Source: Microbacterium sp. LWS13-1.2
Lineage (GTDB): Bacteria; Actinomycetota; Actinomycetes; Actinomycetales; Microbacteriaceae
Direction of reading: 5' to 3'
NCBI RefSeq assembly: GCF_040144835.1
Contig: NZ_CP151632.1
Span: 3,286,001-3,350,000, forward strand
Length of the DNA: 64,000 bases
Notes under the pieces: generated by a model
What the model was told of the DNA's origin: nothing
Database searches by the model: none
The model's input: only the letters and a program-made list of their open reading frames with translations
Program-made: the position numbers and the translations under genes
Shown here: positions 1 to 64,000 of the stretch, in pieces
Layout of the letters: the number at the start of each line of letters is the position of its first letter
Numbering within the stretch: the first letter of the stretch is position 1

Positions 1-728
<728 letters not shown>

Positions 729-793
729 GTCGAGCGCTCTCCTTCGCGGATCTTCGCGGGCACGTCGAGTTTCTTCTCGCACATGCTGATCAT
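729..793 (-). pseudogene. 5' stub of a gene interrupted by the IS21 element
   Basis: Reading leftwards from an ATG at 793, preceded by GAGG eight bases upstream, about 20 codons run (beginning MISMCEKKLDVPAKIREGER) before the presumed IS end at 728. The stub is too short for me to recognise. Its good ribosome site and abrupt end at the IS boundary suggest a gene disrupted by insertion. Its remainder would lie left of the element. Confidence 0.35.
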
Positions 794-818
794 GCCTGAT
801 ACCTCGGCGCGCGACGGA

Positions 819-838
819 TCGCGACCGATTGGTCGCGA
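819..838. promoter_or_regulatory. Perfect inverted repeat in a divergent intergenic region
   Basis: TCGCGACC and GGTCGCGA flank GATT, giving an 8-bp perfect stem between the interrupted minus-strand gene (start 793) and the plus-strand gene at 992. It could be an operator or a small hairpin. Nothing else was recognised in 794-991. Confidence 0.3.
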
Positions 839-991
839 CTTCGGATCCGTATGCGGGCGCTGGCCGCAAGCGGCCCCTGCTGCGCACGGGGCGTCGTGTG
901 CATCACGACTGCGTGACGATCCTGCTCCCAGGGGTGTGCGATTGGGCCGAGCCCGGAAGTATGTGGCATCTCGCGTAGAGAGGGAGTCCGG

Positions 992-1579
992 GTGACTACT
1001 CCGCAACACGAAACGCAATGGGTGCACCAGGACCTTCACCGCCATAGCGTTGGCGTGCTGCGCGGCTGGGTCATCGCGCTTGCCGCCGTCGTGGTCGTCG
1101 GCGCCTTGATTCTTGGTGCTGTGCTCTTCCACTTGTTGTTCTTCACCAAGCCGGCTCCGGTCGTTGTGTCATCTCCACGCGACTGTCGTACAAGCACCGA
1201 CCCGCAAACTCCGAAAGTCTATATCGCCGCCGAGGCGACCGCCCTGATGGACGGCGCACTGACGGGCGCGACCACACTCGTGCCATCCGGATGGACTGTG
1301 GAAGCAGTCGGCGTGGTCCCGTCCCTGCCGCGCCTTTCGACACTTGACGACAGCGAGTTCGAACGCATCGTTCACGACGCCGAAGAGAATCCGATGAAAT
1401 TCGGCGAGACCGAGACGACCGGCGTCATTGTTGGCGTTGTGGACACCGGTGGCGAAACGAGCGGTCAGCTGTTCGGCCTCAGACTGACGTGGGTGTTTGG
1501 AGAACCAGCCGCCGTGCAGGACCTGCCACTTGGGATCGACTTCAATGCAAACAGTTGCACAGTGACCAGGGCGGGCTGA
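992..1579 (+). CDS. Hypothetical single-pass membrane protein
   Basis: The product has 195 residues. A short cytoplasmic N-terminus is followed by one strong hydrophobic helix at about residues 27-52, and the remainder is predicted outside. The family was not recognised. The start is a GTG with AGGGAG just upstream. The outer domain has two cysteines, near residue 65 and near the C-terminus, that could form a disulfide. It stands alone between the IS element and a convergent HIRAN gene. Confidence 0.7.
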   Translation: MTTPQHETQWVHQDLHRHSVGVLRGWVIALAAVVVVGALILGAVLFHLLFFTKPAPVVVSSPRDCRTSTDPQTPKVYIAAEATALMDGALTGATTLVPSGWTVEAVGVVPSLPRLSTLDDSEFERIVHDAEENPMKFGETETTGVIVGVVDTGGETSGQLFGLRLTWVFGEPAAVQDLPLGIDFNANSCTVTRAG

Positions 1580-1637
1580 TGCACACGAGGTGGGCGCGGT
1601 GAGGGACCGTCCGTCGCCCGTCGGACGCACGAGTCGA

Positions 1638-2477
1638 TCACGACAAACGGGACTTCACGAATGCTCGCAATACGTCAGCCTTCGGAATGTCGACCCAAAG
1701 CTGAACGCTCTCGTCTGATGGCCCGGTCCCACCCACCAGATAGCCGTCGGACCCGAGGTTATCGAACAGCGGCGCGAGGATCTTCGCCCTTGCGGCAGAG
1801 ACGTAGCCGACTTTTCGCGCGTTGCTCAGGACCAGCACAGCGCAAGAATCGTGAGGGTTGTCAGGCTCGCGTACGAGAACGTACGTGGTGCCACCGACTG
1901 CGCGCCTTTCGTTCCAGCCGACGTAGTTCCCGATGCCTTTGATCCGCATCCGCGTCGAGTCCAGTAACCGTAGATCCATGGGCTCTGAGACGGTGAGCGT
2001 CGTTGGGGGAATAATCTCGCGGTCATCCGGCACGTGCACCACCGCGCGCTGCTCCTGTGCAAAGTCGCGGTCAGGCTCCACCGCAGACGGGAAGAGTGTG
2101 GCTCGCGCCCGCCAAGTTCCGTCCTTGGGGTCGGCCCAGACCCGTACCGGCGCGACACCTTGGCCCCCGTCCAAGACGGCCGCCACTTCAGCGCTGATCT
2201 CGTTCGGCACGTAGCCGATGTGCCACCCGCCGATGACCACCTTGACGGCGTTTCGGTCATACTGATTTAAGGGCTCGGGCACGAGGTGTGCGGCCTGCTG
2301 GGTCACCCCACCCTCAGGCAGCCCGAGCTCATCGAACAGGCGACGCACTGCGTCGCGGCGGAAACTCTCTCCCTGCACCTCGATCTCACCCCACCGTGGA
2401 ATGAGGTCGTGTACGGGTGTTGGCGAGGAAGCGGCGACTTCCTTGCTCTTGCCAAAAAGTGTCGACCAGAAGGCCAT
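1638..2477 (-). CDS. Protein with two HIRAN-like domains
   Basis: The product has 279 residues. Two stretches carry the HIRAN signature, an 'EP-x-N-x-D-x-x-AV...GY(V/I)' pattern. The first is about residues 68-95 (LVPEPLNQYDRNAVKV...HIGYVPNE). The second is about residues 205-235 (VREPDNPHDSCAVLV...KVGYVS). HIRAN domains bind DNA 3' ends in eukaryotic HLTF/Rad5, and in bacteria they occur alone or near nucleases and helicases. I chose the ATG at 2477, which has GGGGGA upstream, over a TTG four codons earlier. It is followed in the same direction by a PD-(D/E)XK-like gene. Its function is unknown, and a role in DNA repair or defence is inferred from the domain alone. Confidence 0.7.
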   Translation of the reverse strand: MAFWSTLFGKSKEVAASSPTPVHDLIPRWGEIEVQGESFRRDAVRRLFDELGLPEGGVTQQAAHLVPEPLNQYDRNAVKVVIGGWHIGYVPNEISAEVAAVLDGGQGVAPVRVWADPKDGTWRARATLFPSAVEPDRDFAQEQRAVVHVPDDREIIPPTTLTVSEPMDLRLLDSTRMRIKGIGNYVGWNERRAVGGTTYVLVREPDNPHDSCAVLVLSNARKVGYVSAARAKILAPLFDNLGSDGYLVGGTGPSDESVQLWVDIPKADVLRAFVKSRLS

Positions 2478-2689
2478 CGGTTCCCCCAAACGTCGGTGCT
2501 CGAAGCATAGGGGTGGCGCGCGTCAACACCTGGTCAGATGTCGCGCGCTTGTTGACGCGCTATTCGAGACCGCGACCGGTGACACGGCATCAACGAACGA
2601 CGGCTGTCGGGCGACATACGCCCTTCATTGGTCTGCGCAGCGGAGTCTACAAATGGTGACTTGATTTGCTGGAGGTAGCACGGGCGGCG

Positions 2690-4057
2690 CTACGAGGCGT
2701 CAGCTGAGGGCGCGCCTGCGAGTTCATCGTCCTGGGATGAGAGCGCGGCGGAGGGAATGTCCTTCGACACGTGCTCGTCCACCACGACCTCTTCGGGCTT
2801 GCGTAGCCGAGGCGGGGCGGCTGACCAGTCCTTGAGTCGCTGTCCCACGACGTCGTAGGACATGAGGATGGCGTCCATTACGGAGTCGATGAAGCCGGAC
2901 CTGCCGGCGAGTCGGGCACCACCCATCTTCCCCAGGTACGTAACCGTGAAGGACTTGATCTCCTTTGCGGGATCGACGATCAGCGCGCCTGGATTCTCGC
3001 GCGCTGTACCGAGCAGTTCCGCGGTCCCGCCCCGCTGACGTGCGGCGAACGCCTCGACTCGCAGTGCGTCGGGCGCATCCTTGAGCTGACGGAGCAACCA
3101 GTTCACCCGCGTTGTCGGCCTGCCCTCGGCAGGGGCGCCTGTTGAGAACGAGCATGTGATCTGGGCCGCGCGGATGTCGACGGTCACGGTCAATGGCGAC
3201 ACGGCGTTGGGGATCCGGATCGCTCCTGACATCTTGCCCTCGCTCACCAACATCTCCGTCACGGCTGCGACCCGCAGCGCTGGGTTCGCGATCTCCGCCT
3301 TCGACAACACCTGGGTAACGTCGGCGCCAAGTCGCTGCCCGAGCTTGAGCGCGCCGTAGCGGAGCAGTGCATCGAATCGGCCAGCGACTTGCGCGGCGTC
3401 TTTGTCGCTCTTGCGAAGAGTGCCGCTCGACACGGCATCTCGAACCGGTACCCAGCTCGGGCCCATGTCGGTGAACTCGACGGCGCCTGACTTCGGGTGC
3501 TCTAGGTAGCGGATCAGCTCACCCAGGATCCATGCCTGGTCAGGATCCGCGACGCCGCGAAACTCCTTCTGCATCACCGCGGCGGTCAGCACTTCCGTCC
3601 AAGAAAGATGGTGCATCGGCACGTACTTCGACTTGCGCTTATCGACGATCGTCGGATGGGCGCCCGCCGCCGGCGGAATCTCATTGGAAATCGTCAGCAG
3701 CGCGTCGAAGTGGTGTTCTCGTGCGACATCGAGATAGTTCTCCAGTTGTTCGCGCTGGAGCTCGTTGTTGCCCGTCTTGACCTCGACGAGCGCAGTCCAG
3801 ACCTTGCTTCCCCGCTTTACCCGGATGAGGCCGTCTGGAAAGACCTTTCGATCGGCCAGGACAAACGGCACTTCGATGAACGTCTCGATCGCTCCCGCCG
3901 GCGCACCCATGCGGGCGGTAAGCACGCGACCGTATTCCTTCACCGAACTCATCACCGCGAGCAGCGCGGATGTTGCCCGCCGCTCCTGCTCGTCAGCACC
4001 ATTGATCCCAGACGTCGGGATTAGACGAGCAGCGTTCCAAGGATTCTCTTCTGCCAT
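2690..4057 (-). CDS. Hypothetical protein with a PD-(D/E)XK nuclease-like N-terminal domain
   Basis: The product has 455 residues. Around residues 70-95 it reads FPDGLIRV...WTALVEVKTGNNE, which matches the D...(D/E)-x-K core of PD-(D/E)XK nucleases. A helix rich in Q, E and L follows. The C-terminal two thirds is not recognised. The ATG at 4057, preceded by GGAG, begins MAEENPWNAARLIPTSG; reading further upstream gives low-complexity sequence. It is transcribed in the same direction as the HIRAN gene, 212 bp away, so the pair may work together on DNA. Nuclease activity is inferred from the motif only. Confidence 0.6.
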   Translation of the reverse strand: MAEENPWNAARLIPTSGINGADEQERRATSALLAVMSSVKEYGRVLTARMGAPAGAIETFIEVPFVLADRKVFPDGLIRVKRGSKVWTALVEVKTGNNELQREQLENYLDVAREHHFDALLTISNEIPPAAGAHPTIVDKRKSKYVPMHHLSWTEVLTAAVMQKEFRGVADPDQAWILGELIRYLEHPKSGAVEFTDMGPSWVPVRDAVSSGTLRKSDKDAAQVAGRFDALLRYGALKLGQRLGADVTQVLSKAEIANPALRVAAVTEMLVSEGKMSGAIRIPNAVSPLTVTVDIRAAQITCSFSTGAPAEGRPTTRVNWLLRQLKDAPDALRVEAFAARQRGGTAELLGTARENPGALIVDPAKEIKSFTVTYLGKMGGARLAGRSGFIDSVMDAILMSYDVVGQRLKDWSAAPPRLRKPEEVVVDEHVSKDIPSAALSSQDDELAGAPSADAS

Positions 4058-4239
4058 TTCGACTCCGTCATCGACACGATCTACCCGAACGCTAGCGGCA
4101 TCCGTCCGTGGTCTCCGACATTTCGCGCAGCAGCGCGTTGGAGGACCGGCTAGGGGCACAGGCCAATCGCGCAAGCTGGCTTATGCGAGCCGCGGCTGAT
4201 CGGGAGCGAGATAGCGTCGGAGCTGTGGAGAACGAGTGG

Positions 4240-4587
4240 ATGGCGAGGGCCGTCTTGTTCGTCGTGATGGTTGGCGCGGGCATCCTCCTTATCTGGATGG
4301 CGAATGCGGCAGCGTCTGGGCGGCTGAAGCGGAATCAGCTCGCGGGCATTCGGATTCCCAGCACGATGGCGAGTGAAGAAGCCTGGCTGGCCGCACATGT
4401 TCGAGCGCGGGGAGCGACGGTCTGCGCCGGAGTCATCAGCATCCTGGGCGGGGCGTTCGCTCTCGTTCCCGTTCCGATGCCCGTGGTGACTATCGGGGTG
4501 CTTCTTGCCGCGGTTGCCGCGCTCGGATTCGTCCTCTATGGGGCTCAAGTCGGGGGCACGGCCGCGAAGGCCATTTCCGAGTCCTGA
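4240..4587 (+). CDS. SdpI-family small membrane protein
   Basis: The product has 115 residues and three hydrophobic segments. After the first helix comes the SdpI hallmark, N-Q-L-x-G-I-R-I-P-S-T-M-x-S-E-E-A-W followed by a histidine. In Bacillus, SdpI gives immunity to the SdpC toxin, but most actinobacterial relatives are uncharacterised. The start used is the ATG at 4240, with GGAG nine bases upstream; a GTG at 4225 is an alternative. It stands alone, divergent from the PD-(D/E)XK gene. Confidence 0.75.
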   Translation: MARAVLFVVMVGAGILLIWMANAAASGRLKRNQLAGIRIPSTMASEEAWLAAHVRARGATVCAGVISILGGAFALVPVPMPVVTIGVLLAAVAALGFVLYGAQVGGTAAKAISES

Positions 4588-4701
4588 CCGCACGCATTCG
4601 ACCCGTCCGATGAAGGACCGCTGTTCGCGCCGACGGTTTGCCTGAGCATCGCCACCGTCGGTGGATACCCACGACACGGCACTCTCAGCGGATCGCGGGT
4701 T

Positions 4702-5049
4702 TTACCAGGTGACTCGAATGACTTGCAGCACGTCGTCGAGGTCGAGGCCGTCGCGCTTTGCGACGTCGACGAGATGTCGGGTGGCGTGAGCGACGTTCGC
4801 GGAGATCGCTGATGCGTGACGGCTGACGCGTGTGCCCGAGCCGATCCGGGTATCGACTAGTTGTTCTTCTTCGAGTTGCTTGTAGACCTTGGCGATCGTG
4901 CCGGGTGCCACGCGGAGGTCGCCGGCCAGTTGACGCACGGACGGCAGGCGTTCGCCGGCAGCCAGAGCACCTGTGGTGATGAGACCCCGGATCTGGTCGT
5001 GGACTTGCTCCGCGGGCGTGCCGCCACTCGCGGTCAGAGTGAGGATCAT
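4702..5049 (-). CDS. GntR-family (YtrA-type) transcriptional regulator
   Basis: The product has 115 residues. An N-terminal winged helix-turn-helix (about residues 12-75, with RLPSVRQLAGDL and the recognition stretch GTIAKVYKQLE) is followed by only about 40 helical residues. That is the size of the YtrA subfamily, which lacks a ligand domain. Its ATG overlaps the TGA of the membrane protein upstream (ATGA), so the two are translated together. A palindromic site in front of the pair is its likely operator. Confidence 0.85.
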   Translation of the reverse strand: MILTLTASGGTPAEQVHDQIRGLITTGALAAGERLPSVRQLAGDLRVAPGTIAKVYKQLEEEQLVDTRIGSGTRVSRHASAISANVAHATRHLVDVAKRDGLDLDDVLQVIRVTW

Positions 5050-5969
5050 GACGCCAATGCGGAGGTTGTTCGCCGCACTCGCCCGGGGACCGGCACGGCG
5101 GTGAGGGTCACGCTCAGCCACAGCGCTATCCCGACGGCGGCGAAAACGAAACTGCTGGCACTCAGGAGGGGTGTCAGTGCCGCGAACGGTGCCTGGACAG
5201 TGATGTCGCCCGCGGAGTCGGTGGGCATGCCGCCCTGAAGTGTCGACGTGCCCGCTAGTGATCCCAGGATCAGGCCGAGGTGGAGGGAGAGGGCGGCGGT
5301 GATCGCCACGGCAATGTTCCTGCTCCGCGTCCGACGGGTTGAGGCCTGGTGCTCCCACGGCTCGGACAGCGGGCTCCTCGCGACGAATGCTAGCGCGGCC
5401 CAGCCGCAGCCCGCGAGGGCCAGGACGAGGGCGAGCGCCGGCAGGGAGTAGTGCCAGCCGTAGATGGTGGTCGAGACGGTGAAGGTGCCGATGTTGAAGC
5501 TGAACATCGTGTACCGGCCTTCCTCGTCGACGGTCGATGCCATCCCTGCGGCGACCGACAGCGCGACCGTGACTGCGATCAACGCCACCGCTGTTACCAG
5601 CCACCCCTTCCCCACGTAGGTGAAAGCGGTGCGGCGTGCAACCGCCGCAAACGGGATCGGCGAGGAGGCGGGGCCCGGGACCGTGAGCAACGCGAGCGAA
5701 GCCAGCCCCGCAACCAGCGGCGCCACGAACCGCGTCTCCCACAACATGAAAAACACATCCGGCGTGAGGGCGGCGAGCAGAGCCGGGATGATGCCCGCCA
5801 CGGCGTAGAACACGGTCACCAGGACGGGTAGCAGCCCCGCCGCCACCGCGAGCCAGCGCAAACGACCACGCAGAGGGTCACGCCCACGGCGCGTGGCGGC
5901 CCACACCACGAGGCCGAGCAGGGTGCCGACGATCACAGGGGCGAGGCTCAGAAGAAAGATCGAGAGCAC
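5046..5969 (-). CDS. Multi-pass membrane protein cotranscribed with GntR regulator
   Basis: The product has 307 residues and about eight hydrophobic helices; it has no recognised family. The start is the GTG at 5969, which has a strong CTGGAGG five bases upstream. Earlier in-frame codons would run through the operator. It is first in a two-gene operon with the YtrA-type GntR regulator. Such regulators usually control transport or envelope functions, often ABC systems, but no ATPase gene is adjacent here. Confidence 0.75.
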   Translation of the reverse strand: MLSIFLLSLAPVIVGTLLGLVVWAATRRGRDPLRGRLRWLAVAAGLLPVLVTVFYAVAGIIPALLAALTPDVFFMLWETRFVAPLVAGLASLALLTVPGPASSPIPFAAVARRTAFTYVGKGWLVTAVALIAVTVALSVAAGMASTVDEEGRYTMFSFNIGTFTVSTTIYGWHYSLPALALVLALAGCGWAALAFVARSPLSEPWEHQASTRRTRSRNIAVAITAALSLHLGLILGSLAGTSTLQGGMPTDSAGDITVQAPFAALTPLLSASSFVFAAVGIALWLSVTLTAVPVPGRVRRTTSALAS

Positions 5970-5982
5970 CGAAACCTCCAGG

Positions 5983-6012
5983 TGTATCAACGAAGTGACA
6001 CACAATGTATCA
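5983..6012. promoter_or_regulatory. Probable GntR operator upstream of the membrane protein-gntR operon
   Basis: TGTATCA (5983-5989) and TGACACA (5996-6002) form an inverted repeat (6 of 7 bases) around ACGAAG. A further TGTATCA lies at 6006-6012, 23 bp from the first. The cluster sits 14-43 bp before the GTG start at 5969, where a repressor would block the promoter. Assignment to the adjacent GntR is inferred from position. Confidence 0.55.
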
Positions 6013-6098
6013 ATCGAATAGAACGCTCACAAGTCTTTTCGCCCAAGGTCTCAACGCGCGCGAGCGGGGACTCCTCACCGATTGCGCAGGGAAGGCCA

Positions 6099-6132
6099 CG
6101 CGACCGCTTGTGAGGACCCGCAAGCGGTCGCG
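6099..6132. repeat. Perfect 12-bp stem inverted repeat
   Basis: CGCGACCGCTTG (6099-6110) and its exact reverse complement (6121-6132) enclose a 10-base loop. It lies between divergent genes (starts at 5969 minus and 6193 plus), so it is not an obvious terminator of either. It may be an operator or a leftover terminator from a lost gene. Confidence 0.45.
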
Positions 6133-6192
6133 CGGAGGTGAAGGCTCCACCCGATCTGGCCGGGTGTTGGGCTCCTCGGTCATGATGGCGTC

Positions 6193-6882
6193 ATGCAGTT
6201 CGCCGGAGTTCTCCCTGAGGATGCGCCCGACCCGCGGCTTGAGCGTGAGCGGTTGGTGAAGTCGATGCCGATCCCGATAGTCGAGTTCGTTCCCCAAGCC
6301 GCTGTGGAGTTCGCCGACTTCAGCGTCTCGACGACGAGCGGCAACGGGAGTGGGGTGGATGAGATGTCGGTAAGCATCTCCGCGACGCTGTGGCGCAATC
6401 CGGTCGACAAGTCTGATCCGGCCAACCTCGCTGACCTTGATAAAGGGACTCGTCGATCGATTGACGAGGTTCCGCCGTGGCCGCGCCCGGCTTGGCTCCT
6501 CGAGCACATCGAGCGCATGCGATACCCGATGCTATGGGAGGCGGTTCAGACGACCTGGCAACGCGAGGATTCCGAATACAGCACCCTCGGTGCTCGGTTG
6601 GTGCATCACACCAACCACATCCTCATGAACCACTTCCGCGAAGAGCTCGGACTCGGCCTGCATGACTGGGACTCGCCAGCCCTCGCGTCCGAACGGGTGG
6701 TTCGTCGCGGCGTCGACGTCGCCATCGATGGGGTGGTCTTCTCAGGAGCGGAAATTGACACCGACCCGTTTGTCTACGCCGTCGGCGCGAAGCTACCCAG
6801 CGGTGGCACGCTGACCGCGGTCGTTCCCCGCGAGTATCTGCCGTACCTAACCCTTGAGTTTGTCCAGCGCCGGTCCGGCTGA
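6193..6882 (+). CDS. Hypothetical protein
   Basis: The product has 229 residues with no signal or membrane segment, and no family was recognised. It is rich in acidic residues and tryptophan (for example PPWPRPAWLLEHIERM) and looks like a soluble globular protein. The ATG has no clear ribosome site. It lies 138 bp before another unrecognised gene in the same direction. Confidence 0.55.
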   Translation: MQFAGVLPEDAPDPRLERERLVKSMPIPIVEFVPQAAVEFADFSVSTTSGNGSGVDEMSVSISATLWRNPVDKSDPANLADLDKGTRRSIDEVPPWPRPAWLLEHIERMRYPMLWEAVQTTWQREDSEYSTLGARLVHHTNHILMNHFREELGLGLHDWDSPALASERVVRRGVDVAIDGVVFSGAEIDTDPFVYAVGAKLPSGGTLTAVVPREYLPYLTLEFVQRRSG

Positions 6883-7020
6883 CGGCGATTCGAGCCGCCC
6901 GGTGGCGGACCGGCTTCCGGACGAACCGGTACCCCGACAGACGCTCGCAGGTCGTCTGACCCAATTGACGAGCCGCGTCGAATCTGACGAGCCCTCAGCG
7001 GGTTGCCGGCTGGGTGAGAC

Positions 7021-7620
7021 TTGTGGTCGGCTGAGTCCGTGCCTCGCCCAAACAGAGAACTGCAACCTGCGCGTCCGTGGCGGGAACCTCCGCTCGATGA
7101 AGCTCCCGCAATCCTGCCGACCGTCGAGATCCTCGCATCCACTCCCAGCGTTGCGATCGCCTTTGTCGGCGCGCGGGCATACAGCAACGGTCTTGAACTG
7201 CAGCTCGAAATGCATGCCCGTCGTCGCGACGAAGACGACAAAGAGTGGGAGCGGATCCGGGAGGCCTTCTTCAGCAGACCCGGCTGGCTACTGAGCGATG
7301 CAGAACGTGTTCAAGCCCTAACCATTGCCGTATCTGTCGATGGCGGCGCCGACGTCATGGCCGACGCCCTCGCGCACGCGCGCGGACCTGTCGACGCGGA
7401 ACCCAGTGGGTGGTCCCTCTCGCTGACTCGGCTCGGAGGCAGTGGTGGTCCGTCTAGCCTGCAGTCTGCGCCAGGCCTTTGGCTCTGGCGATTGCCGCCT
7501 TCCCAGTACTTGGACCTCATCATCCGGTGGCCAGCACTGGATATCACCGAAGGCCGAGCCCATGTCGACATCAGCGGCATCGCCGACCTATCTCGACAAT
7601 CTCAGCAACTCTGGCCCTGA
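7021..7620 (+). CDS. Hypothetical protein
   Basis: The product has 199 residues and is soluble. The middle part (IAFVGARAYSNGLELQLEMHAR) resembles a beta-rich core, and the family was not recognised. The GTG at 7021 is used, with GGTGAG upstream; a GTG at 7039 is equally possible. It follows the gene at 6193 in the same direction. Confidence 0.5.
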   Translation: MWSAESVPRPNRELQPARPWREPPLDEAPAILPTVEILASTPSVAIAFVGARAYSNGLELQLEMHARRRDEDDKEWERIREAFFSRPGWLLSDAERVQALTIAVSVDGGADVMADALAHARGPVDAEPSGWSLSLTRLGGSGGPSSLQSAPGLWLWRLPPSQYLDLIIRWPALDITEGRAHVDISGIADLSRQSQQLWP

Positions 7621-7726
7621 CTCTGAACCGATCGCTCAGGGACCGGCCTGGGGGCACCGATGGCGGCATCCGAGGGCGGATGTGAGGCAGACCCGCCCTC
7701 GGGGCTGAGAGGCGCCCAGACCCGGC

Positions 7727-9118
7727 TCAGACGCCGGTCTCGGCCGGCAGGCGTCCGGATGCGACGGCTCGGCGCAGCAGCTCGAAGTCGGCTTCGGCGA
7801 CATCGGCGTAGGCGGCCGACCATGCCGCCGTCGCCTCGGCGAATTGCTCGGACCGGCCGAGGTAGCCCACGATCGCGGCCGAGGCGGGGGACTGTCCGTG
7901 CGCCCGGGCCAGGAGCGCGGCGCACAGTGCCCCGTACGAGCGGAATTGGTCGGCGTCGAGCGTGGCCGGTTCGATCGAACCCTTCATGTCGCGGAACTGC
8001 CGCCAGTAGTAGTCCACCCGGTGACGTTCTGCGGAGTCACCGGCCCAGCCGCGGATCCATCCGACGAAGAGGTCGGAGTTCGCCTGCAGGATCCGCTGGG
8101 CGGCGACGACGCGGTGGCCTTCGATGAAGTCCGTCACGCCGGGGCGACCGGGGATGATCGAACGCCGGCCTCCGTACGTCGTCAAGACGGACGGCGGAGC
8201 CTCCTTCGCCTGGAGGAACAGCATGTCGCCGGTGGGCCCCTCGACGGCAAGCAGATAGCAGCGGGTACCGACGCTGCCGACACCGACCACCCGCAGGGCG
8301 AAGTCGACCACGCGGTACTGCTCCAGCAGGAACGCGATGTCCTCGCGCAGAGTCGCGCGGTACTGGGTGAAGAGGTCGGTGACCTCGCCCAAGGTCGCGT
8401 GGTCGATGTGGCGCAGGATGGGAGGTTGATCGACGATGCGGATGCCGCCGTCGACCGAGAACGTCGTCAGGCGCTGCAGGAGCCGCTCGGACGTGCGGGC
8501 GCGGGCCTTCTTCGCCGCCTTGCGAACCGTCCGCTCACCCTTCTCCCCGAGGTGACGTGCGACCGCGGACGTGTCGACGCGAGTGTAGTAGCGCTCTCGC
8601 GTGGAGAGGCGGCAGTAGCTCCGCAATGTTTCGCGGTATGCGTCGGCCGCGGCGAATGCCGCGTCGCGGCATGCGTCCTCGCTCAATCCGATGTCGCGTC
8701 CGCTGATGTGCACGCTCGCGGTGAGCCGGCGCACGTCCCACTCCCACGGCGCGACGCCGCCCTCGTCGAAGTCGTTGAGGTCGAAGACGAGCGCGCGTTC
8801 GGGCGAGGCGAAGAAACCGAAGTTCGAGATGTGGGCGTCGCCGCAGGAGACGACCTCGAGGTCGGTGGTGGGTGCATCGCGCAGGTCGGCCGCCATGACC
8901 GCCGCCGTGCCCCGATAGAACGAGAACGGCGATTGCAGCATCCGTCCCACCCGCACCGGGACGAGATCCTGCAGTCTCGACGCGTGCTGTTCCTCGAGGA
9001 TGCCGATGGGATCCCGGTCGACGGGGAGGACCAGCTCGGCCAAGCCTCGTCGCGGCAGACGCTTGCGCACCTGGCGTCCGGCTTCGTTCGCGGATGACCG
9101 TCGCTCGCCGATGCCCAT
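7727..9118 (-). CDS. DUF2252 family protein (kinase-like fold)
   Basis: The product has 463 residues, the usual length for DUF2252. Two conserved blocks are clear: CGDAHISNFGFF and, about 15 residues later, VFDLNDFDE. They resemble the catalytic HGD...N and the metal-binding DxD of aminoglycoside-phosphotransferase-like kinases. No substrate is known for the family. The ATG start is at 9118. It is a single gene in the minus direction, convergent with the gene at 7021. Confidence 0.88.
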   Translation of the reverse strand: MGIGERRSSANEAGRQVRKRLPRRGLAELVLPVDRDPIGILEEQHASRLQDLVPVRVGRMLQSPFSFYRGTAAVMAADLRDAPTTDLEVVSCGDAHISNFGFFASPERALVFDLNDFDEGGVAPWEWDVRRLTASVHISGRDIGLSEDACRDAAFAAADAYRETLRSYCRLSTRERYYTRVDTSAVARHLGEKGERTVRKAAKKARARTSERLLQRLTTFSVDGGIRIVDQPPILRHIDHATLGEVTDLFTQYRATLREDIAFLLEQYRVVDFALRVVGVGSVGTRCYLLAVEGPTGDMLFLQAKEAPPSVLTTYGGRRSIIPGRPGVTDFIEGHRVVAAQRILQANSDLFVGWIRGWAGDSAERHRVDYYWRQFRDMKGSIEPATLDADQFRSYGALCAALLARAHGQSPASAAIVGYLGRSEQFAEATAAWSAAYADVAEADFELLRRAVASGRLPAETGV

Positions 9119-9169
9119 GCGGGCAGGCTACCGCGGGGCTCGCGCGCCGCGAAGTGCTACGCGCTGTCT

Positions 9170-9766
9170 TCAGAGTCGGCGAATCGGCGGGAAGGACGTC
9201 ATCGGCGTGGGTACCAGCGCTCGGGCGTTGGCGTTGCGCACGAGCGAGGGCAAGAGGAACAGGTCTACGAACCACCAAATGCCAGCAGCGACCATCATGG
9301 GAATCCCGATCGCGAAACCGGCGAGAATCCAGCCGCCCCACCACAGCACGTTGAACACGATCGCGGATCCGACAAGCCCGAGGTAGAACCGCTGTGCCGA
9401 GAAACCGCCGAGAAGGAACAAGAACAAGTACGCGATCCCGACCTCTTTCGCCGGGCGCGAGATGGCGGCGGTCGGCGGCGCGAACGGCCCCCATTGCCGA
9501 CCATCCCACCACTGAAGTGCCCCGGTCGGACCGGGGTACCAGCCGGCGGGCTGAAGCTGGGCTGCGGAGTGAGCGCGAGCCTGCGGCGCCGCCGGAAGGA
9601 CTTCCGTGCGCGGCACTGGCAGGTAGGGGTCGAGCGCCGCGTAATCAGCCTGCGCGTTGGGGGCACCGATGACGTCTGTGGACCACTCGCGTCCGTTCCA
9701 GAACCGCTTGCCGCCTGCAGGCACGTCGTACCAGCCTGCTGGAGGCATGGGAGGAGTATCCGTCAT
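9170..9766 (-). CDS. TM2-domain membrane protein with two DUF2510 repeats
   Basis: The product has 198 residues. Two DUF2510 units (P-x-GWY...FWNGREW and QPAGWY...QWWDGRQW) at about residues 7-30 and 75-100 are followed by a TM2 domain with three hydrophobic helices (LFLFLLGGFSAQRFYLG...). Such proteins are common in actinobacteria and poorly understood. The ATG at 9766 places the first DUF2510 repeat at the N-terminus; a longer start would add unrelated residues. Confidence 0.82.
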   Translation of the reverse strand: MTDTPPMPPAGWYDVPAGGKRFWNGREWSTDVIGAPNAQADYAALDPYLPVPRTEVLPAAPQARAHSAAQLQPAGWYPGPTGALQWWDGRQWGPFAPPTAAISRPAKEVGIAYLFLFLLGGFSAQRFYLGLVGSAIVFNVLWWGGWILAGFAIGIPMMVAAGIWWFVDLFLLPSLVRNANARALVPTPMTSFPPIRRL

Positions 9767-9907
9767 TCTCGTCCTCGTCTCACGGAGCCACCCAGACATC
9801 CGTGCGCTCAACATAGCGTGTGCGCGCAGACGCTTCTGCTTGCTCGGTACATGTCATGGCGCCGTGGAACCTGCGCTGGGGAACGGTGAAACGACTGGGT
9901 CAGGGGC

Positions 9908-9970
9908 ATGAACCTGATCCGCGTCCGTGACGGCCGCATCGTCGAGGCACGCGGTTACCTGAAGACGTAA
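9908..9970 (+). pseudogene. C-terminal remnant of a SnoaL-like (NTF2-fold) protein
   Basis: Twenty codons, reading NLIRVRDGRIVEARGYLKT before TAA, match the last strand and tail typical of SnoaL/NTF2-like proteins. Nothing upstream continues the fold. It marks the left edge of a zone of gene fragments. Recognition is from pattern memory and the fragment is short. Confidence 0.4.
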
Positions 9971-10059
9971 GGAGCGGCGGGCGTGAAGCTTGACCGCACG
10001 ATGCTCTGCCTGCGGAGAGGGGATAGCTCCGAGTCAGACACGCCTGAGAGGCTGTGGAC

Positions 10060-10400
10060 ATGGCGGTCATCGACGACGTTCGGGCGCTGGGCGCAGAGTT
10101 GGAGCGCTCCTACCATGCCTACGTGCGCGGGCGATTGAAGTTCCGCGTCGGTCAGATGGTCTATGTCGCATTCTCTCTCGACGAGAGCGTGATGGAGTTC
10201 GCCTTCCCGAGGGAGGAGCGGGCAGCGCTCGTCGGGAGGAATCCGCGCAAGTTCCAGATGCCCTCGGACTCAGACCTGCGCTTCACCTGGGTCCACGCCG
10301 AGCTTGCCGCGCTGGAGCCTGCCGAGGCCCGTGAGCTCGTCGTTGAGCCTGGCGCATGGTCGTCCCGGCGAAGGTCTCCCGCGCCTACGATCTCGCGCAT
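10060..10400 (+). pseudogene. MmcQ/YjbR-family protein, frameshifted
   Basis: From the ATG at 10060 (GAGAGG eight bases upstream) the frame reads VRGRLKFRVGQMVYVAFSLDE...FTWVHAELAALE, the MmcQ/YjbR pattern. After ARELVVE near 10347 the family's expected tail (AWRMVVPAKVSRAYDLAHP) continues only one frame over. Adding a single base between GAG and CCT restores it. About 50 bp later the sequence runs into the antisense remains of a sigma factor, so the 3' end is also uncertain. The loss could be a true mutation or a read error. Confidence 0.65.
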
Positions 10401-10415
10401 CCTGCGGGCCCGCAC

Positions 10416-11036
10416 CCAGTCGGTCTCGGCCGCCGTCGGCGCATCCGCGTGCAGCGCCGCGATCGCGGCTTGCGCCTGGTACTGTCCCAGCCGGTCCCGG
10501 GCGAGCGCCGACTGCAGGATCGCGACGCCCTCGGTGATCGCATCCACGTCCCACAGCGAGCGATCCTGCTGGGCGAGCGGCACGAGCCGCCCACCCACCA
10601 CCCGCGCCGGCCGCCTCGCATGGTGCAGCAGCATGAGCGCGAGGAGCCCTGAGACCTCGGGCTCGTCGTTGAGCGCGGCGAGCTGCCGCGTCACGCGGAT
10701 CGCCTCGGCCGCGATGTCGATCTCGCCCGAGTAACCCTCGTTGAACAGCAGATAGAGCACGCGCAGCACACGGGACAGATCACCCGGCTGATCGAGCGGG
10801 ATGCCGGCGAGCCGCTGTTTCGCGCGACTGATGCGCTGCGCCATCGTCGCCTCCGGCACGAGGAAGGCGATCAAGATCGGCAGGACCGACGTGAATGTAT
10901 GCGCCGCGAGGGTCATGCCGCGATCGATAAGGCCCAGGTCGACCAGATCGCGGGTGACTCGCAACGCGAATCGCCCAGCAGGTGACCGTGCACTGCTGCG
11001 GACGAGGCGACTCATGGTCCACCGCGCCATAGGCAC
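10416..11036 (-). pseudogene. Chimera: YihY N-terminus joined to the C-terminal part of a DUF6596-type sigma factor
   Basis: One open frame contains two unrelated pieces. Residues about 8-56 (SRLVRSSARSPAGRFALRV...LIDRGMTLAAHTFTSVLPILIA) look like the start of a YihY/BrkB membrane protein. From about residue 57 (FLVPEATMAQRISRAKQRL...VLRVLYLLFNEGYSG...) it is the end of region 4 plus the DUF6596 domain of an ECF-like sigma factor. The sigma part loses its tail after ALHADAPTAAETDW near 10416. The frame itself continues to 10161 as junk across the MmcQ gene. Sigma regions 2 and most of 4 are missing, so it cannot act as a sigma factor. Confidence 0.6.
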
Positions 11037-11181
11037 CTCACGATCCGAGACGACGTCGCCCGATCCAGTCAGAGGCTAACACCGCGCACGAGGCCCGCAC
11101 ACGAACCGACCTTCACGGCTGAGGCTTCACGATCGGCGCGCTGAGGGACCGGCGATCGCGCACTCATTCATCTGCTCACGT

Positions 11182-11210
11182 TTGCCAATACTATCGACTG
11201 GCGTTAGCAT
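11182..11210 (+). promoter_or_regulatory. higBA promoter
   Basis: TTGCCA (11182-11187) and TAGCAT (11205-11210) are separated by 17 bp and lie immediately before the higB GTG at 11217. Transcription would start at or next to the GTG, giving a leaderless mRNA. Confidence 0.6.
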
Positions 11211-11216
11211 GGCGGG

Positions 11217-11498
11217 GTGATCCAGTCTTTCGCGGACGAGCCGACGCGCAAGGTCTGGGCGCGCGAGCATGTCCGGCAATTCGGGCTGGAACTGCAACGC
11301 GCTGCACAGAAGAAGCTTCGCCTGCTCAATGCAGCCGAGACGATTAACGACCTGCGGATCCCGCCGGGCAACCGGCTCGAGAAGCTGGCCGGCGACCGCG
11401 ACGGACAGCACTCGATTCGCATCAACGACCAGTACCGCATCTGCTTCGTCTGGACATCCGGCGGTCCAACCGACGTCCAGATCGTCGACTACCACTGA
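11217..11498 (+). CDS. higB: HigB-type toxin (RelE/ParE superfamily)
   Basis: The product has 93 residues. This ribosome-dependent mRNA endonuclease of a type II toxin-antitoxin system shows the HigB pattern RKLRLLNAAETINDLRIPPGNRLEKLAGDR...SIRINDQYRICF. The order is toxin first, then antitoxin, as in other hig loci. The GTG start sits 6 nt after a good -10 box with no ribosome site, so translation is probably leaderless. It is 13 bp from higA. Confidence 0.9.
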   Translation: MIQSFADEPTRKVWAREHVRQFGLELQRAAQKKLRLLNAAETINDLRIPPGNRLEKLAGDRDGQHSIRINDQYRICFVWTSGGPTDVQIVDYH

Positions 11499-11511
11499 GG
11501 AGGGACCACCG

Positions 11512-11808
11512 ATGACGAAGGCACACAACCCGATCACCCCGGGTGAGATTCTCCAGACTGAGTTCCTCGAGCCGCTGGGGATCACGGCCTACCGCCTTGC
11601 GCAGGCGACCGGCCTGCCGCAGACCAGGCTCAGCGAGATCATCCGCGGCAAGCGGCGGATCACCACCGACACCGCCCTACGGCTTTCTCGCGCGTTCGGC
11701 CTCTCGGAGCGCTTCTGGCTCAACATCCAGAACGACTACGACATCGAGCTCGAGCACGACGAGCATGACGCCGACCTCGCACGCGTCGAACGCCTGATCC
11801 CAGCCTGA
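11512..11808 (+). CDS. higA: HigA-type antitoxin (Xre family)
   Basis: The product has 98 residues with a helix-turn-helix (ITAYRLAQATGLPQTRLSEIIRGKRRITTDTALRL) and the HigA tail FGLSERFWLNIQNDYDIE. It neutralises HigB and represses the operon. The ATG at 11512 has a strong GAGGAGG upstream, in contrast to the leaderless toxin. That difference should favour antitoxin synthesis. Confidence 0.9.
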   Translation: MTKAHNPITPGEILQTEFLEPLGITAYRLAQATGLPQTRLSEIIRGKRRITTDTALRLSRAFGLSERFWLNIQNDYDIELEHDEHDADLARVERLIPA

Positions 11809-11961
11809 CTTCCGATTCACGCGGGCCGGCGCACGCATAAGGACCGGCGTCCGTGCGCTCCGTTCCGGCGAGCAGCGGTGGCGGCCGAGCTGGAGCGCTT
11901 TGCCGACAAGGAGACCGGAGAGCCGACTCGAAGGACGGAACGGCGCCACCGACACGCCTCA

Positions 11962-12246
11962 CTAGCGCGGGCGTCTGGCTTCCCACGCAGTCGACACCAA
12001 CAGCCAAATCAGGAAGATGGCAACGCCCACCGCGGCGAGCCCGACGAACGTGAAGAGCGCGAGAAGCACCATCATCGGCGCTCCCACCCACCGGCCGTCT
12101 TCGACCGGGGCGAATAGGTCATCACCCACGGGTGAGTACAGGAATGTAGCGATCCACCACAGGCCTAGTCCAAACGCGAGAATCGCGATAGCCGCTGCCC
12201 AGGCACCGAAGAACGACCCACCCGCCTCGTCGCGCCCGCGTGCCAT
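11962..12246 (-). CDS. Small membrane protein, hypothetical
   Basis: The product has 94 residues with two hydrophobic helices (FFGAWAAAIAILAFGLGLWW and MMVLLALFTFVGLAAVGVAIFLIW). The ATG at 12246 is preferred to a GTG at 12273; neither has a clear ribosome site. No family was recognised. Confidence 0.5.
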   Translation of the reverse strand: MARGRDEAGGSFFGAWAAAIAILAFGLGLWWIATFLYSPVGDDLFAPVEDGRWVGAPMMVLLALFTFVGLAAVGVAIFLIWLLVSTAWEARRPR

Positions 12247-12289
12247 GCGATCAAGATAATCGACGCCCGCCACTCGGCGCGGACACCGA

Positions 12290-12530
12290 CCGGCAAGCGG
12301 ACGAATCCGTGGGGCTGCTCTGGTCCTGGCATGCCGGGACGGCGAAGCTGCCGCGAGCTAGCAGTGCGGCCCCGCCCAGCAGGAAGAGCCAGACGGCAGC
12401 CAACGCCACCCACTGGATGGAGCCCTCAGTCCCCAAGAGACCGCCAAACGGCGATATGACGCGCGAGCAACCAGGCCGAGCCGATCGCGATGAGCCCTGC
12501 CCCACCAGCTGCGTGACGTTTTCGCTTCAC
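12290..12530 (-). pseudogene. Probable frameshifted small membrane protein
   Basis: On the minus strand a 34-codon frame from a GTG at 12530 (VKRKRHAAGGAGLIAIGSAW...) carries one hydrophobic helix and stops at 12426. The next helix (WVALAAVWLFLLGGAALLA) continues in another frame to about 12290. Together they resemble one two-helix protein broken by a frameshift. The assignment is weak, and I see no other gene between 12247 and 12563. Confidence 0.35.
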
Positions 12531-12563
12531 GGGTCTCAACCTTCACTGGTCGCCGCGGTTCAC

Positions 12564-12761
12564 CTAGGCCCGATCGTCCGTGAAGATGTCCTCGATCCGG
12601 AGGTCGAACAGCTTGGCGATGCGGAACGCGAGGGGAAGGCTCGGGTCGAACTTGCCCGTCTCGATCGCGTTGATGGTCTGTCGCGAGACGCTCGCCCGTG
12701 CGGCCAGGTCGGCCTGCGTCCAGGAGCGCTCGGCGCGAAGGTCCGAGATGCGATTCATCAT
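12564..12761 (-). CDS. Xre-family regulator (YozG/Cro-like, 65 aa)
   Basis: It is almost entirely a helix-turn-helix (ISDLRAERSWTQADLAARASVSRQTINAIETGKF), followed by the LFDLRIEDIF tail typical of short YgzD/YozG regulators. Its ATG overlaps the stop of the membrane protein gene upstream (ATGATGA), so the two are coupled. Two palindromes ahead of the operon are its probable operators. Such regulators usually repress their own operon together with a small membrane partner. Confidence 0.85.
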   Translation of the reverse strand: MMNRISDLRAERSWTQADLAARASVSRQTINAIETGKFDPSLPLAFRIAKLFDLRIEDIFTDDRA

Positions 12762-13177
12762 CGATAGCGGATCCTTCCGACGAGGAAGGTAATCAGGAAG
12801 ACGATGCCGAGGAACACGGAGAAGGCTGCGATGTCGACATCGAAGCTGAGGAGACCTGCGGCATCGGCAACCACGTAGCCGAGGCCGGCAACCCACCCAG
12901 CGCCGAGTGTGATCGCGAGGGCACCCAGGATGATCTGTCGCTGCAGTTCGTCGACAGCTCGGAGGAAGCGCGTGAAAGCGACGATCCATCCGATGCCGGC
13001 GGCGAGATTGAGGATGACGGCGGCCCAGCTCGCCACCTGCTGGGTGGGTCCCCACAGCAACTCGGGGCCGAATCTGGCCAGGGCCAGCGTCGCGATCCAG
13101 GCGAGTCCCCACCCGAAGAGGTTGGCGGTAGCCCTGATCTCTTGCCGGTATCCGCCGGTAGGAGTGTCTGCCTTCAC
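12758..13177 (-). CDS. Four-helix membrane protein paired with Xre regulator
   Basis: The product has 139 residues and four hydrophobic helices. It resembles the membrane partners (DUF2178/DUF3796-like) often encoded with YozG regulators, but I cannot name the family with certainty. The GTG start at 13177 has GAAGGGA upstream. It is first in the operon; the promoter and both palindromic sites lie 35-95 bp upstream. Confidence 0.75.
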   Translation of the reverse strand: MKADTPTGGYRQEIRATANLFGWGLAWIATLALARFGPELLWGPTQQVASWAAVILNLAAGIGWIVAFTRFLRAVDELQRQIILGALAITLGAGWVAGLGYVVADAAGLLSFDVDIAAFSVFLGIVFLITFLVGRIRYR

Positions 13178-13211
13178 GGTCGTCCCTTCTGTGGCGCGCC
13201 GCCGCGCGGCG

Positions 13212-13270
13212 TGTCAAGTTCGCTTGACAAAGTAGGTGATTGGAAGTCGGCGTGTCAAGTTCACTTGACA
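13212..13270 (-). promoter_or_regulatory. Promoter with two palindromic operators for the Xre operon
   Basis: TGTCAAG-TTCG-CTTGACA (13212-13229) and TGTCAAG-TTCA-CTTGACA (13253-13270) are near-identical perfect palindromes 41 bp apart, about four helical turns. On the minus strand the upstream copy provides a TTGACA -35 (13258-13253). A TACTTT -10 follows 18 bp on, just before the downstream copy. Binding at both would bracket the promoter. Confidence 0.8.
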
Positions 13271-13428
13271 TGCGATTCGGCATCAGCGATCGCGGGGGAT
13301 GCGCCCTTCGGGGATTCGTCCGAGTCGATTCCAGCCGCGCCACCCGCGTTGCTCGAGGAGTGCCAGCAGCTGTCGAGCGACCGGTGCCGACTCGGTCATG
13401 GCCGCGTCCAGTAGGGCCAGAGGCAGTC

Positions 13429-13473
13429 ATGGAGCCCATGCTCACGATCAGCCAACTGGCCTCCTACGCCGTC
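13429..13473 (+). pseudogene. N-terminal stub of a MerR-family regulator
   Basis: From ATG 13429 the codons read MEPMLTISQLASYA, the standard opening of a MerR regulator (normally continuing GVTVRAVRHYH). The frame then runs straight into antisense hydrolase sequence at about 13471, so everything after helix 1 is deleted. Confidence 0.5.
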
Positions 13474-13753
13474 AACCGGCGACTCCGCGGACCGCCTCGG
13501 CGATCGCGCGGAAATCCTTGCGCAGGATCGCGGCGTGATTGCTCGCGACCTTGGCCTGAATCGTGATGTGCGGGTTGCGTTCGGCCACCGCGGGCACGCT
13601 GGCCCGGATCTTCTCCTGCCCATCCCCCTTACTGCCGAACGACGTTCCGGACGCGAGGACATACCGTGTCGGGACGGTGATCCCTCCTGCGCCCGGAGTG
13701 TCGAATTCGACCGGACTAGAGGCTTGGGTCGGCTGCGTCGCCTGAACGATCAT
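13472..13753 (-). pseudogene. C-terminal fragment of an alpha/beta-hydrolase
   Basis: The fragment has 93 codons. The end (KIRASVPAVAERNPHITIQAKVASNHAAILRKDFRAIAEAVR) matches the last helix and catalytic-histidine region (SNH) of alpha/beta-hydrolases. The nucleophile and lid are absent. It abuts a MerR stub on one side and, only 6 bp away, the divergent start of an intact hydrolase on the other. This is consistent with a deletion that removed the middle of a merR-hydrolase pair. Confidence 0.5.
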
Positions 13754-13759
13754 GGGGAC

Positions 13760-14584
13760 ATGACGACGACTGTTGGGCTGAGCGATGCGGCTTTACTGGC
13801 TTACGACGCCGTCGGCGCCGGCATCCCGCTCCTCGCTCTGCACGGCGCGTACTCCGCAAGGGGGGAGGTGCGCGACTTCCTCGATCCGATGATCGATGCG
13901 CGGCCGGTGCGTCGGCTGTACATCGACCTGCCCGGGCACGGCGACTCCCGACCCTCATCGGGAGTCCGGCGACCCGATGACGTGCTGGACCTCGTCGACC
14001 TCCTCCTTGACAAGGAGGCACCGACCGGCAGATTCCTCGTACTCGGGCACTCGTTCGGCGGACACTTCGCGCGCGCGATCGCGGCTCGGCATCCCGACCG
14101 AGTCGCCGGGATCGCATTGATCTGCCCGGCTCTCCCCGGGGAACAGCGCACCCCCGCCCCGGCGGTGGTCCGAGACGATCACGTGTCCACCGCACTAGAT
14201 CCCGATCAGCGCGCCGAGTACGAGGGTTACTTCGTCGTTCGAACGGTCGAGACCCTCGAGCGATTCCGTCGCGCGGTTGTCCCGGTCGTCGGGGACGTCG
14301 ACGAGCAGACGCTGGAGAGCGCGATCACCGCGGGACCACACACCGCGGATCCCGACACGGTGGCTGTCGACGCTCCGGTGCTGGTGATCTCGGGCCGACA
14401 CGATCACTGGGTCGGCTGGGAACGGCAACAGCGGCTGGGTGATCGGTACCCGCGTGCCACCGTTGTCACCGCGGGCGACGCCGGACATGCACTTCCTCAC
14501 GAGCGCCCCGGTCTGGTGGCGGCACTCCTCTCCGACTGGCTCGATGAGATCGGGATCCCCACAGCACCGGCTCGCCGCCAGTAG
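13760..14584 (+). CDS. Alpha/beta-hydrolase
   Basis: The product has 274 residues. The nucleophile motif is GHSFGG near residue 97, the acid is probably in ISGRHDHW near residue 215, and the histidine in AGDAGHALPHE near residue 240, giving a complete triad in a full-length fold. The substrate is unknown. The ATG at 13760 has GGGG a few bases upstream. Confidence 0.88.
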   Translation: MTTTVGLSDAALLAYDAVGAGIPLLALHGAYSARGEVRDFLDPMIDARPVRRLYIDLPGHGDSRPSSGVRRPDDVLDLVDLLLDKEAPTGRFLVLGHSFGGHFARAIAARHPDRVAGIALICPALPGEQRTPAPAVVRDDHVSTALDPDQRAEYEGYFVVRTVETLERFRRAVVPVVGDVDEQTLESAITAGPHTADPDTVAVDAPVLVISGRHDHWVGWERQQRLGDRYPRATVVTAGDAGHALPHERPGLVAALLSDWLDEIGIPTAPARRQ

Positions 14585-14719
14585 CCAGTGCGCGCGATCA
14601 GATCCGGGCTGGTCGGGCGGTCACCCAGGGGTGCTACTGGAAGCGGGCGACAGCGGATACCGCCTGCCGCTGCAACGCTCTGAACGGGACCGGCGATCGT
14701 CGCTTGGCCGAGAAGTCGG

Positions 14720-14887
14720 TCATTCCGGGCGGGTGTGGTCTTCGACGTCAGGTTGCGCACGCATGAGGTCTGCGAGTTCCTCCTCTGGCCGCGGGGCGAC
14801 GGTCTCGTCGACCTCGAGTTCCGGGATGCTCGACTCGCCAGGAGCAGGGACGTGATGCGGAGCGGCGTGCTCGTCGTAGGGGGACAC
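14720..14887 (-). CDS. Small acidic protein, hypothetical
   Basis: The product has 55 residues and is strongly acidic (PELEVDETVAPRPEEELADLM). The GTG at 14887 has GGAAGGA at ideal spacing, which decides the start. No family was recognised. The 135 bp between it and the hydrolase at 13760-14584 hold nothing I can identify. Confidence 0.45.
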   Translation of the reverse strand: MSPYDEHAAPHHVPAPGESSIPELEVDETVAPRPEEELADLMRAQPDVEDHTRPE

Positions 14888-15000
14888 GGGAAATCCTTCC
14901 GTCGGCCGCATTGGTAGCGTACGCCGGACGTCCGGAATGCCGGCGCCTGCGACCTCCACGCCGGCTATCCAATCGGTCGAGGTGATCCTGCCCGCGGGGC

Positions 15001-15480
15001 CTAGGCGAGTACGAGCAGTTCGTACTCACTACTGCCCTGATGGCACATGACAGCCAGATGAAAGGCCCCGTCCACCGCGGCGTCACCTGGCATAAAGTGT
15101 CACTCGCAGGATGATCGTCCAGACCGACGAGGACCCCATTCTCATCGTAAACAGCGAGGTCGAAGTCGGCCGATGAGTCGGCGGAATGCACGAAGATGCT
15201 ATAAGTGACCGCTGCGACCAATGAGATCGAGTAGGCGTGGTGCGTTCCAGCCTCGAGGACGCCGGATTCAAAATCGATCGTCTCATGGCCGCCGCGGATG
15301 GGTGCGGACTCCGAGATCGCCCCGACGGGAACCTCGAGCGAAAGCGCCTTCTCCTGGCCGCTCACCGAGAATTCGAGGAAGCCACCGGCATCCACGTCGT
15401 CCCACGTTTCAGGATTCGCGCATCTGGGCGAATCCTGATACCGCCTACGCAGTCCGTCATCTCGCTTGGTTGACTGGGAT
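15001..15480 (-). pseudogene. Remnant of a protein with a pre-peptidase C-terminal-like domain
   Basis: In one frame: CANPETWDDVDAGGFLEFSV...TYSIFVHSADSSADFDLAVYDENGVLVGLDDHP, a beta-sandwich pattern like PPC domains. Near 15080 the natural ending (DGAFHLAVMCHQGSSEYELLVLA before TAG at 15001) is found one frame over, so a frameshift has occurred. No start or signal peptide is found upstream. The domain is inferred by pattern only. Confidence 0.45.
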
Positions 15481-15490
15481 GACCTGACTC

Positions 15491-16162
15491 CTAAGCCGAG
15501 GCGTCGTCCAGGAATCCGACGACCACGTCACGAACCAGGTCGGTTCGCGCCAGCCCGAAGAAATGGGTCGTGCCCGGAAAGACCGCGAGCTGGGATGCCG
15601 GGACACCGACGAAATCGCCATTCACGTCGCCGCCGCGGAGGCGCAGAAACTCAACCGCATGCTCGAGAGAGACCACGTCGCCCACAGTGATGAGCGTCGG
15701 CGCCGCGATCGCGCGGATCTCGGCATCCGTGCGATCGGGGAACCCGCCCTCGTACGTTGCACCGAGCTTGTCGAGAAGCACTTGGAGATGCTGCAGGTCG
15801 GGGTGCGGCGACTTCGCGAGATAGGCGGCTTCCATCGGCGTGCCGGCGATCATGTCGACCGTCATCGCGCCGACCGCCTCCGCGTTCTCGGCCCCGCGCA
15901 TGCTCGATGCGGCGCCTAACTTCGCGGCGAACTCCTCGCCATCGGCGGCGAGCAGCTGAGCGATCTCGGCCAATGGCACGCCGGCTCCCGCCAGCGTGCG
16001 CACATGCACCAGGCGCAGCAGGTCGTCTGCGCTGTAGCGCCGGTACCCCGAGAGGTCGCGCTCAGGCTCGGCGATGAGGCCGAGCTTGTGGTAGTGCTGC
16101 ACCGTTTTGACAGTGACGCCGACGAACGCGGCCGCCTGGCCGATCGTGACTCCGCTGCTCAT
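15491..16162 (-). CDS. In-frame chimera: MerR DNA-binding domain fused to the C-terminal half of an alpha/beta-hydrolase
   Basis: The product has 223 residues. Residues 1 to about 82 are a MerR winged helix with its first coiled-coil (VTIGQAAAFVGVTVKTVQHYHKLGL...GYRRYSADDLLRLVHVRTL). From about residue 90 it is the second half of an alpha/beta-hydrolase (APTLITVGDVVSLEHAVEFLRL...FPGTTHFFGLARTDL). The histidine is kept but the GxSxG nucleophile region is lost. The start is clear (ATG 16162, GGGAGG upstream). A MerR with an esterase-like sensor is conceivable. However, merR genes often sit next to exactly this hydrolase type, so fusion by deletion is the simpler reading. Confidence 0.7.
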   Translation of the reverse strand: MSSGVTIGQAAAFVGVTVKTVQHYHKLGLIAEPERDLSGYRRYSADDLLRLVHVRTLAGAGVPLAEIAQLLAADGEEFAAKLGAASSMRGAENAEAVGAMTVDMIAGTPMEAAYLAKSPHPDLQHLQVLLDKLGATYEGGFPDRTDAEIRAIAAPTLITVGDVVSLEHAVEFLRLRGGDVNGDFVGVPASQLAVFPGTTHFFGLARTDLVRDVVVGFLDDASA

Positions 16163-16235
16163 CCGTCCAGCCTCCCGTGCACGACCATCCGGCGGCGTGA
16201 TCCACGCCGCCGGAACAGTCGAACGCGTCATCTGT

Positions 16236-17018
16236 CTATGCGGCCGGCGTCGCGGCCCGGCCGGTGCGGAAGACCGCATCCACCAGGCGCTGGGAACCCT
16301 GCTGGAACGGGACAGCCAGCGACATCGCCGCGTCGTCGACGTAGTTCAGGGTCGCGGTCATCGTCCGGCGACCGTCGGGAGTCGCGTACATCAGCGCCGC
16401 AAACCCGGCCGCGCCGCCGTTGTGAGTGATCACCCTGCCGTGCGCGCCAAGGTCCTGGACGAAGACACCCGGGCCGTAGCCCATCCCAGGAATCGGCGTC
16501 TCGCGTGTCGCGCACATCTCGGCGTGGAGTTCAGCGGGAAGCAGCGTCCCGCTCGCGATCGATGAGATGAACCTCTGAAGGTCCTGCGACGTCGAGATCA
16601 TGTCGCCGCCGCTGGAGATCCAGGACGGGTTGTGCTCGGTGACGTCGGTCGTGTGCGCCTCGCCGCTGGTGTGCTGCAGCAGCATTCGTACCGTGATGCG
16701 GGGGTCCAGGTCGAACTCGGGAAGGTACTCGGACGCCGGCGTGTTGAGTGCGATCCGGCCCTCGGCGACGAGCCGCAGCGTGAGGGCGGCGGTGAACGTC
16801 TTGGTGTTGCTGCCGATGCGGACATGCCCGTCGATCGGCGGCTTCGCGTCGCCGTCGATCTCGCTGCGGCCGGCCGCACCGGTCCACTCGCCGTGCTCGT
16901 CGCGGAGCCGCAGGGTGATGCCGGTGATACCCGAGTCGACGATGTCGTCGAGGATCGCTTGAAGCTCGGGGCGGTCCTGAGCCGCGACGGTGGCGTGCTG
17001 CTGGGTGGGGAGGGTCAT
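16236..17018 (-). CDS. Beta-lactamase-type serine hydrolase with internal deletion
   Basis: The product has 260 residues against about 370-400 for the family. The nucleophile motif SNTK is at residues 70-73, and RMLLQHTSG follows as usual. The chain then jumps directly to VTEHNPSW...GGDMISTSQDLQRF, skipping the roughly 100-residue segment that should contain the YxN motif. The C-terminal THNGGAAGF (HxG-like) is present. The frame is intact and the ATG has AGGAG upstream, but the enzyme is probably inactive. Confidence 0.75.
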   Translation of the reverse strand: MTLPTQQHATVAAQDRPELQAILDDIVDSGITGITLRLRDEHGEWTGAAGRSEIDGDAKPPIDGHVRIGSNTKTFTAALTLRLVAEGRIALNTPASEYLPEFDLDPRITVRMLLQHTSGEAHTTDVTEHNPSWISSGGDMISTSQDLQRFISSIASGTLLPAELHAEMCATRETPIPGMGYGPGVFVQDLGAHGRVITHNGGAAGFAALMYATPDGRRTMTATLNYVDDAAMSLAVPFQQGSQRLVDAVFRTGRAATPAA

Positions 17019-17263
17019 GTCTGTGCTCCTTCGAATCCTTCGTTCCGCGAGCCCGTTCCGGCGTCGCAGTCGCGAGTGTGAACCCCGACCCAAGGTCAAG
17101 GTCAAGACGAAAGCTCGAAGAACCTCGCATCGGCGGCCGCTGTTCGGTGTCTCGGCAGCGACCATCTACCGTGAAGCGCACGACGTGCGCCGGTGGACGC
17201 CGTGACCGCGGACGGGACAACAGCGATGCGATCTACGGAGCCGTCAGTGAGAGGAGTACGAGG

Positions 17264-17761
17264 ATGAGTACCGAGATCTCCCGTGTCGACGAGGGTCATC
17301 TGCAGCGATGCGTCGATCTCGCGAGGCGAGCGCTCGAGGCAGGCGACGATCCGTTCGGGTCCGTGCTCGTCGACGCGGACGGAGCGGTGCTGGCCGAGGC
17401 GGTGAACCGCGAGAAGTCCGATGGCGACCCGACCGCCCATCCCGAATTGGCGCTCGTGCGGTGGGCGATCGCACACCTCACTTCGAACCAGCGGGCAACA
17501 TCGACCGTCTACACGTCAGGCGAGCACTGCCCGATGTGCGCAGCCGCGCATGGATGGGCGGGACTGGGACGCGTCGTCGCTGCCGCGTCGGCTGCGCAAC
17601 TCGCCGGATGGCGGGCCTCGTGGGGATTGCCGGCCGGCCCGGTGTCGCCGATCCCACTCACGGATGTCGCGCCGGACGTCGTCCTGATCGCGCCGGTGGC
17701 GCCCTTCGACGCACACATGCACGAGATGCACCGGCAGGCGCTCGGACGAGCGGTCAGATAA
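17264..17761 (+). CDS. Cytidine/guanine deaminase-family nucleoside deaminase
   Basis: The product has 165 residues. Zinc-binding and catalytic motifs are HPE (in DPTAHPELALVRWA) and C-P-M-C (in SGEHCPMCAAA), separated as usual. This is the actinobacterial nucleoside-deaminase type with HPE instead of HAE. The start is ATG 17264 with GAGGAG upstream. The 180 bp that follow hold no recognised gene. Confidence 0.85.
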   Translation: MSTEISRVDEGHLQRCVDLARRALEAGDDPFGSVLVDADGAVLAEAVNREKSDGDPTAHPELALVRWAIAHLTSNQRATSTVYTSGEHCPMCAAAHGWAGLGRVVAAASAAQLAGWRASWGLPAGPVSPIPLTDVAPDVVLIAPVAPFDAHMHEMHRQALGRAVR

Positions 17762-17941
17762 GGCAGTCCGAGGGGCCAGCGCCCACGTCGCGGCCCAACT
17801 GGCCGGCGATCAGAGCGCGCGGCTGTCGAGAACGACGACACCGGCACGCGGCGGCAGGACTTTCGACCCTGTCCGGGCTTCGTCACTCGGTGCACGGTGG
17901 AGGGTGTTCCAGCATCTCGTCACCTTCGCCCAAGGATCATC

Positions 17942-18061
17942 ATGAACGCTTCTGCTCCCACGATCCCCGTTCCGGCGGTCATCGGGCCCGCCGACCTCCA
18001 ACTGCCTCCCACGGAGCCGATCGACATCACGGAACTCATCCGCACCCAGTCGGCCACTTGA
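17942..18061 (+). CDS. Possible 39-residue small protein
   Basis: ATG 17942 has AAGGA six bases upstream and opens 39 codons (ASAPTIPVPAVIGPADLQLP...) ending in TGA. The peptide is proline-rich and without a membrane segment. It has no recognised relative and may be a real small gene or the head of a lost one. Confidence 0.25.
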   Translation: MNASAPTIPVPAVIGPADLQLPPTEPIDITELIRTQSAT

Positions 18062-18222
18062 CGATCGGGTGCGTCGCGCTCGATCGCCGTACATGCTGAG
18101 CGTCCGCGATCATGTCGCCGACCGTCTTCGCGAAGCTCGACGGTCGATGGTCCACGACGCGTGAACCGCAGACGGCGGGACCATCGTCCCGTGTATCCGC
18201 CGCCTGTGCATCGATCATGTTG

Positions 18223-18242
18223 GTGCGCGCACTTGCGCGCAC
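18223..18242 (+). promoter_or_regulatory. Perfect inverted repeat in the hsp20 leader
   Basis: GTGCGCGCA (18223-18231) and TGCGCGCAC (18234-18242) with a two-base centre lie 18 bp before the hsp20 ATG and just ahead of its GAAGGGAG ribosome site. It does not match the HspR (HAIR) consensus. It could be an operator or an RNA hairpin affecting translation. Confidence 0.45.
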
Positions 18243-18259
18243 GTAGAAGGGAGTCAACC

Positions 18260-18688
18260 ATGGCACGCAACTTGGTCCGCTTCGATCCGTTCGCTCAGCT
18301 GAGCGCACTAACGCGGGACCTTTTCGAGGCCGGTGGGATCAGATCCGTGCAGGGTCAGATGCCGACAACAGACGTCTACATGGAAGACGACACGGCCCTC
18401 ATCGTAGAGGCGCACTTGCCGAACTTCGAGGAGAAGGACGTCAGCGTCGATGTCGATCGGGGCGCTCTCCTGATCCAGGCCGAGCGGCGTGACCGTGACG
18501 AGGACGCGAACAAGAAGTACGTGATGCGCGAATCCAGCACGAGCTTCTACCGCAGCATCCTCCTCCCCGAGCAGGCCGACGAAGATAAGATCACCGCGAG
18601 ATTCGACAGCGGCGTCCTGAAAGTCACCATTCCGCTCGCCGAATCCGCCTCACCCCGCAAGATCGCCATCAGTGGCGGCGCGGCGTAG
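18260..18688 (+). CDS. Small heat-shock protein, Hsp20/alpha-crystallin family
   Basis: The product has 142 residues. The alpha-crystallin domain spans about residues 35-130, with VEAHLPNFEEKDVSVDV, then ESSTSFYRSILLPEQAD, and the closing FDSGVLKVTIPL. It is an ATP-independent holdase in the cytoplasm. It has a strong ribosome site (GAAGGGAG). A perfect palindrome lies directly in front of that site. Confidence 0.92.
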   Translation: MARNLVRFDPFAQLSALTRDLFEAGGIRSVQGQMPTTDVYMEDDTALIVEAHLPNFEEKDVSVDVDRGALLIQAERRDRDEDANKKYVMRESSTSFYRSILLPEQADEDKITARFDSGVLKVTIPLAESASPRKIAISGGAA

Positions 18689-18728
18689 CCCCGTGAGGCC
18701 TGGATGCCACGCTTAAGCCAGCGCGGCA

Positions 18729-18776
18729 TTCGGCTGACCCGGACGCCGATTGTTCGGCTGACCCGGACGCCGATTG
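18729..18776. repeat. Exact tandem duplication, 2 x 24 bp
   Basis: A 24-bp unit starting TTCGGCTGACCCGGACGCCG occurs twice head to tail (18729-18752, 18753-18776) with no mismatch. It lies between the convergent ends of hsp20 and a small membrane protein gene. No stem or coding role is evident. Confidence 0.9.
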
Positions 18777-18804
18777 GCGCCATGCTATCCGGCGGTCGGC
18801 CGAC

Positions 18805-19074
18805 CTACCAGACGGTGCCGCCGCCGATCGAGATGCCGCCCCACGTGAGTGCGATGAAGATCGCGGCGAACACGACGGGTGCGATGCCCTTGCCGTTGCG
18901 CGCGAGTCCCTTGAGGAGTGCGATCACGGCGAGGACTGCGGCGACGATCGAAAGGCCACCGCCAAGTATCAGGCCGATGAACAGGGGGATGGGCATGAGC
19001 ACGAGCCCGGCCAGCGCGAACCAGAAAGCGGCCCAGGCGGTCGGGTTGGAACGGCGTTCGACGGGGGAAGACAT
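18805..19074 (-). CDS. Small membrane protein, hypothetical
   Basis: The product has 89 residues with two or three hydrophobic helices (FWFALAGLVLMPIPLFIGLILGG; SIVAAVLAVIALL; VVFAAIFIALTWGGI). It resembles the DUF4190 type in size and layout, but I am not certain. The start is ATG 19074. Confidence 0.55.
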   Translation of the reverse strand: MSSPVERRSNPTAWAAFWFALAGLVLMPIPLFIGLILGGGLSIVAAVLAVIALLKGLARNGKGIAPVVFAAIFIALTWGGISIGGGTVW

Positions 19075-19126
19075 GCGTCCATTATCCGGGTTCGTGCGTG
19101 CCCGCAGCCCCGATACGGTGAGAGGC

Positions 19127-19735
19127 ATGGTCGACCGGACGGCTCAGCTTGACGAATCGGGATGGCGCACTGTCGCTCGCGACTTCGTCCCTGCGTCCCA
19201 CCGCGACCTGCCGATGCTGCGTGTCTATCTCCCGTTCATCGACAGAGACGGGACCGCAGTCCCCTGGTCTCGGTTCGTCGACGTCGAAGAGCACTCGGCA
19301 TCCCTGAACTGGTTCGAAGCGACCCGTCGGATCGCGGAGGAACGTCCGGCTGTCCGCGACCTCGTCTCATGCATGGGCGAACTGGACGGATCGACCGCGG
19401 AAGCGCTGCGCGACGCCATCGGCGATCTGTCGCTTCGAAGTCTTCGCTGGGTCGGCTACGGCGAGGTGCCGGCGACCGATTCACCGATCCGCGTGTTCGG
19501 GGAGGAGTACTTCGAAGCCGATCTCGTTCCGGCTGACGTGGAATCGGGACGTCGCATTCCCGAGTTCGCGTGGGATGCGGACAAGCGGTTGGCGTGGGGC
19601 AGCCGGCTCTACCCGGATTCGCTCATCGTGGCGGCGGAACCGTCGATCTTTAGACGACTCCGCGACGACCCCCGCTTGGACTCCGTGTCGGTCAGGGTGG
19701 ACCGAGACGTCCTCCCCGGCAGTTCCGGCGACTGA
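19127..19735 (+). CDS. Hypothetical soluble protein
   Basis: The product has 202 residues with no membrane segment, and no family was recognised. A TACGGT box lies seven bases before the ATG at 19127, suggesting a leaderless transcript, although an AGAGG also lies there. It converges with the ArsR-like regulator. Confidence 0.6.
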   Translation: MVDRTAQLDESGWRTVARDFVPASHRDLPMLRVYLPFIDRDGTAVPWSRFVDVEEHSASLNWFEATRRIAEERPAVRDLVSCMGELDGSTAEALRDAIGDLSLRSLRWVGYGEVPATDSPIRVFGEEYFEADLVPADVESGRRIPEFAWDADKRLAWGSRLYPDSLIVAAEPSIFRRLRDDPRLDSVSVRVDRDVLPGSSGD

Positions 19736-19779
19736 CGCGTAGTACACAGCCCTCGCCCGGTCCCGAGCCGTGGCGACCG

Positions 19780-20322
19780 TCACGCCTGGCGAGGCGGTTC
19801 CGGTATCAGAGCTGTGGCGAAGGTCACGGTGCGGCGTTCGGGACCCGTGGCGGCCAGGTAGGGCGCGAGCAGCTCGCCGAGACGTGCCTGGATCTCGCTG
19901 AGGTCGGCGGTCGTGACGTGCAGCTGCACCTCTCCGAAGCCGAGGAAGTCGCGGAAGTCGCCATCGGCATCCGAAGCGCTCGCGCGATCGAACGTCTCGC
20001 CGAGGTGGGCGATGAACGTCAGGAAGGACTGGCGCAACTCCTGTTCGCCCATCTCCCTGAGCTCTGCATGGTCGACGTGCGCCATCCTTCCACCGAGGGT
20101 GAACGTCCGCTCGACCGCGCCACGCACCCGCCGCTCCTCCACGATCGAGAGGATGTCGGCCTCGACGAGTGCGGCGACGTGACGGTACAGCGTCGCCTGC
20201 GGGATATCCGGCATGGCGGCTCGAAGATCCGCGGTCGTGACCTGGCGGGTGCCGAGTTGCTGGATGATCCGGAGGCGCACGGGGTGCATGACGACATCGG
20301 CGATGGGCGAGCTCTTCGACAC
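19780..20322 (-). CDS. ArsR-like winged-helix regulator of the adjacent ABC operon
   Basis: The product has 180 residues. The N-terminal winged helix (MHPVRLRIIQQLGTRQVTTADLRAAMPDIPQATLYRHVAALVEADIL) is of the ArsR/YczF kind. The C-terminal part is a helical effector domain. It is divergent from the ABC transporter genes with 137 bp between the ATPase start and its own. The shared region has a repeated CATTCTCA (20334 and 20351), a likely site for it. The start is GTG 20322. Confidence 0.8.
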   Translation of the reverse strand: MSKSSPIADVVMHPVRLRIIQQLGTRQVTTADLRAAMPDIPQATLYRHVAALVEADILSIVEERRVRGAVERTFTLGGRMAHVDHAELREMGEQELRQSFLTFIAHLGETFDRASASDADGDFRDFLGFGEVQLHVTTADLSEIQARLGELLAPYLAATGPERRTVTFATALIPEPPRQA

Positions 20323-20397
20323 GGCACACCAACCATTCTCACGGTGATAACATTCTCAAGACCTGATCCAGCGTACGTCAGTGAGAGGAACACCCTG

Positions 20398-20463
20398 ATG
20401 ACCGCCATTCGACCGACACCTCGACTCTTCATGTCGACTTCCCGGGCCGGGAGCGCATCATGA
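20398..20463 (+). CDS. Possible 21-residue leader peptide coupled to the ABC ATPase
   Basis: ATG 20398, with GAGAGGAA upstream, opens 21 codons whose TGA overlaps the ATPase ATG as ATGA. The ATPase itself lacks a clear ribosome site, so translation may depend on this small frame. The peptide is rich in Ser, Thr and Arg, with no recognised family. Confidence 0.4.
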   Translation: MTAIRPTPRLFMSTSRAGSAS

Positions 20464-21233
20464 CCGGCCGCGGCACGGACGTCCAGGTCTCTGGACTGGC
20501 CAAGCGCTTCGCCGGCGTCGACGCGGTGAGGGACGTCACCTTCAGCGCGCGTCCCGGCCGGGTCACCGGATTCCTCGGTCCCAACGGAGCGGGCAAGTCC
20601 ACAACGCTCCGGATGCTTCTGGGCCTCACGCGTCCCGATGCGGGAACGGCCCTCATCGGCGGTGCCTGGTACGGCGAACTCGACGAGCCGTCCGGCACGG
20701 TGGGGGCCGTGCTCGACATCGCCGCCGCCCACCCCGCGATGACGGCGCGCGGACACCTCCGCACGTATTGCGCGCTGGGCGGACATGGGCCGGCGAATGC
20801 AGAGCGGGTGGCCGAGCTCACCGGCGTCTCTGCATATCTCGACCGCCGTGTGGGCACTTTCTCGACCGGCATGCGACAGCGGCTGTCCCTCGCCACGGCA
20901 CTCCTCGGAGATCCGGACGTACTCGTGCTCGACGAGCCGTCGAACGGGCTGGACCCGGCGGGGATCGTCTGGCTGCGCACCTTCCTGCGCGAATTCGCCG
21001 CTAGCCGTCGTACGGTCCTGCTCTCGAGCCACGTCCTCACGGAACTCCAGCACGGCGTCGACGACCTCGTGCTGATCGATCGCGGACACGTGGCGTGGGA
21101 GGGTTCGCTCGACGAGTTCACCGCGCACGGCACGAGCCTCGAAGAGGCATTTCTGCGGCTCACATCCGAGACCGCATCCCACGCCGCACCCGGAGCATCC
21201 AGAGCAACACTCACCGAAGGAGTCTCCGCATGA
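20460..21233 (+). CDS. ABC-2 type transporter ATP-binding protein
   Basis: The product has 257 residues. Walker A is GPNGAGKST, the signature is FSTGMRQRLSLA, Walker B is VLVLDEPSNGLDP, and the switch is LLSSHVLTE. It is of the drug/lantibiotic-export type (CcmA/NatA-like). Its stop overlaps the permease start (ATGA). Regulation is probably by the divergent ArsR-like protein. Confidence 0.93.
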   Translation: MTGRGTDVQVSGLAKRFAGVDAVRDVTFSARPGRVTGFLGPNGAGKSTTLRMLLGLTRPDAGTALIGGAWYGELDEPSGTVGAVLDIAAAHPAMTARGHLRTYCALGGHGPANAERVAELTGVSAYLDRRVGTFSTGMRQRLSLATALLGDPDVLVLDEPSNGLDPAGIVWLRTFLREFAASRRTVLLSSHVLTELQHGVDDLVLIDRGHVAWEGSLDEFTAHGTSLEEAFLRLTSETASHAAPGASRATLTEGVSA

Positions 21234-22027
21234 ATCGACTGATCCGGGGCGAGTTCACGAAACTCTTCGCTACCCGGCTCCCGATGTGGTCGCTCATCAT
21301 CGCCGCCGGCAGCGGTGGCGCTCTGACCGGCTTGCTGGCTCTCGTCGGCCCCGAGAATGCCACCCCGCCGCTGCCCGGCCTCGACACCGGCGAAGGCGTC
21401 GGCATCGTCGTAGGCATGAGCGGCCTGTTGCTCTTCGTGCCCGCGCTCATCGGCACGATCGCCGTCACGAGCGAGTACCGGCATCACACCATCGGAACCA
21501 CCTTCCTCGCCGCCCCTCGCCGCGGGCGACTGCTCGCCGCGAAGCTCGTCGTATTCGCCGCGCTCGGCATCGCCTACGGGGTCGTCGCCTCGCTGTTCGC
21601 CGGGGCAGCTGTGTTGGGCGGGGCGGCACTGCAGGGCATCGAGCTCGGGGTCCCGATGGTCGGACTCGTCACGCTGCTCGCACGTCTCTCGCTGGCGGCC
21701 GCCGTCTACATGATCCTCGGCGTCGCCATCGGCGCGCTCGCACGCCATCAGCTGCTCGCCGTCGGCATCGTGCTCGGGTACTTCTACTTCCTCGAGCACG
21801 TGCTCATGATCATCCCCGGCGTGAACGCGATCCACTCCTATCTCCCAGGAGGCGCGACGGCGGCTCTCACCGACTTCACCTTCCTCAGCGATGCCATCGC
21901 CGAGCAGCTCCCGACGACGCCGACCGTGCCGACGTCGCCGACGATCGGTGCGCTCGTCCTGCTCGCCTATGCGGCGGCGGCGGCATGCGTCGCGGTGGCC
22001 GTTCCGCTGCGCCGCGACCTGCGCTGA
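21230..22027 (+). CDS. ABC-2 type transporter permease
   Basis: The product has 265 residues with about six hydrophobic helices and the N-terminal RLIRGEFTKLFATRLPMWSL typical of ABC-2 permeases. It is coupled to the ATPase by a four-base overlap. The exported substrate cannot be told from sequence; a role in antimicrobial resistance is a common but unproven guess. Confidence 0.9.
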   Translation: MNRLIRGEFTKLFATRLPMWSLIIAAGSGGALTGLLALVGPENATPPLPGLDTGEGVGIVVGMSGLLLFVPALIGTIAVTSEYRHHTIGTTFLAAPRRGRLLAAKLVVFAALGIAYGVVASLFAGAAVLGGAALQGIELGVPMVGLVTLLARLSLAAAVYMILGVAIGALARHQLLAVGIVLGYFYFLEHVLMIIPGVNAIHSYLPGGATAALTDFTFLSDAIAEQLPTTPTVPTSPTIGALVLLAYAAAAACVAVAVPLRRDLR

Positions 22028-22114
22028 AGAGGCCCACCGGCCGTCGCATCTCCGCGATGGCCCGGCCACGGCGGACGCGCTACTTTTTGGGGCAGCCAAG
22101 CAGAGGAGCGGGTC

Positions 22115-22705
22115 GTGGGCAAAGTCGTCCTGTACAGCTCGGTGTCGGTGGCCGGATTCATCGCAGACGAGAATGATCAGCCTGGACCACTGTTCGACTG
22201 GTTGCTCAGCGGGGACGTGCCGTTGGACGAGGGCGGCGTGTTGAAGGTGTCGCAGGCGTCCTACGACTACGTCCGGCCGTATTGGGACCAGATCGGGGTG
22301 ACGATCGTCGGCCGCCACGTGTTCGACGTGACGGATGGCTGGGACGGGACGCCTCCCAGCGGCGTCGACCACGTGGTCGTCGTGACGCACCGGCCGCCGC
22401 CCGAGGGCTGGGATCCCGAGGCGCCGTTTCACTTCGTCGACGGGGTCGAGGCAGCCATGGCCAAGGCGCAGGAGCTCGCGGGTGAGCGCATCATCGAGGT
22501 CGCCGCAGGCGACGTCGGTGGGCAGGTGCTCGCTGCGGGTCTGATCGACGAGGTGCGCATGGACGTCGCACCCGTCGTGGTCGGGTCTGGCAAGCGCTAC
22601 TTCGGGCCGGTTCACGCGGAGCACCTGCTGGAGGATCCCGAGGTGGTGATTCAGGGCAACCGGGTGCTTCGCCTGCAATACCGGGTGCGCCGTTCGCCGA
22701 TCTGA
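22115..22705 (+). CDS. RibD C-terminal/dihydrofolate-reductase-like protein
   Basis: The product has 196 residues. It opens VVLYSSVSVAGFIADENDQPG, keeps a VGRHVFD segment, and has the VAAGDVGGQVLAAGLIDEVRMDVAPVVVGSGKRYF block of the YyaP/RibD-C family of NADPH reductases. The start is GTG 22115 after GAGGAGC. It is a single gene downstream of the ABC operon. Confidence 0.85.
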   Translation: MGKVVLYSSVSVAGFIADENDQPGPLFDWLLSGDVPLDEGGVLKVSQASYDYVRPYWDQIGVTIVGRHVFDVTDGWDGTPPSGVDHVVVVTHRPPPEGWDPEAPFHFVDGVEAAMAKAQELAGERIIEVAAGDVGGQVLAAGLIDEVRMDVAPVVVGSGKRYFGPVHAEHLLEDPEVVIQGNRVLRLQYRVRRSPI

Positions 22706-22739
22706 GCGGGGCTCGAAAGAGTCCGGTGCCGACGTCGCG

Positions 22740-23651
22740 CTAGCCTTGCAACCCCCTCGGATCCGCGGTCCTCTCGTAGACGTACACGCTGACGTGGTCT
22801 TTGCCCAGGACGAATCGCATGACGCTGTCGGTCCCCTGCTGCGGCAGTTCCGCAATGGTGTCGAAGCCTTCGGGGGAACACCCTTCGGCGCTGTATCCCT
22901 CGCGGATTCCCTGAACGGGGACGGCCACGAACAGGCATGCCATGCCGTAACGAGACTCACCGCCCCAGATGTTGAGACCGTCGAAGTTCTGGTAGCGCCG
23001 CAGCTCATCGGGGCTGATACCCAGCGACTCGAGAACGCCGTGCCGATCGTTCGGCCGATCGGCGTCTTCGCCGACCGACTTCAGTGCGAGGATCTCGTGC
23101 GGTGAGGGCAGGTAGAGGCCCTGAGGAAAGCTGTCCGGTACGGGCGGCATCTGCACCGTGGACGACTCGGGCGGTAGGGGAGTGAACACCGAAGCAAGGA
23201 GCCGCGACGTCCCTGCGACGTAACCTGCGATCAGGGCGAGGGCAGCGATCGCGGCGCCGAGAATCACCGACCAGCGGGGGCGACGCCACCACGGTGCCGC
23301 CGGGGTTCCGTTGCTGACCGGCCTCCTCCTGGGGTTCTGCTCAGTGAACGACCCTCGGCCTGGCAGACTCTCGGCGAACGCCCCGTCCAAAGGCTGCAGG
23401 ATCGATGTCGAATCCGCGCCTGGCCCATCGGCAGGTGCAGCGACGGCCACCGGTTTCCCGACCTGAGCAGGAACCTCTGCGGCGGCATCCACGTTTTTCA
23501 GCTGGCGGCGTCGGGCGGCCTCCAACTCCGCGAGGCGCCCCTCGGCCCCCGCGTCCCCGGCGATGTCGGCGTCCGGTCCGTAGGCGCGTCCTCGCAGACG
23601 CTCCAACTCATCCATCTCCACGAACTCGCCCGACCCCAGCGGGGCATCCAT
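22740..23651 (-). CDS. Membrane-anchored hypothetical protein
   Basis: The product has 303 residues: a charged, Ala-rich cytoplasmic N-terminal half (about 125 residues), one membrane helix (SVILGAAIAALALIAGYVAG), and an outer domain with two cysteines. No family was named, but the layout is common in Microbacterium-like genomes. The start is ATG 23651. Confidence 0.65.
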   Translation of the reverse strand: MDAPLGSGEFVEMDELERLRGRAYGPDADIAGDAGAEGRLAELEAARRRQLKNVDAAAEVPAQVGKPVAVAAPADGPGADSTSILQPLDGAFAESLPGRGSFTEQNPRRRPVSNGTPAAPWWRRPRWSVILGAAIAALALIAGYVAGTSRLLASVFTPLPPESSTVQMPPVPDSFPQGLYLPSPHEILALKSVGEDADRPNDRHGVLESLGISPDELRRYQNFDGLNIWGGESRYGMACLFVAVPVQGIREGYSAEGCSPEGFDTIAELPQQGTDSVMRFVLGKDHVSVYVYERTADPRGLQG

Positions 23652-23885
23652 ACGCTCATTGTCCGCCCGGTGCCCCACACGGGATAGGGGCGTCGCGAAC
23701 GAGCCTGACATCCCCGGTGCCGACGTTCAGCTGTCGATCGACCTCGGACCGATCCATCTGTCGGCGAGTTTTCGAGCCCGGAGTCTTCGGGTCGAAGAGG
23801 TCCGTTCGCTGCACACGCGAGTCGGGGGCCGCTTCCGGGTCGAGCCACTTTCCGTCACGATGGTTGAGTCTTCGAGCGGAGGAAC

Positions 23886-24563
23886 ATGCGATCCACCAAC
23901 CCGATCCCCGGAAACACGTGGCCGCACGACATGGTGATCGCGGTCGAAGACAGGGCGGCACCGTTGCTCGAGTCCGACCCCGAGATCGACGTCGTGTTCG
24001 AGGCCGCGAACGGCCGCGAGGCGATCGACGGCAGCCAGCGTCACCGTCCCGATGTGGCCGTGCTCGACATCCGGATGTCGGTCCTCGACGGCCTGAGCGC
24101 GGCCACCGAGATCGCGACGACCGTGCCGGGCACCCGCATCGTGATGCTGACGACCTTCGGCGAGGACGACTACATCGAGCGCGCGCTCGGCGGTGGTGCA
24201 CTGGGGTTCCTGCTGAAGGCAGCGGATCCGCGCGAGCTGATCGCGGGGGTCCGCGCGGTCTCGGAGGGCGGCGCGTACCTCTCTCCCGACATCGCGCGTC
24301 GCGTGATCGCGCCGTACCGCGAGGGCGACCGTGTGCGCAGCGCCGAGGCTCGCGAGTCGGCCGCGGCCCTGACCGATCGTGAGCGGGAGGTGCTGGCGTT
24401 GCTCGGCGCCGGCGCCTCGAACGCCGAGATCGGGACGCAGCTGCACCTCGTGGAGGGCACGGTGAAGGGCTACGTCAGCTCCATCCTCGTGAAGCTCGGC
24501 CTGCGCAATCGAGTCGAGGCCGCGGTCCTGGCATTTCGGGCCGGGATCGTCGAGGCGGACTGA
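23886..24563 (+). CDS. NarL/LuxR-family response regulator with shortened receiver domain
   Basis: The product has 225 residues. The receiver phospho-acceptor is D61 (VAVLDIRM), with the switch LTTFGEDDY and lysine GFLLKAAD. The C-terminal LuxR helix-turn-helix is complete (LTDREREVLALLGAGASNAEIGTQL...VKGYVSSILVKL). The first part reads MVIAVEDRAAPLLESDPEI, about eight residues shorter than usual (the VR-x-G-F segment after the acidic pair is absent). A 15-residue odd lead comes before it. GGAGGA precedes ATG 23886. No histidine kinase is adjacent. Confidence 0.8.
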   Translation: MRSTNPIPGNTWPHDMVIAVEDRAAPLLESDPEIDVVFEAANGREAIDGSQRHRPDVAVLDIRMSVLDGLSAATEIATTVPGTRIVMLTTFGEDDYIERALGGGALGFLLKAADPRELIAGVRAVSEGGAYLSPDIARRVIAPYREGDRVRSAEARESAAALTDREREVLALLGAGASNAEIGTQLHLVEGTVKGYVSSILVKLGLRNRVEAAVLAFRAGIVEAD

Positions 24564-24572
24564 TGGCGGTCG

Positions 24573-26939
24573 CTATTGGCGGGCCATTGCGATCCGCACC
24601 CGCTCGTCCGGGTCGATCAGGTGATCGTGGTCGTCGGTGCCGAGGTCGATCTGCACCCAGTTGATGCGGCCCCTGAACCGACTGGTCTGTGGCGTGTAGT
24701 CGTCGCTCACGGGCGTGCCCGACTCGTAGCCGATGTCGGTCGTCTCGTCGGCCGAGAAGACCATGGGCTGGGTCAGCCCGACTCGGCCGGTGCCGACCGG
24801 GGCGCCGTCGTAGTAGATGGTGACGTCACCGCCTTTCGCGAGGCCGCCGCCGTCGTAGGCGAACTCCGCCCGCACCTGGTGGATGCCGGGGGCGACGGCG
24901 CTTCCGGCCGAGATGGTGAAGCGGTGGATGCCGAGCGCGTTGTACACGAAGCGGGCGGCACCGTCGAGAAGGTAGAGGCTCCATCCTCCGAACCGGCCGC
25001 CCTGCGCGATGATGACACCCTGTCCGCCGTCTTCGGGGACGTCGACCTCGGCGGTGACCGAGAAGGAGCGGTTCTTGATGCTCACGACGCTGTTCTCCGA
25101 GAGCCGGCCCATCCCGGGGAAGAAGAGCTGCGAGTCGCCGCGTATGAGTGTCGGTCGTCCGGCCATCCCGGGGTCGAGGCGCTCGGCGGTGCGGTCGTCG
25201 AGCGGCAGCACGTTGTACTTGACCGCCTCGATCAGCCAGAGTCTCTGCAGTTCGTGCAGTTTCTCGGGGTGCTCCCTCGCCAGATCGCGCGCTTGGCTGT
25301 AGTCCGTCGCTCCGTCGTAGAGCTCCCACACGTCGTCGTCGAAGGCCGGCAGTGCGCCGCCCACCATGACCCAGGGCGTCCGGTGCTTGGTGACGGCGCT
25401 CCAGCCCTGGTGGTAGATGCCGCGGTTGCCGAACATCTCGAAGTACTGCAGGTCGTGCGACTCGGGGGCGTCGGCGTCCTCGAACGCGTACAGCATGCTG
25501 CGGCCCTCCATGGGCGACTGCTGCACGCCGTTGACCTGTGTCGGCTCGGGAAGCCCGGCCGCCTCGAGGATCGTCGGTGCGATGTCGATGACATGGGTGA
25601 ACTGGGACCGCAGGCCACCCTTGTCGTGGATCGCCCGCGGCCAGTGCACGATCGTGCCGTTGCGGGTGCCTCCCCAATGCGAGGCGACCTGCTTGGTCCA
25701 CTGGAACGGGGTGTCCATCGCCCACGCCCAGCCGACGGCGTAGTGGTTGTACGAGGTCGGCGAGCCGAACTCCGCCATCTTGGACCGCATGAACTCGGGC
25801 GTTTCGAGCGCAGCCATGCCGTTGAAGTTCGCCATCTCGTTGAAGGCGCCGTTGACCGTGCCCTCTGCCGAGGCGCCGTTGTCGCCGATGATGTAGTAGA
25901 CGAGCGTGTCGTCGAGGATCCCGAGATCCTCGACCGCGTCGAGGACTCTTCCGACGTGATGGTCGGTGTGCTCGAGGAACCCCGCGTACACCTCCATCTC
26001 GCGCTCGAGCACGGCCTTCAGGTCCTCGGGCATGTCGTCCCACGCGGGGATCTCGTCGTGCCGCGCGGTCAGTTCGGCGTCGGCCGGGATGACGCCGAGC
26101 TCCTTCTGGCGTGCGAACGTCTTGTCGCGCTGCGCGTCCCACCCGTCCGCGAACTCACCCTTGTACCGGTCCGCCCATTCGGCCGGCACATGATGTGGTG
26201 CGTGGGTGGCTCCCGGCGCGAAGTAGACGAAGAACGGCTTGTCGGGAGCGAGCGCCTTCTGTGTGCGGATCCAGCCGATCGCCCGATCGGCGAGATCCTC
26301 GGTGAGGTGGTAGCCCTCCTCCGGCGTCGCGGGCGGTTCGACGGGCGTCGTCCCCTCGTAGAGCGCGGGCTCCCACTGGTTGTTCTCGCCGCCGATGAAG
26401 CCGTAGAAGGTCTCGAACCCGCCACCTCCGGACGGCCACGCGTCGAACGGGCCTATCGGCGAGGACTGCCATACGGGCACCTCGTGGCACTTCCCGAATT
26501 GGGCGGTCGAGTAGCCGTTGAGCTTCAGCGTCATCGCCAGCGGCGCCTTCGTATTGGGGCGCAGCGAACTGTTCCCCGGGGCCGAGGTCGCGGTCTCGGT
26601 GATGCTTCCCATACCCACGGAGTGATGGTTGCGGCCGGTCAGGAGCGCCTGCCGCGTCGGCGCGCACAGGGCCGTGGTGTGAAAGCGGTTGAACGTGAGG
26701 CCCCCGGCCGCGAGTCGCTCGGCGACTGGTGTGCGGCACGGGCCGCCGAACACGCTCGAGGCGCCGAAACCCACATCGTCCAGAAGAATGACCAGCACGT
26801 TCGGCGCGCCCGCGGGTGGCAGGAGCGGCTCGATGGGCGGATACGCGGTTGCGGGGTCCTTCGCGTCGTAGGTGGTCAACCCCGGGCGCGGCCGGTCGGG
26901 AATCGGGAGCATCGTGCGGGCATGGCGATCGACAGTCAT
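24573..26939 (-). CDS. Arylsulfatase (type I sulfatase)
   Basis: The product has 788 residues. The formylglycine motif C-A-P-T-R is at C92 (ALCAPTRQALLTGRNHH), metal-binding aspartates are in VILLDDVGF, and the second metal site is in YIIGDNGAS. A C-terminal beta-rich domain follows, as in large actinobacterial arylsulfatases. There is no signal peptide, so it is probably cytoplasmic. It needs a formylglycine-generating enzyme, which is not in this window. GAGGAGG precedes the ATG. Confidence 0.93.
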   Translation of the reverse strand: MTVDRHARTMLPIPDRPRPGLTTYDAKDPATAYPPIEPLLPPAGAPNVLVILLDDVGFGASSVFGGPCRTPVAERLAAGGLTFNRFHTTALCAPTRQALLTGRNHHSVGMGSITETATSAPGNSSLRPNTKAPLAMTLKLNGYSTAQFGKCHEVPVWQSSPIGPFDAWPSGGGGFETFYGFIGGENNQWEPALYEGTTPVEPPATPEEGYHLTEDLADRAIGWIRTQKALAPDKPFFVYFAPGATHAPHHVPAEWADRYKGEFADGWDAQRDKTFARQKELGVIPADAELTARHDEIPAWDDMPEDLKAVLEREMEVYAGFLEHTDHHVGRVLDAVEDLGILDDTLVYYIIGDNGASAEGTVNGAFNEMANFNGMAALETPEFMRSKMAEFGSPTSYNHYAVGWAWAMDTPFQWTKQVASHWGGTRNGTIVHWPRAIHDKGGLRSQFTHVIDIAPTILEAAGLPEPTQVNGVQQSPMEGRSMLYAFEDADAPESHDLQYFEMFGNRGIYHQGWSAVTKHRTPWVMVGGALPAFDDDVWELYDGATDYSQARDLAREHPEKLHELQRLWLIEAVKYNVLPLDDRTAERLDPGMAGRPTLIRGDSQLFFPGMGRLSENSVVSIKNRSFSVTAEVDVPEDGGQGVIIAQGGRFGGWSLYLLDGAARFVYNALGIHRFTISAGSAVAPGIHQVRAEFAYDGGGLAKGGDVTIYYDGAPVGTGRVGLTQPMVFSADETTDIGYESGTPVSDDYTPQTSRFRGRINWVQIDLGTDDHDHLIDPDERVRIAMARQ

Positions 26940-27080
26940 TGTCTTCCTCCTCGGTTCCCCAAGCGCACGTTACCGCACACCGCCGCGCGCACATCACCTC
27001 ATCTGAGTGAACGGATCCCGGCGCGAGCGTTGCACAGAGCGACGGTCGACTTCCCGCCGGTCTCCCTCGCACCGAACGGC

Positions 27081-27108
27081 AGCGCCCGCCTGCATGCAGA
27101 CGGGCGCT
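27081..27108 (-). terminator. Hairpin downstream of the flotillin gene
   Basis: AGCGCCCG and CGGGCGCT form a perfect 8-bp stem around a 12-base loop, 15 bp past the flotillin stop. There is no T-run, as is usual for high-GC actinobacteria. Confidence 0.6.
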
Positions 27109-27122
27109 GACGACGGACGAGA

Positions 27123-28625
27123 TCAGGAGGTGACGGGCTCCGGGTCGACAGGCGTGGTGGTCACCTGGTTTCCCTCCGCGACGCCGCGCCCGAAGGACCG
27201 GCCCTGCACGACCGCGCCGAGGTCCAGTCCGGTGGCCGCCTTGACGCTCTCGAAGGTCGCCGTGAGGCTCGCCGACTGCTCGCGGGCCAGGTGCGTCGCC
27301 GCGCTGTCGCCGCCGATCATCGTGATGGTGCCGACCTTCTCGTAGCCCTTCGCGAACTCCGCCATGAGCTGCGGCAGCTGTCCGATGATCTCCTTCGCGA
27401 GGATCGCGTCCTGATTCTCGCGCAGTGCAGCCGCCTCGGCGGCGACGGCCTCGGCGACCGCATTGCCGCGAAGACGGATCGCCTCCGCTTCGGCCTCCGC
27501 CTGCACGCGAACCGCGGCGGCCTCGGCTTCGGCCTTCATCCGGACGGCTGCAGCCTCGGCGGAGGCGGACGCCTCACGCGCCTCGGCCTGCGCCTTCACC
27601 GCGTACGCCTCGGCATCTGAGCGCTCCTGGGCGACCTTGCGGTCCGCTTCGGCGTTCTTCTCGCGCTTGTAGGCTTCCGCGTCGGCGGCGATCTGCTGCT
27701 GGTAGGCCTCGGCGTCCGCCAGCGTCTGCTGCTTGTACTTGTCGGCGTCGGCGACCTTCTTGACCTCGGCATCCAGTCTTGCCTGGGTGTTGTTGGCCTC
27801 CTGCAGGAGCACGCCCTGCTCGGCCTCGGCGCGGGCGAGGTTCTCGGACTGCTCGGCCTGCGCGTTCGCCCGGCCGACCTCCGACTTCGCGGCGGCGGTG
27901 TTCTTGTCGAGCGCGGTCTGCTCGATCAGGTTGGCCTCGTCGGCGGCGAGCTGGCGCTTCTTCACCTCGCGCGTGGCGTCGATCTCTGCGACATCCGCTT
28001 CGCGCTTGACGCGCTGCACCTCCTTGGCGCCGAGCGCGGAGATGTAGTTGTTCTTGTCGGTGATGCCCTGGATCGCGAACGAGTCGAGCACCAGCCCCTG
28101 CGCGAGCAGATCGCCGGAGATCCCCTGCGCGATCTCGTCGCTGAGCTTCTGCCGGTCCTGCATGACCTGCTCGACGGTCAGCTTCGCCACGACGCCGCGC
28201 AGCGCGCCTTCGAGCTGCTCGGTCGTGAAGACGACGATCGCATCGTCCTGCGACGCGAATCGCTCCGCAGCGCGGCGGACCTGGTCGGGTGTCGAGCCGA
28301 TCTTCACGAGGGCGACCCCGGTCAGGTCGATGGTGACGCCGTTGATGGTCTGAGCGGTCGGCTCGAACTTGATCTGCCGCGACCGCAGCGAGACCTTGTC
28401 GGAGCGCTGCGTCAGCTTGTTGACGAACGCACCCCGACCGCTGATGACGGTCATCTTGTTCGCTTCGCCCTCGGTGCTGTCGCGGGCCTTCTTGCCGACG
28501 ATGACGATGGCCTCGTCGGCCTTGGGCACCTGGTACCAGGCGCGGAACAGGATGAAGCCGATGAGGACGACGACGAGGATGACTCCGGCAGCCACTGCGA
28601 TGCCGATGAGGCCGAACAGATCCAT
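27123..28625 (-). CDS. Flotillin-like SPFH-domain protein
   Basis: The product has 500 residues. An N-terminal membrane helix (LFGLIGIAVAAGVILVVVLIGFILF) is followed by the SPFH/band 7 domain (about residues 30-220) and a long Ala/Glu-rich coiled coil (about 230-420) with the EAEAIRLRGNAEA-type repeats of flotillins. It organises membrane microdomains. It is a single gene with a hairpin terminator behind it. Confidence 0.93.
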   Translation of the reverse strand: MDLFGLIGIAVAAGVILVVVLIGFILFRAWYQVPKADEAIVIVGKKARDSTEGEANKMTVISGRGAFVNKLTQRSDKVSLRSRQIKFEPTAQTINGVTIDLTGVALVKIGSTPDQVRRAAERFASQDDAIVVFTTEQLEGALRGVVAKLTVEQVMQDRQKLSDEIAQGISGDLLAQGLVLDSFAIQGITDKNNYISALGAKEVQRVKREADVAEIDATREVKKRQLAADEANLIEQTALDKNTAAAKSEVGRANAQAEQSENLARAEAEQGVLLQEANNTQARLDAEVKKVADADKYKQQTLADAEAYQQQIAADAEAYKREKNAEADRKVAQERSDAEAYAVKAQAEAREASASAEAAAVRMKAEAEAAAVRVQAEAEAEAIRLRGNAVAEAVAAEAAALRENQDAILAKEIIGQLPQLMAEFAKGYEKVGTITMIGGDSAATHLAREQSASLTATFESVKAATGLDLGAVVQGRSFGRGVAEGNQVTTTPVDPEPVTS

Positions 28626-28765
28626 GTGGGGGTTCTCCAGGTTGAGCCCGCCGATTGCGGGCCATGCACCGAATCTATGCGCAACCAGGCATGTCCTTCG
28701 ACCGCAGGAACCGCCCGCACGATGGTGGGGCGCGTCATCTCAGTGCCGGGCGCCGCCTCGAACCG

Positions 28766-30070
28766 CTACGCATCCGCCGGCGCGGTGACTTCGCGAGCTG
28801 TGTCGGCCGGCGGGCGCTGCGCCCTGCTCAGTAGCACGAACGGCACGGCGACCGCCGAGATCACACCGCTCCAGAGCAGCGACGCGCCGTATCCTCCGAC
28901 ATCCGCCGCTCGTCCCAGCACCGGCTGGAACACGACCCCGCCCGCAGAACCCATCAGCGAGTCGAAGGAGAGCACGGTGGCGCGCTGCTTCGAGGGGATC
29001 ATGTCGTTGAGGTACGCGCGGTGCACGGGGTCGTCGATCGCCGACGCGATGCCCCAGAGCGCCACCAGCACGAGAGCGACCCAGAAGTTGCGGATCAGCC
29101 CGAGCCCGATCAGCACCACGGCGCTCGAGATCGTGGCGAGAAGGATCGCCGAGGTGCGGCGGCGGAAGAGCCGGCGCGCCCAGGGCGCCAGCGCACCGCC
29201 GACGATGGAGGCCCCTGACAGCAGAGCCGCCGCGAGCCCGGCGATCGAGTAGGCCTCCTCGTCACCCCACAGCTCCAGCAGATACGGCTGCAGTGCATAG
29301 AACACGTAGATGCCCACACCCGCGGTGAAGGGGCTCGCGAGCATGAGCCAGCGCACCGGCGGATCGCCGAGGCCGTAGCGGAAGGATGCCCGCAACACCG
29401 TGCGCGTCGCCCGCAGCGGGCTCTCGCTGCGGTCAGGTGTGAAGCCCAGATCCCGCATCAGGAGGGCGGCGACGACGAACATCACCAGCAGGATCGCTCC
29501 TCTGACGAGGAAGGGCACGCCGAGGTTCGTGACTTGTGCGAGGACACCCCCCAGCACCGAGCCCGACAGCATCGCGATGCCGCCGACGATCTGCGCCCGG
29601 CCGAACACCGTCTCGAGGCTGCCCGGATAGCCGGTGGCCTTCAACGCGTCGACGAGCCAGGCATCCACAGCGCCGGAGAAGAACGTGAAGCCGAGTCCGA
29701 GCAGCACGGACACGATCGCCCAGGCCCAGAACGGCGAATGCCAGACCCACAGCAGCCAGTACATGACGGTCGTCACCGCCAGCGTGATGGTGCCGAGCAG
29801 ATACGAAGCCCGGCGCCCGACGGTGTCGGCCACGACGCCCGTCGGGATCTCGAAGATCAGCATCCCGGCGGTGAAGAACGCATTCGCCGAGAAGGCCTCG
29901 AGATTCGTGAGCCCGGCGTCGAGGAGGAAGAGGGTGTTGATGCCCCAGATGAAGGACGCTGCGAGCGTGTTGCCGAGCATCAGCGTGTAGTACGTGCCCT
30001 GCACCCGGCGGGGAGTGGGCAGCGATGGCGCGGAACTGATCCTGGAGATGGCGGCGCCCCCTCGGTTCAT
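28766..30070 (-). CDS. Major facilitator superfamily transporter
   Basis: The product has 434 residues and about 12 membrane helices. The MFS motif after helix 2 is seen as GVVADTVGRRASYLLG. The substrate is unknown. The ATG at 30070 starts MNRGGAAISRISSA. The N-terminal 25 residues before helix 1 are hydrophilic. It is not in an obvious operon. Confidence 0.88.
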   Translation of the reverse strand: MNRGGAAISRISSAPSLPTPRRVQGTYYTLMLGNTLAASFIWGINTLFLLDAGLTNLEAFSANAFFTAGMLIFEIPTGVVADTVGRRASYLLGTITLAVTTVMYWLLWVWHSPFWAWAIVSVLLGLGFTFFSGAVDAWLVDALKATGYPGSLETVFGRAQIVGGIAMLSGSVLGGVLAQVTNLGVPFLVRGAILLVMFVVAALLMRDLGFTPDRSESPLRATRTVLRASFRYGLGDPPVRWLMLASPFTAGVGIYVFYALQPYLLELWGDEEAYSIAGLAAALLSGASIVGGALAPWARRLFRRRTSAILLATISSAVVLIGLGLIRNFWVALVLVALWGIASAIDDPVHRAYLNDMIPSKQRATVLSFDSLMGSAGGVVFQPVLGRAADVGGYGASLLWSGVISAVAVPFVLLSRAQRPPADTAREVTAPADA

Positions 30071-30146
30071 GGGATCTTCGGCCGACACCGCGACGATATC
30101 CGGCCCCACCGACGCCGTCCATGGGTGAGGTTGCGCCGTCGCGGCG

Positions 30147-30611
30147 TCAGCCGTACCACATGCCGGAGTCCACGCCCTTGCCGTGGTGCGTGCGTCCGCC
30201 GTCGATCGGTGCGGTCTCGTGGCCGGCCAGTGCATGCAGCCAGGGCGGCTGCTGATCGAGCGTCACCGAACCCGCGCCGACCGAGAAGTACGCGGCGATG
30301 GGAGGACTCGCGACGAATGCGGCTGCGAGAGCACCGGCTCCCTTGAGGCGCACGACGGCGTCGCGCGACCGCAGGTCGCGCATGAGCACGGCGAATGCCT
30401 CGGGATCGACGGATGCCGCTTCCTGCGGTGCGAACGGAAGCTGCGAGCCCAGCCGGCCGACGATCTCTTGACGCTGCGACGTCGAGAGCCGGGAGAAAGC
30501 GGCTGCGTAGGCCTTGTCGGCGACGCTCGCCGGCACGTTCCCCAGAACGTAGGCGTAGCGGGGGATCTGCTCGTCGTCACTGATCGCGTGCTGTGCGTGC
30601 CGCTTCTTCAC
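30147..30611 (-). CDS. Hypothetical protein
   Basis: The product has 154 residues. Part of it (AYAAAFSRLSTSQRQEIVGRLGSQLP) resembles the helical module 'EAFARLTPxQR' seen in the protein at 38437, but the rest differs. The start is GTG 30611 behind GGGAGGGG. The function is unknown. Confidence 0.6.
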   Translation of the reverse strand: MKKRHAQHAISDDEQIPRYAYVLGNVPASVADKAYAAAFSRLSTSQRQEIVGRLGSQLPFAPQEAASVDPEAFAVLMRDLRSRDAVVRLKGAGALAAAFVASPPIAAYFSVGAGSVTLDQQPPWLHALAGHETAPIDGGRTHHGKGVDSGMWYG

Positions 30612-30717
30612 GACCCCTCCCGCCCGATACGCGTCAGACTACGCCCGCCCCTGCGCTCCGTCGATGGGTGCGCTGATCGAGGCGGCGTCGCTGAGCGGGC
30701 GCGGCGCGAGCGGCCAG

Positions 30718-31133
30718 TCAGGCGTCGTGCAGTCGGGCGAAGAACGAGAGGCCGACCAGCATCCCTTCGGGGCTGAGAAGCCGGGCGGTGGTCTGACCCC
30801 AGGGCTCCACGTGGGTAGGGGTGAGGATCGCGTGACCTGCCTCGCGCAATTCCTGCTCCCCGGCGGCGACGGCTTCAGGCGATGCGAGTTCAAACTCGAG
30901 CCAGGCCTGCGGAACCGGCAGATGTGACGGCCATTTCCACTGCCGAAGATGGATTCCGCGGCATCCGTCAATCGCCACAGGGGGAAGACCTTCACGCCGC
31001 CCAGCGCATGCGTGTCGAGATAGCCGGGCGCCGCCTCGCCGAGCGCGATGCCCAGATCATCGCGATAGAACGACTGTGAGGCGCGGTCGTCCCGGACGAT
31101 CGGACCGAAACCCGCCACGAGCTGCACATCCAT
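30718..31133 (-). pseudogene. VOC/glyoxalase-family protein, frameshifted
   Basis: From ATG 31133: DVQLVAGFGPIVRDDRASQSFYRDDLGIALGE...VFPLWRLTDAAESIFG, the first half of a VOC fold. At about 30943 the second half (WPSHLPVPQAWLEFELASPEAVAAGEQELREAGH...GLSFFARLHDA) continues one frame over, and adding one base restores a normal protein. It could be a recent mutation or a sequencing error. The rest of the gene is well preserved. Confidence 0.75.
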
Positions 31134-31165
31134 GCACGGACCATATGCGCGAGCCGCGCCCAGGG

Positions 31166-33304
31166 CTAACCCTCCAGCACCGCGAGCTGCTGCGTCGCGC
31201 GCGTCATCGCGACGTAGCGGTCCACCGCGCCCTCGATCCCCTCGCCGAACCTCGACGGCTCGACGAGCACGACGAAGTCGAACTCCAGGCCCTTCGTGAG
31301 CTCCGGCGTCAGCGAGCGCACGCGGTCCTGGGCGACGAACGACGGGTCTCCGATGACACAGGCGGTGCCCTCGGGATGCGCCGTGAGCCAGGCGCTGAGG
31401 ATGCCGTCGCGCTCCGCCGCATCGGCGCGGAGCACGGGGACTCCGCTGGATCGGATCGACGTGGGCACGTTCGCGCCGGGGATCGCGACGCGGATCACCG
31501 GCTCGGCCTCCGCCATGACCTCGCTCGGCGTGCGGTAGTTGATGGTGAGCGAGGCGATGCTCACGTCGGTGAGCCCCGCGTGCTCGAGTCGCTCGTGCCA
31601 TGACTCGCGGAACCCGTGCCGCGCCTGGGCCCGATCGCCGACCACAGTGAAGCTGCGCGACGGGCAGCGCGCCAGCAGCATCCGCCACTGCGCATCGGTG
31701 AGCTCCTGCGCCTCGTCGACGATGATGTGCGCGAACGGCCCCGCCAGCAGGTCGGGGTCGTGCGCGTCGACCACCGAGTCGTCGACGAGGCTGTTGCGCA
31801 GGTCGTCGCCGTCGAGCCACTGCATGATCTCGTCGCCGGCCTCCTTGAGGCGGTCGACCACCTGCGCCATGTACTCGCGCTCCTGCGCGAGCTTCGCCTC
31901 GCGCTCCCGCCGCCGACGCGAGGCGCCGGGGTCGCCGAGCCGGCGCCGCGCCGCGTCGAGCAGCGGCAGATCAGACGTTGTCCACGCGGTGGCGTCGCCT
32001 CGCTGCAGCACAGCCACTTCTTCGGGCGTGAGCCACGGTGCGCAGCGGCGCAGGTAGGCGGGCACCGACCAGAGGTCCGACACGAGGACGGATGCCTCCA
32101 CCAGCGGCCACGCACGCCCGAACGCTCGGGTCAACTCCTCGTGACGCGCGAGCGCTCGCCGCAGCTGATGCGGCGGCACCTCCTCGCCGTCCGCCTGGTC
32201 GGCGAGGATGTCGAGAACCGTCTCCCAGACCTGGTCCCGAGCCTCGTTGTGCGGCGTACCGGGCTCGGCCGACGCGAACGCCTCCGCCCAGTCCTCGGGA
32301 CTGAGCCACAGCTCCGCCCACGGCGTCTCGACGACGAGGCCATCGGCGGGCGGCTCTTCGTACAGGCGCACCGCCGGCTCGATCGCGTCCACCATGCGCG
32401 CATCGGCCTTGAGCCGCTCGACGACCGGGTCGCGCTCGGGCTCGGCGGTCGTGCCCTCGGCGACGAGGTCGCGCAGCGTGCACGTCTGCACGCTCTCCTC
32501 ACCGAGGCTCGGCAGCACGTCCTCGACGTACGACAGGTAGGCGGGGCTCGGGCCGACGAACAGCACGCCGCCGCGGCCCTCGCCCAGATGCGGGTCGGAA
32601 TACACGAGATACGCGGCGCGGTGAAGCGCCACCACCGTCTTGCCGGTGCCCGGACCGCCGTCGACGACCAGCGAGCCACGCGAGCCGGCGCGGATGATCG
32701 CATCCTGATCCGCCTGGATCGTCCCCAGCACGTCGCGCATGCGCGGCGAGCGGCTCGCACCCAGACTTGCGATGAACGCGGACTGGTCGTCGAGCGCGGC
32801 GCTCTGCTCCAACCCGTCGGCCGTGAACACCTCGTCCCAGTAGTCGGTCACGCGGCCGCCCGTCCACCGGTAGCGGCGACGACTCACCAGGCCCGAGGGG
32901 TGCGCATGGGTCGCGGCGAAGAACGGCTCGGCAGCCGGCGTGCGCCAGTCGACGAGGAGGCGCCGGCCCCCGGCATCCGTGAGTCCGAAGCGGCCGATGT
33001 AGACGGTCTCGGAGCCGTCCGCGGGCACCATGCGGCCGAGGCACGCGTTCATCGTGAAGCGGCGCAGCACGCGCAAGCGTGCGGAGAGGCGATGGATCTC
33101 GAGGTCGCGCTCGAGACCGGCCTGCCCGTGCCCGCCGGGGCGTCGACGGAGCTCCGCAAGGCGCTCCTCGAGGCCGTCGATGGAGCGGGCGAGGCTCTCG
33201 GCGATGGCGGCGAACTGCCGTTCGTCAGCGCTGATCAGCGCGGGATCGGACTTGGCGGAGAGGCGTTCGGGCAGCTGGAAAGGGCCGGTCTGGATGGGAT
33301 TCAC
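31166..33304 (-). CDS. helR: HelR-type RNA polymerase recycling motor (UvrD/HelD-like ATPase)
   Basis: The product has 712 residues. It has an N-terminal helical/coiled-coil arm, then Walker A GGPGTGKT near residue 225, a long insertion, Walker B HIIVDEAQEL, GDRAQ, and motif VI AMTRATQQLAV near the end. This is the actinobacterial HelD/HelR family, which removes RNA polymerase from DNA and, for HelR, displaces rifamycins and gives resistance. The start is GTG 33304 with AGGAG upstream. A rifamycin-associated-element-like palindrome lies 89-111 bp ahead, which favours HelR over plain HelD. Confidence 0.85.
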   Translation of the reverse strand: MNPIQTGPFQLPERLSAKSDPALISADERQFAAIAESLARSIDGLEERLAELRRRPGGHGQAGLERDLEIHRLSARLRVLRRFTMNACLGRMVPADGSETVYIGRFGLTDAGGRRLLVDWRTPAAEPFFAATHAHPSGLVSRRRYRWTGGRVTDYWDEVFTADGLEQSAALDDQSAFIASLGASRSPRMRDVLGTIQADQDAIIRAGSRGSLVVDGGPGTGKTVVALHRAAYLVYSDPHLGEGRGGVLFVGPSPAYLSYVEDVLPSLGEESVQTCTLRDLVAEGTTAEPERDPVVERLKADARMVDAIEPAVRLYEEPPADGLVVETPWAELWLSPEDWAEAFASAEPGTPHNEARDQVWETVLDILADQADGEEVPPHQLRRALARHEELTRAFGRAWPLVEASVLVSDLWSVPAYLRRCAPWLTPEEVAVLQRGDATAWTTSDLPLLDAARRRLGDPGASRRRREREAKLAQEREYMAQVVDRLKEAGDEIMQWLDGDDLRNSLVDDSVVDAHDPDLLAGPFAHIIVDEAQELTDAQWRMLLARCPSRSFTVVGDRAQARHGFRESWHERLEHAGLTDVSIASLTINYRTPSEVMAEAEPVIRVAIPGANVPTSIRSSGVPVLRADAAERDGILSAWLTAHPEGTACVIGDPSFVAQDRVRSLTPELTKGLEFDFVVLVEPSRFGEGIEGAVDRYVAMTRATQQLAVLEG

Positions 33305-33377
33305 GGCATCTGCTCCTGGCGGACATCGCGACGCGGCGTTCGGTGAAGGAAGGGGCGGGGTGGCGTCGCGATCGACC

Positions 33378-33415
33378 AGTATGCGCCCCCAGGGGGCCCT
33401 TGCCGCAAGGCGCCC
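33378..33415 (-). promoter_or_regulatory. Rifamycin-associated-element-like palindrome and -10 of helR
   Basis: The core CTTGCGGCAAG (minus strand, 33409-33399) is centred in an imperfect palindrome, 33393-33415, with flanking GGG/CCC arms. This is, as I remember it, the core of the rifamycin-associated element found before rifamycin-inactivation genes and helR in actinomycetes. Ten base pairs downstream lies a CATACT -10 box (33383-33378), so the element occupies the -35 position. Confidence 0.8.
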
Positions 33416-33453
33416 TCCGCCCGGTATCCTGGAAGTGCGGGCGGGGGAGGAAC

Positions 33454-34086
33454 TCAGTTCGAACGGGCGGTCGCCCGCAGGGTTCCCGGCTCCAGACCCA
33501 GCGTCCACTCGGCGACGTCCGACACGAACTGCTCGTGCGCGCCGTCACCGGCATCGTGGCTGTTGTTCACCGAGGCGCTCTGCCCGTCCACGGCCATCAG
33601 GATGCGGATGCCCGCCGCGTGCGCATCGACGGTGGCGAACTCGCCGGCGCTGATGCCGTGCGCGATGATGTCGACGATGCCGGCCCGGTTGAGCGTCTCC
33701 CGTTCGACCAGCGCCTCGTTCAGCGTCCGGCTGAAACGCGAGAGGTGGCGGGCATTCAGCCACAGCCGCGCGAGATCCCACGAGTCTCGGCTCTCGAACC
33801 CGGTGACCAGGCGTGCCAGCCGCTGCGTCGCGGTGCCCTCCCTCGGGAAGAGGTCGGCGCGCTCGGCGGCAGCCGCGCGCGCGAACGCGGCGACGACGAG
33901 ACCCTCGGCGGCGGGGAAGTAGTGCGTGATCAGCCCCGGACGCACGCCGAGCCGGTCAGCGACCGCGCGCAGGGTGATGCGCTCGAGGCCCTCGGTGAGC
34001 GCGATGTCGGCCGCGGTCGCCAGGATCTCTTCGCGCCGCTCTTCCGGCCGTTTGCGAACGCGTCGCGCATCGCCGCTTGACACCAT
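33454..34086 (-). CDS. TetR-family regulator
   Basis: The product has 210 residues. The N-terminal helix-turn-helix is EILATAADIALTEGLERITLRAVADRLGVRPGLITHYFPAAEGLV, and the ligand domain is of the TetR_C_6/BetI-like sort. It is divergent from a nucleobase permease gene, with two matching 22-bp operators in between. It is likely the permease's own repressor, responding to a purine- or pyrimidine-type ligand (inferred). Confidence 0.88.
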   Translation of the reverse strand: MVSSGDARRVRKRPEERREEILATAADIALTEGLERITLRAVADRLGVRPGLITHYFPAAEGLVVAAFARAAAAERADLFPREGTATQRLARLVTGFESRDSWDLARLWLNARHLSRFSRTLNEALVERETLNRAGIVDIIAHGISAGEFATVDAHAAGIRILMAVDGQSASVNNSHDAGDGAHEQFVSDVAEWTLGLEPGTLRATARSN

Positions 34087-34096
34087 GCCGCCCATG

Positions 34097-34141
34097 CTAT
34101 TGGATGTGTGACCAATAGCCTATTGTCCGCACGGCCAATAG
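34097..34141. promoter_or_regulatory. Two tandem 22-bp TetR operators
   Basis: CTATTGG-N8-CCAATAG (34097-34118) and CTATTGT-N8-CCAATAG (34120-34141) share the same 7-8-7 layout, 23 bp apart, between the divergent tetR and permease genes. They are the best candidates for the binding sites of the adjacent TetR. Confidence 0.8.
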
Positions 34142-34209
34142 TCACCGTGTCCCGAGAGCAACGAAGCCGCGGTCCGAGGACGTCGTCCGGTCCGCCCGAG
34201 AGGATCACC

Positions 34210-35348
34210 GTGTCGCAGCACCCGCAGACCGCGCAGGCGCCGGCGCCGGCGCCGCCGGCCAGTTCGTGGACGCCCCGAACCAGCCCGAGACGCGCGGCAT
34301 CGAGCTGATCGGAGCCGGCGAGCGTCATGGCCGGGCTCGCGACCTCTTCTTCGTCTGGGCGGCGCCGAGCGTCAGCATCCTGAACTTCACCGTCGGGGCC
34401 ACGCTCGTGCTGCTCGGGCTGGAACTGTGGCAGGCGGTGCTCGTCGTGATCGCCGGATCGGTGCTGTGGGTCTTCCCCGGCCTCATCGCGATCAGCGGGC
34501 CTGCGGCAGGCACCTCGGGTTCGGTCATCACGCGGGCCATCTACGGCATCATCGGCAACAAGCCCGTCGTGGCGTTCACCGGGTGGCTGATCGGAGCAGT
34601 GTTCCTGGCGCTCAACTGGCTCGCGTCGTCGTTCCTGGGCGCGGGCCTGCTCGCGGGACTGGGGCTGAGCGACCCCGTCGTCGTGCCGATCGCCGTGACG
34701 CTCGTGATCTCTGCACTCACCGTGCTCGTGGCGGTCTACGGCCACGCGCTGATCCTGCGTGTCCACTCATGGCTGGCGATCGTGCTGGCCGTCATCTTCG
34801 TGACCGTCGCGGCGTTCATCCTGGCCCCAGGTCGAATGGAGCTTCCAGCAGCCTGAGCCGCTGTCGGGCGTGCCACTGTGGTCGGCGATCACGATCGGCT
34901 TCACGATCATCGCCTCGTCGCCGATCTCGTTCATCAACAGCCCCGAGATCGCGCGATACCTGCCGCGGTCGACGAAGCCCTCGCACATCATCGCCGCGAC
35001 CGCCCTCGGCGGCGCGCTGCCCGGCATGGTGTTCACGATCGTCGGAGCGCTGCTGGCGACCGTCGCCGCCGGCGCGGTGATGGAGGCCGGCATCGAATCC
35101 GCGCTCCTCGGGATGCTGCCCGCGTGGCTCGGGCCGGCGGATGGAGCATCCCAGGCATGACCGCTGTCGTGATCGGCGGCATCGCGACCGCGTTTTGCCT
35201 GTCGACCGAGGTCTGGACCGGGCCCGTCGCCGAGAGTCTCGGCTACGTCGATCTCTCGGTGCCGGTCGGGATGCTGGTGTCGGTCGGCGTCTACATCGTG
35301 CTGCTGCGCACGCCGCTCGGAAAGGCGGGGAGGCCCGCCCGCGCCTGA
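34210..35348 (+). pseudogene. NCS1 purine/cytosine permease, frameshifted and internally deleted
   Basis: The likely start is GTG 34210 (GAGAGG upstream). The protein must be read in three frames. After a GCC-rich stretch near 34255 it moves to VDAPNQPETRGIELIG...; near 34830 (CCCC, one C too many) it moves to QVEWSFQQPEPLSGVPLWSAITIGF...; and near 35140 it jumps to IPGMTAVVIGGIATAFCLSTEVWTGPVAESLGYVDLSVPVG. About 120 residues expected between the last two parts are missing. The family is clear, but the gene is dead or badly assembled. Confidence 0.75.
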
Positions 35349-35416
35349 CGTCCGCCGCGCAACGGGGTATTTTGAACGAGGTTCACTTACACCGCGCGCG
35401 ACGGGAGACGACGACG

Positions 35417-36211
35417 ATGCCGGACCTCGACCCCGAGCGCGCGCGCCCCCGCGGTGCCCTCGGCGTGATCGCGATCGTCGGCGACGGGCGTGTCGGCCGG
35501 TCGATGGCTGCCGCACTGCGGGCCGCGGGCGCTGAGGTGCGCGGACCGCTCGGCCGCGGTGACACCGCAGACGGTGCCGATCTCGTGCTGCTGGCCGTTC
35601 CGGATGCCGAGATCGCGGCAGCCGCGGCTGTGATCGTGCCGGGACCCCTCATGGGGCACTTCTCGGGTGCGTCGACGCTCGAGCCGCTCGCACCGCACGA
35701 GGCGTTCAGCATCCATCCCCTCACGACGGTGGCGGGTGCGGCCGCGTCGTTCGACGGGGTTCCGGCCGCCGTCGCCGGCTCGACCCCTCGCGCCGACGCT
35801 GCCGCACGTGCCCTCGCGGACGCCCTGGGGATGGCGCCGTTCGAGGTCGCCGACGCCGATCGCGCCGCGTACCACGCGGCGGCATCGATCGCCTCGAACT
35901 TCCTCGTGACACTCGAGTGGTTCGCCGAGGACCTCGCCGCGACGGCCGGGGTCCCCCGCCACGCGTTCGCACCGCTCGTGCGCGCGACGGTCGAGAACTG
36001 GCATGCCGGCGGTGCCTCGGCCCTCACCGGCCCCATCGCGCGCGGCGACGACGAGACAGTGGCACGCCAGCGCGAGGCGGTGCGGGAGCGCATGCCCGAG
36101 CAGGCCGAGCTCTTCGATGCCCTCGTCACGGCGACGCGGCAGCTGGCCGCCGCGCACGCCACGACGGTCGTCCGTGGTTCGGGACCCGTAGCGGGGGAGA
36201 CCACGTGGTGA
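35417..36211 (+). CDS. DUF2520/Rossmann-like NAD(P) dehydrogenase next to panCB
   Basis: The product has 264 residues. The N-terminal Rossmann motif is IAIVGDGRVGRSMAAAL, and the C-terminal DUF2520 helical domain holds RAAYHAAASIASNFLVTL. These proteins are often encoded with panC and panB in actinobacteria. A role in pantothenate synthesis (ketopantoate reduction) has been suggested from such context but is not shown here. Its stop overlaps the panC start (GTGA). Confidence 0.85.
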   Translation: MPDLDPERARPRGALGVIAIVGDGRVGRSMAAALRAAGAEVRGPLGRGDTADGADLVLLAVPDAEIAAAAAVIVPGPLMGHFSGASTLEPLAPHEAFSIHPLTTVAGAAASFDGVPAAVAGSTPRADAAARALADALGMAPFEVADADRAAYHAAASIASNFLVTLEWFAEDLAATAGVPRHAFAPLVRATVENWHAGGASALTGPIARGDDETVARQREAVRERMPEQAELFDALVTATRQLAAAHATTVVRGSGPVAGETTW

Positions 36212-37059
36212 TCGTCGTCCGCACCGTCGCCGACCTGCGCGCCGCCCTGCGCGATCGCCGCGGCGGATCCATCGGCCTGGTGCCGACGATGGGCGCCTTG
36301 CACGAGGGACACCTCACGCTCGTGCGGGCGGCTCGCGCCGACAACGACACCGTCGTGATGTCGATCTTCGTGAACCCCGCGCAGTTCACCGAGCAGGCCG
36401 ACCTCGCCGCCTACCCGCGCACCGAGGAGCGCGACGTCGCGCTCGCCGAGGAAGCCGGTGTCGACGTGGTGTTCGCCCCGGACGCCGGCGAGATGTATCC
36501 CGACGGCTTCTCCACGACGGTGAGCGTGACCGGATCCGTCGCCGAGACCCTCGAGGGCGCCCAGCGCGGGCGCGCGCACTTCGACGGCGTCGCGACCGTC
36601 GTGACAAAGCTGCTGCTCGCAGCGCTCCCCGATGCCGCCTACTTCGGCGCGAAGGACGCGCAGCAGGTCGCGGTGCTGCGCCGGCTGACCGCCGACCTCA
36701 ACGTGCCGGTCGAGCTCGTCGTGTGCCCGACGTCCCGCGATGACGACGGCCTCGCCCGCTCGAGCCGCAACGCGCGGCTGTCGCCCGATGAGCGCGCACG
36801 CGCGCTGGCCATTCCGCGCGCACTTCAGGCGGTGACGGATGCCGCGGCCTCCGGCATCCGTGACTCCCGCGCGCTGCGCGACCGGGCGCTGGACGTGCTG
36901 GCCGAGGGGATGATCGCGCTCGAATACGTCGCGTTCGTCGACCCGGAGACGTTCGAGCCGGTTCCCCAGGTCGACCGACCGACACTGGTCGCCATCGCCG
37001 CGCGCGTCGGCGCGACGCGGCTCATCGACAACACCGTGATCGACGCAGGAGGTTCGTGA
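36208..37059 (+). CDS. panC: Pantothenate synthetase
   Basis: The product has 283 residues. It joins pantoate and beta-alanine using ATP. Motifs are VPTMGALHEGH (HIGH), FVNPAQF, YFGAKDAQQ and RSSRN, and the length is normal. It is middle gene of DUF2520-panC-panB, overlapping both neighbours. panD is not present. Confidence 0.96.
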   Translation: MIVVRTVADLRAALRDRRGGSIGLVPTMGALHEGHLTLVRAARADNDTVVMSIFVNPAQFTEQADLAAYPRTEERDVALAEEAGVDVVFAPDAGEMYPDGFSTTVSVTGSVAETLEGAQRGRAHFDGVATVVTKLLLAALPDAAYFGAKDAQQVAVLRRLTADLNVPVELVVCPTSRDDDGLARSSRNARLSPDERARALAIPRALQAVTDAAASGIRDSRALRDRALDVLAEGMIALEYVAFVDPETFEPVPQVDRPTLVAIAARVGATRLIDNTVIDAGGS

Positions 37060-37919
37060 TGCGCCCGCAGGTGACGCTTCGGCGGCTGGAAGACATGAAG
37101 GCCGGCCACGAGCCCATCGTCATGGTGACGGCCTACGACTATCCGACGGCGCGGGTCGCCGAGCGGGCGGAGGTCGACATGGTGCTGGTCGGCGATTCGG
37201 GCGCGCAGGTGGTGCTCGGCTACGACTCGACCGTGGCGGTCTCGATCGACGAGATGCTCGTGCTCGCCCGCGCCGTCCGTCGCGGCGTGCGGTCGGCGTT
37301 CGTCGTGTGCGATCTGCCGTTCGGCTCGACCGAGGTGTCGGACGAGCAGGCGGTCGCGACAGCGGTGCGGTTCGTCCGGGAGGCGGGGGCCGACGCCGTG
37401 AAGCTCGAGGGCGGCGGCGAGGCGCGGCTGAGCCGCATCCGCGCGATCGCTGCGGCCGGCATCGCGGTCGTCGCGCACGTCGGGCTGACGCCGCAGACCG
37501 CGGTGGCGCTCGGCGGAATGCGCGCGCAGGGCCGCACCGCCGAGTCCGCGGCGCGGTTCGCCCGTGAAGCGGTCGCGGTGCAGGAGGCCGGCGCCAGCGT
37601 GCTCGTGGTCGAGGCGGTGCCGGCCGAGGTCGTCGACGTGGTGCTTCCTGCCCTCGACATCCCCGTGATCGGGATCGGCGCGGGTCGCGCCGACGGCCAG
37701 GTGCTGGTGATGCACGACCTCCTCGGCATCACCGAGGGCAAGACGGCGGCCTTCGTCAAGCGCTTCGCGGCCGTCGGCGACGAGATGGTCGGCGGCGTCG
37801 CGGCGTACGCGGCGGAGGTGCGCGGCGGCGTGTTCCCCGGCGCTGAGCACGGGTACAACGCGAACGAGGCTGCGGTTTCCGCTGCCCGCGACGCGCTCGC
37901 CACGCCCGCCACGGACTGA
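37059..37919 (+). CDS. panB: 3-methyl-2-oxobutanoate hydroxymethyltransferase
   Basis: The product has 286 residues. It makes ketopantoate from ketoisovalerate and methylene-tetrahydrofolate. Clear motifs are VTAYDYPTARVAERAEVDMVLVGDS, AVKLEGGGE, HVGLTPQ and IGIGAG. The start is ATG 37059 (a GTG at 37056 overlaps the panC stop); AGGAGG lies just before. It is last in the operon. Confidence 0.96.
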   Translation: MRPQVTLRRLEDMKAGHEPIVMVTAYDYPTARVAERAEVDMVLVGDSGAQVVLGYDSTVAVSIDEMLVLARAVRRGVRSAFVVCDLPFGSTEVSDEQAVATAVRFVREAGADAVKLEGGGEARLSRIRAIAAAGIAVVAHVGLTPQTAVALGGMRAQGRTAESAARFAREAVAVQEAGASVLVVEAVPAEVVDVVLPALDIPVIGIGAGRADGQVLVMHDLLGITEGKTAAFVKRFAAVGDEMVGGVAAYAAEVRGGVFPGAEHGYNANEAAVSAARDALATPATD

Positions 37920-37951
37920 GCGGATCCCGCGGCCCGTGGTGTCCGATTCCG

Positions 37952-38107
37952 TCAGCGCGGTGCGGCGCCGCTCGACTCGCGCCAGATGACGCGGTGGATC
38001 GGTCGGACCTCGGTCGGGAGGGGCTCGTCACGCAGCGCCCTGATGAGCCGTGCCATCGCGCGTGAGCCCAGGCCCTCGAGGTCGACCTCCACGGTCGTCA
38101 GCGCCGG
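37952..38107 (-). pseudogene. C-terminal remnant of a LacI-family regulator
   Basis: The last 50 codons read LPALTTVEVDLEGLGSRAM...LPTEVRPIHRVIWRESSG, the standard end of LacI regulators. Upstream the similarity stops near 38107. The rest of the gene, including its DNA-binding domain, has been lost in favour of the riboswitch region to the right. Confidence 0.6.
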
Positions 38108-38298
38108 CAGGCGAGCGCGGCTTCGGCATGTGCGGGCGACTGCGGGCGTACGACGTGAGCGAGGCGCTCGTCCCGCGTTGAAACGGTGGGGAGCGGATGC
38201 CGCGGCCGGCGCAGCCGGATCCGATCAATTCGCTGAGAGAGCCCGATGAGCTCGCCGAAGCGGCGGGTGCGATGCGTCGCCGACCGTAGGGTGGAGAG

Positions 38299-38418
38299 CA
38301 CAAGGGGAGTACTCCCGCCTGCGGCACACTCGTCACTACGGATCTAGCGCCGGATCCCGGGTTGCCGGCCCTTCGGGGCGGAGGAGACCTTGGCGGTCTT
38401 TTGACACGCCACGTCTCC
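38299..38418 (+). ncRNA. Candidate yybP-ykoY (Mn2+) riboswitch with expression platform
   Basis: The transcript shows the two conserved loops of this class: CAAGGGGAGTA at 38301-38311 and GAGACCTTGG at 38384-38393. CAAGG (38301-38305) pairs with CCTTG (38388-38392) to close the aptamer, with a GTCACTACGG segment between. Overlapping the 3' strand is a competing hairpin: GGAGAC (38383-38388) with GTCTCC (38413-38418), and TGGCG (38391-38395) with CGCCA (38407-38411). This hairpin ends nine bases before the GGGAAGGAA ribosome site. Members of this class sense manganese. Confidence 0.75.
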
Positions 38419-38436
38419 GATAGGGAAGGAACCCCC

Positions 38437-38718
38437 ATGGGCTCTCTCAACCGCCTCTTCGACTTCGCCGCCAAGGCGCTGGACTCCTCGGGCTCGCAGG
38501 CCTCCTCCGGCCCGCAGACATCCGGCAACGGACGCGACTCGCGCGCGATGGTGCGCGACGTCGGCGGCGCCGTCACCGGCGAGCCTCGGTCGGCGGCACC
38601 GCCCGCGGCGCCGGGCAGCTGGACCCCGCCGGCCACGGACCGCGCCGCGATCGCACGCTACGAGTACCTTCTGCAGACGTCGGACCCGCACCAGGTCGAG
38701 GCAATCCACCGCAGGGCG
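38437..38718 (+). pseudogene. N-terminal part of the riboswitch-controlled protein (truncated)
   Basis: ATG 38437 behind GGGAAGGAA opens GSLNRLFDFAAKALDSSG..., then a Pro/Ser-rich linker and DRAAIARYEYLLQTSDPHQVEAIHRRA. This is the front of an actinobacterial family that I recall being annotated as 'cation-transporting ATPase', though it is not a P-type ATPase. The normal continuation (FARLTPEQR...) is missing. The frame runs on as junk to 38793, and the hydrophobic C-terminal part of the same family appears in another frame from 38724. Confidence 0.6.
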
Positions 38719-38723
38719 GTGGG

Positions 38724-40427
38724 ATGGCGAAGAGCGCCGCGCTCGTCGGTGCCGGCGGACTGCTGGGTGCGATCGCGGGTGCCGCCGTGGTGAGCGCCGT
38801 CGCGGCCCCGCTGCTGGCGCAGGCAGTGGCGACGGGGATCGACTTCGATGCTGTCGCGAGTGCGGTGGACCTCGACGCGATCGCAGGTGGCGTCGACCTG
38901 GGCGGCGCGGGTGACCTCGTCTCGGGTGCGGGGGAGGCCGTCTCGGGCATCGGCGAGCAGGGCGCTCCGGCGCTCGCCGCGCCACCTGCCGACACGTCCG
39001 ACCTGACGGAAGCGGTCACCGCGGCAGGGCTCCAGACCCATCTCGATGCGCTCCAGGCGATCGCGACTGCCAACGGCGGCAACCGCGCAGCAGGGACTCC
39101 CGGCTATCTGGCGTCACTCGAGTACGTCGAGGAGGCGCTGGGGGAAGCCGGCTACCTCACGCAGCGCCAGCCGTTCTCGTACGAGCTCATCGACTACGAG
39201 GGCTCCACGCTCGACCAGACCGCGCCCGGCGACGAGTCGTATGCCTTCGAAGACGACTTCTACCCGATGGAGTACACGGGCAGCGGCACCGTCGAGGCGG
39301 CCGTGCAGGCAGTCGACGTGAATCTCTCCGGTGACCGTGCGTCCACGAGCGGCTGCGAATCCGCGGACTTCGCCGGGTTCCTGGCCGGATCCATCGCCCT
39401 CATCCAGCGCGGATCGTGCGACTTCAGCGTCAAGGCGACGAACGCCGTGGCGGCCGGCGCGGTCGGCGTCGTGATCTTCAACCAGGGCAATGACGTCGAA
39501 GGAGACGACCGGTTCGGTGTCTTCGGCGGCACGCTCGGCACCTCGACCTGGACGGCAACGCCCGTCCCGGTCATCAGCACCTCCTTCGAGGTCGGCGAGG
39601 AGTTCGTCGGCACGGCAGGGCTCGTGCTGCGGATCGACGTGGTCACCAACTCGACCACCATCGACACGTGGAACCTGCTCGCCGACACCCCGACGGGCCG
39701 CACCGACCGCACGGTCGTCGTCGGCGCCCACCTCGATTCGGTTCCCGCGGGGCCGGGCATCAACGACAACGGCTCGGGCACGGCGTCGCTCATGGAGACG
39801 GCGCTGCAGCTGGCCGATCTCGGAATCGAGACCGAGAACCGCATCCGCTTCGCGTTCTGGGGCGGTGAGGAGGACGGCCTCCAGGGGTCGAACCACTATG
39901 TGGCGCAGCTCAGCAAGGCGGAGGTCAAGGAGCATCTCGTCAACCTGAACTTCGACATGCTCGGCTCCCCCAACGGCGGCCGCTTCGTGTACGACGGTGA
40001 CGGCGACGCGTTCGGCACCACCGGTCCGAACGGCTCCGACGTGGTGGAGGGCGTCTTCGACGGTTGGTTCGCCTCGCAGAACCTGGTCACCGAGCCGACC
40101 GCGTTCGACGGCCGCAGCGACTACTTCGCCTTCATCGGCGCGGGCATCCCTGCCGGCGGTCTGTTCTCGGGTGCCGAAGACATCAAGACCGCGGAGCAGG
40201 TGACGAAGTTCGGCGGCACAGCGGGTGTGGCGCTCGACCCTTGCTACCACCAGGCGTGCGACACGTCGACCAACATCAACCCGGTGCTGTTCGAACAGCT
40301 GGCCGACGCCGCGGCGCACGCGACGCTGGTCTTCGCCGACACGCAGTCGTCGGTGAACGGCACGGCCAAGGGCAAGGCCCTCGGCCAGTGGTCGCCCGCG
40401 TTCAAGGGAGACCGCGCGCTGCGCTGA
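38724..40427 (+). CDS. M28 aminopeptidase (PA domain) with a foreign N-terminus
   Basis: The product has 567 residues. Residues about 90-567 are a secreted M28 zinc aminopeptidase with a PA domain (SIALIQRGSCDFSVKATNAVAAGAVGVVIFN). Its zinc ligands are in GAHLDSVPAGPGINDNGSG, GGEEDGLQGS, NFDMLGSPN and CYHQACDT. Residues 1-80 (ALVGAGGLLGAIAGAAVVSA...SGAGEAVSGIGE) are instead the C-terminal part of the riboswitch-controlled family at 38437. The joint is at about residue 80, inside the signal peptide (...APALAAPPADTSDL). Export may depend on the borrowed hydrophobic segment. Confidence 0.8.
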   Translation: MAKSAALVGAGGLLGAIAGAAVVSAVAAPLLAQAVATGIDFDAVASAVDLDAIAGGVDLGGAGDLVSGAGEAVSGIGEQGAPALAAPPADTSDLTEAVTAAGLQTHLDALQAIATANGGNRAAGTPGYLASLEYVEEALGEAGYLTQRQPFSYELIDYEGSTLDQTAPGDESYAFEDDFYPMEYTGSGTVEAAVQAVDVNLSGDRASTSGCESADFAGFLAGSIALIQRGSCDFSVKATNAVAAGAVGVVIFNQGNDVEGDDRFGVFGGTLGTSTWTATPVPVISTSFEVGEEFVGTAGLVLRIDVVTNSTTIDTWNLLADTPTGRTDRTVVVGAHLDSVPAGPGINDNGSGTASLMETALQLADLGIETENRIRFAFWGGEEDGLQGSNHYVAQLSKAEVKEHLVNLNFDMLGSPNGGRFVYDGDGDAFGTTGPNGSDVVEGVFDGWFASQNLVTEPTAFDGRSDYFAFIGAGIPAGGLFSGAEDIKTAEQVTKFGGTAGVALDPCYHQACDTSTNINPVLFEQLADAAAHATLVFADTQSSVNGTAKGKALGQWSPAFKGDRALR

Positions 40428-40472
40428 CGATGTGGGGACGGATGCCGCGACCGGCGGCATCCGTCCCTCTCG

Positions 40473-41231
40473 TCACTTCGCGACGAGCGTCGTCTGGAAG
40501 CTGTACATGTCGGGGCGGTAGCAGTGGTGGCCGAACTCGACGGCACGACCGGAGGCGTCGAAGGCCACCCGCTCCATGGTGAGCACGGGACCGCCCTTGT
40601 CGATGTCGAGGAGCCCCGACTCGTCGCCGTGCGCGCGGCGTGCGCCGATCTTCTGGTTCGCCACGCGGATCGTCACGCCCCGTGCGCGCATGATCTCGTA
40701 GAGGCCCTTCTGCTGCAGCTGCTCCGTCGTGATGTCGGCGAAGTCGAGCGGCAGGTAGTTCGTGAGCACCGCGACCGGCACGCCGTCGGTCGAGCGCTGG
40801 CGCCGGAGGTAGACGATGTCCGAGCCGACGGGAACGCGCAGCGCCTCGGCCGTCACCGGATCGGCCGGGCGGGTGTCGTGCTCGAGGACGAGTGTTCCCG
40901 GTTCGTGCTGCGAGTTCTTGAGGTCCTCGTAGAGACTGGTCAGCTCGACCTGACGGGTGACCTGGCCTTGGACGACCTGCGTGCCGATGCCTCGCCGCCG
41001 TACGAGCAGGCCCTTGTCGACGAGCTCCTCCATCGCGCGCCGGATCGTCGGCCGCGACAGTCCCGCACGCTGGCCGATCGCGATCTCGTTCTCGAGGCGC
41101 GCGCCCGGTGGGATCTCACCGGAGCGGATCGCTCGTTCCATCGCGCTCGACACCTGGAAGTACAGCGGCACCGGACCGGTGCGATCCAGGTCGGCGAGCA
41201 AGTCGTCCAGCTTGACCACGTCGTCTGCCAT
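40473..41231 (-). CDS. GntR-family regulator (HutC type, UTRA domain) of inositol genes
   Basis: The product has 252 residues. The winged helix-turn-helix is LENEIAIGQRAGLSRPTIRRAMEELVDKGLLVRRRGIG, and the UTRA ligand domain includes VVYLRRQRSTDGVPVAVLTNYLP-like sequence. It is divergent from iolC; the intergenic region holds TGTC-N2-GACA motifs. It probably represses the iol operon until an inositol breakdown product binds. Confidence 0.88.
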   Translation of the reverse strand: MADDVVKLDDLLADLDRTGPVPLYFQVSSAMERAIRSGEIPPGARLENEIAIGQRAGLSRPTIRRAMEELVDKGLLVRRRGIGTQVVQGQVTRQVELTSLYEDLKNSQHEPGTLVLEHDTRPADPVTAEALRVPVGSDIVYLRRQRSTDGVPVAVLTNYLPLDFADITTEQLQQKGLYEIMRARGVTIRVANQKIGARRAHGDESGLLDIDKGGPVLTMERVAFDASGRAVEFGHHCYRPDMYSFQTTLVAK

Positions 41232-41242
41232 CACACACTCCA

Positions 41243-41347
41243 AGTCCCGACAGCATAATGTCCCGACAATGCTACATCGTCGCCACTTTGTCAGTCGACC
41301 ACGGCGCGGAGTGTCGCAGGCTCGATCGTTGTGTTATTGTCAGGACA
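41243..41347. promoter_or_regulatory. Probable GntR sites between gntR and iolC
   Basis: TGTCCCGACA (41259-41268), AGTCCCGACA (41243-41252) and TGTCAGGACA (41338-41347) share a TGTC-N2-GACA palindrome. Two copies lie 16 bp apart in front of gntR, and the third is 57 bp before the iolC ATG. The spacing suggests control of both directions. Confidence 0.6.
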
Positions 41348-41403
41348 AATTGTCCACCGATGCGGGCGTCGATCGGCGCACGCGGAGAGTTGTACAGCGG
41401 AGT

Positions 41404-42363
41404 ATGACCGAGAGCAACCCTGCGTTCGACGTCCTCGCCTTCGGGCGGCTGGGTGTCGACATCTACCCACTCCAGTCCGGCGTGGGGCTCGAGGAGGTGC
41501 AGACCTTCGGCAAGTTCCTCGGCGGCAGTGCCGCGAACGTCAGCGTCGCCGCCGCGCGACACGGTCGGCGCGTCGCGCTGATCTCGGGCGTCGGCGACGA
41601 CCCCTTCGGCCGCTATCTTCTGGCGGAGCTCGCTCGCCTCGGCGTGGACAACCGCTACGTGCGGGTGAACCAGACGCTGAAGACGCCCATCACCTTCTGC
41701 GAGATCTTCCCGCCCGACGACTTCCCGCTGTACTTCTACCGCGAGCCGAAGGCGCCCGACCTGGACGTCGCACCGGCAGAGCTCGACCTCGACGCCGTGC
41801 GCTCGGCCGGCATCCTGTGGTTCACCGCGACGGGGCTCAGCCAGGAGCCCAGCCGCGCCGCCCACCACGCGGCTCTTCAGGCGCGAACCAGCGGACACAC
41901 CGTCTTCGATCTCGATTACCGCCCCATGTTCTGGGCCGAGCCGGCGGAGGCGAGCGTCCAGATGGCGCGGGCCCTCGAGCATGCGACCGTCGCCGTGGGC
42001 AACCGCGAGGAGTGCGAGGTCGCGGTCGGTGAGACCGAGCCCGAGCACGCGGCGGACGCGCTGCTGGAGCGCGGGGTCGAGCTCGCGATCGTGAAGCAGG
42101 GGCCGAAGGGCGTGCTGGCGAAGACGCGCGACGAGTCCGTCGTCGTGCCGCCGTATCCCGTGGAGGTCGTGAACGGCCTGGGCGCCGGAGACGCGTTCGG
42201 CGGCGCCCTCTGCCACGGCCTGCTCGCGGGGTGGGACCTCGAACGCATCCTCCGCTTCGCGAACGTCGCCGGCGCGATCGTCGCGTCCCGCCTGGAGTGC
42301 TCCACGGCCATGCCCATCGAGGCGGAGGTCACGGCGATCCTCGACGCGGGGGCGCTGCGATGA
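41404..42363 (+). CDS. iolC: 5-dehydro-2-deoxygluconokinase
   Basis: The product has 319 residues. It is a PfkB-family kinase that phosphorylates 2-deoxy-5-keto-gluconate in inositol breakdown. Signatures are GKFLGGSAANVSVAAARHG, the IolC-specific PPDDFPLYFYREPKAPDL, and the PfkB ATP/anion motif NGLGAGDAFGGALCHGLL. Its stop overlaps the next gene (ATGA). Confidence 0.95.
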   Translation: MTESNPAFDVLAFGRLGVDIYPLQSGVGLEEVQTFGKFLGGSAANVSVAAARHGRRVALISGVGDDPFGRYLLAELARLGVDNRYVRVNQTLKTPITFCEIFPPDDFPLYFYREPKAPDLDVAPAELDLDAVRSAGILWFTATGLSQEPSRAAHHAALQARTSGHTVFDLDYRPMFWAEPAEASVQMARALEHATVAVGNREECEVAVGETEPEHAADALLERGVELAIVKQGPKGVLAKTRDESVVVPPYPVEVVNGLGAGDAFGGALCHGLLAGWDLERILRFANVAGAIVASRLECSTAMPIEAEVTAILDAGALR

Positions 42364-43256
42364 CCCAGTTCCTCACCGAGGACGACTTCACCCGCCTCCG
42401 GGACATCCGGGCGACCCGGCCGGAGGCGATCCGCGACGCCCTCACCGTCCGCCGACGTCGCGACGTGCTGCGCGGCGACGGACGCCTCTTCATCGTCGCC
42501 GCCGATCATCCCGCCCGCGGCGCCCTCGCGGTGGGCGGCAATCCGACCGCGATGGCCGACCGCTACGACCTGCTCGACCGGCTGGCCACGGCGCTGAGCC
42601 GACCGGGCGTCGACGGCGTGCTGGGCACGCCCGACATCGTCGACGACCTCGCCGCACTCGGCCTCCTCGACGACAAGATCGTCGTCGGCTCGATGAACCG
42701 CGGCGGCCTGCGTGGCGCATCGTTCGAGCTGGACGACCGCATGACGGCTTACGACGTGCGCACGATGGTGGCTTCGGGCATCGACTTCGCCAAGACGCTC
42801 GTGCGCATCGATCTCGCCGACCCCGGCACCGTCTCGACGCTCACGGCGATGGCCGGTGCCGTCACCGAGGCGTCGACCGCGGGCCTGCCGATCATGCTCG
42901 AGCCCTTCCTCAGCACCCGCAGCGCCGGTCGGGTCGTCAACGACCTGTCGACGGATGCCGTCATCCTGTCGATCGCGATCGCCTCCGGCCTGGGCGCGTC
43001 CAGCGCGAATACGTGGATGAAGCTGCCCGTCGTCGACGACATGGAGCGCGTCATGGCGGCCACCACCATGCCGACGCTGCTGCTCGGCGGCGACTCGGGC
43101 GTGGATCCCGACGAGACGTTCGCGTCGTGGGAGGACGCGCTGTCGCTTCCCGGCGTCCGCGGGCTGACCGTCGGCCGCACACTCCTCTACCCGCCCGATG
43201 ACGACGTCGCCGCCGCCGTGGACATCGCGGCTGGCCTCGTCCACACCGACCTCTGA
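42360..43256 (+). CDS. Cgl0159-like class I aldolase of inositol catabolism
   Basis: The product has 298 residues with a (beta/alpha)8-barrel pattern: LFIVAADHPARGALAVGG, GVDGVLGTPDI, SGIDFAKTLVRID, and WMKLPVVDD. In actinobacteria this family sits with iolC in place of IolJ and is thought to cleave 2-deoxy-5-keto-gluconate 6-phosphate. The function is assigned by context and family memory. Confidence 0.75.
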   Translation: MTQFLTEDDFTRLRDIRATRPEAIRDALTVRRRRDVLRGDGRLFIVAADHPARGALAVGGNPTAMADRYDLLDRLATALSRPGVDGVLGTPDIVDDLAALGLLDDKIVVGSMNRGGLRGASFELDDRMTAYDVRTMVASGIDFAKTLVRIDLADPGTVSTLTAMAGAVTEASTAGLPIMLEPFLSTRSAGRVVNDLSTDAVILSIAIASGLGASSANTWMKLPVVDDMERVMAATTMPTLLLGGDSGVDPDETFASWEDALSLPGVRGLTVGRTLLYPPDDDVAAAVDIAAGLVHTDL

Positions 43257-43284
43257 ACCCCTCCCCTCACGAAGGACCACACCT

Positions 43285-44838
43285 ATGAGCATCACCGAGA
43301 CCACCCCCACGCAGACCGACGTCGACGCCGATGTGCGGGTGATCTCGCATTGGATCGATGGTGTGGAGGTGCCGTCGTCGTCGGGGCGGACGGCGCCGGT
43401 GTTCAATCCGGCGACGGGTGTGGTGTCGGCGCGGGTGGCGTTGGCGGATGAGGCGGAGATCGACGCGGCGATCGCGTCGGCCCTGCGCGGATACGAGGTT
43501 TGGTCGCAGTTCTCCATCGCCCGACGGCAGTCGGTGCTGTTCAGCTTCCGCGAGCTGCTGAACGCCCGCAAGCGGGAGCTGGCCGAGATCATCACGGCCG
43601 AGCACGGCAAGGTCGTCTCCGACGCCATGGGCGAGATCCTGCGTGGCCAGGAGGTCGTGGAGCTGGCGACCGGTTTCCCGCACTTCCTCAAGGGCGCGTT
43701 CAGCGAGAACGCCTCGACCGGGATCGATGTGTACTCGCTGAAGCAGCCGCTCGGGGTGGTGGGGGTGATCAGCCCGTTCAATTTCCCGGCGATGGTGCCG
43801 ATGTGGTTCTTCCCGATCGCGATCGCCGCGGGCAACGCGGTGGTGCTGAAGCCGTCGGAGAAGGACCCGTCCGCGGCGCTGTGGCTGGCGGCGCTGTGGC
43901 AGGAGGCGGGACTGCCGGACGGGGTGTTCACGGTGCTGCAGGGCGACAAGCTCGCGGTCGACGGGCTGCTGGAAAGCCCCGACGTGCAGTCCATCAGTTT
44001 CGTCGGGTCCACGCCGATCGCGCAGTACATCTACGAGACCGCCTCGAGGCATGGCAAGCGAGTGCAGGCGCTGGGTGGTGCGAAGAACCACATGCTGGTG
44101 CTGCCCGACGCGGACCTGGACCTGGTCGCCGACCAGGCCGTCAACGCCGGCTACGGTGCCGCCGGGGAACGCTGCATGGCCATCAGCGTCGTGCTCGCCG
44201 TGGAACCGGTCGCCGATGACCTCATCAGCAAGATCACCGAACGCATCGCGAAGCTGAAGATCGGCAACGGTGCCGGGGTGGACGGCGTGGAGCCCGACAT
44301 GGGGCCGCTGATCACCGACATCCACCGCGACAAGGTCTCGAGCTACGTCGACATCGCCGAGCAGGACGGCGCAACCATCGTCGTCGACGGCCGCGGCTTC
44401 CAGGTAGAGGGGCATGAGGATGGGTTCTTCTTCGGCCCCACCCTGATCGACGACATCCCCACCACCAGCCGCGCGTACCAGGAGGAGATCTTCGGACCCG
44501 TCCTCTCCATCGTCCGCGTCAACTCGTACGACGAGGGTCTCGAGCTGATCAACTCGGGCCGGTTCGGCAACGGCACCGCCATCTTCACCAACGACGGCGG
44601 CGCCGCCCGCCGCTTCCAGAACGAGGTGCAGGTCGGCATGATCGGCATCAACGTGCCCATCCCGGTTCCGGTCGCGTACCACTCCTTCGGCGGCTGGAAG
44701 CAGTCGCTGTTCGGCGACGCCAAGGCCTACGGCGTCCACGGCTTCGACTTCTACACCCGCGAGAAAGCCATCACCAGCCGCTGGCTCGACCCCGCCCACC
44801 ACGGCGGCATCAACCTCGGCTTCCCCCAGAACAACTGA
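43285..44838 (+). CDS. iolA: CoA-acylating methylmalonate-semialdehyde dehydrogenase
   Basis: The product has 517 residues. It converts malonate semialdehyde (or methylmalonate semialdehyde) with CoA and NAD. NAD-binding is seen in GVISPFNFPAMVPMWFFPIA, and the catalytic cysteine in AGERCMAISV. Codons in roughly the first 70 positions favour G-ending GTG/GCG over the C-ending codons of the rest, a mild irregularity. GAAGGA precedes the ATG. Confidence 0.95.
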   Translation: MSITETTPTQTDVDADVRVISHWIDGVEVPSSSGRTAPVFNPATGVVSARVALADEAEIDAAIASALRGYEVWSQFSIARRQSVLFSFRELLNARKRELAEIITAEHGKVVSDAMGEILRGQEVVELATGFPHFLKGAFSENASTGIDVYSLKQPLGVVGVISPFNFPAMVPMWFFPIAIAAGNAVVLKPSEKDPSAALWLAALWQEAGLPDGVFTVLQGDKLAVDGLLESPDVQSISFVGSTPIAQYIYETASRHGKRVQALGGAKNHMLVLPDADLDLVADQAVNAGYGAAGERCMAISVVLAVEPVADDLISKITERIAKLKIGNGAGVDGVEPDMGPLITDIHRDKVSSYVDIAEQDGATIVVDGRGFQVEGHEDGFFFGPTLIDDIPTTSRAYQEEIFGPVLSIVRVNSYDEGLELINSGRFGNGTAIFTNDGGAARRFQNEVQVGMIGINVPIPVPVAYHSFGGWKQSLFGDAKAYGVHGFDFYTREKAITSRWLDPAHHGGINLGFPQNN

Positions 44839-44879
44839 CCTCGGCATCCGTCCATACGATCGATTCACGAGAGCACGAG

Positions 44880-45793
44880 ATGAGCACTACGGACCAGCGC
44901 TGGTTCCACCGCCGCGGCGACCTCGCCCGTGAGGGGTGGGAGAGCGTCGTGGACGCATCGATTGCCGGATGGCAGCACACCGGCATCCGTGTCGCCGAGA
45001 TTGCAGAGGGACAGTCGCTGACGCTCGACGACCGGAGTGTGGAGCGGATCGTCGTCCCGCTCGCCGGATCGTTCAATGTGCTGCACCGCCACGACCCGGG
45101 GGAGTGGGAGACCCGACTGCGCGGCCGGCGCTCCGTGTTCGACGGCCCGACGGACGTGCTGTACCTCCCGACGGGAACGACGGCGGAGATCCGCGGCCGC
45201 GGGCGCGTGGCGATCGCCGAGGCGCCGACGACCGAGGTGCGGCACTGGCAGTACGTCCCGCCATCCGACACCTTCGTCGAACTGCGGGGGGCGGGGCGCT
45301 CGAGCCGCCAGGTGCACAACTTCGGCACCCCGCGCGCGATCGACGCGGCCCGTCTCATCGTGTGCGAGGTGATCACGCCGGCTGAGAACTGGTCGTCGTA
45401 CCCGCCGCACAAGCACGACGAGCACGTGCCCGGTCACGAGTCGCGCCTCGAGGAGATCTACTACTTCGAGACGGCGCCGGTGGCGGGGGCGCCGTCGGCG
45501 GCGGATGCCGCTTTCGGCATGTTCAGCACCTACTCCTCGCCCGCGGGTGAGATCGACATCAACGCGATGGTGCGCACGGGCGACATCGCGCTCGTGCCCT
45601 TCGGGTATCACGGACCGGCCGTCGCGGCTCCGGGCTACGACCTGTACTACCTCAACGTCATGGCCGGCCCCGATCCTGAGCGCGAGTGGCTGATCAGCGA
45701 CGACCCCGCGCACGCCTGGGTGCGCGACACCTGGACCGGGCAGAGCATCGACGAGCGGCTGCCGTTCACCGAGCACAAGGAGGGTCGCAACTG

Positions 45794-45794
<1 letters not shown>
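44880..45794 (+). CDS. iolB: 5-deoxy-glucuronate isomerase
   Basis: The product has 304 residues and is a bicupin. It isomerises 5-deoxy-glucuronate to 2-deoxy-5-keto-gluconate. The metal-binding histidines are in SSYPPHKHDEHVPGHESRLEEIYYFE, which is the IolB signature. Its TGA overlaps the iolD ATG (TGATG). Confidence 0.95.
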
Positions 45795-47707
<1,913 letters not shown>

Positions 47708-47810
47708 GGCCGGGCCCACGCGGTGCGGCGTGGCGTCCACAGCACACGATGTCGTCGACATCACACGTTCCGACCGCGCGCGGCGTGTGATCTCGGCGAG
47801 AGGACGTGAT

Positions 47811-47841
<31 letters not shown>

Positions 47842-47872
47842 TAGGCCGCGGCATCCGTCCCGTCATGACGAA

Positions 47873-47898
47873 GGCCCCCTGCCGCGTGGCAGGGGGTC
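47873..47898. terminator. Bidirectional terminator between iolD and the convergent dehydrogenase
   Basis: CCCCCTGCC (47875-47883) and GGCAGGGGG (47888-47896) form a perfect 9-bp stem with loop GCGT. It lies between two convergent genes. The 165 bp before it contain GC-rich simple repeats (GGGCGC units, about 47816-47841) and nothing else recognised. Confidence 0.8.
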
Positions 47899-47918
47899 CT
47901 CGAGTGAACCGGTGTGGG

Positions 47919-49046
47919 TCAGAGCGTGGAGGCGAGCGGGTCGAAGTCCGCGGCCAGCGAGCCGACCTCGCCGAGGGTGCTCTGCACCTCGACGTAGGTG
48001 CGCGATTCTGCGGCCTCTTCGATCGACAGCAGCGTGTCGAGCACGTGGTAGCCGAACTCGCCGGTGGCGATGTGCGGGCGGCCGTCGCGGATCGAGCGGG
48101 CCATGTCGAGCAGACCGAGGCCGCGACCGGCGAGGACGCCCTCCTGCGGCACCTGGAGGATCTCCTGCTCCCGCAGGGAGACGTCGGTGAGCGGGCGGGT
48201 GATCGTGATGTCGCCGCCGAAGGTGTTCGGGTCGGGGATCACGATCGTGCCCTCGGTGCCGTTGATCTCGACGATGCCGTGGCGCAGCAGCGGGGAGTCG
48301 GTGCTGTACAGGCTCTGCGCCTGACCGCCCTGCTCGAACTCCATCAGCACCGACAGCGTCGACGGGATCTCGACGGGGAACTCCTGGCCTGCGAGCTCTC
48401 CAGACTTCACGGTGCGGGTCTCGACGCCGCGGAGGCCGAGCGCGGCGACCGAGGCGACCGGGCCGAACACGTGCACGAGGGTGGACACGTAGTACGGGCC
48501 CATGTCGAGCAGCGGACCGGCGCCCTTGGCGTACAGGAACGCCGGGTTCGGGTGCCAGAGCTCCGGACCCTGCCACTGGAAGGTCGTCGTCGCGAACAGC
48601 GGGCGGCCGATGTCGCCGCGGGCGATTGCACGCTTCGCGGTCTGCACGCCCGGTCCGAGCACGGTGTCGGGTGCAACGCCGACGCGCAGGCCGGCGGCAT
48701 CCGCCTTCTGCAGCAGTCGCTGGGATTCCTCGCGGTCGACGCCGATCGGCTTCTCGGTCCACACGTTCTTGCCGGCGGCGATGATCGCCTCCGACACCTC
48801 GACGTGCACGGCCGGGATCGTGAGGTTGACGACGATCTCGATGTCGGGGTCGTTCAGCACGACGTCGACGCCGCCGGCACGCGGCACGCCGTACTTCTCG
48901 GCCTGCGCCTTGGCGCGGTCCTCGATCACGTCGCCGATGGCGATCACGCGCACGTCGGGGAAGCTGGTGAGGTGCGTCAGGTACTGGTCGCTGATGTTGC
49001 CTGCGCCGATGATGCCGACGCCGACGGCTCCGGAAGAGGCGGCCAT
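47919..49046 (-). CDS. Gfo/Idh/MocA-family dehydrogenase
   Basis: The product has 375 residues. The NAD motif is VGIIGAGNISDQYL, and the catalytic-loop lysine motif is VWTEKPIG. The family includes inositol and sugar dehydrogenases; the exact substrate is unknown. Its ATG overlaps the stop of the isomerase gene upstream. It could serve inositol (as IolG or IolW) because of its neighbours, but this is inference. Confidence 0.88.
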   Translation of the reverse strand: MAASSGAVGVGIIGAGNISDQYLTHLTSFPDVRVIAIGDVIEDRAKAQAEKYGVPRAGGVDVVLNDPDIEIVVNLTIPAVHVEVSEAIIAAGKNVWTEKPIGVDREESQRLLQKADAAGLRVGVAPDTVLGPGVQTAKRAIARGDIGRPLFATTTFQWQGPELWHPNPAFLYAKGAGPLLDMGPYYVSTLVHVFGPVASVAALGLRGVETRTVKSGELAGQEFPVEIPSTLSVLMEFEQGGQAQSLYSTDSPLLRHGIVEINGTEGTIVIPDPNTFGGDITITRPLTDVSLREQEILQVPQEGVLAGRGLGLLDMARSIRDGRPHIATGEFGYHVLDTLLSIEEAAESRTYVEVQSTLGEVGSLAADFDPLASTL

Positions 49047-49852
49047 CAGACGGCGACCTTCTCGTCGAGGAAGACGCGGCTCTGCTCGACGGCGTCGAAC
49101 AGGTCGCCGTGGAAGTGGTCGAACTCGACGATCGCGACCTCGAGAGCGGATGCCGCGGCCAGCGCCTCCTCGAGGGGCACGACGCCCTGGCCCGCGGGGA
49201 CCTGGTCGGCTGGCGGGTAGGCCGCGACGGCCTCGGGGTCGAGCGTGCCGTCCTTGACGTGCACGGCGATCACGCGGTCGCCGAGCGTCTGCAGCAGCGT
49301 CGGCGAGGCGACGCCGGCGCGGGCGACCCAGTACAGGTCGACCTCGAGCACGACGCGCTCATCGAGCAGGTCGGCGAGGACCTCGAGGCCGGTCTTGCCG
49401 TCGAAGGTCGTCTCGAGCTCGTGGGCGTGGTTGTGGTAGCCGACGCGGATGCCGCGCGCGGCGCCGATCTCGGCGGCGGCGTTGAGCTGCCGGGCGATCT
49501 CGGCGATGTGCTCCCGGCTCTGCCAGAGGGCGGGGTCGGTGTAGGGCTCGATGACCGTCGTCATGCCGAGGATGTCCGCGGCGTCGAAGACGGCCTCGGG
49601 AGTGGGAACGGGACGAGTCGTCGTCGTGCCGTCGGGGTTGACGAACGAGGACGACGCGAGGAACGCGTGACCGGTGGGCGCGGCGATGCCGTTGGCCTTG
49701 AGGGCGGCGGCGAGGGGCTCGGCCCGCCGCACGAAGTCGTAGGGCTCGGCGGCGGTGAAGCCGCGGGAGGCGAGCTCGGCGAGGGTGCCGTCGAGGTCGG
49801 CCTCGAGTGCGTCCTTGACGGTGAACAGCTGGATGGATGTCTGGACCGGCAT
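49046..49852 (-). CDS. Sugar phosphate isomerase/epimerase (xylose isomerase-like TIM barrel)
   Basis: The product has 268 residues. It opens with VQTSIQLFTVKDALEADLDGTLAELASRGFTAAEPY; metal ligands are likely in YHNHAHELE, LEVDLYWVARAG and VHVKDG. It is transcribed ahead of the Gfo/Idh gene with a one-base overlap. Such pairs act on the same polyol or keto-sugar. It resembles IolE/IolI in fold only. Confidence 0.85.
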   Translation of the reverse strand: MPVQTSIQLFTVKDALEADLDGTLAELASRGFTAAEPYDFVRRAEPLAAALKANGIAAPTGHAFLASSSFVNPDGTTTTRPVPTPEAVFDAADILGMTTVIEPYTDPALWQSREHIAEIARQLNAAAEIGAARGIRVGYHNHAHELETTFDGKTGLEVLADLLDERVVLEVDLYWVARAGVASPTLLQTLGDRVIAVHVKDGTLDPEAVAAYPPADQVPAGQGVVPLEEALAAASALEVAIVEFDHFHGDLFDAVEQSRVFLDEKVAV

Positions 49853-49939
49853 CGGTCGCGCTCCTTCGTTGTCTGCTTTGACGGGTGTCTGAGTGGCGTC
49901 GACGGGCGGGGATCGCCCGGACCGCATCACGCTACCACG

Positions 49940-49961
49940 AAAACCTCCAGGTGGAGGTTTT
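49940..49961. promoter_or_regulatory. 22-bp TetR-type operator
   Basis: AAAACCTCCA (49940-49949) and TGGAGGTTTT (49952-49961) are perfect reverse complements with GG between. The site lies between the divergent isomerase and tetR genes and covers the -35 region of a TAGCAT -10 (49969-49974) for tetR. Confidence 0.8.
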
Positions 49962-49981
49962 TATTCGGTAGCATGGGTCGC

Positions 49982-50605
49982 ATGGCGGATGAGGAGCACC
50001 AGCCGGCCCTGCGTGGGTCGTACGCGAAGGGCGTGGCCCGCCGCCAGGAGATCCTCGACCGGGCCATCGAGGTGTTCGCGCGGCGCGGTTCCGACCGCAC
50101 GAGCCTGCGCGCCATCGCCGAGGAGGTCGGCGTCACCCACGCCGCACTGAAGCACTACTTCGGCTCGCTCGAAGAGCTGCTCGTCGAGGTGTACCGCGAG
50201 TCCGAGCGTCGCGGCGACGACGAGCACCCGGCCGACGCTGACATGACGCCGGTGGAGATGCTGCGCGGCTGGACCGAGTCGAACCGCGAGGTGCAGGGAC
50301 TCGTGCAGCTCTACTCGACGCTCGTGGCGTCGGCCCTCGAGGAGGGGCATCCGGCCGCACGGGAGTTCGCCACCACCCGCTTCGCCCGCGTCCGCGCCGA
50401 TCTCGCCGCGCGCGTGCGCCGCAACCAGGCGACCGGACGCATCCGGTCCGACGTCGACCCGATGGCCGTCGCCGCACTCGTGATCGCGGCATCCGACGGC
50501 CTGCAGACCCAGTGGCTGCTCGACGTGGACGCGCCGCAGGACGCCGCACTCACCCTGCTCGATCAGTTGCTCAGCGGGAGCACCGCGACCGAGCCGTCGG
50601 CTTGA
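49982..50605 (+). CDS. TetR-family regulator
   Basis: The product has 207 residues. The helix-turn-helix is EILDRAIEVFARRGSDRTSLRAIAEEVGVTHAALKHYFGSLEELL, and the C-terminal domain is the BetI/TetR_C_6 type. It is divergent from the isomerase-dehydrogenase operon, with a perfect palindrome between. It probably represses both. An in-frame ATG at 49973 is an alternative start. Confidence 0.9.
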   Translation: MADEEHQPALRGSYAKGVARRQEILDRAIEVFARRGSDRTSLRAIAEEVGVTHAALKHYFGSLEELLVEVYRESERRGDDEHPADADMTPVEMLRGWTESNREVQGLVQLYSTLVASALEEGHPAAREFATTRFARVRADLAARVRRNQATGRIRSDVDPMAVAALVIAASDGLQTQWLLDVDAPQDAALTLLDQLLSGSTATEPSA

Positions 50606-50618
50606 GCAGGACGAACGC

Positions 50619-51073
50619 ATGCCCCGCAAGAGCAGCGGTCGCCGGTTCGCCGCCGACCTGACCCACGCGGTGTCGAGCCTCTTCCGCCTCGCACCGGCAC
50701 CCGCGCCGCGGTGGGCGATCGGACTGCGCGCCGCCGTGGCGATGACGGTCCCGATCGCCGTGATGACGCTGCTGGACCGCCCCGACCTCGGATTCCAGGC
50801 GGCCACCGGGGCCTTCGTCGCCCTGTACGCCACCCATCTGCCGGTCCTCGAGCGGCCGTTGTCATCCTCACCTCCGCGACGCTGATCTGGCACGGTTCGC
50901 TCACCGTCCTCGGGCTCGAGTCGTCGAACGCGATTTCGGGCATCGCCGGCACCGGGCACATCCTGCTCACGGCGGGCATGGTGCTGCTTTGCCCGGCTCT
51001 CGGTCGCGCTCTGCGCCGCACGTCGGCGCCGGAGGAGCGGATGCCGCAGGCTCAGGTCGCCGCCAGGGGGTAG
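50619..51073 (+). pseudogene. FUSC-family membrane protein fragment fused out of frame to another membrane fragment
   Basis: ATG 50619 opens FRLAPAPAPRWAIGLRAAVAMTVPIAVM...QAATGAFVALYATHLPVLER, the N-terminus of an FUSC-like protein, and stops at 50885. From about 50860 another frame gives VVILTSATLIWHGSLTVLGL...GHILLTAGMVLLCPALGRALRR, ending at 51073. Most of the FUSC protein is absent. The end overlaps the yidC gene by 22 bp. Confidence 0.5.
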
Positions 51074-51804
51074 AGGCGCCGGAGCACCAGCCGCTGCGCC
51101 AGCGTCCACGAGACGGTGACGGCGAGGTACAGGGCGGCCGCCAAGGGGACGAACAGCGCGAAGACCGCGGTCGTGAATTGCAGCAGCCCCGCCACTCGTG
51201 CCATCCCCGCACCCGCCCAGGGCTCGGCATCCGGTGATCCGTCGACCGGCGGCTGGAATGCGCGGCGCGTGAGCTCAGCGACGACGACGATCACCGCGAG
51301 CACTCCTGCGAAGACGCCCCAGGTCGAACCTGTCGCTGCGCCGGTCGCGACCGCTCCGACCAGGCTGGCCCCCAGCGGCACACCGAACAGCTGCTCGACC
51401 AGCAGGGCGTTGGCGTGCCCCGCGATCGCGGTGTGAAGGAACAGCGCGTACACGATGGCCACGACGGGCGCTTGCGCGAGCATCGGCAGGCACCCGGCGA
51501 AGGGCGAGGCCTTCTCGTCGGCGTACAGCTTCATCGTCTCGCGCTGCAGACGTTCGGGGTCGCGCTTGTGGCGCCGCTGCAGCTCTCTGAGCCTCGGGGC
51601 CAGGCGGCTGCGCATCTGCTCCGCCTTCGCCTGTGCGATGCCGGCAGGCACCAGCGCGGTACGGACGAACAGGGTGAGAAGGACGACGGATGCCGCGGCC
51701 GCGGCGGATCCGGCGAGGGGCTCGAGCAGGGCCGAGAGGCCCATGAGGAGGGAGTAGGCCGCGTCGAGGATCGCGGCGATGGGCGGAAAGGCGTAGAGGT
51801 CCAA
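51052..51804 (-). CDS. YidC/Oxa1-family membrane protein insertase (second type)
   Basis: The product has 250 residues with five hydrophobic helices. The conserved cytoplasmic loop is QMRSRLAPRLRELQRRHKRDPERLQRETMKLYADEKASPFAGCLPMLAQ, and the family arginine (R in LFVRTALVPAG) is present. It is shorter than the housekeeping YidC and lies next to a DUF6412 gene, as in other actinobacteria. A TTG at 51804 is the only suitable start in frame. Confidence 0.88.
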   Translation of the reverse strand: MDLYAFPPIAAILDAAYSLLMGLSALLEPLAGSAAAAASVVLLTLFVRTALVPAGIAQAKAEQMRSRLAPRLRELQRRHKRDPERLQRETMKLYADEKASPFAGCLPMLAQAPVVAIVYALFLHTAIAGHANALLVEQLFGVPLGASLVGAVATGAATGSTWGVFAGVLAVIVVVAELTRRAFQPPVDGSPDAEPWAGAGMARVAGLLQFTTAVFALFVPLAAALYLAVTVSWTLAQRLVLRRLYPLAAT

Positions 51805-51904
51805 GGTGTGTCCGTTCGTCTGGTGTCGGTTCGTGGCATGTGGCCACGACGGCGCCGGCGGACGTGGAAGCGCCCCGCGGGTACGGGGTCGGACGTGCGT
51901 CGGG

Positions 51905-52234
51905 CTACGCGGCCAGTGCCGCGAACCCGGGTGCGCGCGGACGGGAGTGCCCCGGAGCGTCGGGATGGCTCTGGGTGAGTCGCGTGAAGTCGCCGATCGC
52001 GCGGCGCGGGTGGGCTGTCGCGACGACGGCGCGGACAGGCTCGGCGCGGAGCGCGACGGCGACAGCAAGCCGAGCGAGCGCGGCGAGGGAGACTGCGGCA
52101 GCGGTGGCCGCCGCGACCGTGAGCCCGCCGGCGCCGGGCGTCGCGACGGTGGCGAGGAGCTCTGCCAGCGGGCGCAGCGCGACGGCGAAGACCTCGAGAA
52201 TCAGGCGAAGCGCGACGCCGATCGATTCGAGCAC
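51905..52234 (-). CDS. DUF6412-like small membrane protein
   Basis: The product has 109 residues with an N-terminal amphipathic/hydrophobic helix (LILEVFAVALRPLAELLA), a second hydrophobic run, and a polar Pro-rich tail. It is encoded directly upstream of yidC in the same direction. GGGAGGAGG precedes the GTG at 52234. The function is unknown; the pairing suggests a partner of the insertase. Confidence 0.65.
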   Translation of the reverse strand: MLESIGVALRLILEVFAVALRPLAELLATVATPGAGGLTVAAATAAAVSLAALARLAVAVALRAEPVRAVVATAHPRRAIGDFTRLTQSHPDAPGHSRPRAPGFAALAA

Positions 52235-52343
52235 TGCCGCCTCCTCCCGCCGGCTTCACGGTAACACCCGACGTCGAGCGGGATCGAGCCGCGCGGCGCC
52301 GGATCGTGCGCGTCGCGGGGCGGGACCCTCTCGTAGACGCCGA

Positions 52344-52588
52344 TGAACTTCCGGTTCACACTGGGTCGCTGAACTTCCGGTTCACGCTGGGTCGTTGAAC
52401 TTCCGGTTCACGCTGGGTCGTTGAACTTCCGGTTCACGCTGGGTCGTTGAACTTCCGGTTCACGCTGGGTCGTTGAACTTCCGGTTCGCACAGATGGTCG
52501 AGTCCTGCACGTCATCGTGTGTGAACCGGAGGTTCAGTGATGGTCTGTGAACCGGAAGTTCAGTGATGGTCTGTGAACCGGAAGTTCA
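52344..52588. repeat. Array of nine palindromic 15-mers with a 26-bp period, six forward and three inverted
   Basis: TGAACTTCCGGTTCA, or a one-base variant, occurs at 52344, 52370, 52396, 52422, 52448 and 52474 (the last ends in G). Its reverse complement occurs at 52522, 52548 and 52574. Both blocks have a 26-bp period; forward units are joined by CGCTGGGTCGT-type sequence, reverse units by GTGATGGTCTG. About 33 bp separate them. Each 15-mer has 5-bp inverted arms (TGAAC/GTTCA). The linkers are constant, unlike CRISPR spacers. Confidence 0.95.
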
Positions 52589-52902
52589 GTGCCAAAACGA
52601 ACACGACCCGCCGCCACGGCAGCGACTCCGCCGACGCCCGCGACGCGGCTGGACCCGCGACGCCACGCCGACGGCGACGCCGACAAGCCCAGCCTCGCGG
52701 GGAGGAGACGGCGGGTGGAGCGACGCGCACGGCGGGCGGAGCGACGCGGACGGGCGGGCGGAGCGAAGCGGCAGCGCACCAATGCAGGGGCGTCGAGCAA
52801 GCGATGGTGCCTTTCCTCCACAGACGGACTGGAGATCGCGCCATCCCCACCGCGGCTCATGTGACGCCCCTGGCGTCGGCGGCATGAGGCAGGGTGGAGG
52901 GC
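52589..52902. other. Intergenic stretch with no supported gene
   Basis: Between the repeat array and recQ lie 314 bp of GC-rich sequence with GCGGGCGGAGCGA-type imperfect repeats near 52732-52770. An Arg-rich frame (52589-52864) is open but has no ribosome site or natural composition, and I do not accept it. Confidence 0.5.
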
Positions 52903-55035
52903 GTGACCGCGACGACCGATACCCGCACCGGAGCCCTCGAGGTGCTGCGCGCGCTCGTCGGGCGCGACGACGCCGATTTCCACGACGGGCAGTACGAGGC
53001 GATCGAGGCGCTCGTCGACGACCGCCGGCGTGCGCTCGTGGTGCAGCGCACCGGGTGGGGCAAGTCGGCCGTCTACTTCGTCTCGACGCTTCTCCTGCGC
53101 CGTCGAGGTACCGGACCCACGGTGCTCGTCTCCCCGCTTCTCGCGCTGATGCGCGACCAGATCGCGGCCGCCGCACGAGCCGGGGTGCGCGCGGTCAAGA
53201 TCGACTCCACGAACGCGCACGAATGGGGCGACGTGCTCGGCCGGCTCGAGCGCGACGAGGTCGACGTGCTCCTCGTTTCGCCGGAGCGCCTCAACAACCC
53301 GTCCTTCCGAGATGAGCAGCTGCCGCAGCTTGTCGCCCGCATCGGACTGCTCGTCGTCGACGAGGCGCACTGCATCAGCGACTGGGGGCACGACTTCCGG
53401 CCCGACTACCGGCGCCTGCGCGATCTGATCGCCCGGATGCCCGCCGGTGTCCCCGTGCTCGCGACCACCGCGACGGCCAACAGCCGCGTGGTGTCCGACG
53501 TCGCCGAGCAGTTGGATGCCGGCAGCGCCTCGGGCGGGGGAGCGGATGCCGCATCCGCAGGCGTGGTCACCATCCGAGGTCCGCTGGCACGGGCCTCGCT
53601 CCGGTTGGGGGTGCTGCGTCTGCCCAACTCGCCGAGCCGGCTGGCCTGGCTGATCAGCCACCTGGGCGATCTCCCCGGCTCGGGGATCATCTACACGCTG
53701 ACGGTCGCGGCGGCGAACGACACCGCCCGCCTCCTCCGTGAACGCGGCTACGACGTCCGGGCCTATACCGGGCAGACGGACACCGACGAGCGTGAGGAGT
53801 CCGAGGCGCTCCTCAAAGACAATCGCGTCAAGGCTCTCGTGGCGACCAGCGCACTCGGCATGGGCTTCGACAAGCCCGACCTCGGCTTCGTGGTGCACCT
53901 CGGTGCTCCGTCGTCGCCGGTGTCCTACTACCAGCAGGTCGGCCGCGCCGGGCGTGCCACCGAGTCCGCCGATGTGCTGCTCCTCCCCGGCACCGAGGAC
54001 CGCGAGATCTGGCAGTACTTCGCAACGGCGTCGATGCCCGACCGTGAGCGCGCCGAGCGCGTGCTGTCGGCGCTTTCAGCCGCGACCGCGCCGATGTCGA
54101 CGCCCGCGCTGGAGGCGGTGGTCGACATCCGCCGCACGCCCCTCGAGCTGCTGCTGAAGGTGCTGGATGTCGACGGTGCGGTGGCGCGCGTGCGCGGCGG
54201 ATGGACGGCGACCGGCGAGGCGTGGACCTACGACGAGGAGCGCTATCGCCGCATCGCTGCCGAGCGCGTCGCCGAGCAGGAGCACATGGTCGAGTACGAA
54301 GAGACCTCGGGCTGCCGCATGGAGTTCCTGCAGCGGTCCCTCGACGACGACACCGCCGTGCCCTGCGGCCGGTGCGACAACTGTGCGGGCACCTGGTTCC
54401 CGACCGCGATCGCCGAGGGAGCGACGGATGCCGCGGCCGCGGCTCTCGACCGCGTCGGCGTGCCGATCGAGACGCGACGGCAGTGGCCCACCGGCGCCGA
54501 TCGGCTGGGCGTGCCCGTCAAGGGCCGCATCGCCGTGGACGAGCAGGCCGGCGAGGGTCGCGCGCTCGCACGTCTCACCGACCTCGGCTGGGGCGGCGTC
54601 CTGCGCGATCTCTTCGCCGCCGCCGCCGCGGATGCGCCCGTTCCGCCCAACGTGCTCGGCGCGTGCGTGCGCGTCCTCGCCGAATGGGGCTGGGAGACGC
54701 GCCCGGTAGCGGTGGTGGCGATGCCGTCGCGCGCCAAGCCGCAGCTGGTGGACTCGCTCGCCCGCGGCATCGCCGAGGTCGGGCGCCTGCCCTTCCTCGG
54801 GTCGCTCGACCTCGTCGACGGCGGACCCACGGGTCAGCCGGGTGGGAACAGCGCGTTCCGGCTGGCGGGGGTGTGGGACCGGTTCTCGGCCGCGGGCCTC
54901 GACATCCCTGCGGGTCCCGTTCTGCTGGTCGACGACCGGGTGGACAGCGGCTGGACTCTCACCGTCGCCGCGCGCGAGCTGCGCCGCGCCGGTGCCGCTG
55001 CCGTGCTTCCGTTCGCCCTGGCACTCCGCGGCTGA
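52903..55035 (+). CDS. RecQ-family DNA helicase with phosphoribosyltransferase-like C-terminus
   Basis: The product has 710 residues. Helicase motifs are VVQRTGWGKSAVYF (Walker A-like), VVDEAHCISDWGHDFRP (DEAH), ATTATANSRVV, and the motif VI region QQVGRAGRA. The zinc-binding cysteines are in GCRMEFLQ...CGRCDNC near residue 490. The last 40 residues, GPVLLVDDRVDSGWTLTVAAREL, match the PRPP-binding loop of type I phosphoribosyltransferases, a feature of some actinobacterial RecQ proteins. The start is GTG 52903 behind GGAGG; a GTG at 52894 is also possible. Confidence 0.9.
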   Translation: MTATTDTRTGALEVLRALVGRDDADFHDGQYEAIEALVDDRRRALVVQRTGWGKSAVYFVSTLLLRRRGTGPTVLVSPLLALMRDQIAAAARAGVRAVKIDSTNAHEWGDVLGRLERDEVDVLLVSPERLNNPSFRDEQLPQLVARIGLLVVDEAHCISDWGHDFRPDYRRLRDLIARMPAGVPVLATTATANSRVVSDVAEQLDAGSASGGGADAASAGVVTIRGPLARASLRLGVLRLPNSPSRLAWLISHLGDLPGSGIIYTLTVAAANDTARLLRERGYDVRAYTGQTDTDEREESEALLKDNRVKALVATSALGMGFDKPDLGFVVHLGAPSSPVSYYQQVGRAGRATESADVLLLPGTEDREIWQYFATASMPDRERAERVLSALSAATAPMSTPALEAVVDIRRTPLELLLKVLDVDGAVARVRGGWTATGEAWTYDEERYRRIAAERVAEQEHMVEYEETSGCRMEFLQRSLDDDTAVPCGRCDNCAGTWFPTAIAEGATDAAAAALDRVGVPIETRRQWPTGADRLGVPVKGRIAVDEQAGEGRALARLTDLGWGGVLRDLFAAAAADAPVPPNVLGACVRVLAEWGWETRPVAVVAMPSRAKPQLVDSLARGIAEVGRLPFLGSLDLVDGGPTGQPGGNSAFRLAGVWDRFSAAGLDIPAGPVLLVDDRVDSGWTLTVAARELRRAGAAAVLPFALALRG

Positions 55036-55054
55036 CACCGGGCCCACTGTTCGC

Positions 55055-55087
55055 GCGCTTCGTCTCGCTGGCGTTCGCTCAGCGACC
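55055..55087 (-). repeat. Dispersed GAGCGA...GCGAGACGAA repeat, single copy
   Basis: On the minus strand the sequence reads GGTCGCTGAGCGAACG followed by CCAGCGAGACGAAGCG. It is the same dispersed element that occurs twice inside the gene at 56133. It lies in the short space between recQ and a convergent lipoprotein gene. Confidence 0.7.
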
Positions 55088-55165
55088 GGGGCGACGCCGC
55101 GGCCGCGCGCCGGTCGCGGTCGTTGAGGAGGCGCCGCAGATCGAGGAGAAACGTGGCGCCGCTGC

Positions 55166-55786
55166 TCAGCCGCTGGTCGGCGGTGTCGGTCGTGGCCGGC
55201 GCACGATGAGGTAGATCACAGCGCCGGCTACCAGCAGGATGAGCACAACGACCCATGGAACCCAGTTCATCGGTGACGCGGTGGTATCGCCCGCCTCCGC
55301 GGTAGGCGACGGAGACGACGTCTGCGAGGGCGACGGTGACGCGCTGGGCGTCGGCGTGCGTGTCGCCGTCTGCTCCGGCTCGGGCGTTGCCGTGAGCTCG
55401 GGAACCACCGTGGGCGCCGGCTCGGGCACCACCGTCGGTTCGGGTTCGGGTTCGGGTTCGGGTTCGGGCTCGGGTGTGGGTTCAGGCGTGGGTTCCGGTG
55501 CCACGGTCGGCTCAGGCGTCGGCTCGACGGTCGGCTCGAGAGTCGGCTCCGCCGTGGGCACAGGCGTCCGCGTCGGCAGGATCGGCGTCCGCGTGGGGAG
55601 GTCCGTGGGCAGGGTCGTGGGCACGCCCGTCGGAAGCGTCGTCGGCAGAGCGGTCGGGATCGGGATCCCGCCGTTGCCGCAGCCGGCCAGGAGCGTGAGC
55701 GCGGCGGCGACGGCGAGCCCCGCCAGCACTCGGGCGGCGCGGGCGCCCCGCGGCGGCGATTCGCGTGTCACACGGGGATGCGGCAT
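55166..55786 (-). CDS. Lipoprotein with Pro/Thr/Glu repeats and C-terminal membrane anchor
   Basis: The product has 206 residues. The signal peptide ends in a lipobox (LTLLAGC, cysteine near residue 36). A 110-residue low-complexity stretch of PTxxPT and PEPEPE repeats follows, coded by TCGGGT/CGGGTT-type DNA repeats. The end is a membrane helix (WVPWVVVLILLVAGAVIYLIV) plus an Arg-rich tail. Having both a lipid anchor and a C-terminal helix is unusual; it may span the wall as a stalk. The start is ATG 55786 after GGAGGAA. Confidence 0.8.
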   Translation of the reverse strand: MPHPRVTRESPPRGARAARVLAGLAVAAALTLLAGCGNGGIPIPTALPTTLPTGVPTTLPTDLPTRTPILPTRTPVPTAEPTLEPTVEPTPEPTVAPEPTPEPTPEPEPEPEPEPEPTVVPEPAPTVVPELTATPEPEQTATRTPTPSASPSPSQTSSPSPTAEAGDTTASPMNWVPWVVVLILLVAGAVIYLIVRRPRPTPPTSG

Positions 55787-56006
55787 CCGATTCCTCCACA
55801 GGGGTCTTGGCCGCATGCTAGGCCCGCGCGCCGGTGGCGGCCCGGATTCGGGTCGAGACACACCGGCCCCGCGCGAGAGGCCGCATCCACGCCGGCCCGG
55901 CATGACCCCGTGTGACGCCGCGTGTCGCCGTGTCGCGGCATCCGTTATCGGCGTCTCTGCGCCGTGGCCGCCAACGGCGTCCTCGACGCCGCCCCCGGTG
56001 AGCGCC

Positions 56007-56012
56007 TAGACT
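56007..56012 (+). promoter_or_regulatory. -10 box of the leader-CBS-metB operon
   Basis: TAGACT lies seven bases before the leader peptide's GTG, so the transcript would begin at or next to the start codon. No good -35 is visible. Confidence 0.55.
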
Positions 56013-56019
56013 GGCGCCC

Positions 56020-56055
56020 GTGTTGACCTGTCGGTGTTGTCGCCCCTGCTGCTGA
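56020..56055 (+). CDS. Cysteine-rich leader peptide (probable attenuator)
   Basis: Starting from GTG 56020, the 11-codon frame reads MLTCRCCRPCC and stops with TGA at 56053-56055: five cysteines in eleven residues. It has no ribosome site but starts seven bases after a TAGACT box, as leaderless small ORFs do. It precedes a cystathionine beta-synthase-like gene and metB, the genes for making or moving sulfur between cysteine and methionine. Cys-rich leaderless upstream ORFs that sense Cys-tRNA are known in mycobacteria. A hairpin begins inside its stop codon. Confidence 0.75.
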   Translation: MLTCRCCRPCC

Positions 56056-56112
56056 AGCGTTCGCTTCGCACAGACCTCCGCGACCCCGCCAACCTTCCGC
56101 GCTCCCGCGCGG
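56054..56112 (+). promoter_or_regulatory. Hairpins of the cysteine leader
   Basis: GAAGCG (56054-56059) pairs with CGCTTC (56062-56067), starting within the leader stop codon. CCGCGC (56097-56102) pairs with GCGCGG (56107-56112) about 20 bp before the downstream GTG. Ribosome position on the Cys codons would decide whether the first can form. The mechanism is inferred. Confidence 0.5.
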
Positions 56113-56132
56113 GCAACACTCCAGGACTCATC

Positions 56133-57290
56133 GTGCGTTACGCCCAGAGCGTGGCCGACCTCGTCGGCAACACCCCCCTCGTCCGCCTGACCCGTGTCAC
56201 CGACGGCATCGCCGCCACCGTGCTGGCCAAGGTCGAGTACTTCAGTCCCGGCGGCTCCGCCAAGGATCGCATCGCCCGCCGAATCATCGACGCCGCCGAA
56301 CGCGACGGTCTGCTCGAACCCGGCGGCACGATCATCGAACCCACGAGCGGCAACACCGGCGTGGGCCTCGCGCTCGTGGCGGTGCAGCGCGGCTATCGCA
56401 TGATCTTCGTGGTGCCTGACAAGTTCGCGGGTCCGAAGGTCGACGTGCTGCGGGCCTACGGCGCCGAGGTCGTGGTGACCGACACGAGCGTGCCGCCCGA
56501 AGACCCGCGCTCGTACTACAGCGTGTCGGATCGGCTCGTCCGCGAGATCCCCGGCGCGTTCAAGCCGAACCAGTTCGCGAATCCGAACGGGCCGCTGAGC
56601 CACTACGAGACGACGGGGCCGGAGATCTGGCGCGACACCGACGGTCGCGTGACGCATTTCGTCGCCGGCATCGGCACCGGCGGCACCATCACCGGCACGG
56701 GCCGGTACCTGCACGAGGTGTCGGGCGGCACGGTGCGGGTGATCGGCGCCGACCCCGAGGGCTCGATCTACTCGGGCGGCCCGCTCCACGGCTACCTCGT
56801 CGAGGGCGTCGGCGAGGACTTCTGGCCCGACAGCTACGACCCCGCGGTGCCCGACGAGATCCATCGCGTCTCCGATGCCGAGACGTTCGAGATGACCCGC
56901 CGTCTCGCCCGCGAGGAGGGTCTCCTGGTCGGGGGATCGAGCGGGATGGCGGTCGTCGCCGCGCTGCGCACCGCCCGCGAGCTGCCTGCCGACGACGTGG
57001 TCGTCGTGCTGCTGCCCGACCACGGCCGCGGCTACCTCAACCGCTTCTACGACGACGACTGGATGCGGGACCACGGGTTCGAGGTGAGCCGCGCCGAACC
57101 CACGCTCGTTGAGCGAGCGAGGAACGAGCGAGACGAAGCGCCTGCACGCGGCGCACACCTTGGCCCCGAGGCATCCGCGCAGGTCCCGGTCGTTGAGCGA
57201 GCGAGGAACGAGCGAGACGAAACGCCTGCACGCGGCGCACACCTTGGCCCCGAGGCATCCGGATCCACCCACGAAGGAGCACCCGCATGA
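56133..57290 (+). CDS. Cystathionine beta-synthase-like PLP enzyme lacking CBS domains
   Basis: The product has 385 residues. The PLP lysine is in SPGGSAKDR, with SGNTGVGLALVA and the phosphate loop GTGGTITGTG; this is the cysteine synthase/CBS fold. Full-length actinobacterial CBS has about 455 residues with two CBS domains at the end. Here the fold ends at GYLNRFYDDDWMRDHGF and is followed by two 28-residue copies of a dispersed DNA repeat (VERARNERDE...GPEAS). The start is GTG 56133, after AGGACTC. It overlaps metB by ATGA. Confidence 0.85.
   Translation: MRYAQSVADLVGNTPLVRLTRVTDGIAATVLAKVEYFSPGGSAKDRIARRIIDAAERDGLLEPGGTIIEPTSGNTGVGLALVAVQRGYRMIFVVPDKFAGPKVDVLRAYGAEVVVTDTSVPPEDPRSYYSVSDRLVREIPGAFKPNQFANPNGPLSHYETTGPEIWRDTDGRVTHFVAGIGTGGTITGTGRYLHEVSGGTVRVIGADPEGSIYSGGPLHGYLVEGVGEDFWPDSYDPAVPDEIHRVSDAETFEMTRRLAREEGLLVGGSSGMAVVAALRTARELPADDVVVVLLPDHGRGYLNRFYDDDWMRDHGFEVSRAEPTLVERARNERDEAPARGAHLGPEASAQVPVVERARNERDETPARGAHLGPEASGSTHEGAPA
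57107..57261 (+). repeat. In-frame tandem duplication (84-bp period) of a dispersed repeat inside the CBS-like gene
   Basis: Two 71-bp copies (57107-57177 and 57191-57261) start CGTTGAGCGAGCGAGGAACG and differ by one base; the period is 84 bp, exactly 28 codons. A related copy lies at 55055-55087 on the other strand. Confidence 0.95.
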
Positions 57291-58447
57291 CCGAGCCCAC
57301 GAACGACTCCGGTTTCGAGACCCGCGCGGTGCACGCCGGTCAGGCCTTCGACCCCACCACCGGGGCCGTGATCCCGCCGGTGCACTTCTCCACGACGTAC
57401 GCGCAGGACGGCATCGGCGGGCTCCGCGAGGGCTACGAGTACGGTCGCAGCGGCAACCCGACCCGCACCGCTCTCGAGACGCAGCTCGCCGCGCTCGAAG
57501 GCGGCGCGCATGCCCTGTCGTTCGCGTCGGGACTCGCCGCCGAGGATGCGCTGCTGCGCGCCGCCCTCAAGCCCGGCGACGAGGTGCTGCTCGGCAACGA
57601 CGTCTACGGCGGCACCTATCGGCTCATCGCGCGCGTGCTCGGCGCGTGGGGCATCGGCGTGCGCGTGGTCGACATGAGCGACCTCGGCGCGGTGCGCGCG
57701 GCCCTCGAGGAGCGCCCGGCGCGCATCGTGTGGGTCGAGACCCCCAGCAACCCCCTGCTGCGCATCACCGACATCGCCGGGCTCGTGAGGCTCGGCCATG
57801 ACGCTGGCGCCCTCGTCGTGGTCGACAACACCTTCGCGTCGCCCGCGCTGCAGCAGCCGCTGGCCTTCGGCGCCGACGTGGTGGTGCACTCGACCACGAA
57901 GTATCTCGGCGGCCACTCGGACGTCGTCGGCGGCGCGCTCGTGCTCAACGACGAGGCCCTGTACGGCGAGGCGAAGTTCCTGCAGTTCGCCGTGGGCGCC
58001 GTCTCCGGCCCCCTCGACGCGTGGCTCACCACCCGCGGCGTCAAGACGCTGGCCCTGCGCATGCGACGGCACAGCGAGAACGCGCACGCGATCGCCGAGT
58101 TCCTGTCGGGCCACGAGGCGGTCGAGCGCGTGTACTACCCCGGCCTGCCGTCGCACCCCGGGCACGAGGTCGCCGCGCGGCAGATGAGCGGGTTCGGCGG
58201 CATCGTCTCGGTCGCGCTGGCGGATGCCGCATCCGCCCGCCGCTTCGCCGAGTCGACGCGCCTGTTCCAGCTGGCCGAATCGCTCGGGGGCGTCGAGTCG
58301 CTCATGAACTACCCCGACGAGATGACGCACGCCTCGGTGCGCGGCACCGAGCTCGCCGTCCCGCCCGAGGTGGTGCGCCTGTCAGTCGGCATCGAGTCGG
58401 TCGCCGACCTCCTCGCCGACCTCGACCAGGCCCTCGCCGGCCTCTGA
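57287..58447 (+). CDS. metB: Cystathionine gamma-synthase/lyase
   Basis: The product has 386 residues and is a Cys/Met-metabolism PLP enzyme. It has YEYGRSGNPTR near the N-terminus, VDNTFASPALQQPLAFGADVVVHSTTKYLGGHSDVVGG with the PLP lysine, and the closing RLSVGIESVADLLADL. With the CBS-like partner it moves sulfur between homocysteine and cysteine; the direction (MetB or lyase) cannot be decided. It is probably under control of the Cys leader. Confidence 0.92.
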   Translation: MTEPTNDSGFETRAVHAGQAFDPTTGAVIPPVHFSTTYAQDGIGGLREGYEYGRSGNPTRTALETQLAALEGGAHALSFASGLAAEDALLRAALKPGDEVLLGNDVYGGTYRLIARVLGAWGIGVRVVDMSDLGAVRAALEERPARIVWVETPSNPLLRITDIAGLVRLGHDAGALVVVDNTFASPALQQPLAFGADVVVHSTTKYLGGHSDVVGGALVLNDEALYGEAKFLQFAVGAVSGPLDAWLTTRGVKTLALRMRRHSENAHAIAEFLSGHEAVERVYYPGLPSHPGHEVAARQMSGFGGIVSVALADAASARRFAESTRLFQLAESLGGVESLMNYPDEMTHASVRGTELAVPPEVVRLSVGIESVADLLADLDQALAGL

Positions 58448-58511
58448 CCCGGGCCCGCGCCCCGCGCCCCGCGCCCCGCGCCGCGGCCACCCGGTGTCCC
58501 CGCGTCCCTTT

Positions 58512-58572
58512 GTTGACATGCGCTGAACGTACGCGACACGCCTCACACGCCGTACGTATAGCGCAAGTCAAC
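58512..58572. repeat. Long imperfect inverted repeat (22-bp arms)
   Basis: 58512-58533 (beginning GTTGACATGCGCTG, ending CGTACG) is matched in 19 of 22 positions by the reverse complement of 58551-58572, with a 17-base loop. Outer GTCCC/GGGAC extends it loosely. It lies between metB and the next gene, both on the plus strand. It could be a terminator, a protein-binding site or a small mobile repeat. Confidence 0.8.
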
Positions 58573-58667
58573 GGGGACGGTGAGGCGCGGGGACGCGAGC
58601 ACGCGAGCGCGGCGAGCGGTGAGGCGCGGGGCGGGAAGGTGAGAGGGGCGGTCCTAGGCTCGGAGGC

Positions 58668-60707
58668 ATGACCGCGCGCCCCGGCATCCGCTCCTCCGTC
58701 CTCGCGCAGCCGCTGCGGATCGGCGCCGTCGAGGTGCCGAACCGCATCATGCAGACCGCGCACTCGAAGCAGTACTCCGACCGGGTCGAGTCCGACCGCG
58801 AGACCGCGTACTACGTGCGCCGTGCGCAGGGCAGCTGCGGGCTGTTCGTGGCCGGCAACCACTTCGTGCACCCGACCGGTTCGATCCGCGGCTTCGAGGA
58901 CGCGTACCGCCCCGAGGGCGTCGCCGCATCGAAGCGGATGACGGATGCCGTCCACGAGGCGGGCGCGAAGATCTTCGTGCAGCTCAACCACCACGGCGCG
59001 CAGGCGCAGCCCGACGGTCCAGAAGGTCCGCGGGCGGTATACGCGCCGTCGCGCGTCCTGTCGCCGTCGACCGCGCACGCGACCCGCGAGATGGATCGCG
59101 CCGACATCGCGGCGTTCATCGACGGCTGGGCGCTGTCGGCGGTGCACGCGCGCGACGGCGGATTCGACGGCGTCGAGATCCACATGGCACACGGCTACCT
59201 GCTGCATCAGTTCCTCTCGCCGCTCTACAACGCCCGTGGAGACGAGTACGGCGGCGACCTCGAAGGACGCACGCGATTTCCGCGCGAGGTGCTGCGCGCC
59301 GTGCGGGAGTGGGTGGGCGACGACTTCACCGTCGGCATCCGCATCGTCGCGAACGAGTTCCACCCCGACGGGATCGACGGCGCCGGCATGCGCGAGGTCG
59401 TCGCACGCCTGCGTGCAGAGGCCCGCATCGACTTCCTCGACCTCGCGGCCGGCGGCTACCACAACGTGCACTACGTGTTCCCGTCCTCGCCTATGCCGTA
59501 CGCCTGGCTGCGCGACGACGTCGCCGCGGTGAAGGCCGCGAACCCCGACGTCCCCGTGTTCGGCGTCGGCGCCGCCCGCTCGGTCGAGGACGCGGAGGAG
59601 GTCGTCGCCTCCGGCATCGCCGACATGGTCGCGCTCACCCGCGCCCAGATCGCCGACCCCGACCTCGGCCGCAAGCTGATCGGAGTCGAGCCCGTCGACA
59701 GGGGCGAGTCCGGCATCCGTCACTGCATCCGCCTGAATCAGGGATGCCTCGGCCGCGGCAGCCGCGGACTCGCGATGTCGTGCACGGTCAACCCGCTCGC
59801 CGGGCGCGAGCTCGAGCGGGGCGAGCGGCCGGGCGCGTCGTCGCCGCAGCGGTGGATCGTCGTGGGCGGCGGCCCGGCCGGGATGCGCGCCGCCGTCGAG
59901 CTCGCCACCGACGGGCATGCGGTCACCCTCGTCGAGCGCGCGGACGGACTCGGCGGCCAGCTGCGCCTCGCCCGCCGGGTGCCGGGGCGCGAGAGCGTCG
60001 GGCTGCTCGTCGACGACCTCGAGCGCGACCTCGCGGCCCTCGGCGTGACGGTGCGGCTCGGGGTCGACGCGGACGCCGGCCTGCTGCGGGCCGAAGGTGC
60101 GGACGGCATCGTTGTCGCGACCGGCGCCATCGCCCCGGTGACCACCTCGCTCGCCCTTGGCGGCGCGTACGCCGGAGGTTTCCCCGCCGAGGGCACCACC
60201 GACGCCTTCACTGCGGTCGCACCCGCGGCCGAAGTGCCGCTCGGCCGGCGGATCGCGGTGGTGGATGCCGACGGCACGGCGTACGCCGCCGGGATCGTGC
60301 TCACTCTGCTCGAGCGCGTCGACGAGCTCGAGCTCGTGACGCCGTTCGAGACCGTTTTCCCGCACATCGGGGCCGGATACGACCGGCCGCTGCTGCTCGA
60401 GCGCCTCGGTGCGCACGGCGGGTTCCAGCGCCGCCCGGCACACCTCGTGGAGCGGATCGAGCCGGGCGCCGTGACGGTGCGCGACACGCTGACCGGCGCC
60501 GTGGAGATGATCCCGGGCGTCGACGCGGTGGTGGCCGTCGAGCCGCGTGCGTCGGTCGGCATCCCTGGCCTGGTCACGGACACGCCGGCCGCGCCGCGGG
60601 TCGTGACAATCGGCGATGCATTCGCACCTCGCACGATCGATGCGGCGCTCTTCGAGGCCGTCGAGCTCGCGTACGACGTCGCGGGGCTGGCGACGCTGCG
60701 CGGCTGA
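58668..60707 (+). CDS. Old yellow enzyme family FMN/Fe-S/FAD oxidoreductase (2,4-dienoyl-CoA reductase type)
   Basis: The product has 679 residues. Residues about 10-370 are the FMN-binding TIM barrel (RIMQTAHSKQYSD, QLNHHGAQAQ, EIHMAHGYLLHQFLSPLYNARGDEYGGDLEGRTRFP). From about 400, RWIVVGGGPAGMRAAVELA begins the FAD/NAD half. In the Fe-S loop (RHCIRLNQGCLGRGSRGLAMSCTVNP) only three cysteines are present; the second of the usual CxxC is leucine. A TAGGCT box seven bases before the ATG suggests a leaderless start, although GGAGG is also there. Confidence 0.88.
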   Translation: MTARPGIRSSVLAQPLRIGAVEVPNRIMQTAHSKQYSDRVESDRETAYYVRRAQGSCGLFVAGNHFVHPTGSIRGFEDAYRPEGVAASKRMTDAVHEAGAKIFVQLNHHGAQAQPDGPEGPRAVYAPSRVLSPSTAHATREMDRADIAAFIDGWALSAVHARDGGFDGVEIHMAHGYLLHQFLSPLYNARGDEYGGDLEGRTRFPREVLRAVREWVGDDFTVGIRIVANEFHPDGIDGAGMREVVARLRAEARIDFLDLAAGGYHNVHYVFPSSPMPYAWLRDDVAAVKAANPDVPVFGVGAARSVEDAEEVVASGIADMVALTRAQIADPDLGRKLIGVEPVDRGESGIRHCIRLNQGCLGRGSRGLAMSCTVNPLAGRELERGERPGASSPQRWIVVGGGPAGMRAAVELATDGHAVTLVERADGLGGQLRLARRVPGRESVGLLVDDLERDLAALGVTVRLGVDADAGLLRAEGADGIVVATGAIAPVTTSLALGGAYAGGFPAEGTTDAFTAVAPAAEVPLGRRIAVVDADGTAYAAGIVLTLLERVDELELVTPFETVFPHIGAGYDRPLLLERLGAHGGFQRRPAHLVERIEPGAVTVRDTLTGAVEMIPGVDAVVAVEPRASVGIPGLVTDTPAAPRVVTIGDAFAPRTIDAALFEAVELAYDVAGLATLRG

Positions 60708-60781
60708 CGCGGCGGTCCGACCGGGCCCAGCGAGCAGGCAGCCGACCGACCTGGTGCGGGGCCGGTGGCTACGCTGGGCGC

Positions 60782-62341
60782 GTGGACCCCGTCACCGCAA
60801 CCCTCGTCATCCTGGTGCTCGCGGTGATCGCGTTCGTGAGCAACCGCGTGCCGATCGGGATCGTCGCGATCGCCGTCGCGCTCGCCCTGTTCTTCACCGG
60901 CGTCCTCACCCTGCCGCAGGCCCTGGCGGGCTTCGGCGATCCGACCGTGCTGTTCATCGCGGCACTGTTCGTCGTGAGCGAGTCGCTCGACGCGACTGGC
61001 GTCACCGCCTGGGCGGGCCAGAAGGTGATCGGCCGCGCCGGCACCAAGCGCGCCACGCTCGTCACCGTGATCTCGCTGCTGGTGGCGGTCCTGACCGCCC
61101 TCATCAGCATCAACGGCGCCGTCGCCGCGCTGCTCCCGCTGGTCGTCGTGGTCGCATCGCGTGCCGGCATCGCGTCGTCGAAGCTGCTCATGCCGCTCGC
61201 CTTCGCGGCGTCCGCCGGCTCGCTGCTCCTGCTGACCGGCACGCCGGTCAACATCATCGTCTCGGAGTTCGCCGCCGGCGCGGGAGGGAGGGAGTTCGGG
61301 TTCTTCGAGTTCGCGCTCGTCGGCATCCCGGTGCTGCTCGGCACCGTCGTGATCCTGCTGCTCGGCGGTCGGCTGGTGCCGGAGCGGAAGGGTGCGATCA
61401 TGCCCGTCGACCTGGTGCGGCACGCGCGCATGCTGCGCCAGCAGTATTCGCTGACGCTCGACACCGGCGTGCTCCTCGGCCCGGACTCCGGGGTGACAGA
61501 GGTCGTCGTCGCGCCGCGGTCGCCGCTGATCGGCGAGCGGGTGTGCGCCGGGATGACGACGCCCGACGGTGACCTCGTCGTGCTGGCGGCGCGACGAGGC
61601 GACGAGCACCTGAAAGGCACCGAGTTCATCGTGCAGTCCGGCGACGCGCTCCTGCTCCAGGGGGCGTGGGACGACCTGACGCGGCGGACGCAGGAGCCCG
61701 GTGTGCTGGTGGTCGACGATCCGGCGCAGCTGCGCCGGTCGGTGCCGCTCGGGCGCGGCGCCAAGCGCGCGATCGGCATCCTCCTGGCGATGATCGTGCT
61801 CCTCGCGACCGGCCTCGTACCGCCGGCGGTGGCCGCGCTGCTGGCGGCGTGCGCACTCGTGCTCACGCGCACCGTCACGGTGACGGCGGCGTACCACGCG
61901 ATCTCGTGGACGACCGTCGTGCTCATCGCGGGCATGATCCCACTGTCGACGGCATTCATCAGCACCGGCACGGCCGACCTGGTCGCAGAGGGCATGCTGT
62001 CGCTGCTGGGCGAGGCGGGCCCCCACGTGGCGCTGCTCGCGCTGTGCGGGATCACGCTGGTGCTCGGTCAGCTGATCAGCAACACCGCCACGGTGCTCAT
62101 CGTGGCGCCGATCGCCATCTCGGTCGCGCACGCGCTGGACCTGTCGGTGCAGCCCTTCATGATGGCGCTCGCGGTCGCGGGTGCGGCGGCGTTCCTCACG
62201 CCCATCGCGACGCCCGCGAACCTCATGGTGATGGAGCCGGCGGGCTACCGGTTCGGCGACTACTGGAAGCTGGGGCTGCCGCTCGCGCTGTTCTTCTTGG
62301 CGGTCGCGGTCCTCTACGTGCCGCTCATCTGGCCGTTCTAG
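60782..62341 (+). CDS. SLC13/DASS-type anion permease with RCK_C-like domain
   Basis: The product has 519 residues and about 11 membrane helices in two halves. Conserved SLC13-like patterns are SINGAVAALLPLVV and TGTPVNII in the first half and ISNTATVLIVAPIAI and TPIATPANLMV in the second. The middle (about residues 235-310, SPLIGERVCAGM...VVLAARRGDEHLKG) looks like a TrkA-C/RCK_C domain. The substrate may be sulfate, dicarboxylate or another anion; the genes next door do not settle it. The GTG start lies six bases after a TACGCT box. Confidence 0.85.
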   Translation: MDPVTATLVILVLAVIAFVSNRVPIGIVAIAVALALFFTGVLTLPQALAGFGDPTVLFIAALFVVSESLDATGVTAWAGQKVIGRAGTKRATLVTVISLLVAVLTALISINGAVAALLPLVVVVASRAGIASSKLLMPLAFAASAGSLLLLTGTPVNIIVSEFAAGAGGREFGFFEFALVGIPVLLGTVVILLLGGRLVPERKGAIMPVDLVRHARMLRQQYSLTLDTGVLLGPDSGVTEVVVAPRSPLIGERVCAGMTTPDGDLVVLAARRGDEHLKGTEFIVQSGDALLLQGAWDDLTRRTQEPGVLVVDDPAQLRRSVPLGRGAKRAIGILLAMIVLLATGLVPPAVAALLAACALVLTRTVTVTAAYHAISWTTVVLIAGMIPLSTAFISTGTADLVAEGMLSLLGEAGPHVALLALCGITLVLGQLISNTATVLIVAPIAISVAHALDLSVQPFMMALAVAGAAAFLTPIATPANLMVMEPAGYRFGDYWKLGLPLALFFLAVAVLYVPLIWPF

Positions 62342-62360
62342 CCGTCCAGTTGTGCGCTCG

Positions 62361-62401
62361 CCTGTCGCGATCCGCGGATCGGCGTCGCAGATCGCGACAG
62401 G
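62361..62401. terminator. Bidirectional terminator between convergent genes
   Basis: CCTGTCGCGATC (62361-62372) and GATCGCGACAGG (62390-62401) form a perfect 12-bp stem with a 17-base loop. It lies between the transporter (plus) and the SDR remnant (minus). Confidence 0.8.
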
Positions 62402-62458
62402 GGAGCACGTGGTGCGCGACGCCTCGGCGGCTCGGGTCAGCCGGGACGTCGCGGATTC

Positions 62459-63004
62459 TTACGCGGCCGACCAGCCGCCGTCGCTGGCGAGGTTCTGGCC
62501 GTTGACGTTGATGCCGTCGTCGCTCAGCAGGAAGGTGATCGACGCGGCGAGGCGGTCGGGCGTCACCGGCGGCGCCATGACAGCCATGCCCGTGCGCACG
62601 CGGTCGGCGCCCAGCGCCGAGTTGAACTTCGCCTCGATGTTGGTGATCACGGCGCCCGGCGCGACGGCGTTGACGCGGATGCCGCTGGGGCCGTACATGA
62701 ACGCGCTCGACTTCGTGAGGCCGACGACGGCGTGCTTCGACGCGGTGTAGGCGGCGCCCGCGGACGAGCCGCGCAGGGATGCCTCGGACGAGGTGTTCAC
62801 GATCGACCCGCTGCCCTGCGCGAGCATGGCGGGGATGACGGCGCGCATCAGCTTCATGGTGCCGGTGACGTTCACGCGGAACACGCGATCCCAGACGGCG
62901 TCGGTGACCTCGCCGACGGGGGTCATGTCATCCATGATCCCGGCGATGTTGGCGAGAGCGTCGATCCGGTCGCCGGCCGCCTCGATGATCTGGACAACGC
63001 CCTC
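62459..63004 (-). pseudogene. Short-chain dehydrogenase without its N-terminus
   Basis: The preserved frame has the catalytic serine (SIVNTSSEASLRG) and Y-x-x-x-K (AAYTASKHAVVGLTKSSAF), and ends in FLLSDDGINVNGQNLASDGGWSAA. Reading upstream, IIEAAGDRIDALANIAGIM is still SDR sequence, but an in-frame TAA at 63007-63005 follows. The coenzyme-binding TGxxxGIG region is absent. The break coincides with the edge of the TetR operator. An ATG at 62935 could make a 158-residue inactive protein. Confidence 0.75.
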
Positions 63005-63005
63005 T

Positions 63006-63034
63006 TACCGGACAACTTTGTCCGGTACTAGGCT
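63006..63034. promoter_or_regulatory. TetR operator and -10 box
   Basis: TACCGGACAA (63006-63015) and TTGTCCGGTA (63018-63027) are perfect reverse complements with CT between. TAGGCT (63029-63034) follows directly and lies six bases before the tetR GTG. The site is placed for autorepression and for control of the divergent SDR, which has lost its start. Confidence 0.8.
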
Positions 63035-63040
63035 ACACCC

Positions 63041-63616
63041 GTGCCCAGCACCGCATCCCCCCGTGCGCGGCCCCGCCAGAATCGCGGCCCCGCCGCCGCC
63101 GCCGACAACCGTCGCGCCCTCATCGCCGCCGCGCGCGAGGTGTACGCCGAAGGCGGCCTGGGCGCGCCGTTCAGCGCCGTCGCCAAGCGCGCGGGCGTGG
63201 GGCAGGGCAGCCTCTACCGCCACTTCCCCGACCGCACCGCCCTCGCCGTCGCAGTCTTCGAAGACAACGTGCGCGAGCTCGAGGAGTACACGTCGGCCTC
63301 CGAGCGGACGGTCGACGACCTGCTGGACCGGGTCGTCGACCAGGTGGTCGTCTCGACAGCCTTCATCGAGCTGATCACCGCCGATCTCACCGATACGCGG
63401 GTGGCTGTGCTCGGAGCCCGGTTCCGGGCCCTGGTGGAGCGTCTCGTCGCCCGCGACCGTGCCGCCGGCCGCATCGGGAGCCACATCGAGACGGACGACG
63501 TGACGCTGGCGACCGGCATGCTGGCGACCGAGCTCGCCCGCTCCGACACCGCGCAGCGACCGGACGTCGCGCGCCGTGCCCGCGCCCTCTTCGCCGCTGC
63601 ATTCGCACCGCGGTGA
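63041..63616 (+). CDS. TetR-family regulator
   Basis: The product has 191 residues. After a basic, Ala-rich 20-residue lead comes the helix-turn-helix (ALIAAAREVYAEGGLGAPFSAVAKRAGVGQGSLYRHFPDRTAL). The C-terminal domain is of the common SDR-associated TetR type. The GTG start is probably leaderless. It is divergent from the SDR remnant, presumably its former target. Confidence 0.9.
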   Translation: MPSTASPRARPRQNRGPAAAADNRRALIAAAREVYAEGGLGAPFSAVAKRAGVGQGSLYRHFPDRTALAVAVFEDNVRELEEYTSASERTVDDLLDRVVDQVVVSTAFIELITADLTDTRVAVLGARFRALVERLVARDRAAGRIGSHIETDDVTLATGMLATELARSDTAQRPDVARRARALFAAAFAPR

Positions 63617-63636
63617 TGCAGCGCTAGGCTCCTGCC

Positions 63637-63963
63637 ATGGGACGGTTCATCTACGACACGAACGCCAATTCGGTGGACATCGACGACCGCACGCTGGCCC
63701 ATCTCCGCATCGTTGTGATGAACAAGCTGCGCCGTTCCGAGCCCTTCATGTTCGACGTCGAGATCGGCGACGGCAGCGGTCGCCGCAGCTTCTGGATCCA
63801 CCCGTCGGTGCCGATCCAGTTCCACTTCTTCGGAAGCCGTCAGCCGCGCATCAACCGCCGCTGGGTCGAGGAGCTGATGCTCGCCGCGAGCGGGCCGAAC
63901 GGGCTCACGATCCTTCCCGAGCCTGCCGAAGGAGACGAGTCGTCGCAGCCCGAGCCCTCTTGA
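63637..63963 (+). CDS. DUF7882 family protein
   Basis: The product has 108 residues. The pattern GRFIYDTNANSVDIDDRTLAHLRIVVMNKLRRSEPF...W(I/L)HPSVPIQFHF...P-x-INRRWVEELMLAASG is that of small Microbacteriaceae proteins often mislabelled 'ATP-dependent DNA ligase'. The function is unknown. A TAGGCT box lies six bases before the ATG. It is a useful marker of the host family. Confidence 0.8.
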   Translation: MGRFIYDTNANSVDIDDRTLAHLRIVVMNKLRRSEPFMFDVEIGDGSGRRSFWIHPSVPIQFHFFGSRQPRINRRWVEELMLAASGPNGLTILPEPAEGDESSQPEPS

Positions 63964-64000
63964 GGGTGCGCCGCGACCTTCGGGATGCCGATCCCCGCCG

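Follow-up and report, generated by a model that had tools for sequence, protein, structure and literature searches.

What is the function of a frame of eleven codons, five of them for Cys, that lies directly ahead of two transsulfuration genes? The frame occurs in a 64,000-nt stretch of DNA from Microbacterium sp. LWS13-1.2 (the window), where an earlier note had taken it for a likely cysteine attenuator on a leaderless transcript. Direct reading agreed with the description that the note had given. The leader ORF occupies 56020–56055 on the forward strand, as do all features of the locus unless stated otherwise, and consists of 11 codons and a stop, GTG-TTG-ACC-TGT-CGG-TGT-TGT-CGC-CCC-TGC-TGC-TGA, for the peptide VLTCRCCRPCC (first residue V, from a GTG start). 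Cys codons are found at positions 4, 6, 7, 10 and 11. A -10-like box, TAGACT (56007–56012), precedes GTG 56020 with a gap of 7 nt, the spacing that the note had reported, and would belong to a putative leaderless promoter. A sigma-70 consensus scan at the leader found no promoter above its threshold, so the start-site call rests on this box and its conservation. At its other end the ORF runs into a hairpin, as had also been described: P2, TGAAGC-GTTC-GCTTCG (56053–56068), opens on the stop codon TGA (56053–56055), with U-G as its outermost pair.

Several elements further along could interact with the ORF. The Cys-codon tract (codons 4–11, 56029–56052) contains in its first part a strand common to two alternative helices. 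One predicted partner is the 3’ strand of helix P1, CGCGACCCCGCCAAC (56079–56093), which complements part of the tract and for which CGACGACCCCGACAG is the usual form in the genus. The other (CAACACT, then CAGG; 56114–56126) appears in the centroid structure of the window leader and touches the Shine-Dalgarno sequence AGGA at 56123–56126. Between them lies a predicted third hairpin, P3, CCGCGC-TCCC-GCGCGG (56097–56112), 5’ of the ribosome-binding site and present in both the minimum-energy and the centroid folds of the window leader.

The spacer from the leader stop to the GTG start at 56133 measures 77 nt, and the two genes behind it both belong to transsulfuration, as the note had held, and lie on the same strand. 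The first (56133–57290) encodes a cystathionine beta-synthase (CBS) catalytic domain without the C-terminal CBS module; its product has the PF00291 PLP-fold domain, and its best NCBIfam match, TIGR01137 cystathionine beta-synthase, covers profile positions 2–323 of 457 at 489 bits, below the cut-off of 510.25. The second, metB (57287–58447), overlaps the CBS stop and encodes a member of the cystathionine gamma-synthase family (NF005871, 639 bits against a cut-off of 513). The CBS open frame extends back to GTG 56034 within the leader (56034–56133); comparison with relatives and the conservation of VRYAQSV at the start favor 56133 as the start codon. Near its 3’ end (57103–57261) the CBS ORF has two copies of a 75-nt repeat, 97% alike and 84 nt apart, that contains GTTGAGCGAGCGAGGAACGAGCGAGACGAA and sits in the open frame reaching the metB overlap, and the tail of the CBS protein is therefore partly repeat sequence. 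On the other side of the leader lies a divergent minus-strand ORF (55166–55903); it begins close to a stretch resembling that of a lipoprotein (LLAGC) and also contains a long repeat region rich in Pro, Glu and Thr.

When the 64-kb window was scanned for T(A/G)NNNT followed after 4–8 nt by an RTG that opens a short ORF (up to 30 codons, three or more of them for Cys), the leader was the sole match, and the same scan found none in three more stretches of the genome (47.5 kb); the match thus goes beyond chance. No further Cys leader thus turned up near the two PF01507 (cysH/cysD type) genes and the PLP-fold genes of the genome, either in these three stretches or at the loci around the five other PLP-fold genes. 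Besides the CBS gene, two adjoining PLP-fold genes related to CBS and cysteine synthase lie elsewhere in the genome (G000:C1:4195079-4196973), with no Cys leader by the scan.

We then asked whether the ORF is conserved, as the note had proposed to check on relatives. A protein search of 149 Microbacterium genomes gave 112 CBS orthologues at E < 1e-150, from which upstream DNA was taken for 110 (G030, at a contig edge, and G124 were excluded; G034, where the match covers residues 1–180, was not counted among the orthologues). Leaders were sought as ORFs of up to 25 codons that start with RTG 4–8 nt after TANNNT. Such an ORF with at least three Cys codons preceded 69 of the 110 genes and one with two Cys codons a further eight, making 77; a leader spotted by eye in G108, MFPTCHCCL-stop behind CAGAAT, brings the total to 78 of 110, the window's own included. 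Cys codons and frame are thus retained across most of the sample. The consensus is V(x)LTCRCCR-stop. Among the 77 leaders, 39 have 8 codons, 24 have 9, one has 10 and 13 have 11; 75 start with GTG and 76 stop with TGA. The commonest form has 8 codons and three Cys (VLTCRCCR), and the PCC tail is a feature of the window's clade. The gap from box to start was 6 nt in 58 leaders and 7 nt in 19; while TANNNT and a gap of 4–8 nt were conditions of the search, the tightness to 6–7 nt was not. Codon choice was strongly biased: the leaders use TGT 230 times and TGC 17 times, compared with one TGT and nine TGC in four genes of the window. Searched in whole genomes, a degenerate DNA pattern encoding LTCRCCR was found in 53 of 149, and 52 of its 56 matches sit about 100 nt 5’ of the CBS gene (a reversed-pattern control gave 20 matches). 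LTCRCCR without a TANNNT box occurs in two further Microbacterium records (L007, L027).

No leader was found for the other 32 of 110 orthologues. Their open frames run to 463 or more, and the N-terminus differs (mostly MKYADSIVDLVGDTP or close to it). In all 32 it is the CBS start codon that TANNNT precedes by 6–7 nt, compared with none of the 77 genes with a leader, so the leaderless place presumably falls to either the gene or the Cys ORF. The spacing of 6–7 nt, before the leaders and before these 32 genes alike, fits leaderless starts, and Cys leader and leaderless CBS gene look like alternatives. This clean split of the genus (77 against 32) lends itself to a natural comparison. Examples of genomes without the leader are L216 (G001), L223 (G014), L225 (G095), L189 (G106) and L197 (G116).

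Does the leader extend beyond the genus? In a draw of 249 genomes from the family, 179 had a CBS orthologue at E < 1e-100, 177 of them outside Microbacterium. We took 86 upstream stretches from 85 of these 177 genomes (G247 contributed two; L272 was dropped, the gene lying near a contig edge) and applied a rule that asks for TANNNT, a gap of 5–8 nt and an ORF no longer than 25 codons, at least two of the last eight being Cys. A Cys leader preceded CBS in 29 of the 86, representing 16 of 50 genera, compared with none on the 86 reverse strands and an expectation of 0.08 from shuffles. The same rule run for other amino acids gave 19 matches for Arg, 10 for Ser, four for Leu and none or one for each of the rest. 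All 29 leaders finish in Cys...Arg, they use TGT 71 times and TGC 5 times, and their peptides include VFLNCCCR, VSTVKSCCCCR, VFVIPTCCRR, VSSSFPCCRCR and MRVSPSCCCR. The rule found no Cys leader in the remaining 57 of 86 sequences and it misses some, such as VTFTCRCCR behind CAGACT in G247. Among 80 named relatives, 21 have a leader: 13 Microbacterium, two Cryobacterium, two Agromyces, two Occultella, one Naasia and one labelled Actinomycetota (L041). The rule found none in the Streptomyces and Arthrobacter records of this set. The locus is a single, well-conserved one that is found too in cultured, named Microbacterium strains; M. trichothecenolyticum DSM 8608 (L006), for instance, carries an identical leader peptide.

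These comparisons bear on what is being conserved. The bases of TGACCTGTCGNTGTTGTCGC are near-invariant in Microbacterium, third codon positions included, as they could be if a protein such as a sulfur regulator bound the DNA or RNA here and the Cys codons were incidental. However, what other genera retain is the frame with its start, stop and Cys codons, and few bases besides; length differences come in whole codons, and the -10 box keeps its 6–7 nt from the ORF; we consider a protein-read site very unlikely. The preservation of LTCRCCR beyond its Cys residues in Microbacterium, together with the common Cys...Arg ending elsewhere, could also point to a peptide that acts itself, by nascent-chain arrest or as a tiny metal- or redox-binding peptide. 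This too seems very unlikely, since residues besides Cys and the final Arg differ between genera and a peptide of 8–11 residues barely extends into the exit tunnel.

To see whether the leader RNA has structure of its own, we compared it with shuffled sequences and between genomes. P2 is strongly supported: 57 of the 77 leaders form it with at least five effective pairs, compared with 7.1 expected from shuffles, and among 35 representatives (string similarity below 0.85) 20 do so against 3.2 expected. Its stems vary, among them TGAAGC/GCTTCA, GAACGC/GCGTTC, GAGCCG/CGGCTC, GAGCGCG/CGCGCTC and CGACGC/GCGTCG, as compensatory change would give. By this point a chance ORF without function, for which its very small size might speak, appears extremely improbable in view of the conservation in Microbacterium and in other genera, the controls, the P2 counts, the 6–7 nt spacing and the split of 32/32 against 0/77.

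Helix P1, between the Cys codons and the conserved C-rich segment downstream (CGACGACCCCGACAG or CGCGACCCCGACAA in the genus), is moderately supported. In the 35 representatives, a windowed duplex test placed it in 20-nt windows 12 nt past the stop (mean z -1.54), and its downstream strand paired with the ORF at a probability of 0.685. Of all cells in 19 seed leaders, 94.3% pair at P1, compared with at most 64.3% when the segment is slid; covariation in these leaders was not above that of shuffles, because the coding (5’) strand hardly varies. Leaders with GTCAG break one P1 pair. The P1 site showed in the windowed test only; when duplexes of the Cys tract were allowed anywhere in the spacer, the signal was weak (z -0.68, compared with -0.24 for a reversed-strand control; p < 0.05 in 6 of 77). 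Pairing between Cys codons and spacer was 0.72 in the 35 representatives, against 0.64 with shuffled spacers (25 of 35 above control). For the 29 leaders from other genera it was 0.75 against 0.67, with 21 of 29 above control.

Folded as a whole, the 77 Microbacterium leaders have a mean z of -2.2, with 42 below -2; for the window leader folding was modest (z -1.55, 13 of 200 shuffles being at least as good). Its minimum-energy fold pairs 56080–56093 with 56030–56043, and a comparison with the centroid fold suggests that two partners compete for the Cys tract: P1, and the segment that touches the Shine-Dalgarno sequence. The latter partner is not general in the genus. GC hairpins like the predicted P3 occur in many single folds. 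RNAalifold on a plain MAFFT alignment of the 77 leaders returned no leader structure, only three pairs within the CBS coding start, and in a search of 55800–56400 with Rfam covariance models the only match was a miRNA on the other strand (E 2.4, far below the gathering score). In a swap of leaders and spacers among 19 leaders, only 1 of 74 others outdid G000 on the spacer of G000, and G055, G015, G119, G111, G046, G099 and G050 were outpaired on theirs by most others; a general co-variation of leader and spacer was rejected on account of these 7 of 19. Finally, no intrinsic terminator with a U-run was found in 55850–56250, and a classical trp-type transcription attenuator was discarded, as that region has no terminator-like site.

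Taken together, we suggest that the leader is very probably a ribosome-based cysteine sensor that tunes CBS–metB, as in mycobacteria. We favor this reading because the Cys codons and frame are kept in 78 of 110 orthologues and leaders ending in Cys...Arg-stop occur in 29 of 86 sequences from other genera; because either the gene or the Cys ORF appears to hold the leaderless place; because of the preference for TGT, the excess of P2, the evidence for P1 and the freeing of the Shine-Dalgarno sequence in other genera (see below); and because CBS and metB are transsulfuration genes and cysteine-responsive leaderless ORFs are reported from mycobacteria. The transcript would begin at or beside GTG 56020, and a ribosome would load straight onto its leaderless end. 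With ample Cys-tRNA it would clear the Cys codons and depart at the stop codon, the codons would then be free to pair with P1 (56079–56093) or with the stretch at 56114–56125, and CBS–metB would stay low. With scarce Cys-tRNA the ribosome would stop on the UGU codons and block these helices, and CBS–metB would be expressed, yielding more cysteine from homocysteine. The read-out could lie either in translation initiation or in transcription past the leader.

We masked the stretch under a ribosome on the Cys codons and computed how far the Shine-Dalgarno sequence becomes free, with shuffled spacers as control. In other genera (33 leaders, that is 36 minus three without a recognisable Shine-Dalgarno sequence; one is from Microbacterium and there are a few near-identical pairs) the unpaired fraction rose from 0.30 in the free RNA to 0.55 with the stalled ribosome, compared with 0.29 to 0.41 for shuffled spacers; it increased by more than 0.1 in 26 of 33 and decreased in three. 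A direct duplex between Cys tract and ribosome-binding region was weak in these leaders (z -0.70, below -1.5 in 7 of 33); in L254 the codons TGT TGT CCT are gaplessly complementary to AGGACAACA, Shine-Dalgarno sequence included. A translational read-out is thus plausible in other genera. For the 77 Microbacterium leaders no freeing beyond control was seen (0.34 to 0.38, control 0.27 to 0.36; up in 22, down in 10), nor did the opening energy of the 35 representatives gain more than that of the control (6.41 to 6.14, a gain of 0.28, against 8.01 to 7.45, a gain of 0.56 kcal/mol). Folding therefore does not support Shine-Dalgarno release as the read-out in Microbacterium, the change being within that of the control. 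The earlier proposal that the mechanism reaches Microbacteriaceae held as far as sequence can carry it, in 16 of 50 other genera, with the corrections that 32 of 110 orthologues have no leader and that folding does not favor Shine-Dalgarno release within the genus.

Output in Microbacterium could equally be transcription through the P1–P2 structure. This would be the same sensor with another read-out: a hairpin of P1 and P2, formed once the ribosome has left, would halt RNA polymerase, either by itself without a U-run or together with Rho; stalling of the ribosome would keep this from happening. In its favor are the pairing of the P1 strand with the ORF in the 35 representatives and its release on stalling (0.61 unpaired), the unchanged access to the Shine-Dalgarno sequence, and the weak suggestion of Rho for mycobacterial cys leaders in the consulted part of a 2005 survey (PMC1262725); the absence of a terminator-like site from 55850–56250 speaks against it. 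We regard it as a serious possibility, though somewhat short of an even chance.

In the mycobacterial model, a ribosome on the Cys codons stops the RNA from hiding the Shine-Dalgarno sequence. In 2015, leaderless mycobacterial transcripts were observed to carry Cys-rich ORFs upstream (PMC4633059). For such leaderless Cys-codon ORFs before cysteine genes, a 2020 study is reported by later papers to have described cysteine-responsive attenuation, ribosome speed on the Cys codons controlling the genes behind (Canestrari et al., 2020, Mol Microbiol 114:93, via PMC9094748, PMC9031893 and PMC13236596). Like these polycysteine ORFs, the leader is a putatively leaderless Cys-codon ORF before cysteine genes; it differs from them in its 8–11 codons, near-fixed CRCCR core, nearly constant UGU, stop-codon hairpin and association with CBS–metB. 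The citing literature discusses six ORFs of this kind in M. tuberculosis, compared with one locus in the stretches examined of the window's genome. The 2005 survey, in the part consulted, predicted Cys leaders for cys operons of Mycobacterium and P. acnes and for cbs of Bifidobacterium longum, with no conserved terminator hairpins (PMC1262725). Those leaders likewise have Cys codons close to the stop, and the B. longum one has the same target gene; unlike them, the present leader has a P2 that recurs with changed stems and a P1 that uses the Cys codons, and that part of the survey names no Microbacteriaceae. More distant parallels, likewise from partial accounts, are the uORFC-8-2 motif before cysS in Rhodobacterales, which also has tandem Cys codons in a stem and a proposed attenuation but differs in its Cys codons 14 and 15, AUG start, dominant UGC, following intrinsic terminator, phylum and gene (PMC8632094), and the LEU element before leuA in Actinobacteria, in which a run of regulatory codons also pairs with the downstream Shine-Dalgarno region but which concerns leucine, forms a pseudoknot and is not described as leaderless in the part consulted (PMC1262725). 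None of the literature matches listed, judged by title and start of abstract, reports such leaders in Microbacteriaceae; Canestrari et al., 2020 may hold a wider survey. What is new would be the lineage: a further family for a known kind, the mycobacterial polycysteine attenuators, with leaderless cysteine attenuation carried into another actinobacterial family.

A more specific design is conceivable, and we put it forward tentatively, as rather doubtful. In this compact arrangement, recurring across the family, the UGU codons of a leaderless ORF some 8 codons long would serve both as sensor and as a helix strand with two competing partners, a hairpin would sit on the stop codon, UGU would be kept over UGC so that pairing and wobble decoding sharpen the switch, and the freed C-rich strand, not the Shine-Dalgarno sequence, would be the output in Microbacterium. 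If true, the freed C-rich strand as output would be unlike the Cys attenuators compared above. The very short ORF and its strong UGU preference make both sensing and read-out directly testable.

The reach of the leader RNA itself was assessed with a model, R1; the 19 leaders from which it was built match it by construction. R1 matched 67 of the 149 Microbacterium genomes, with 65 of 68 matches preceding a CBS homologue, and just 4 of 299 genomes in the family draw, so the exact leader RNA is mostly a genus-level feature. At E 0.01 it did not match the window's own genome, the model being derived from other clades. One match (L247, G034 562785–562844) precedes a CBS homologue that aligns over residues 1–180 of 318, perhaps a decaying gene that has retained its leader.
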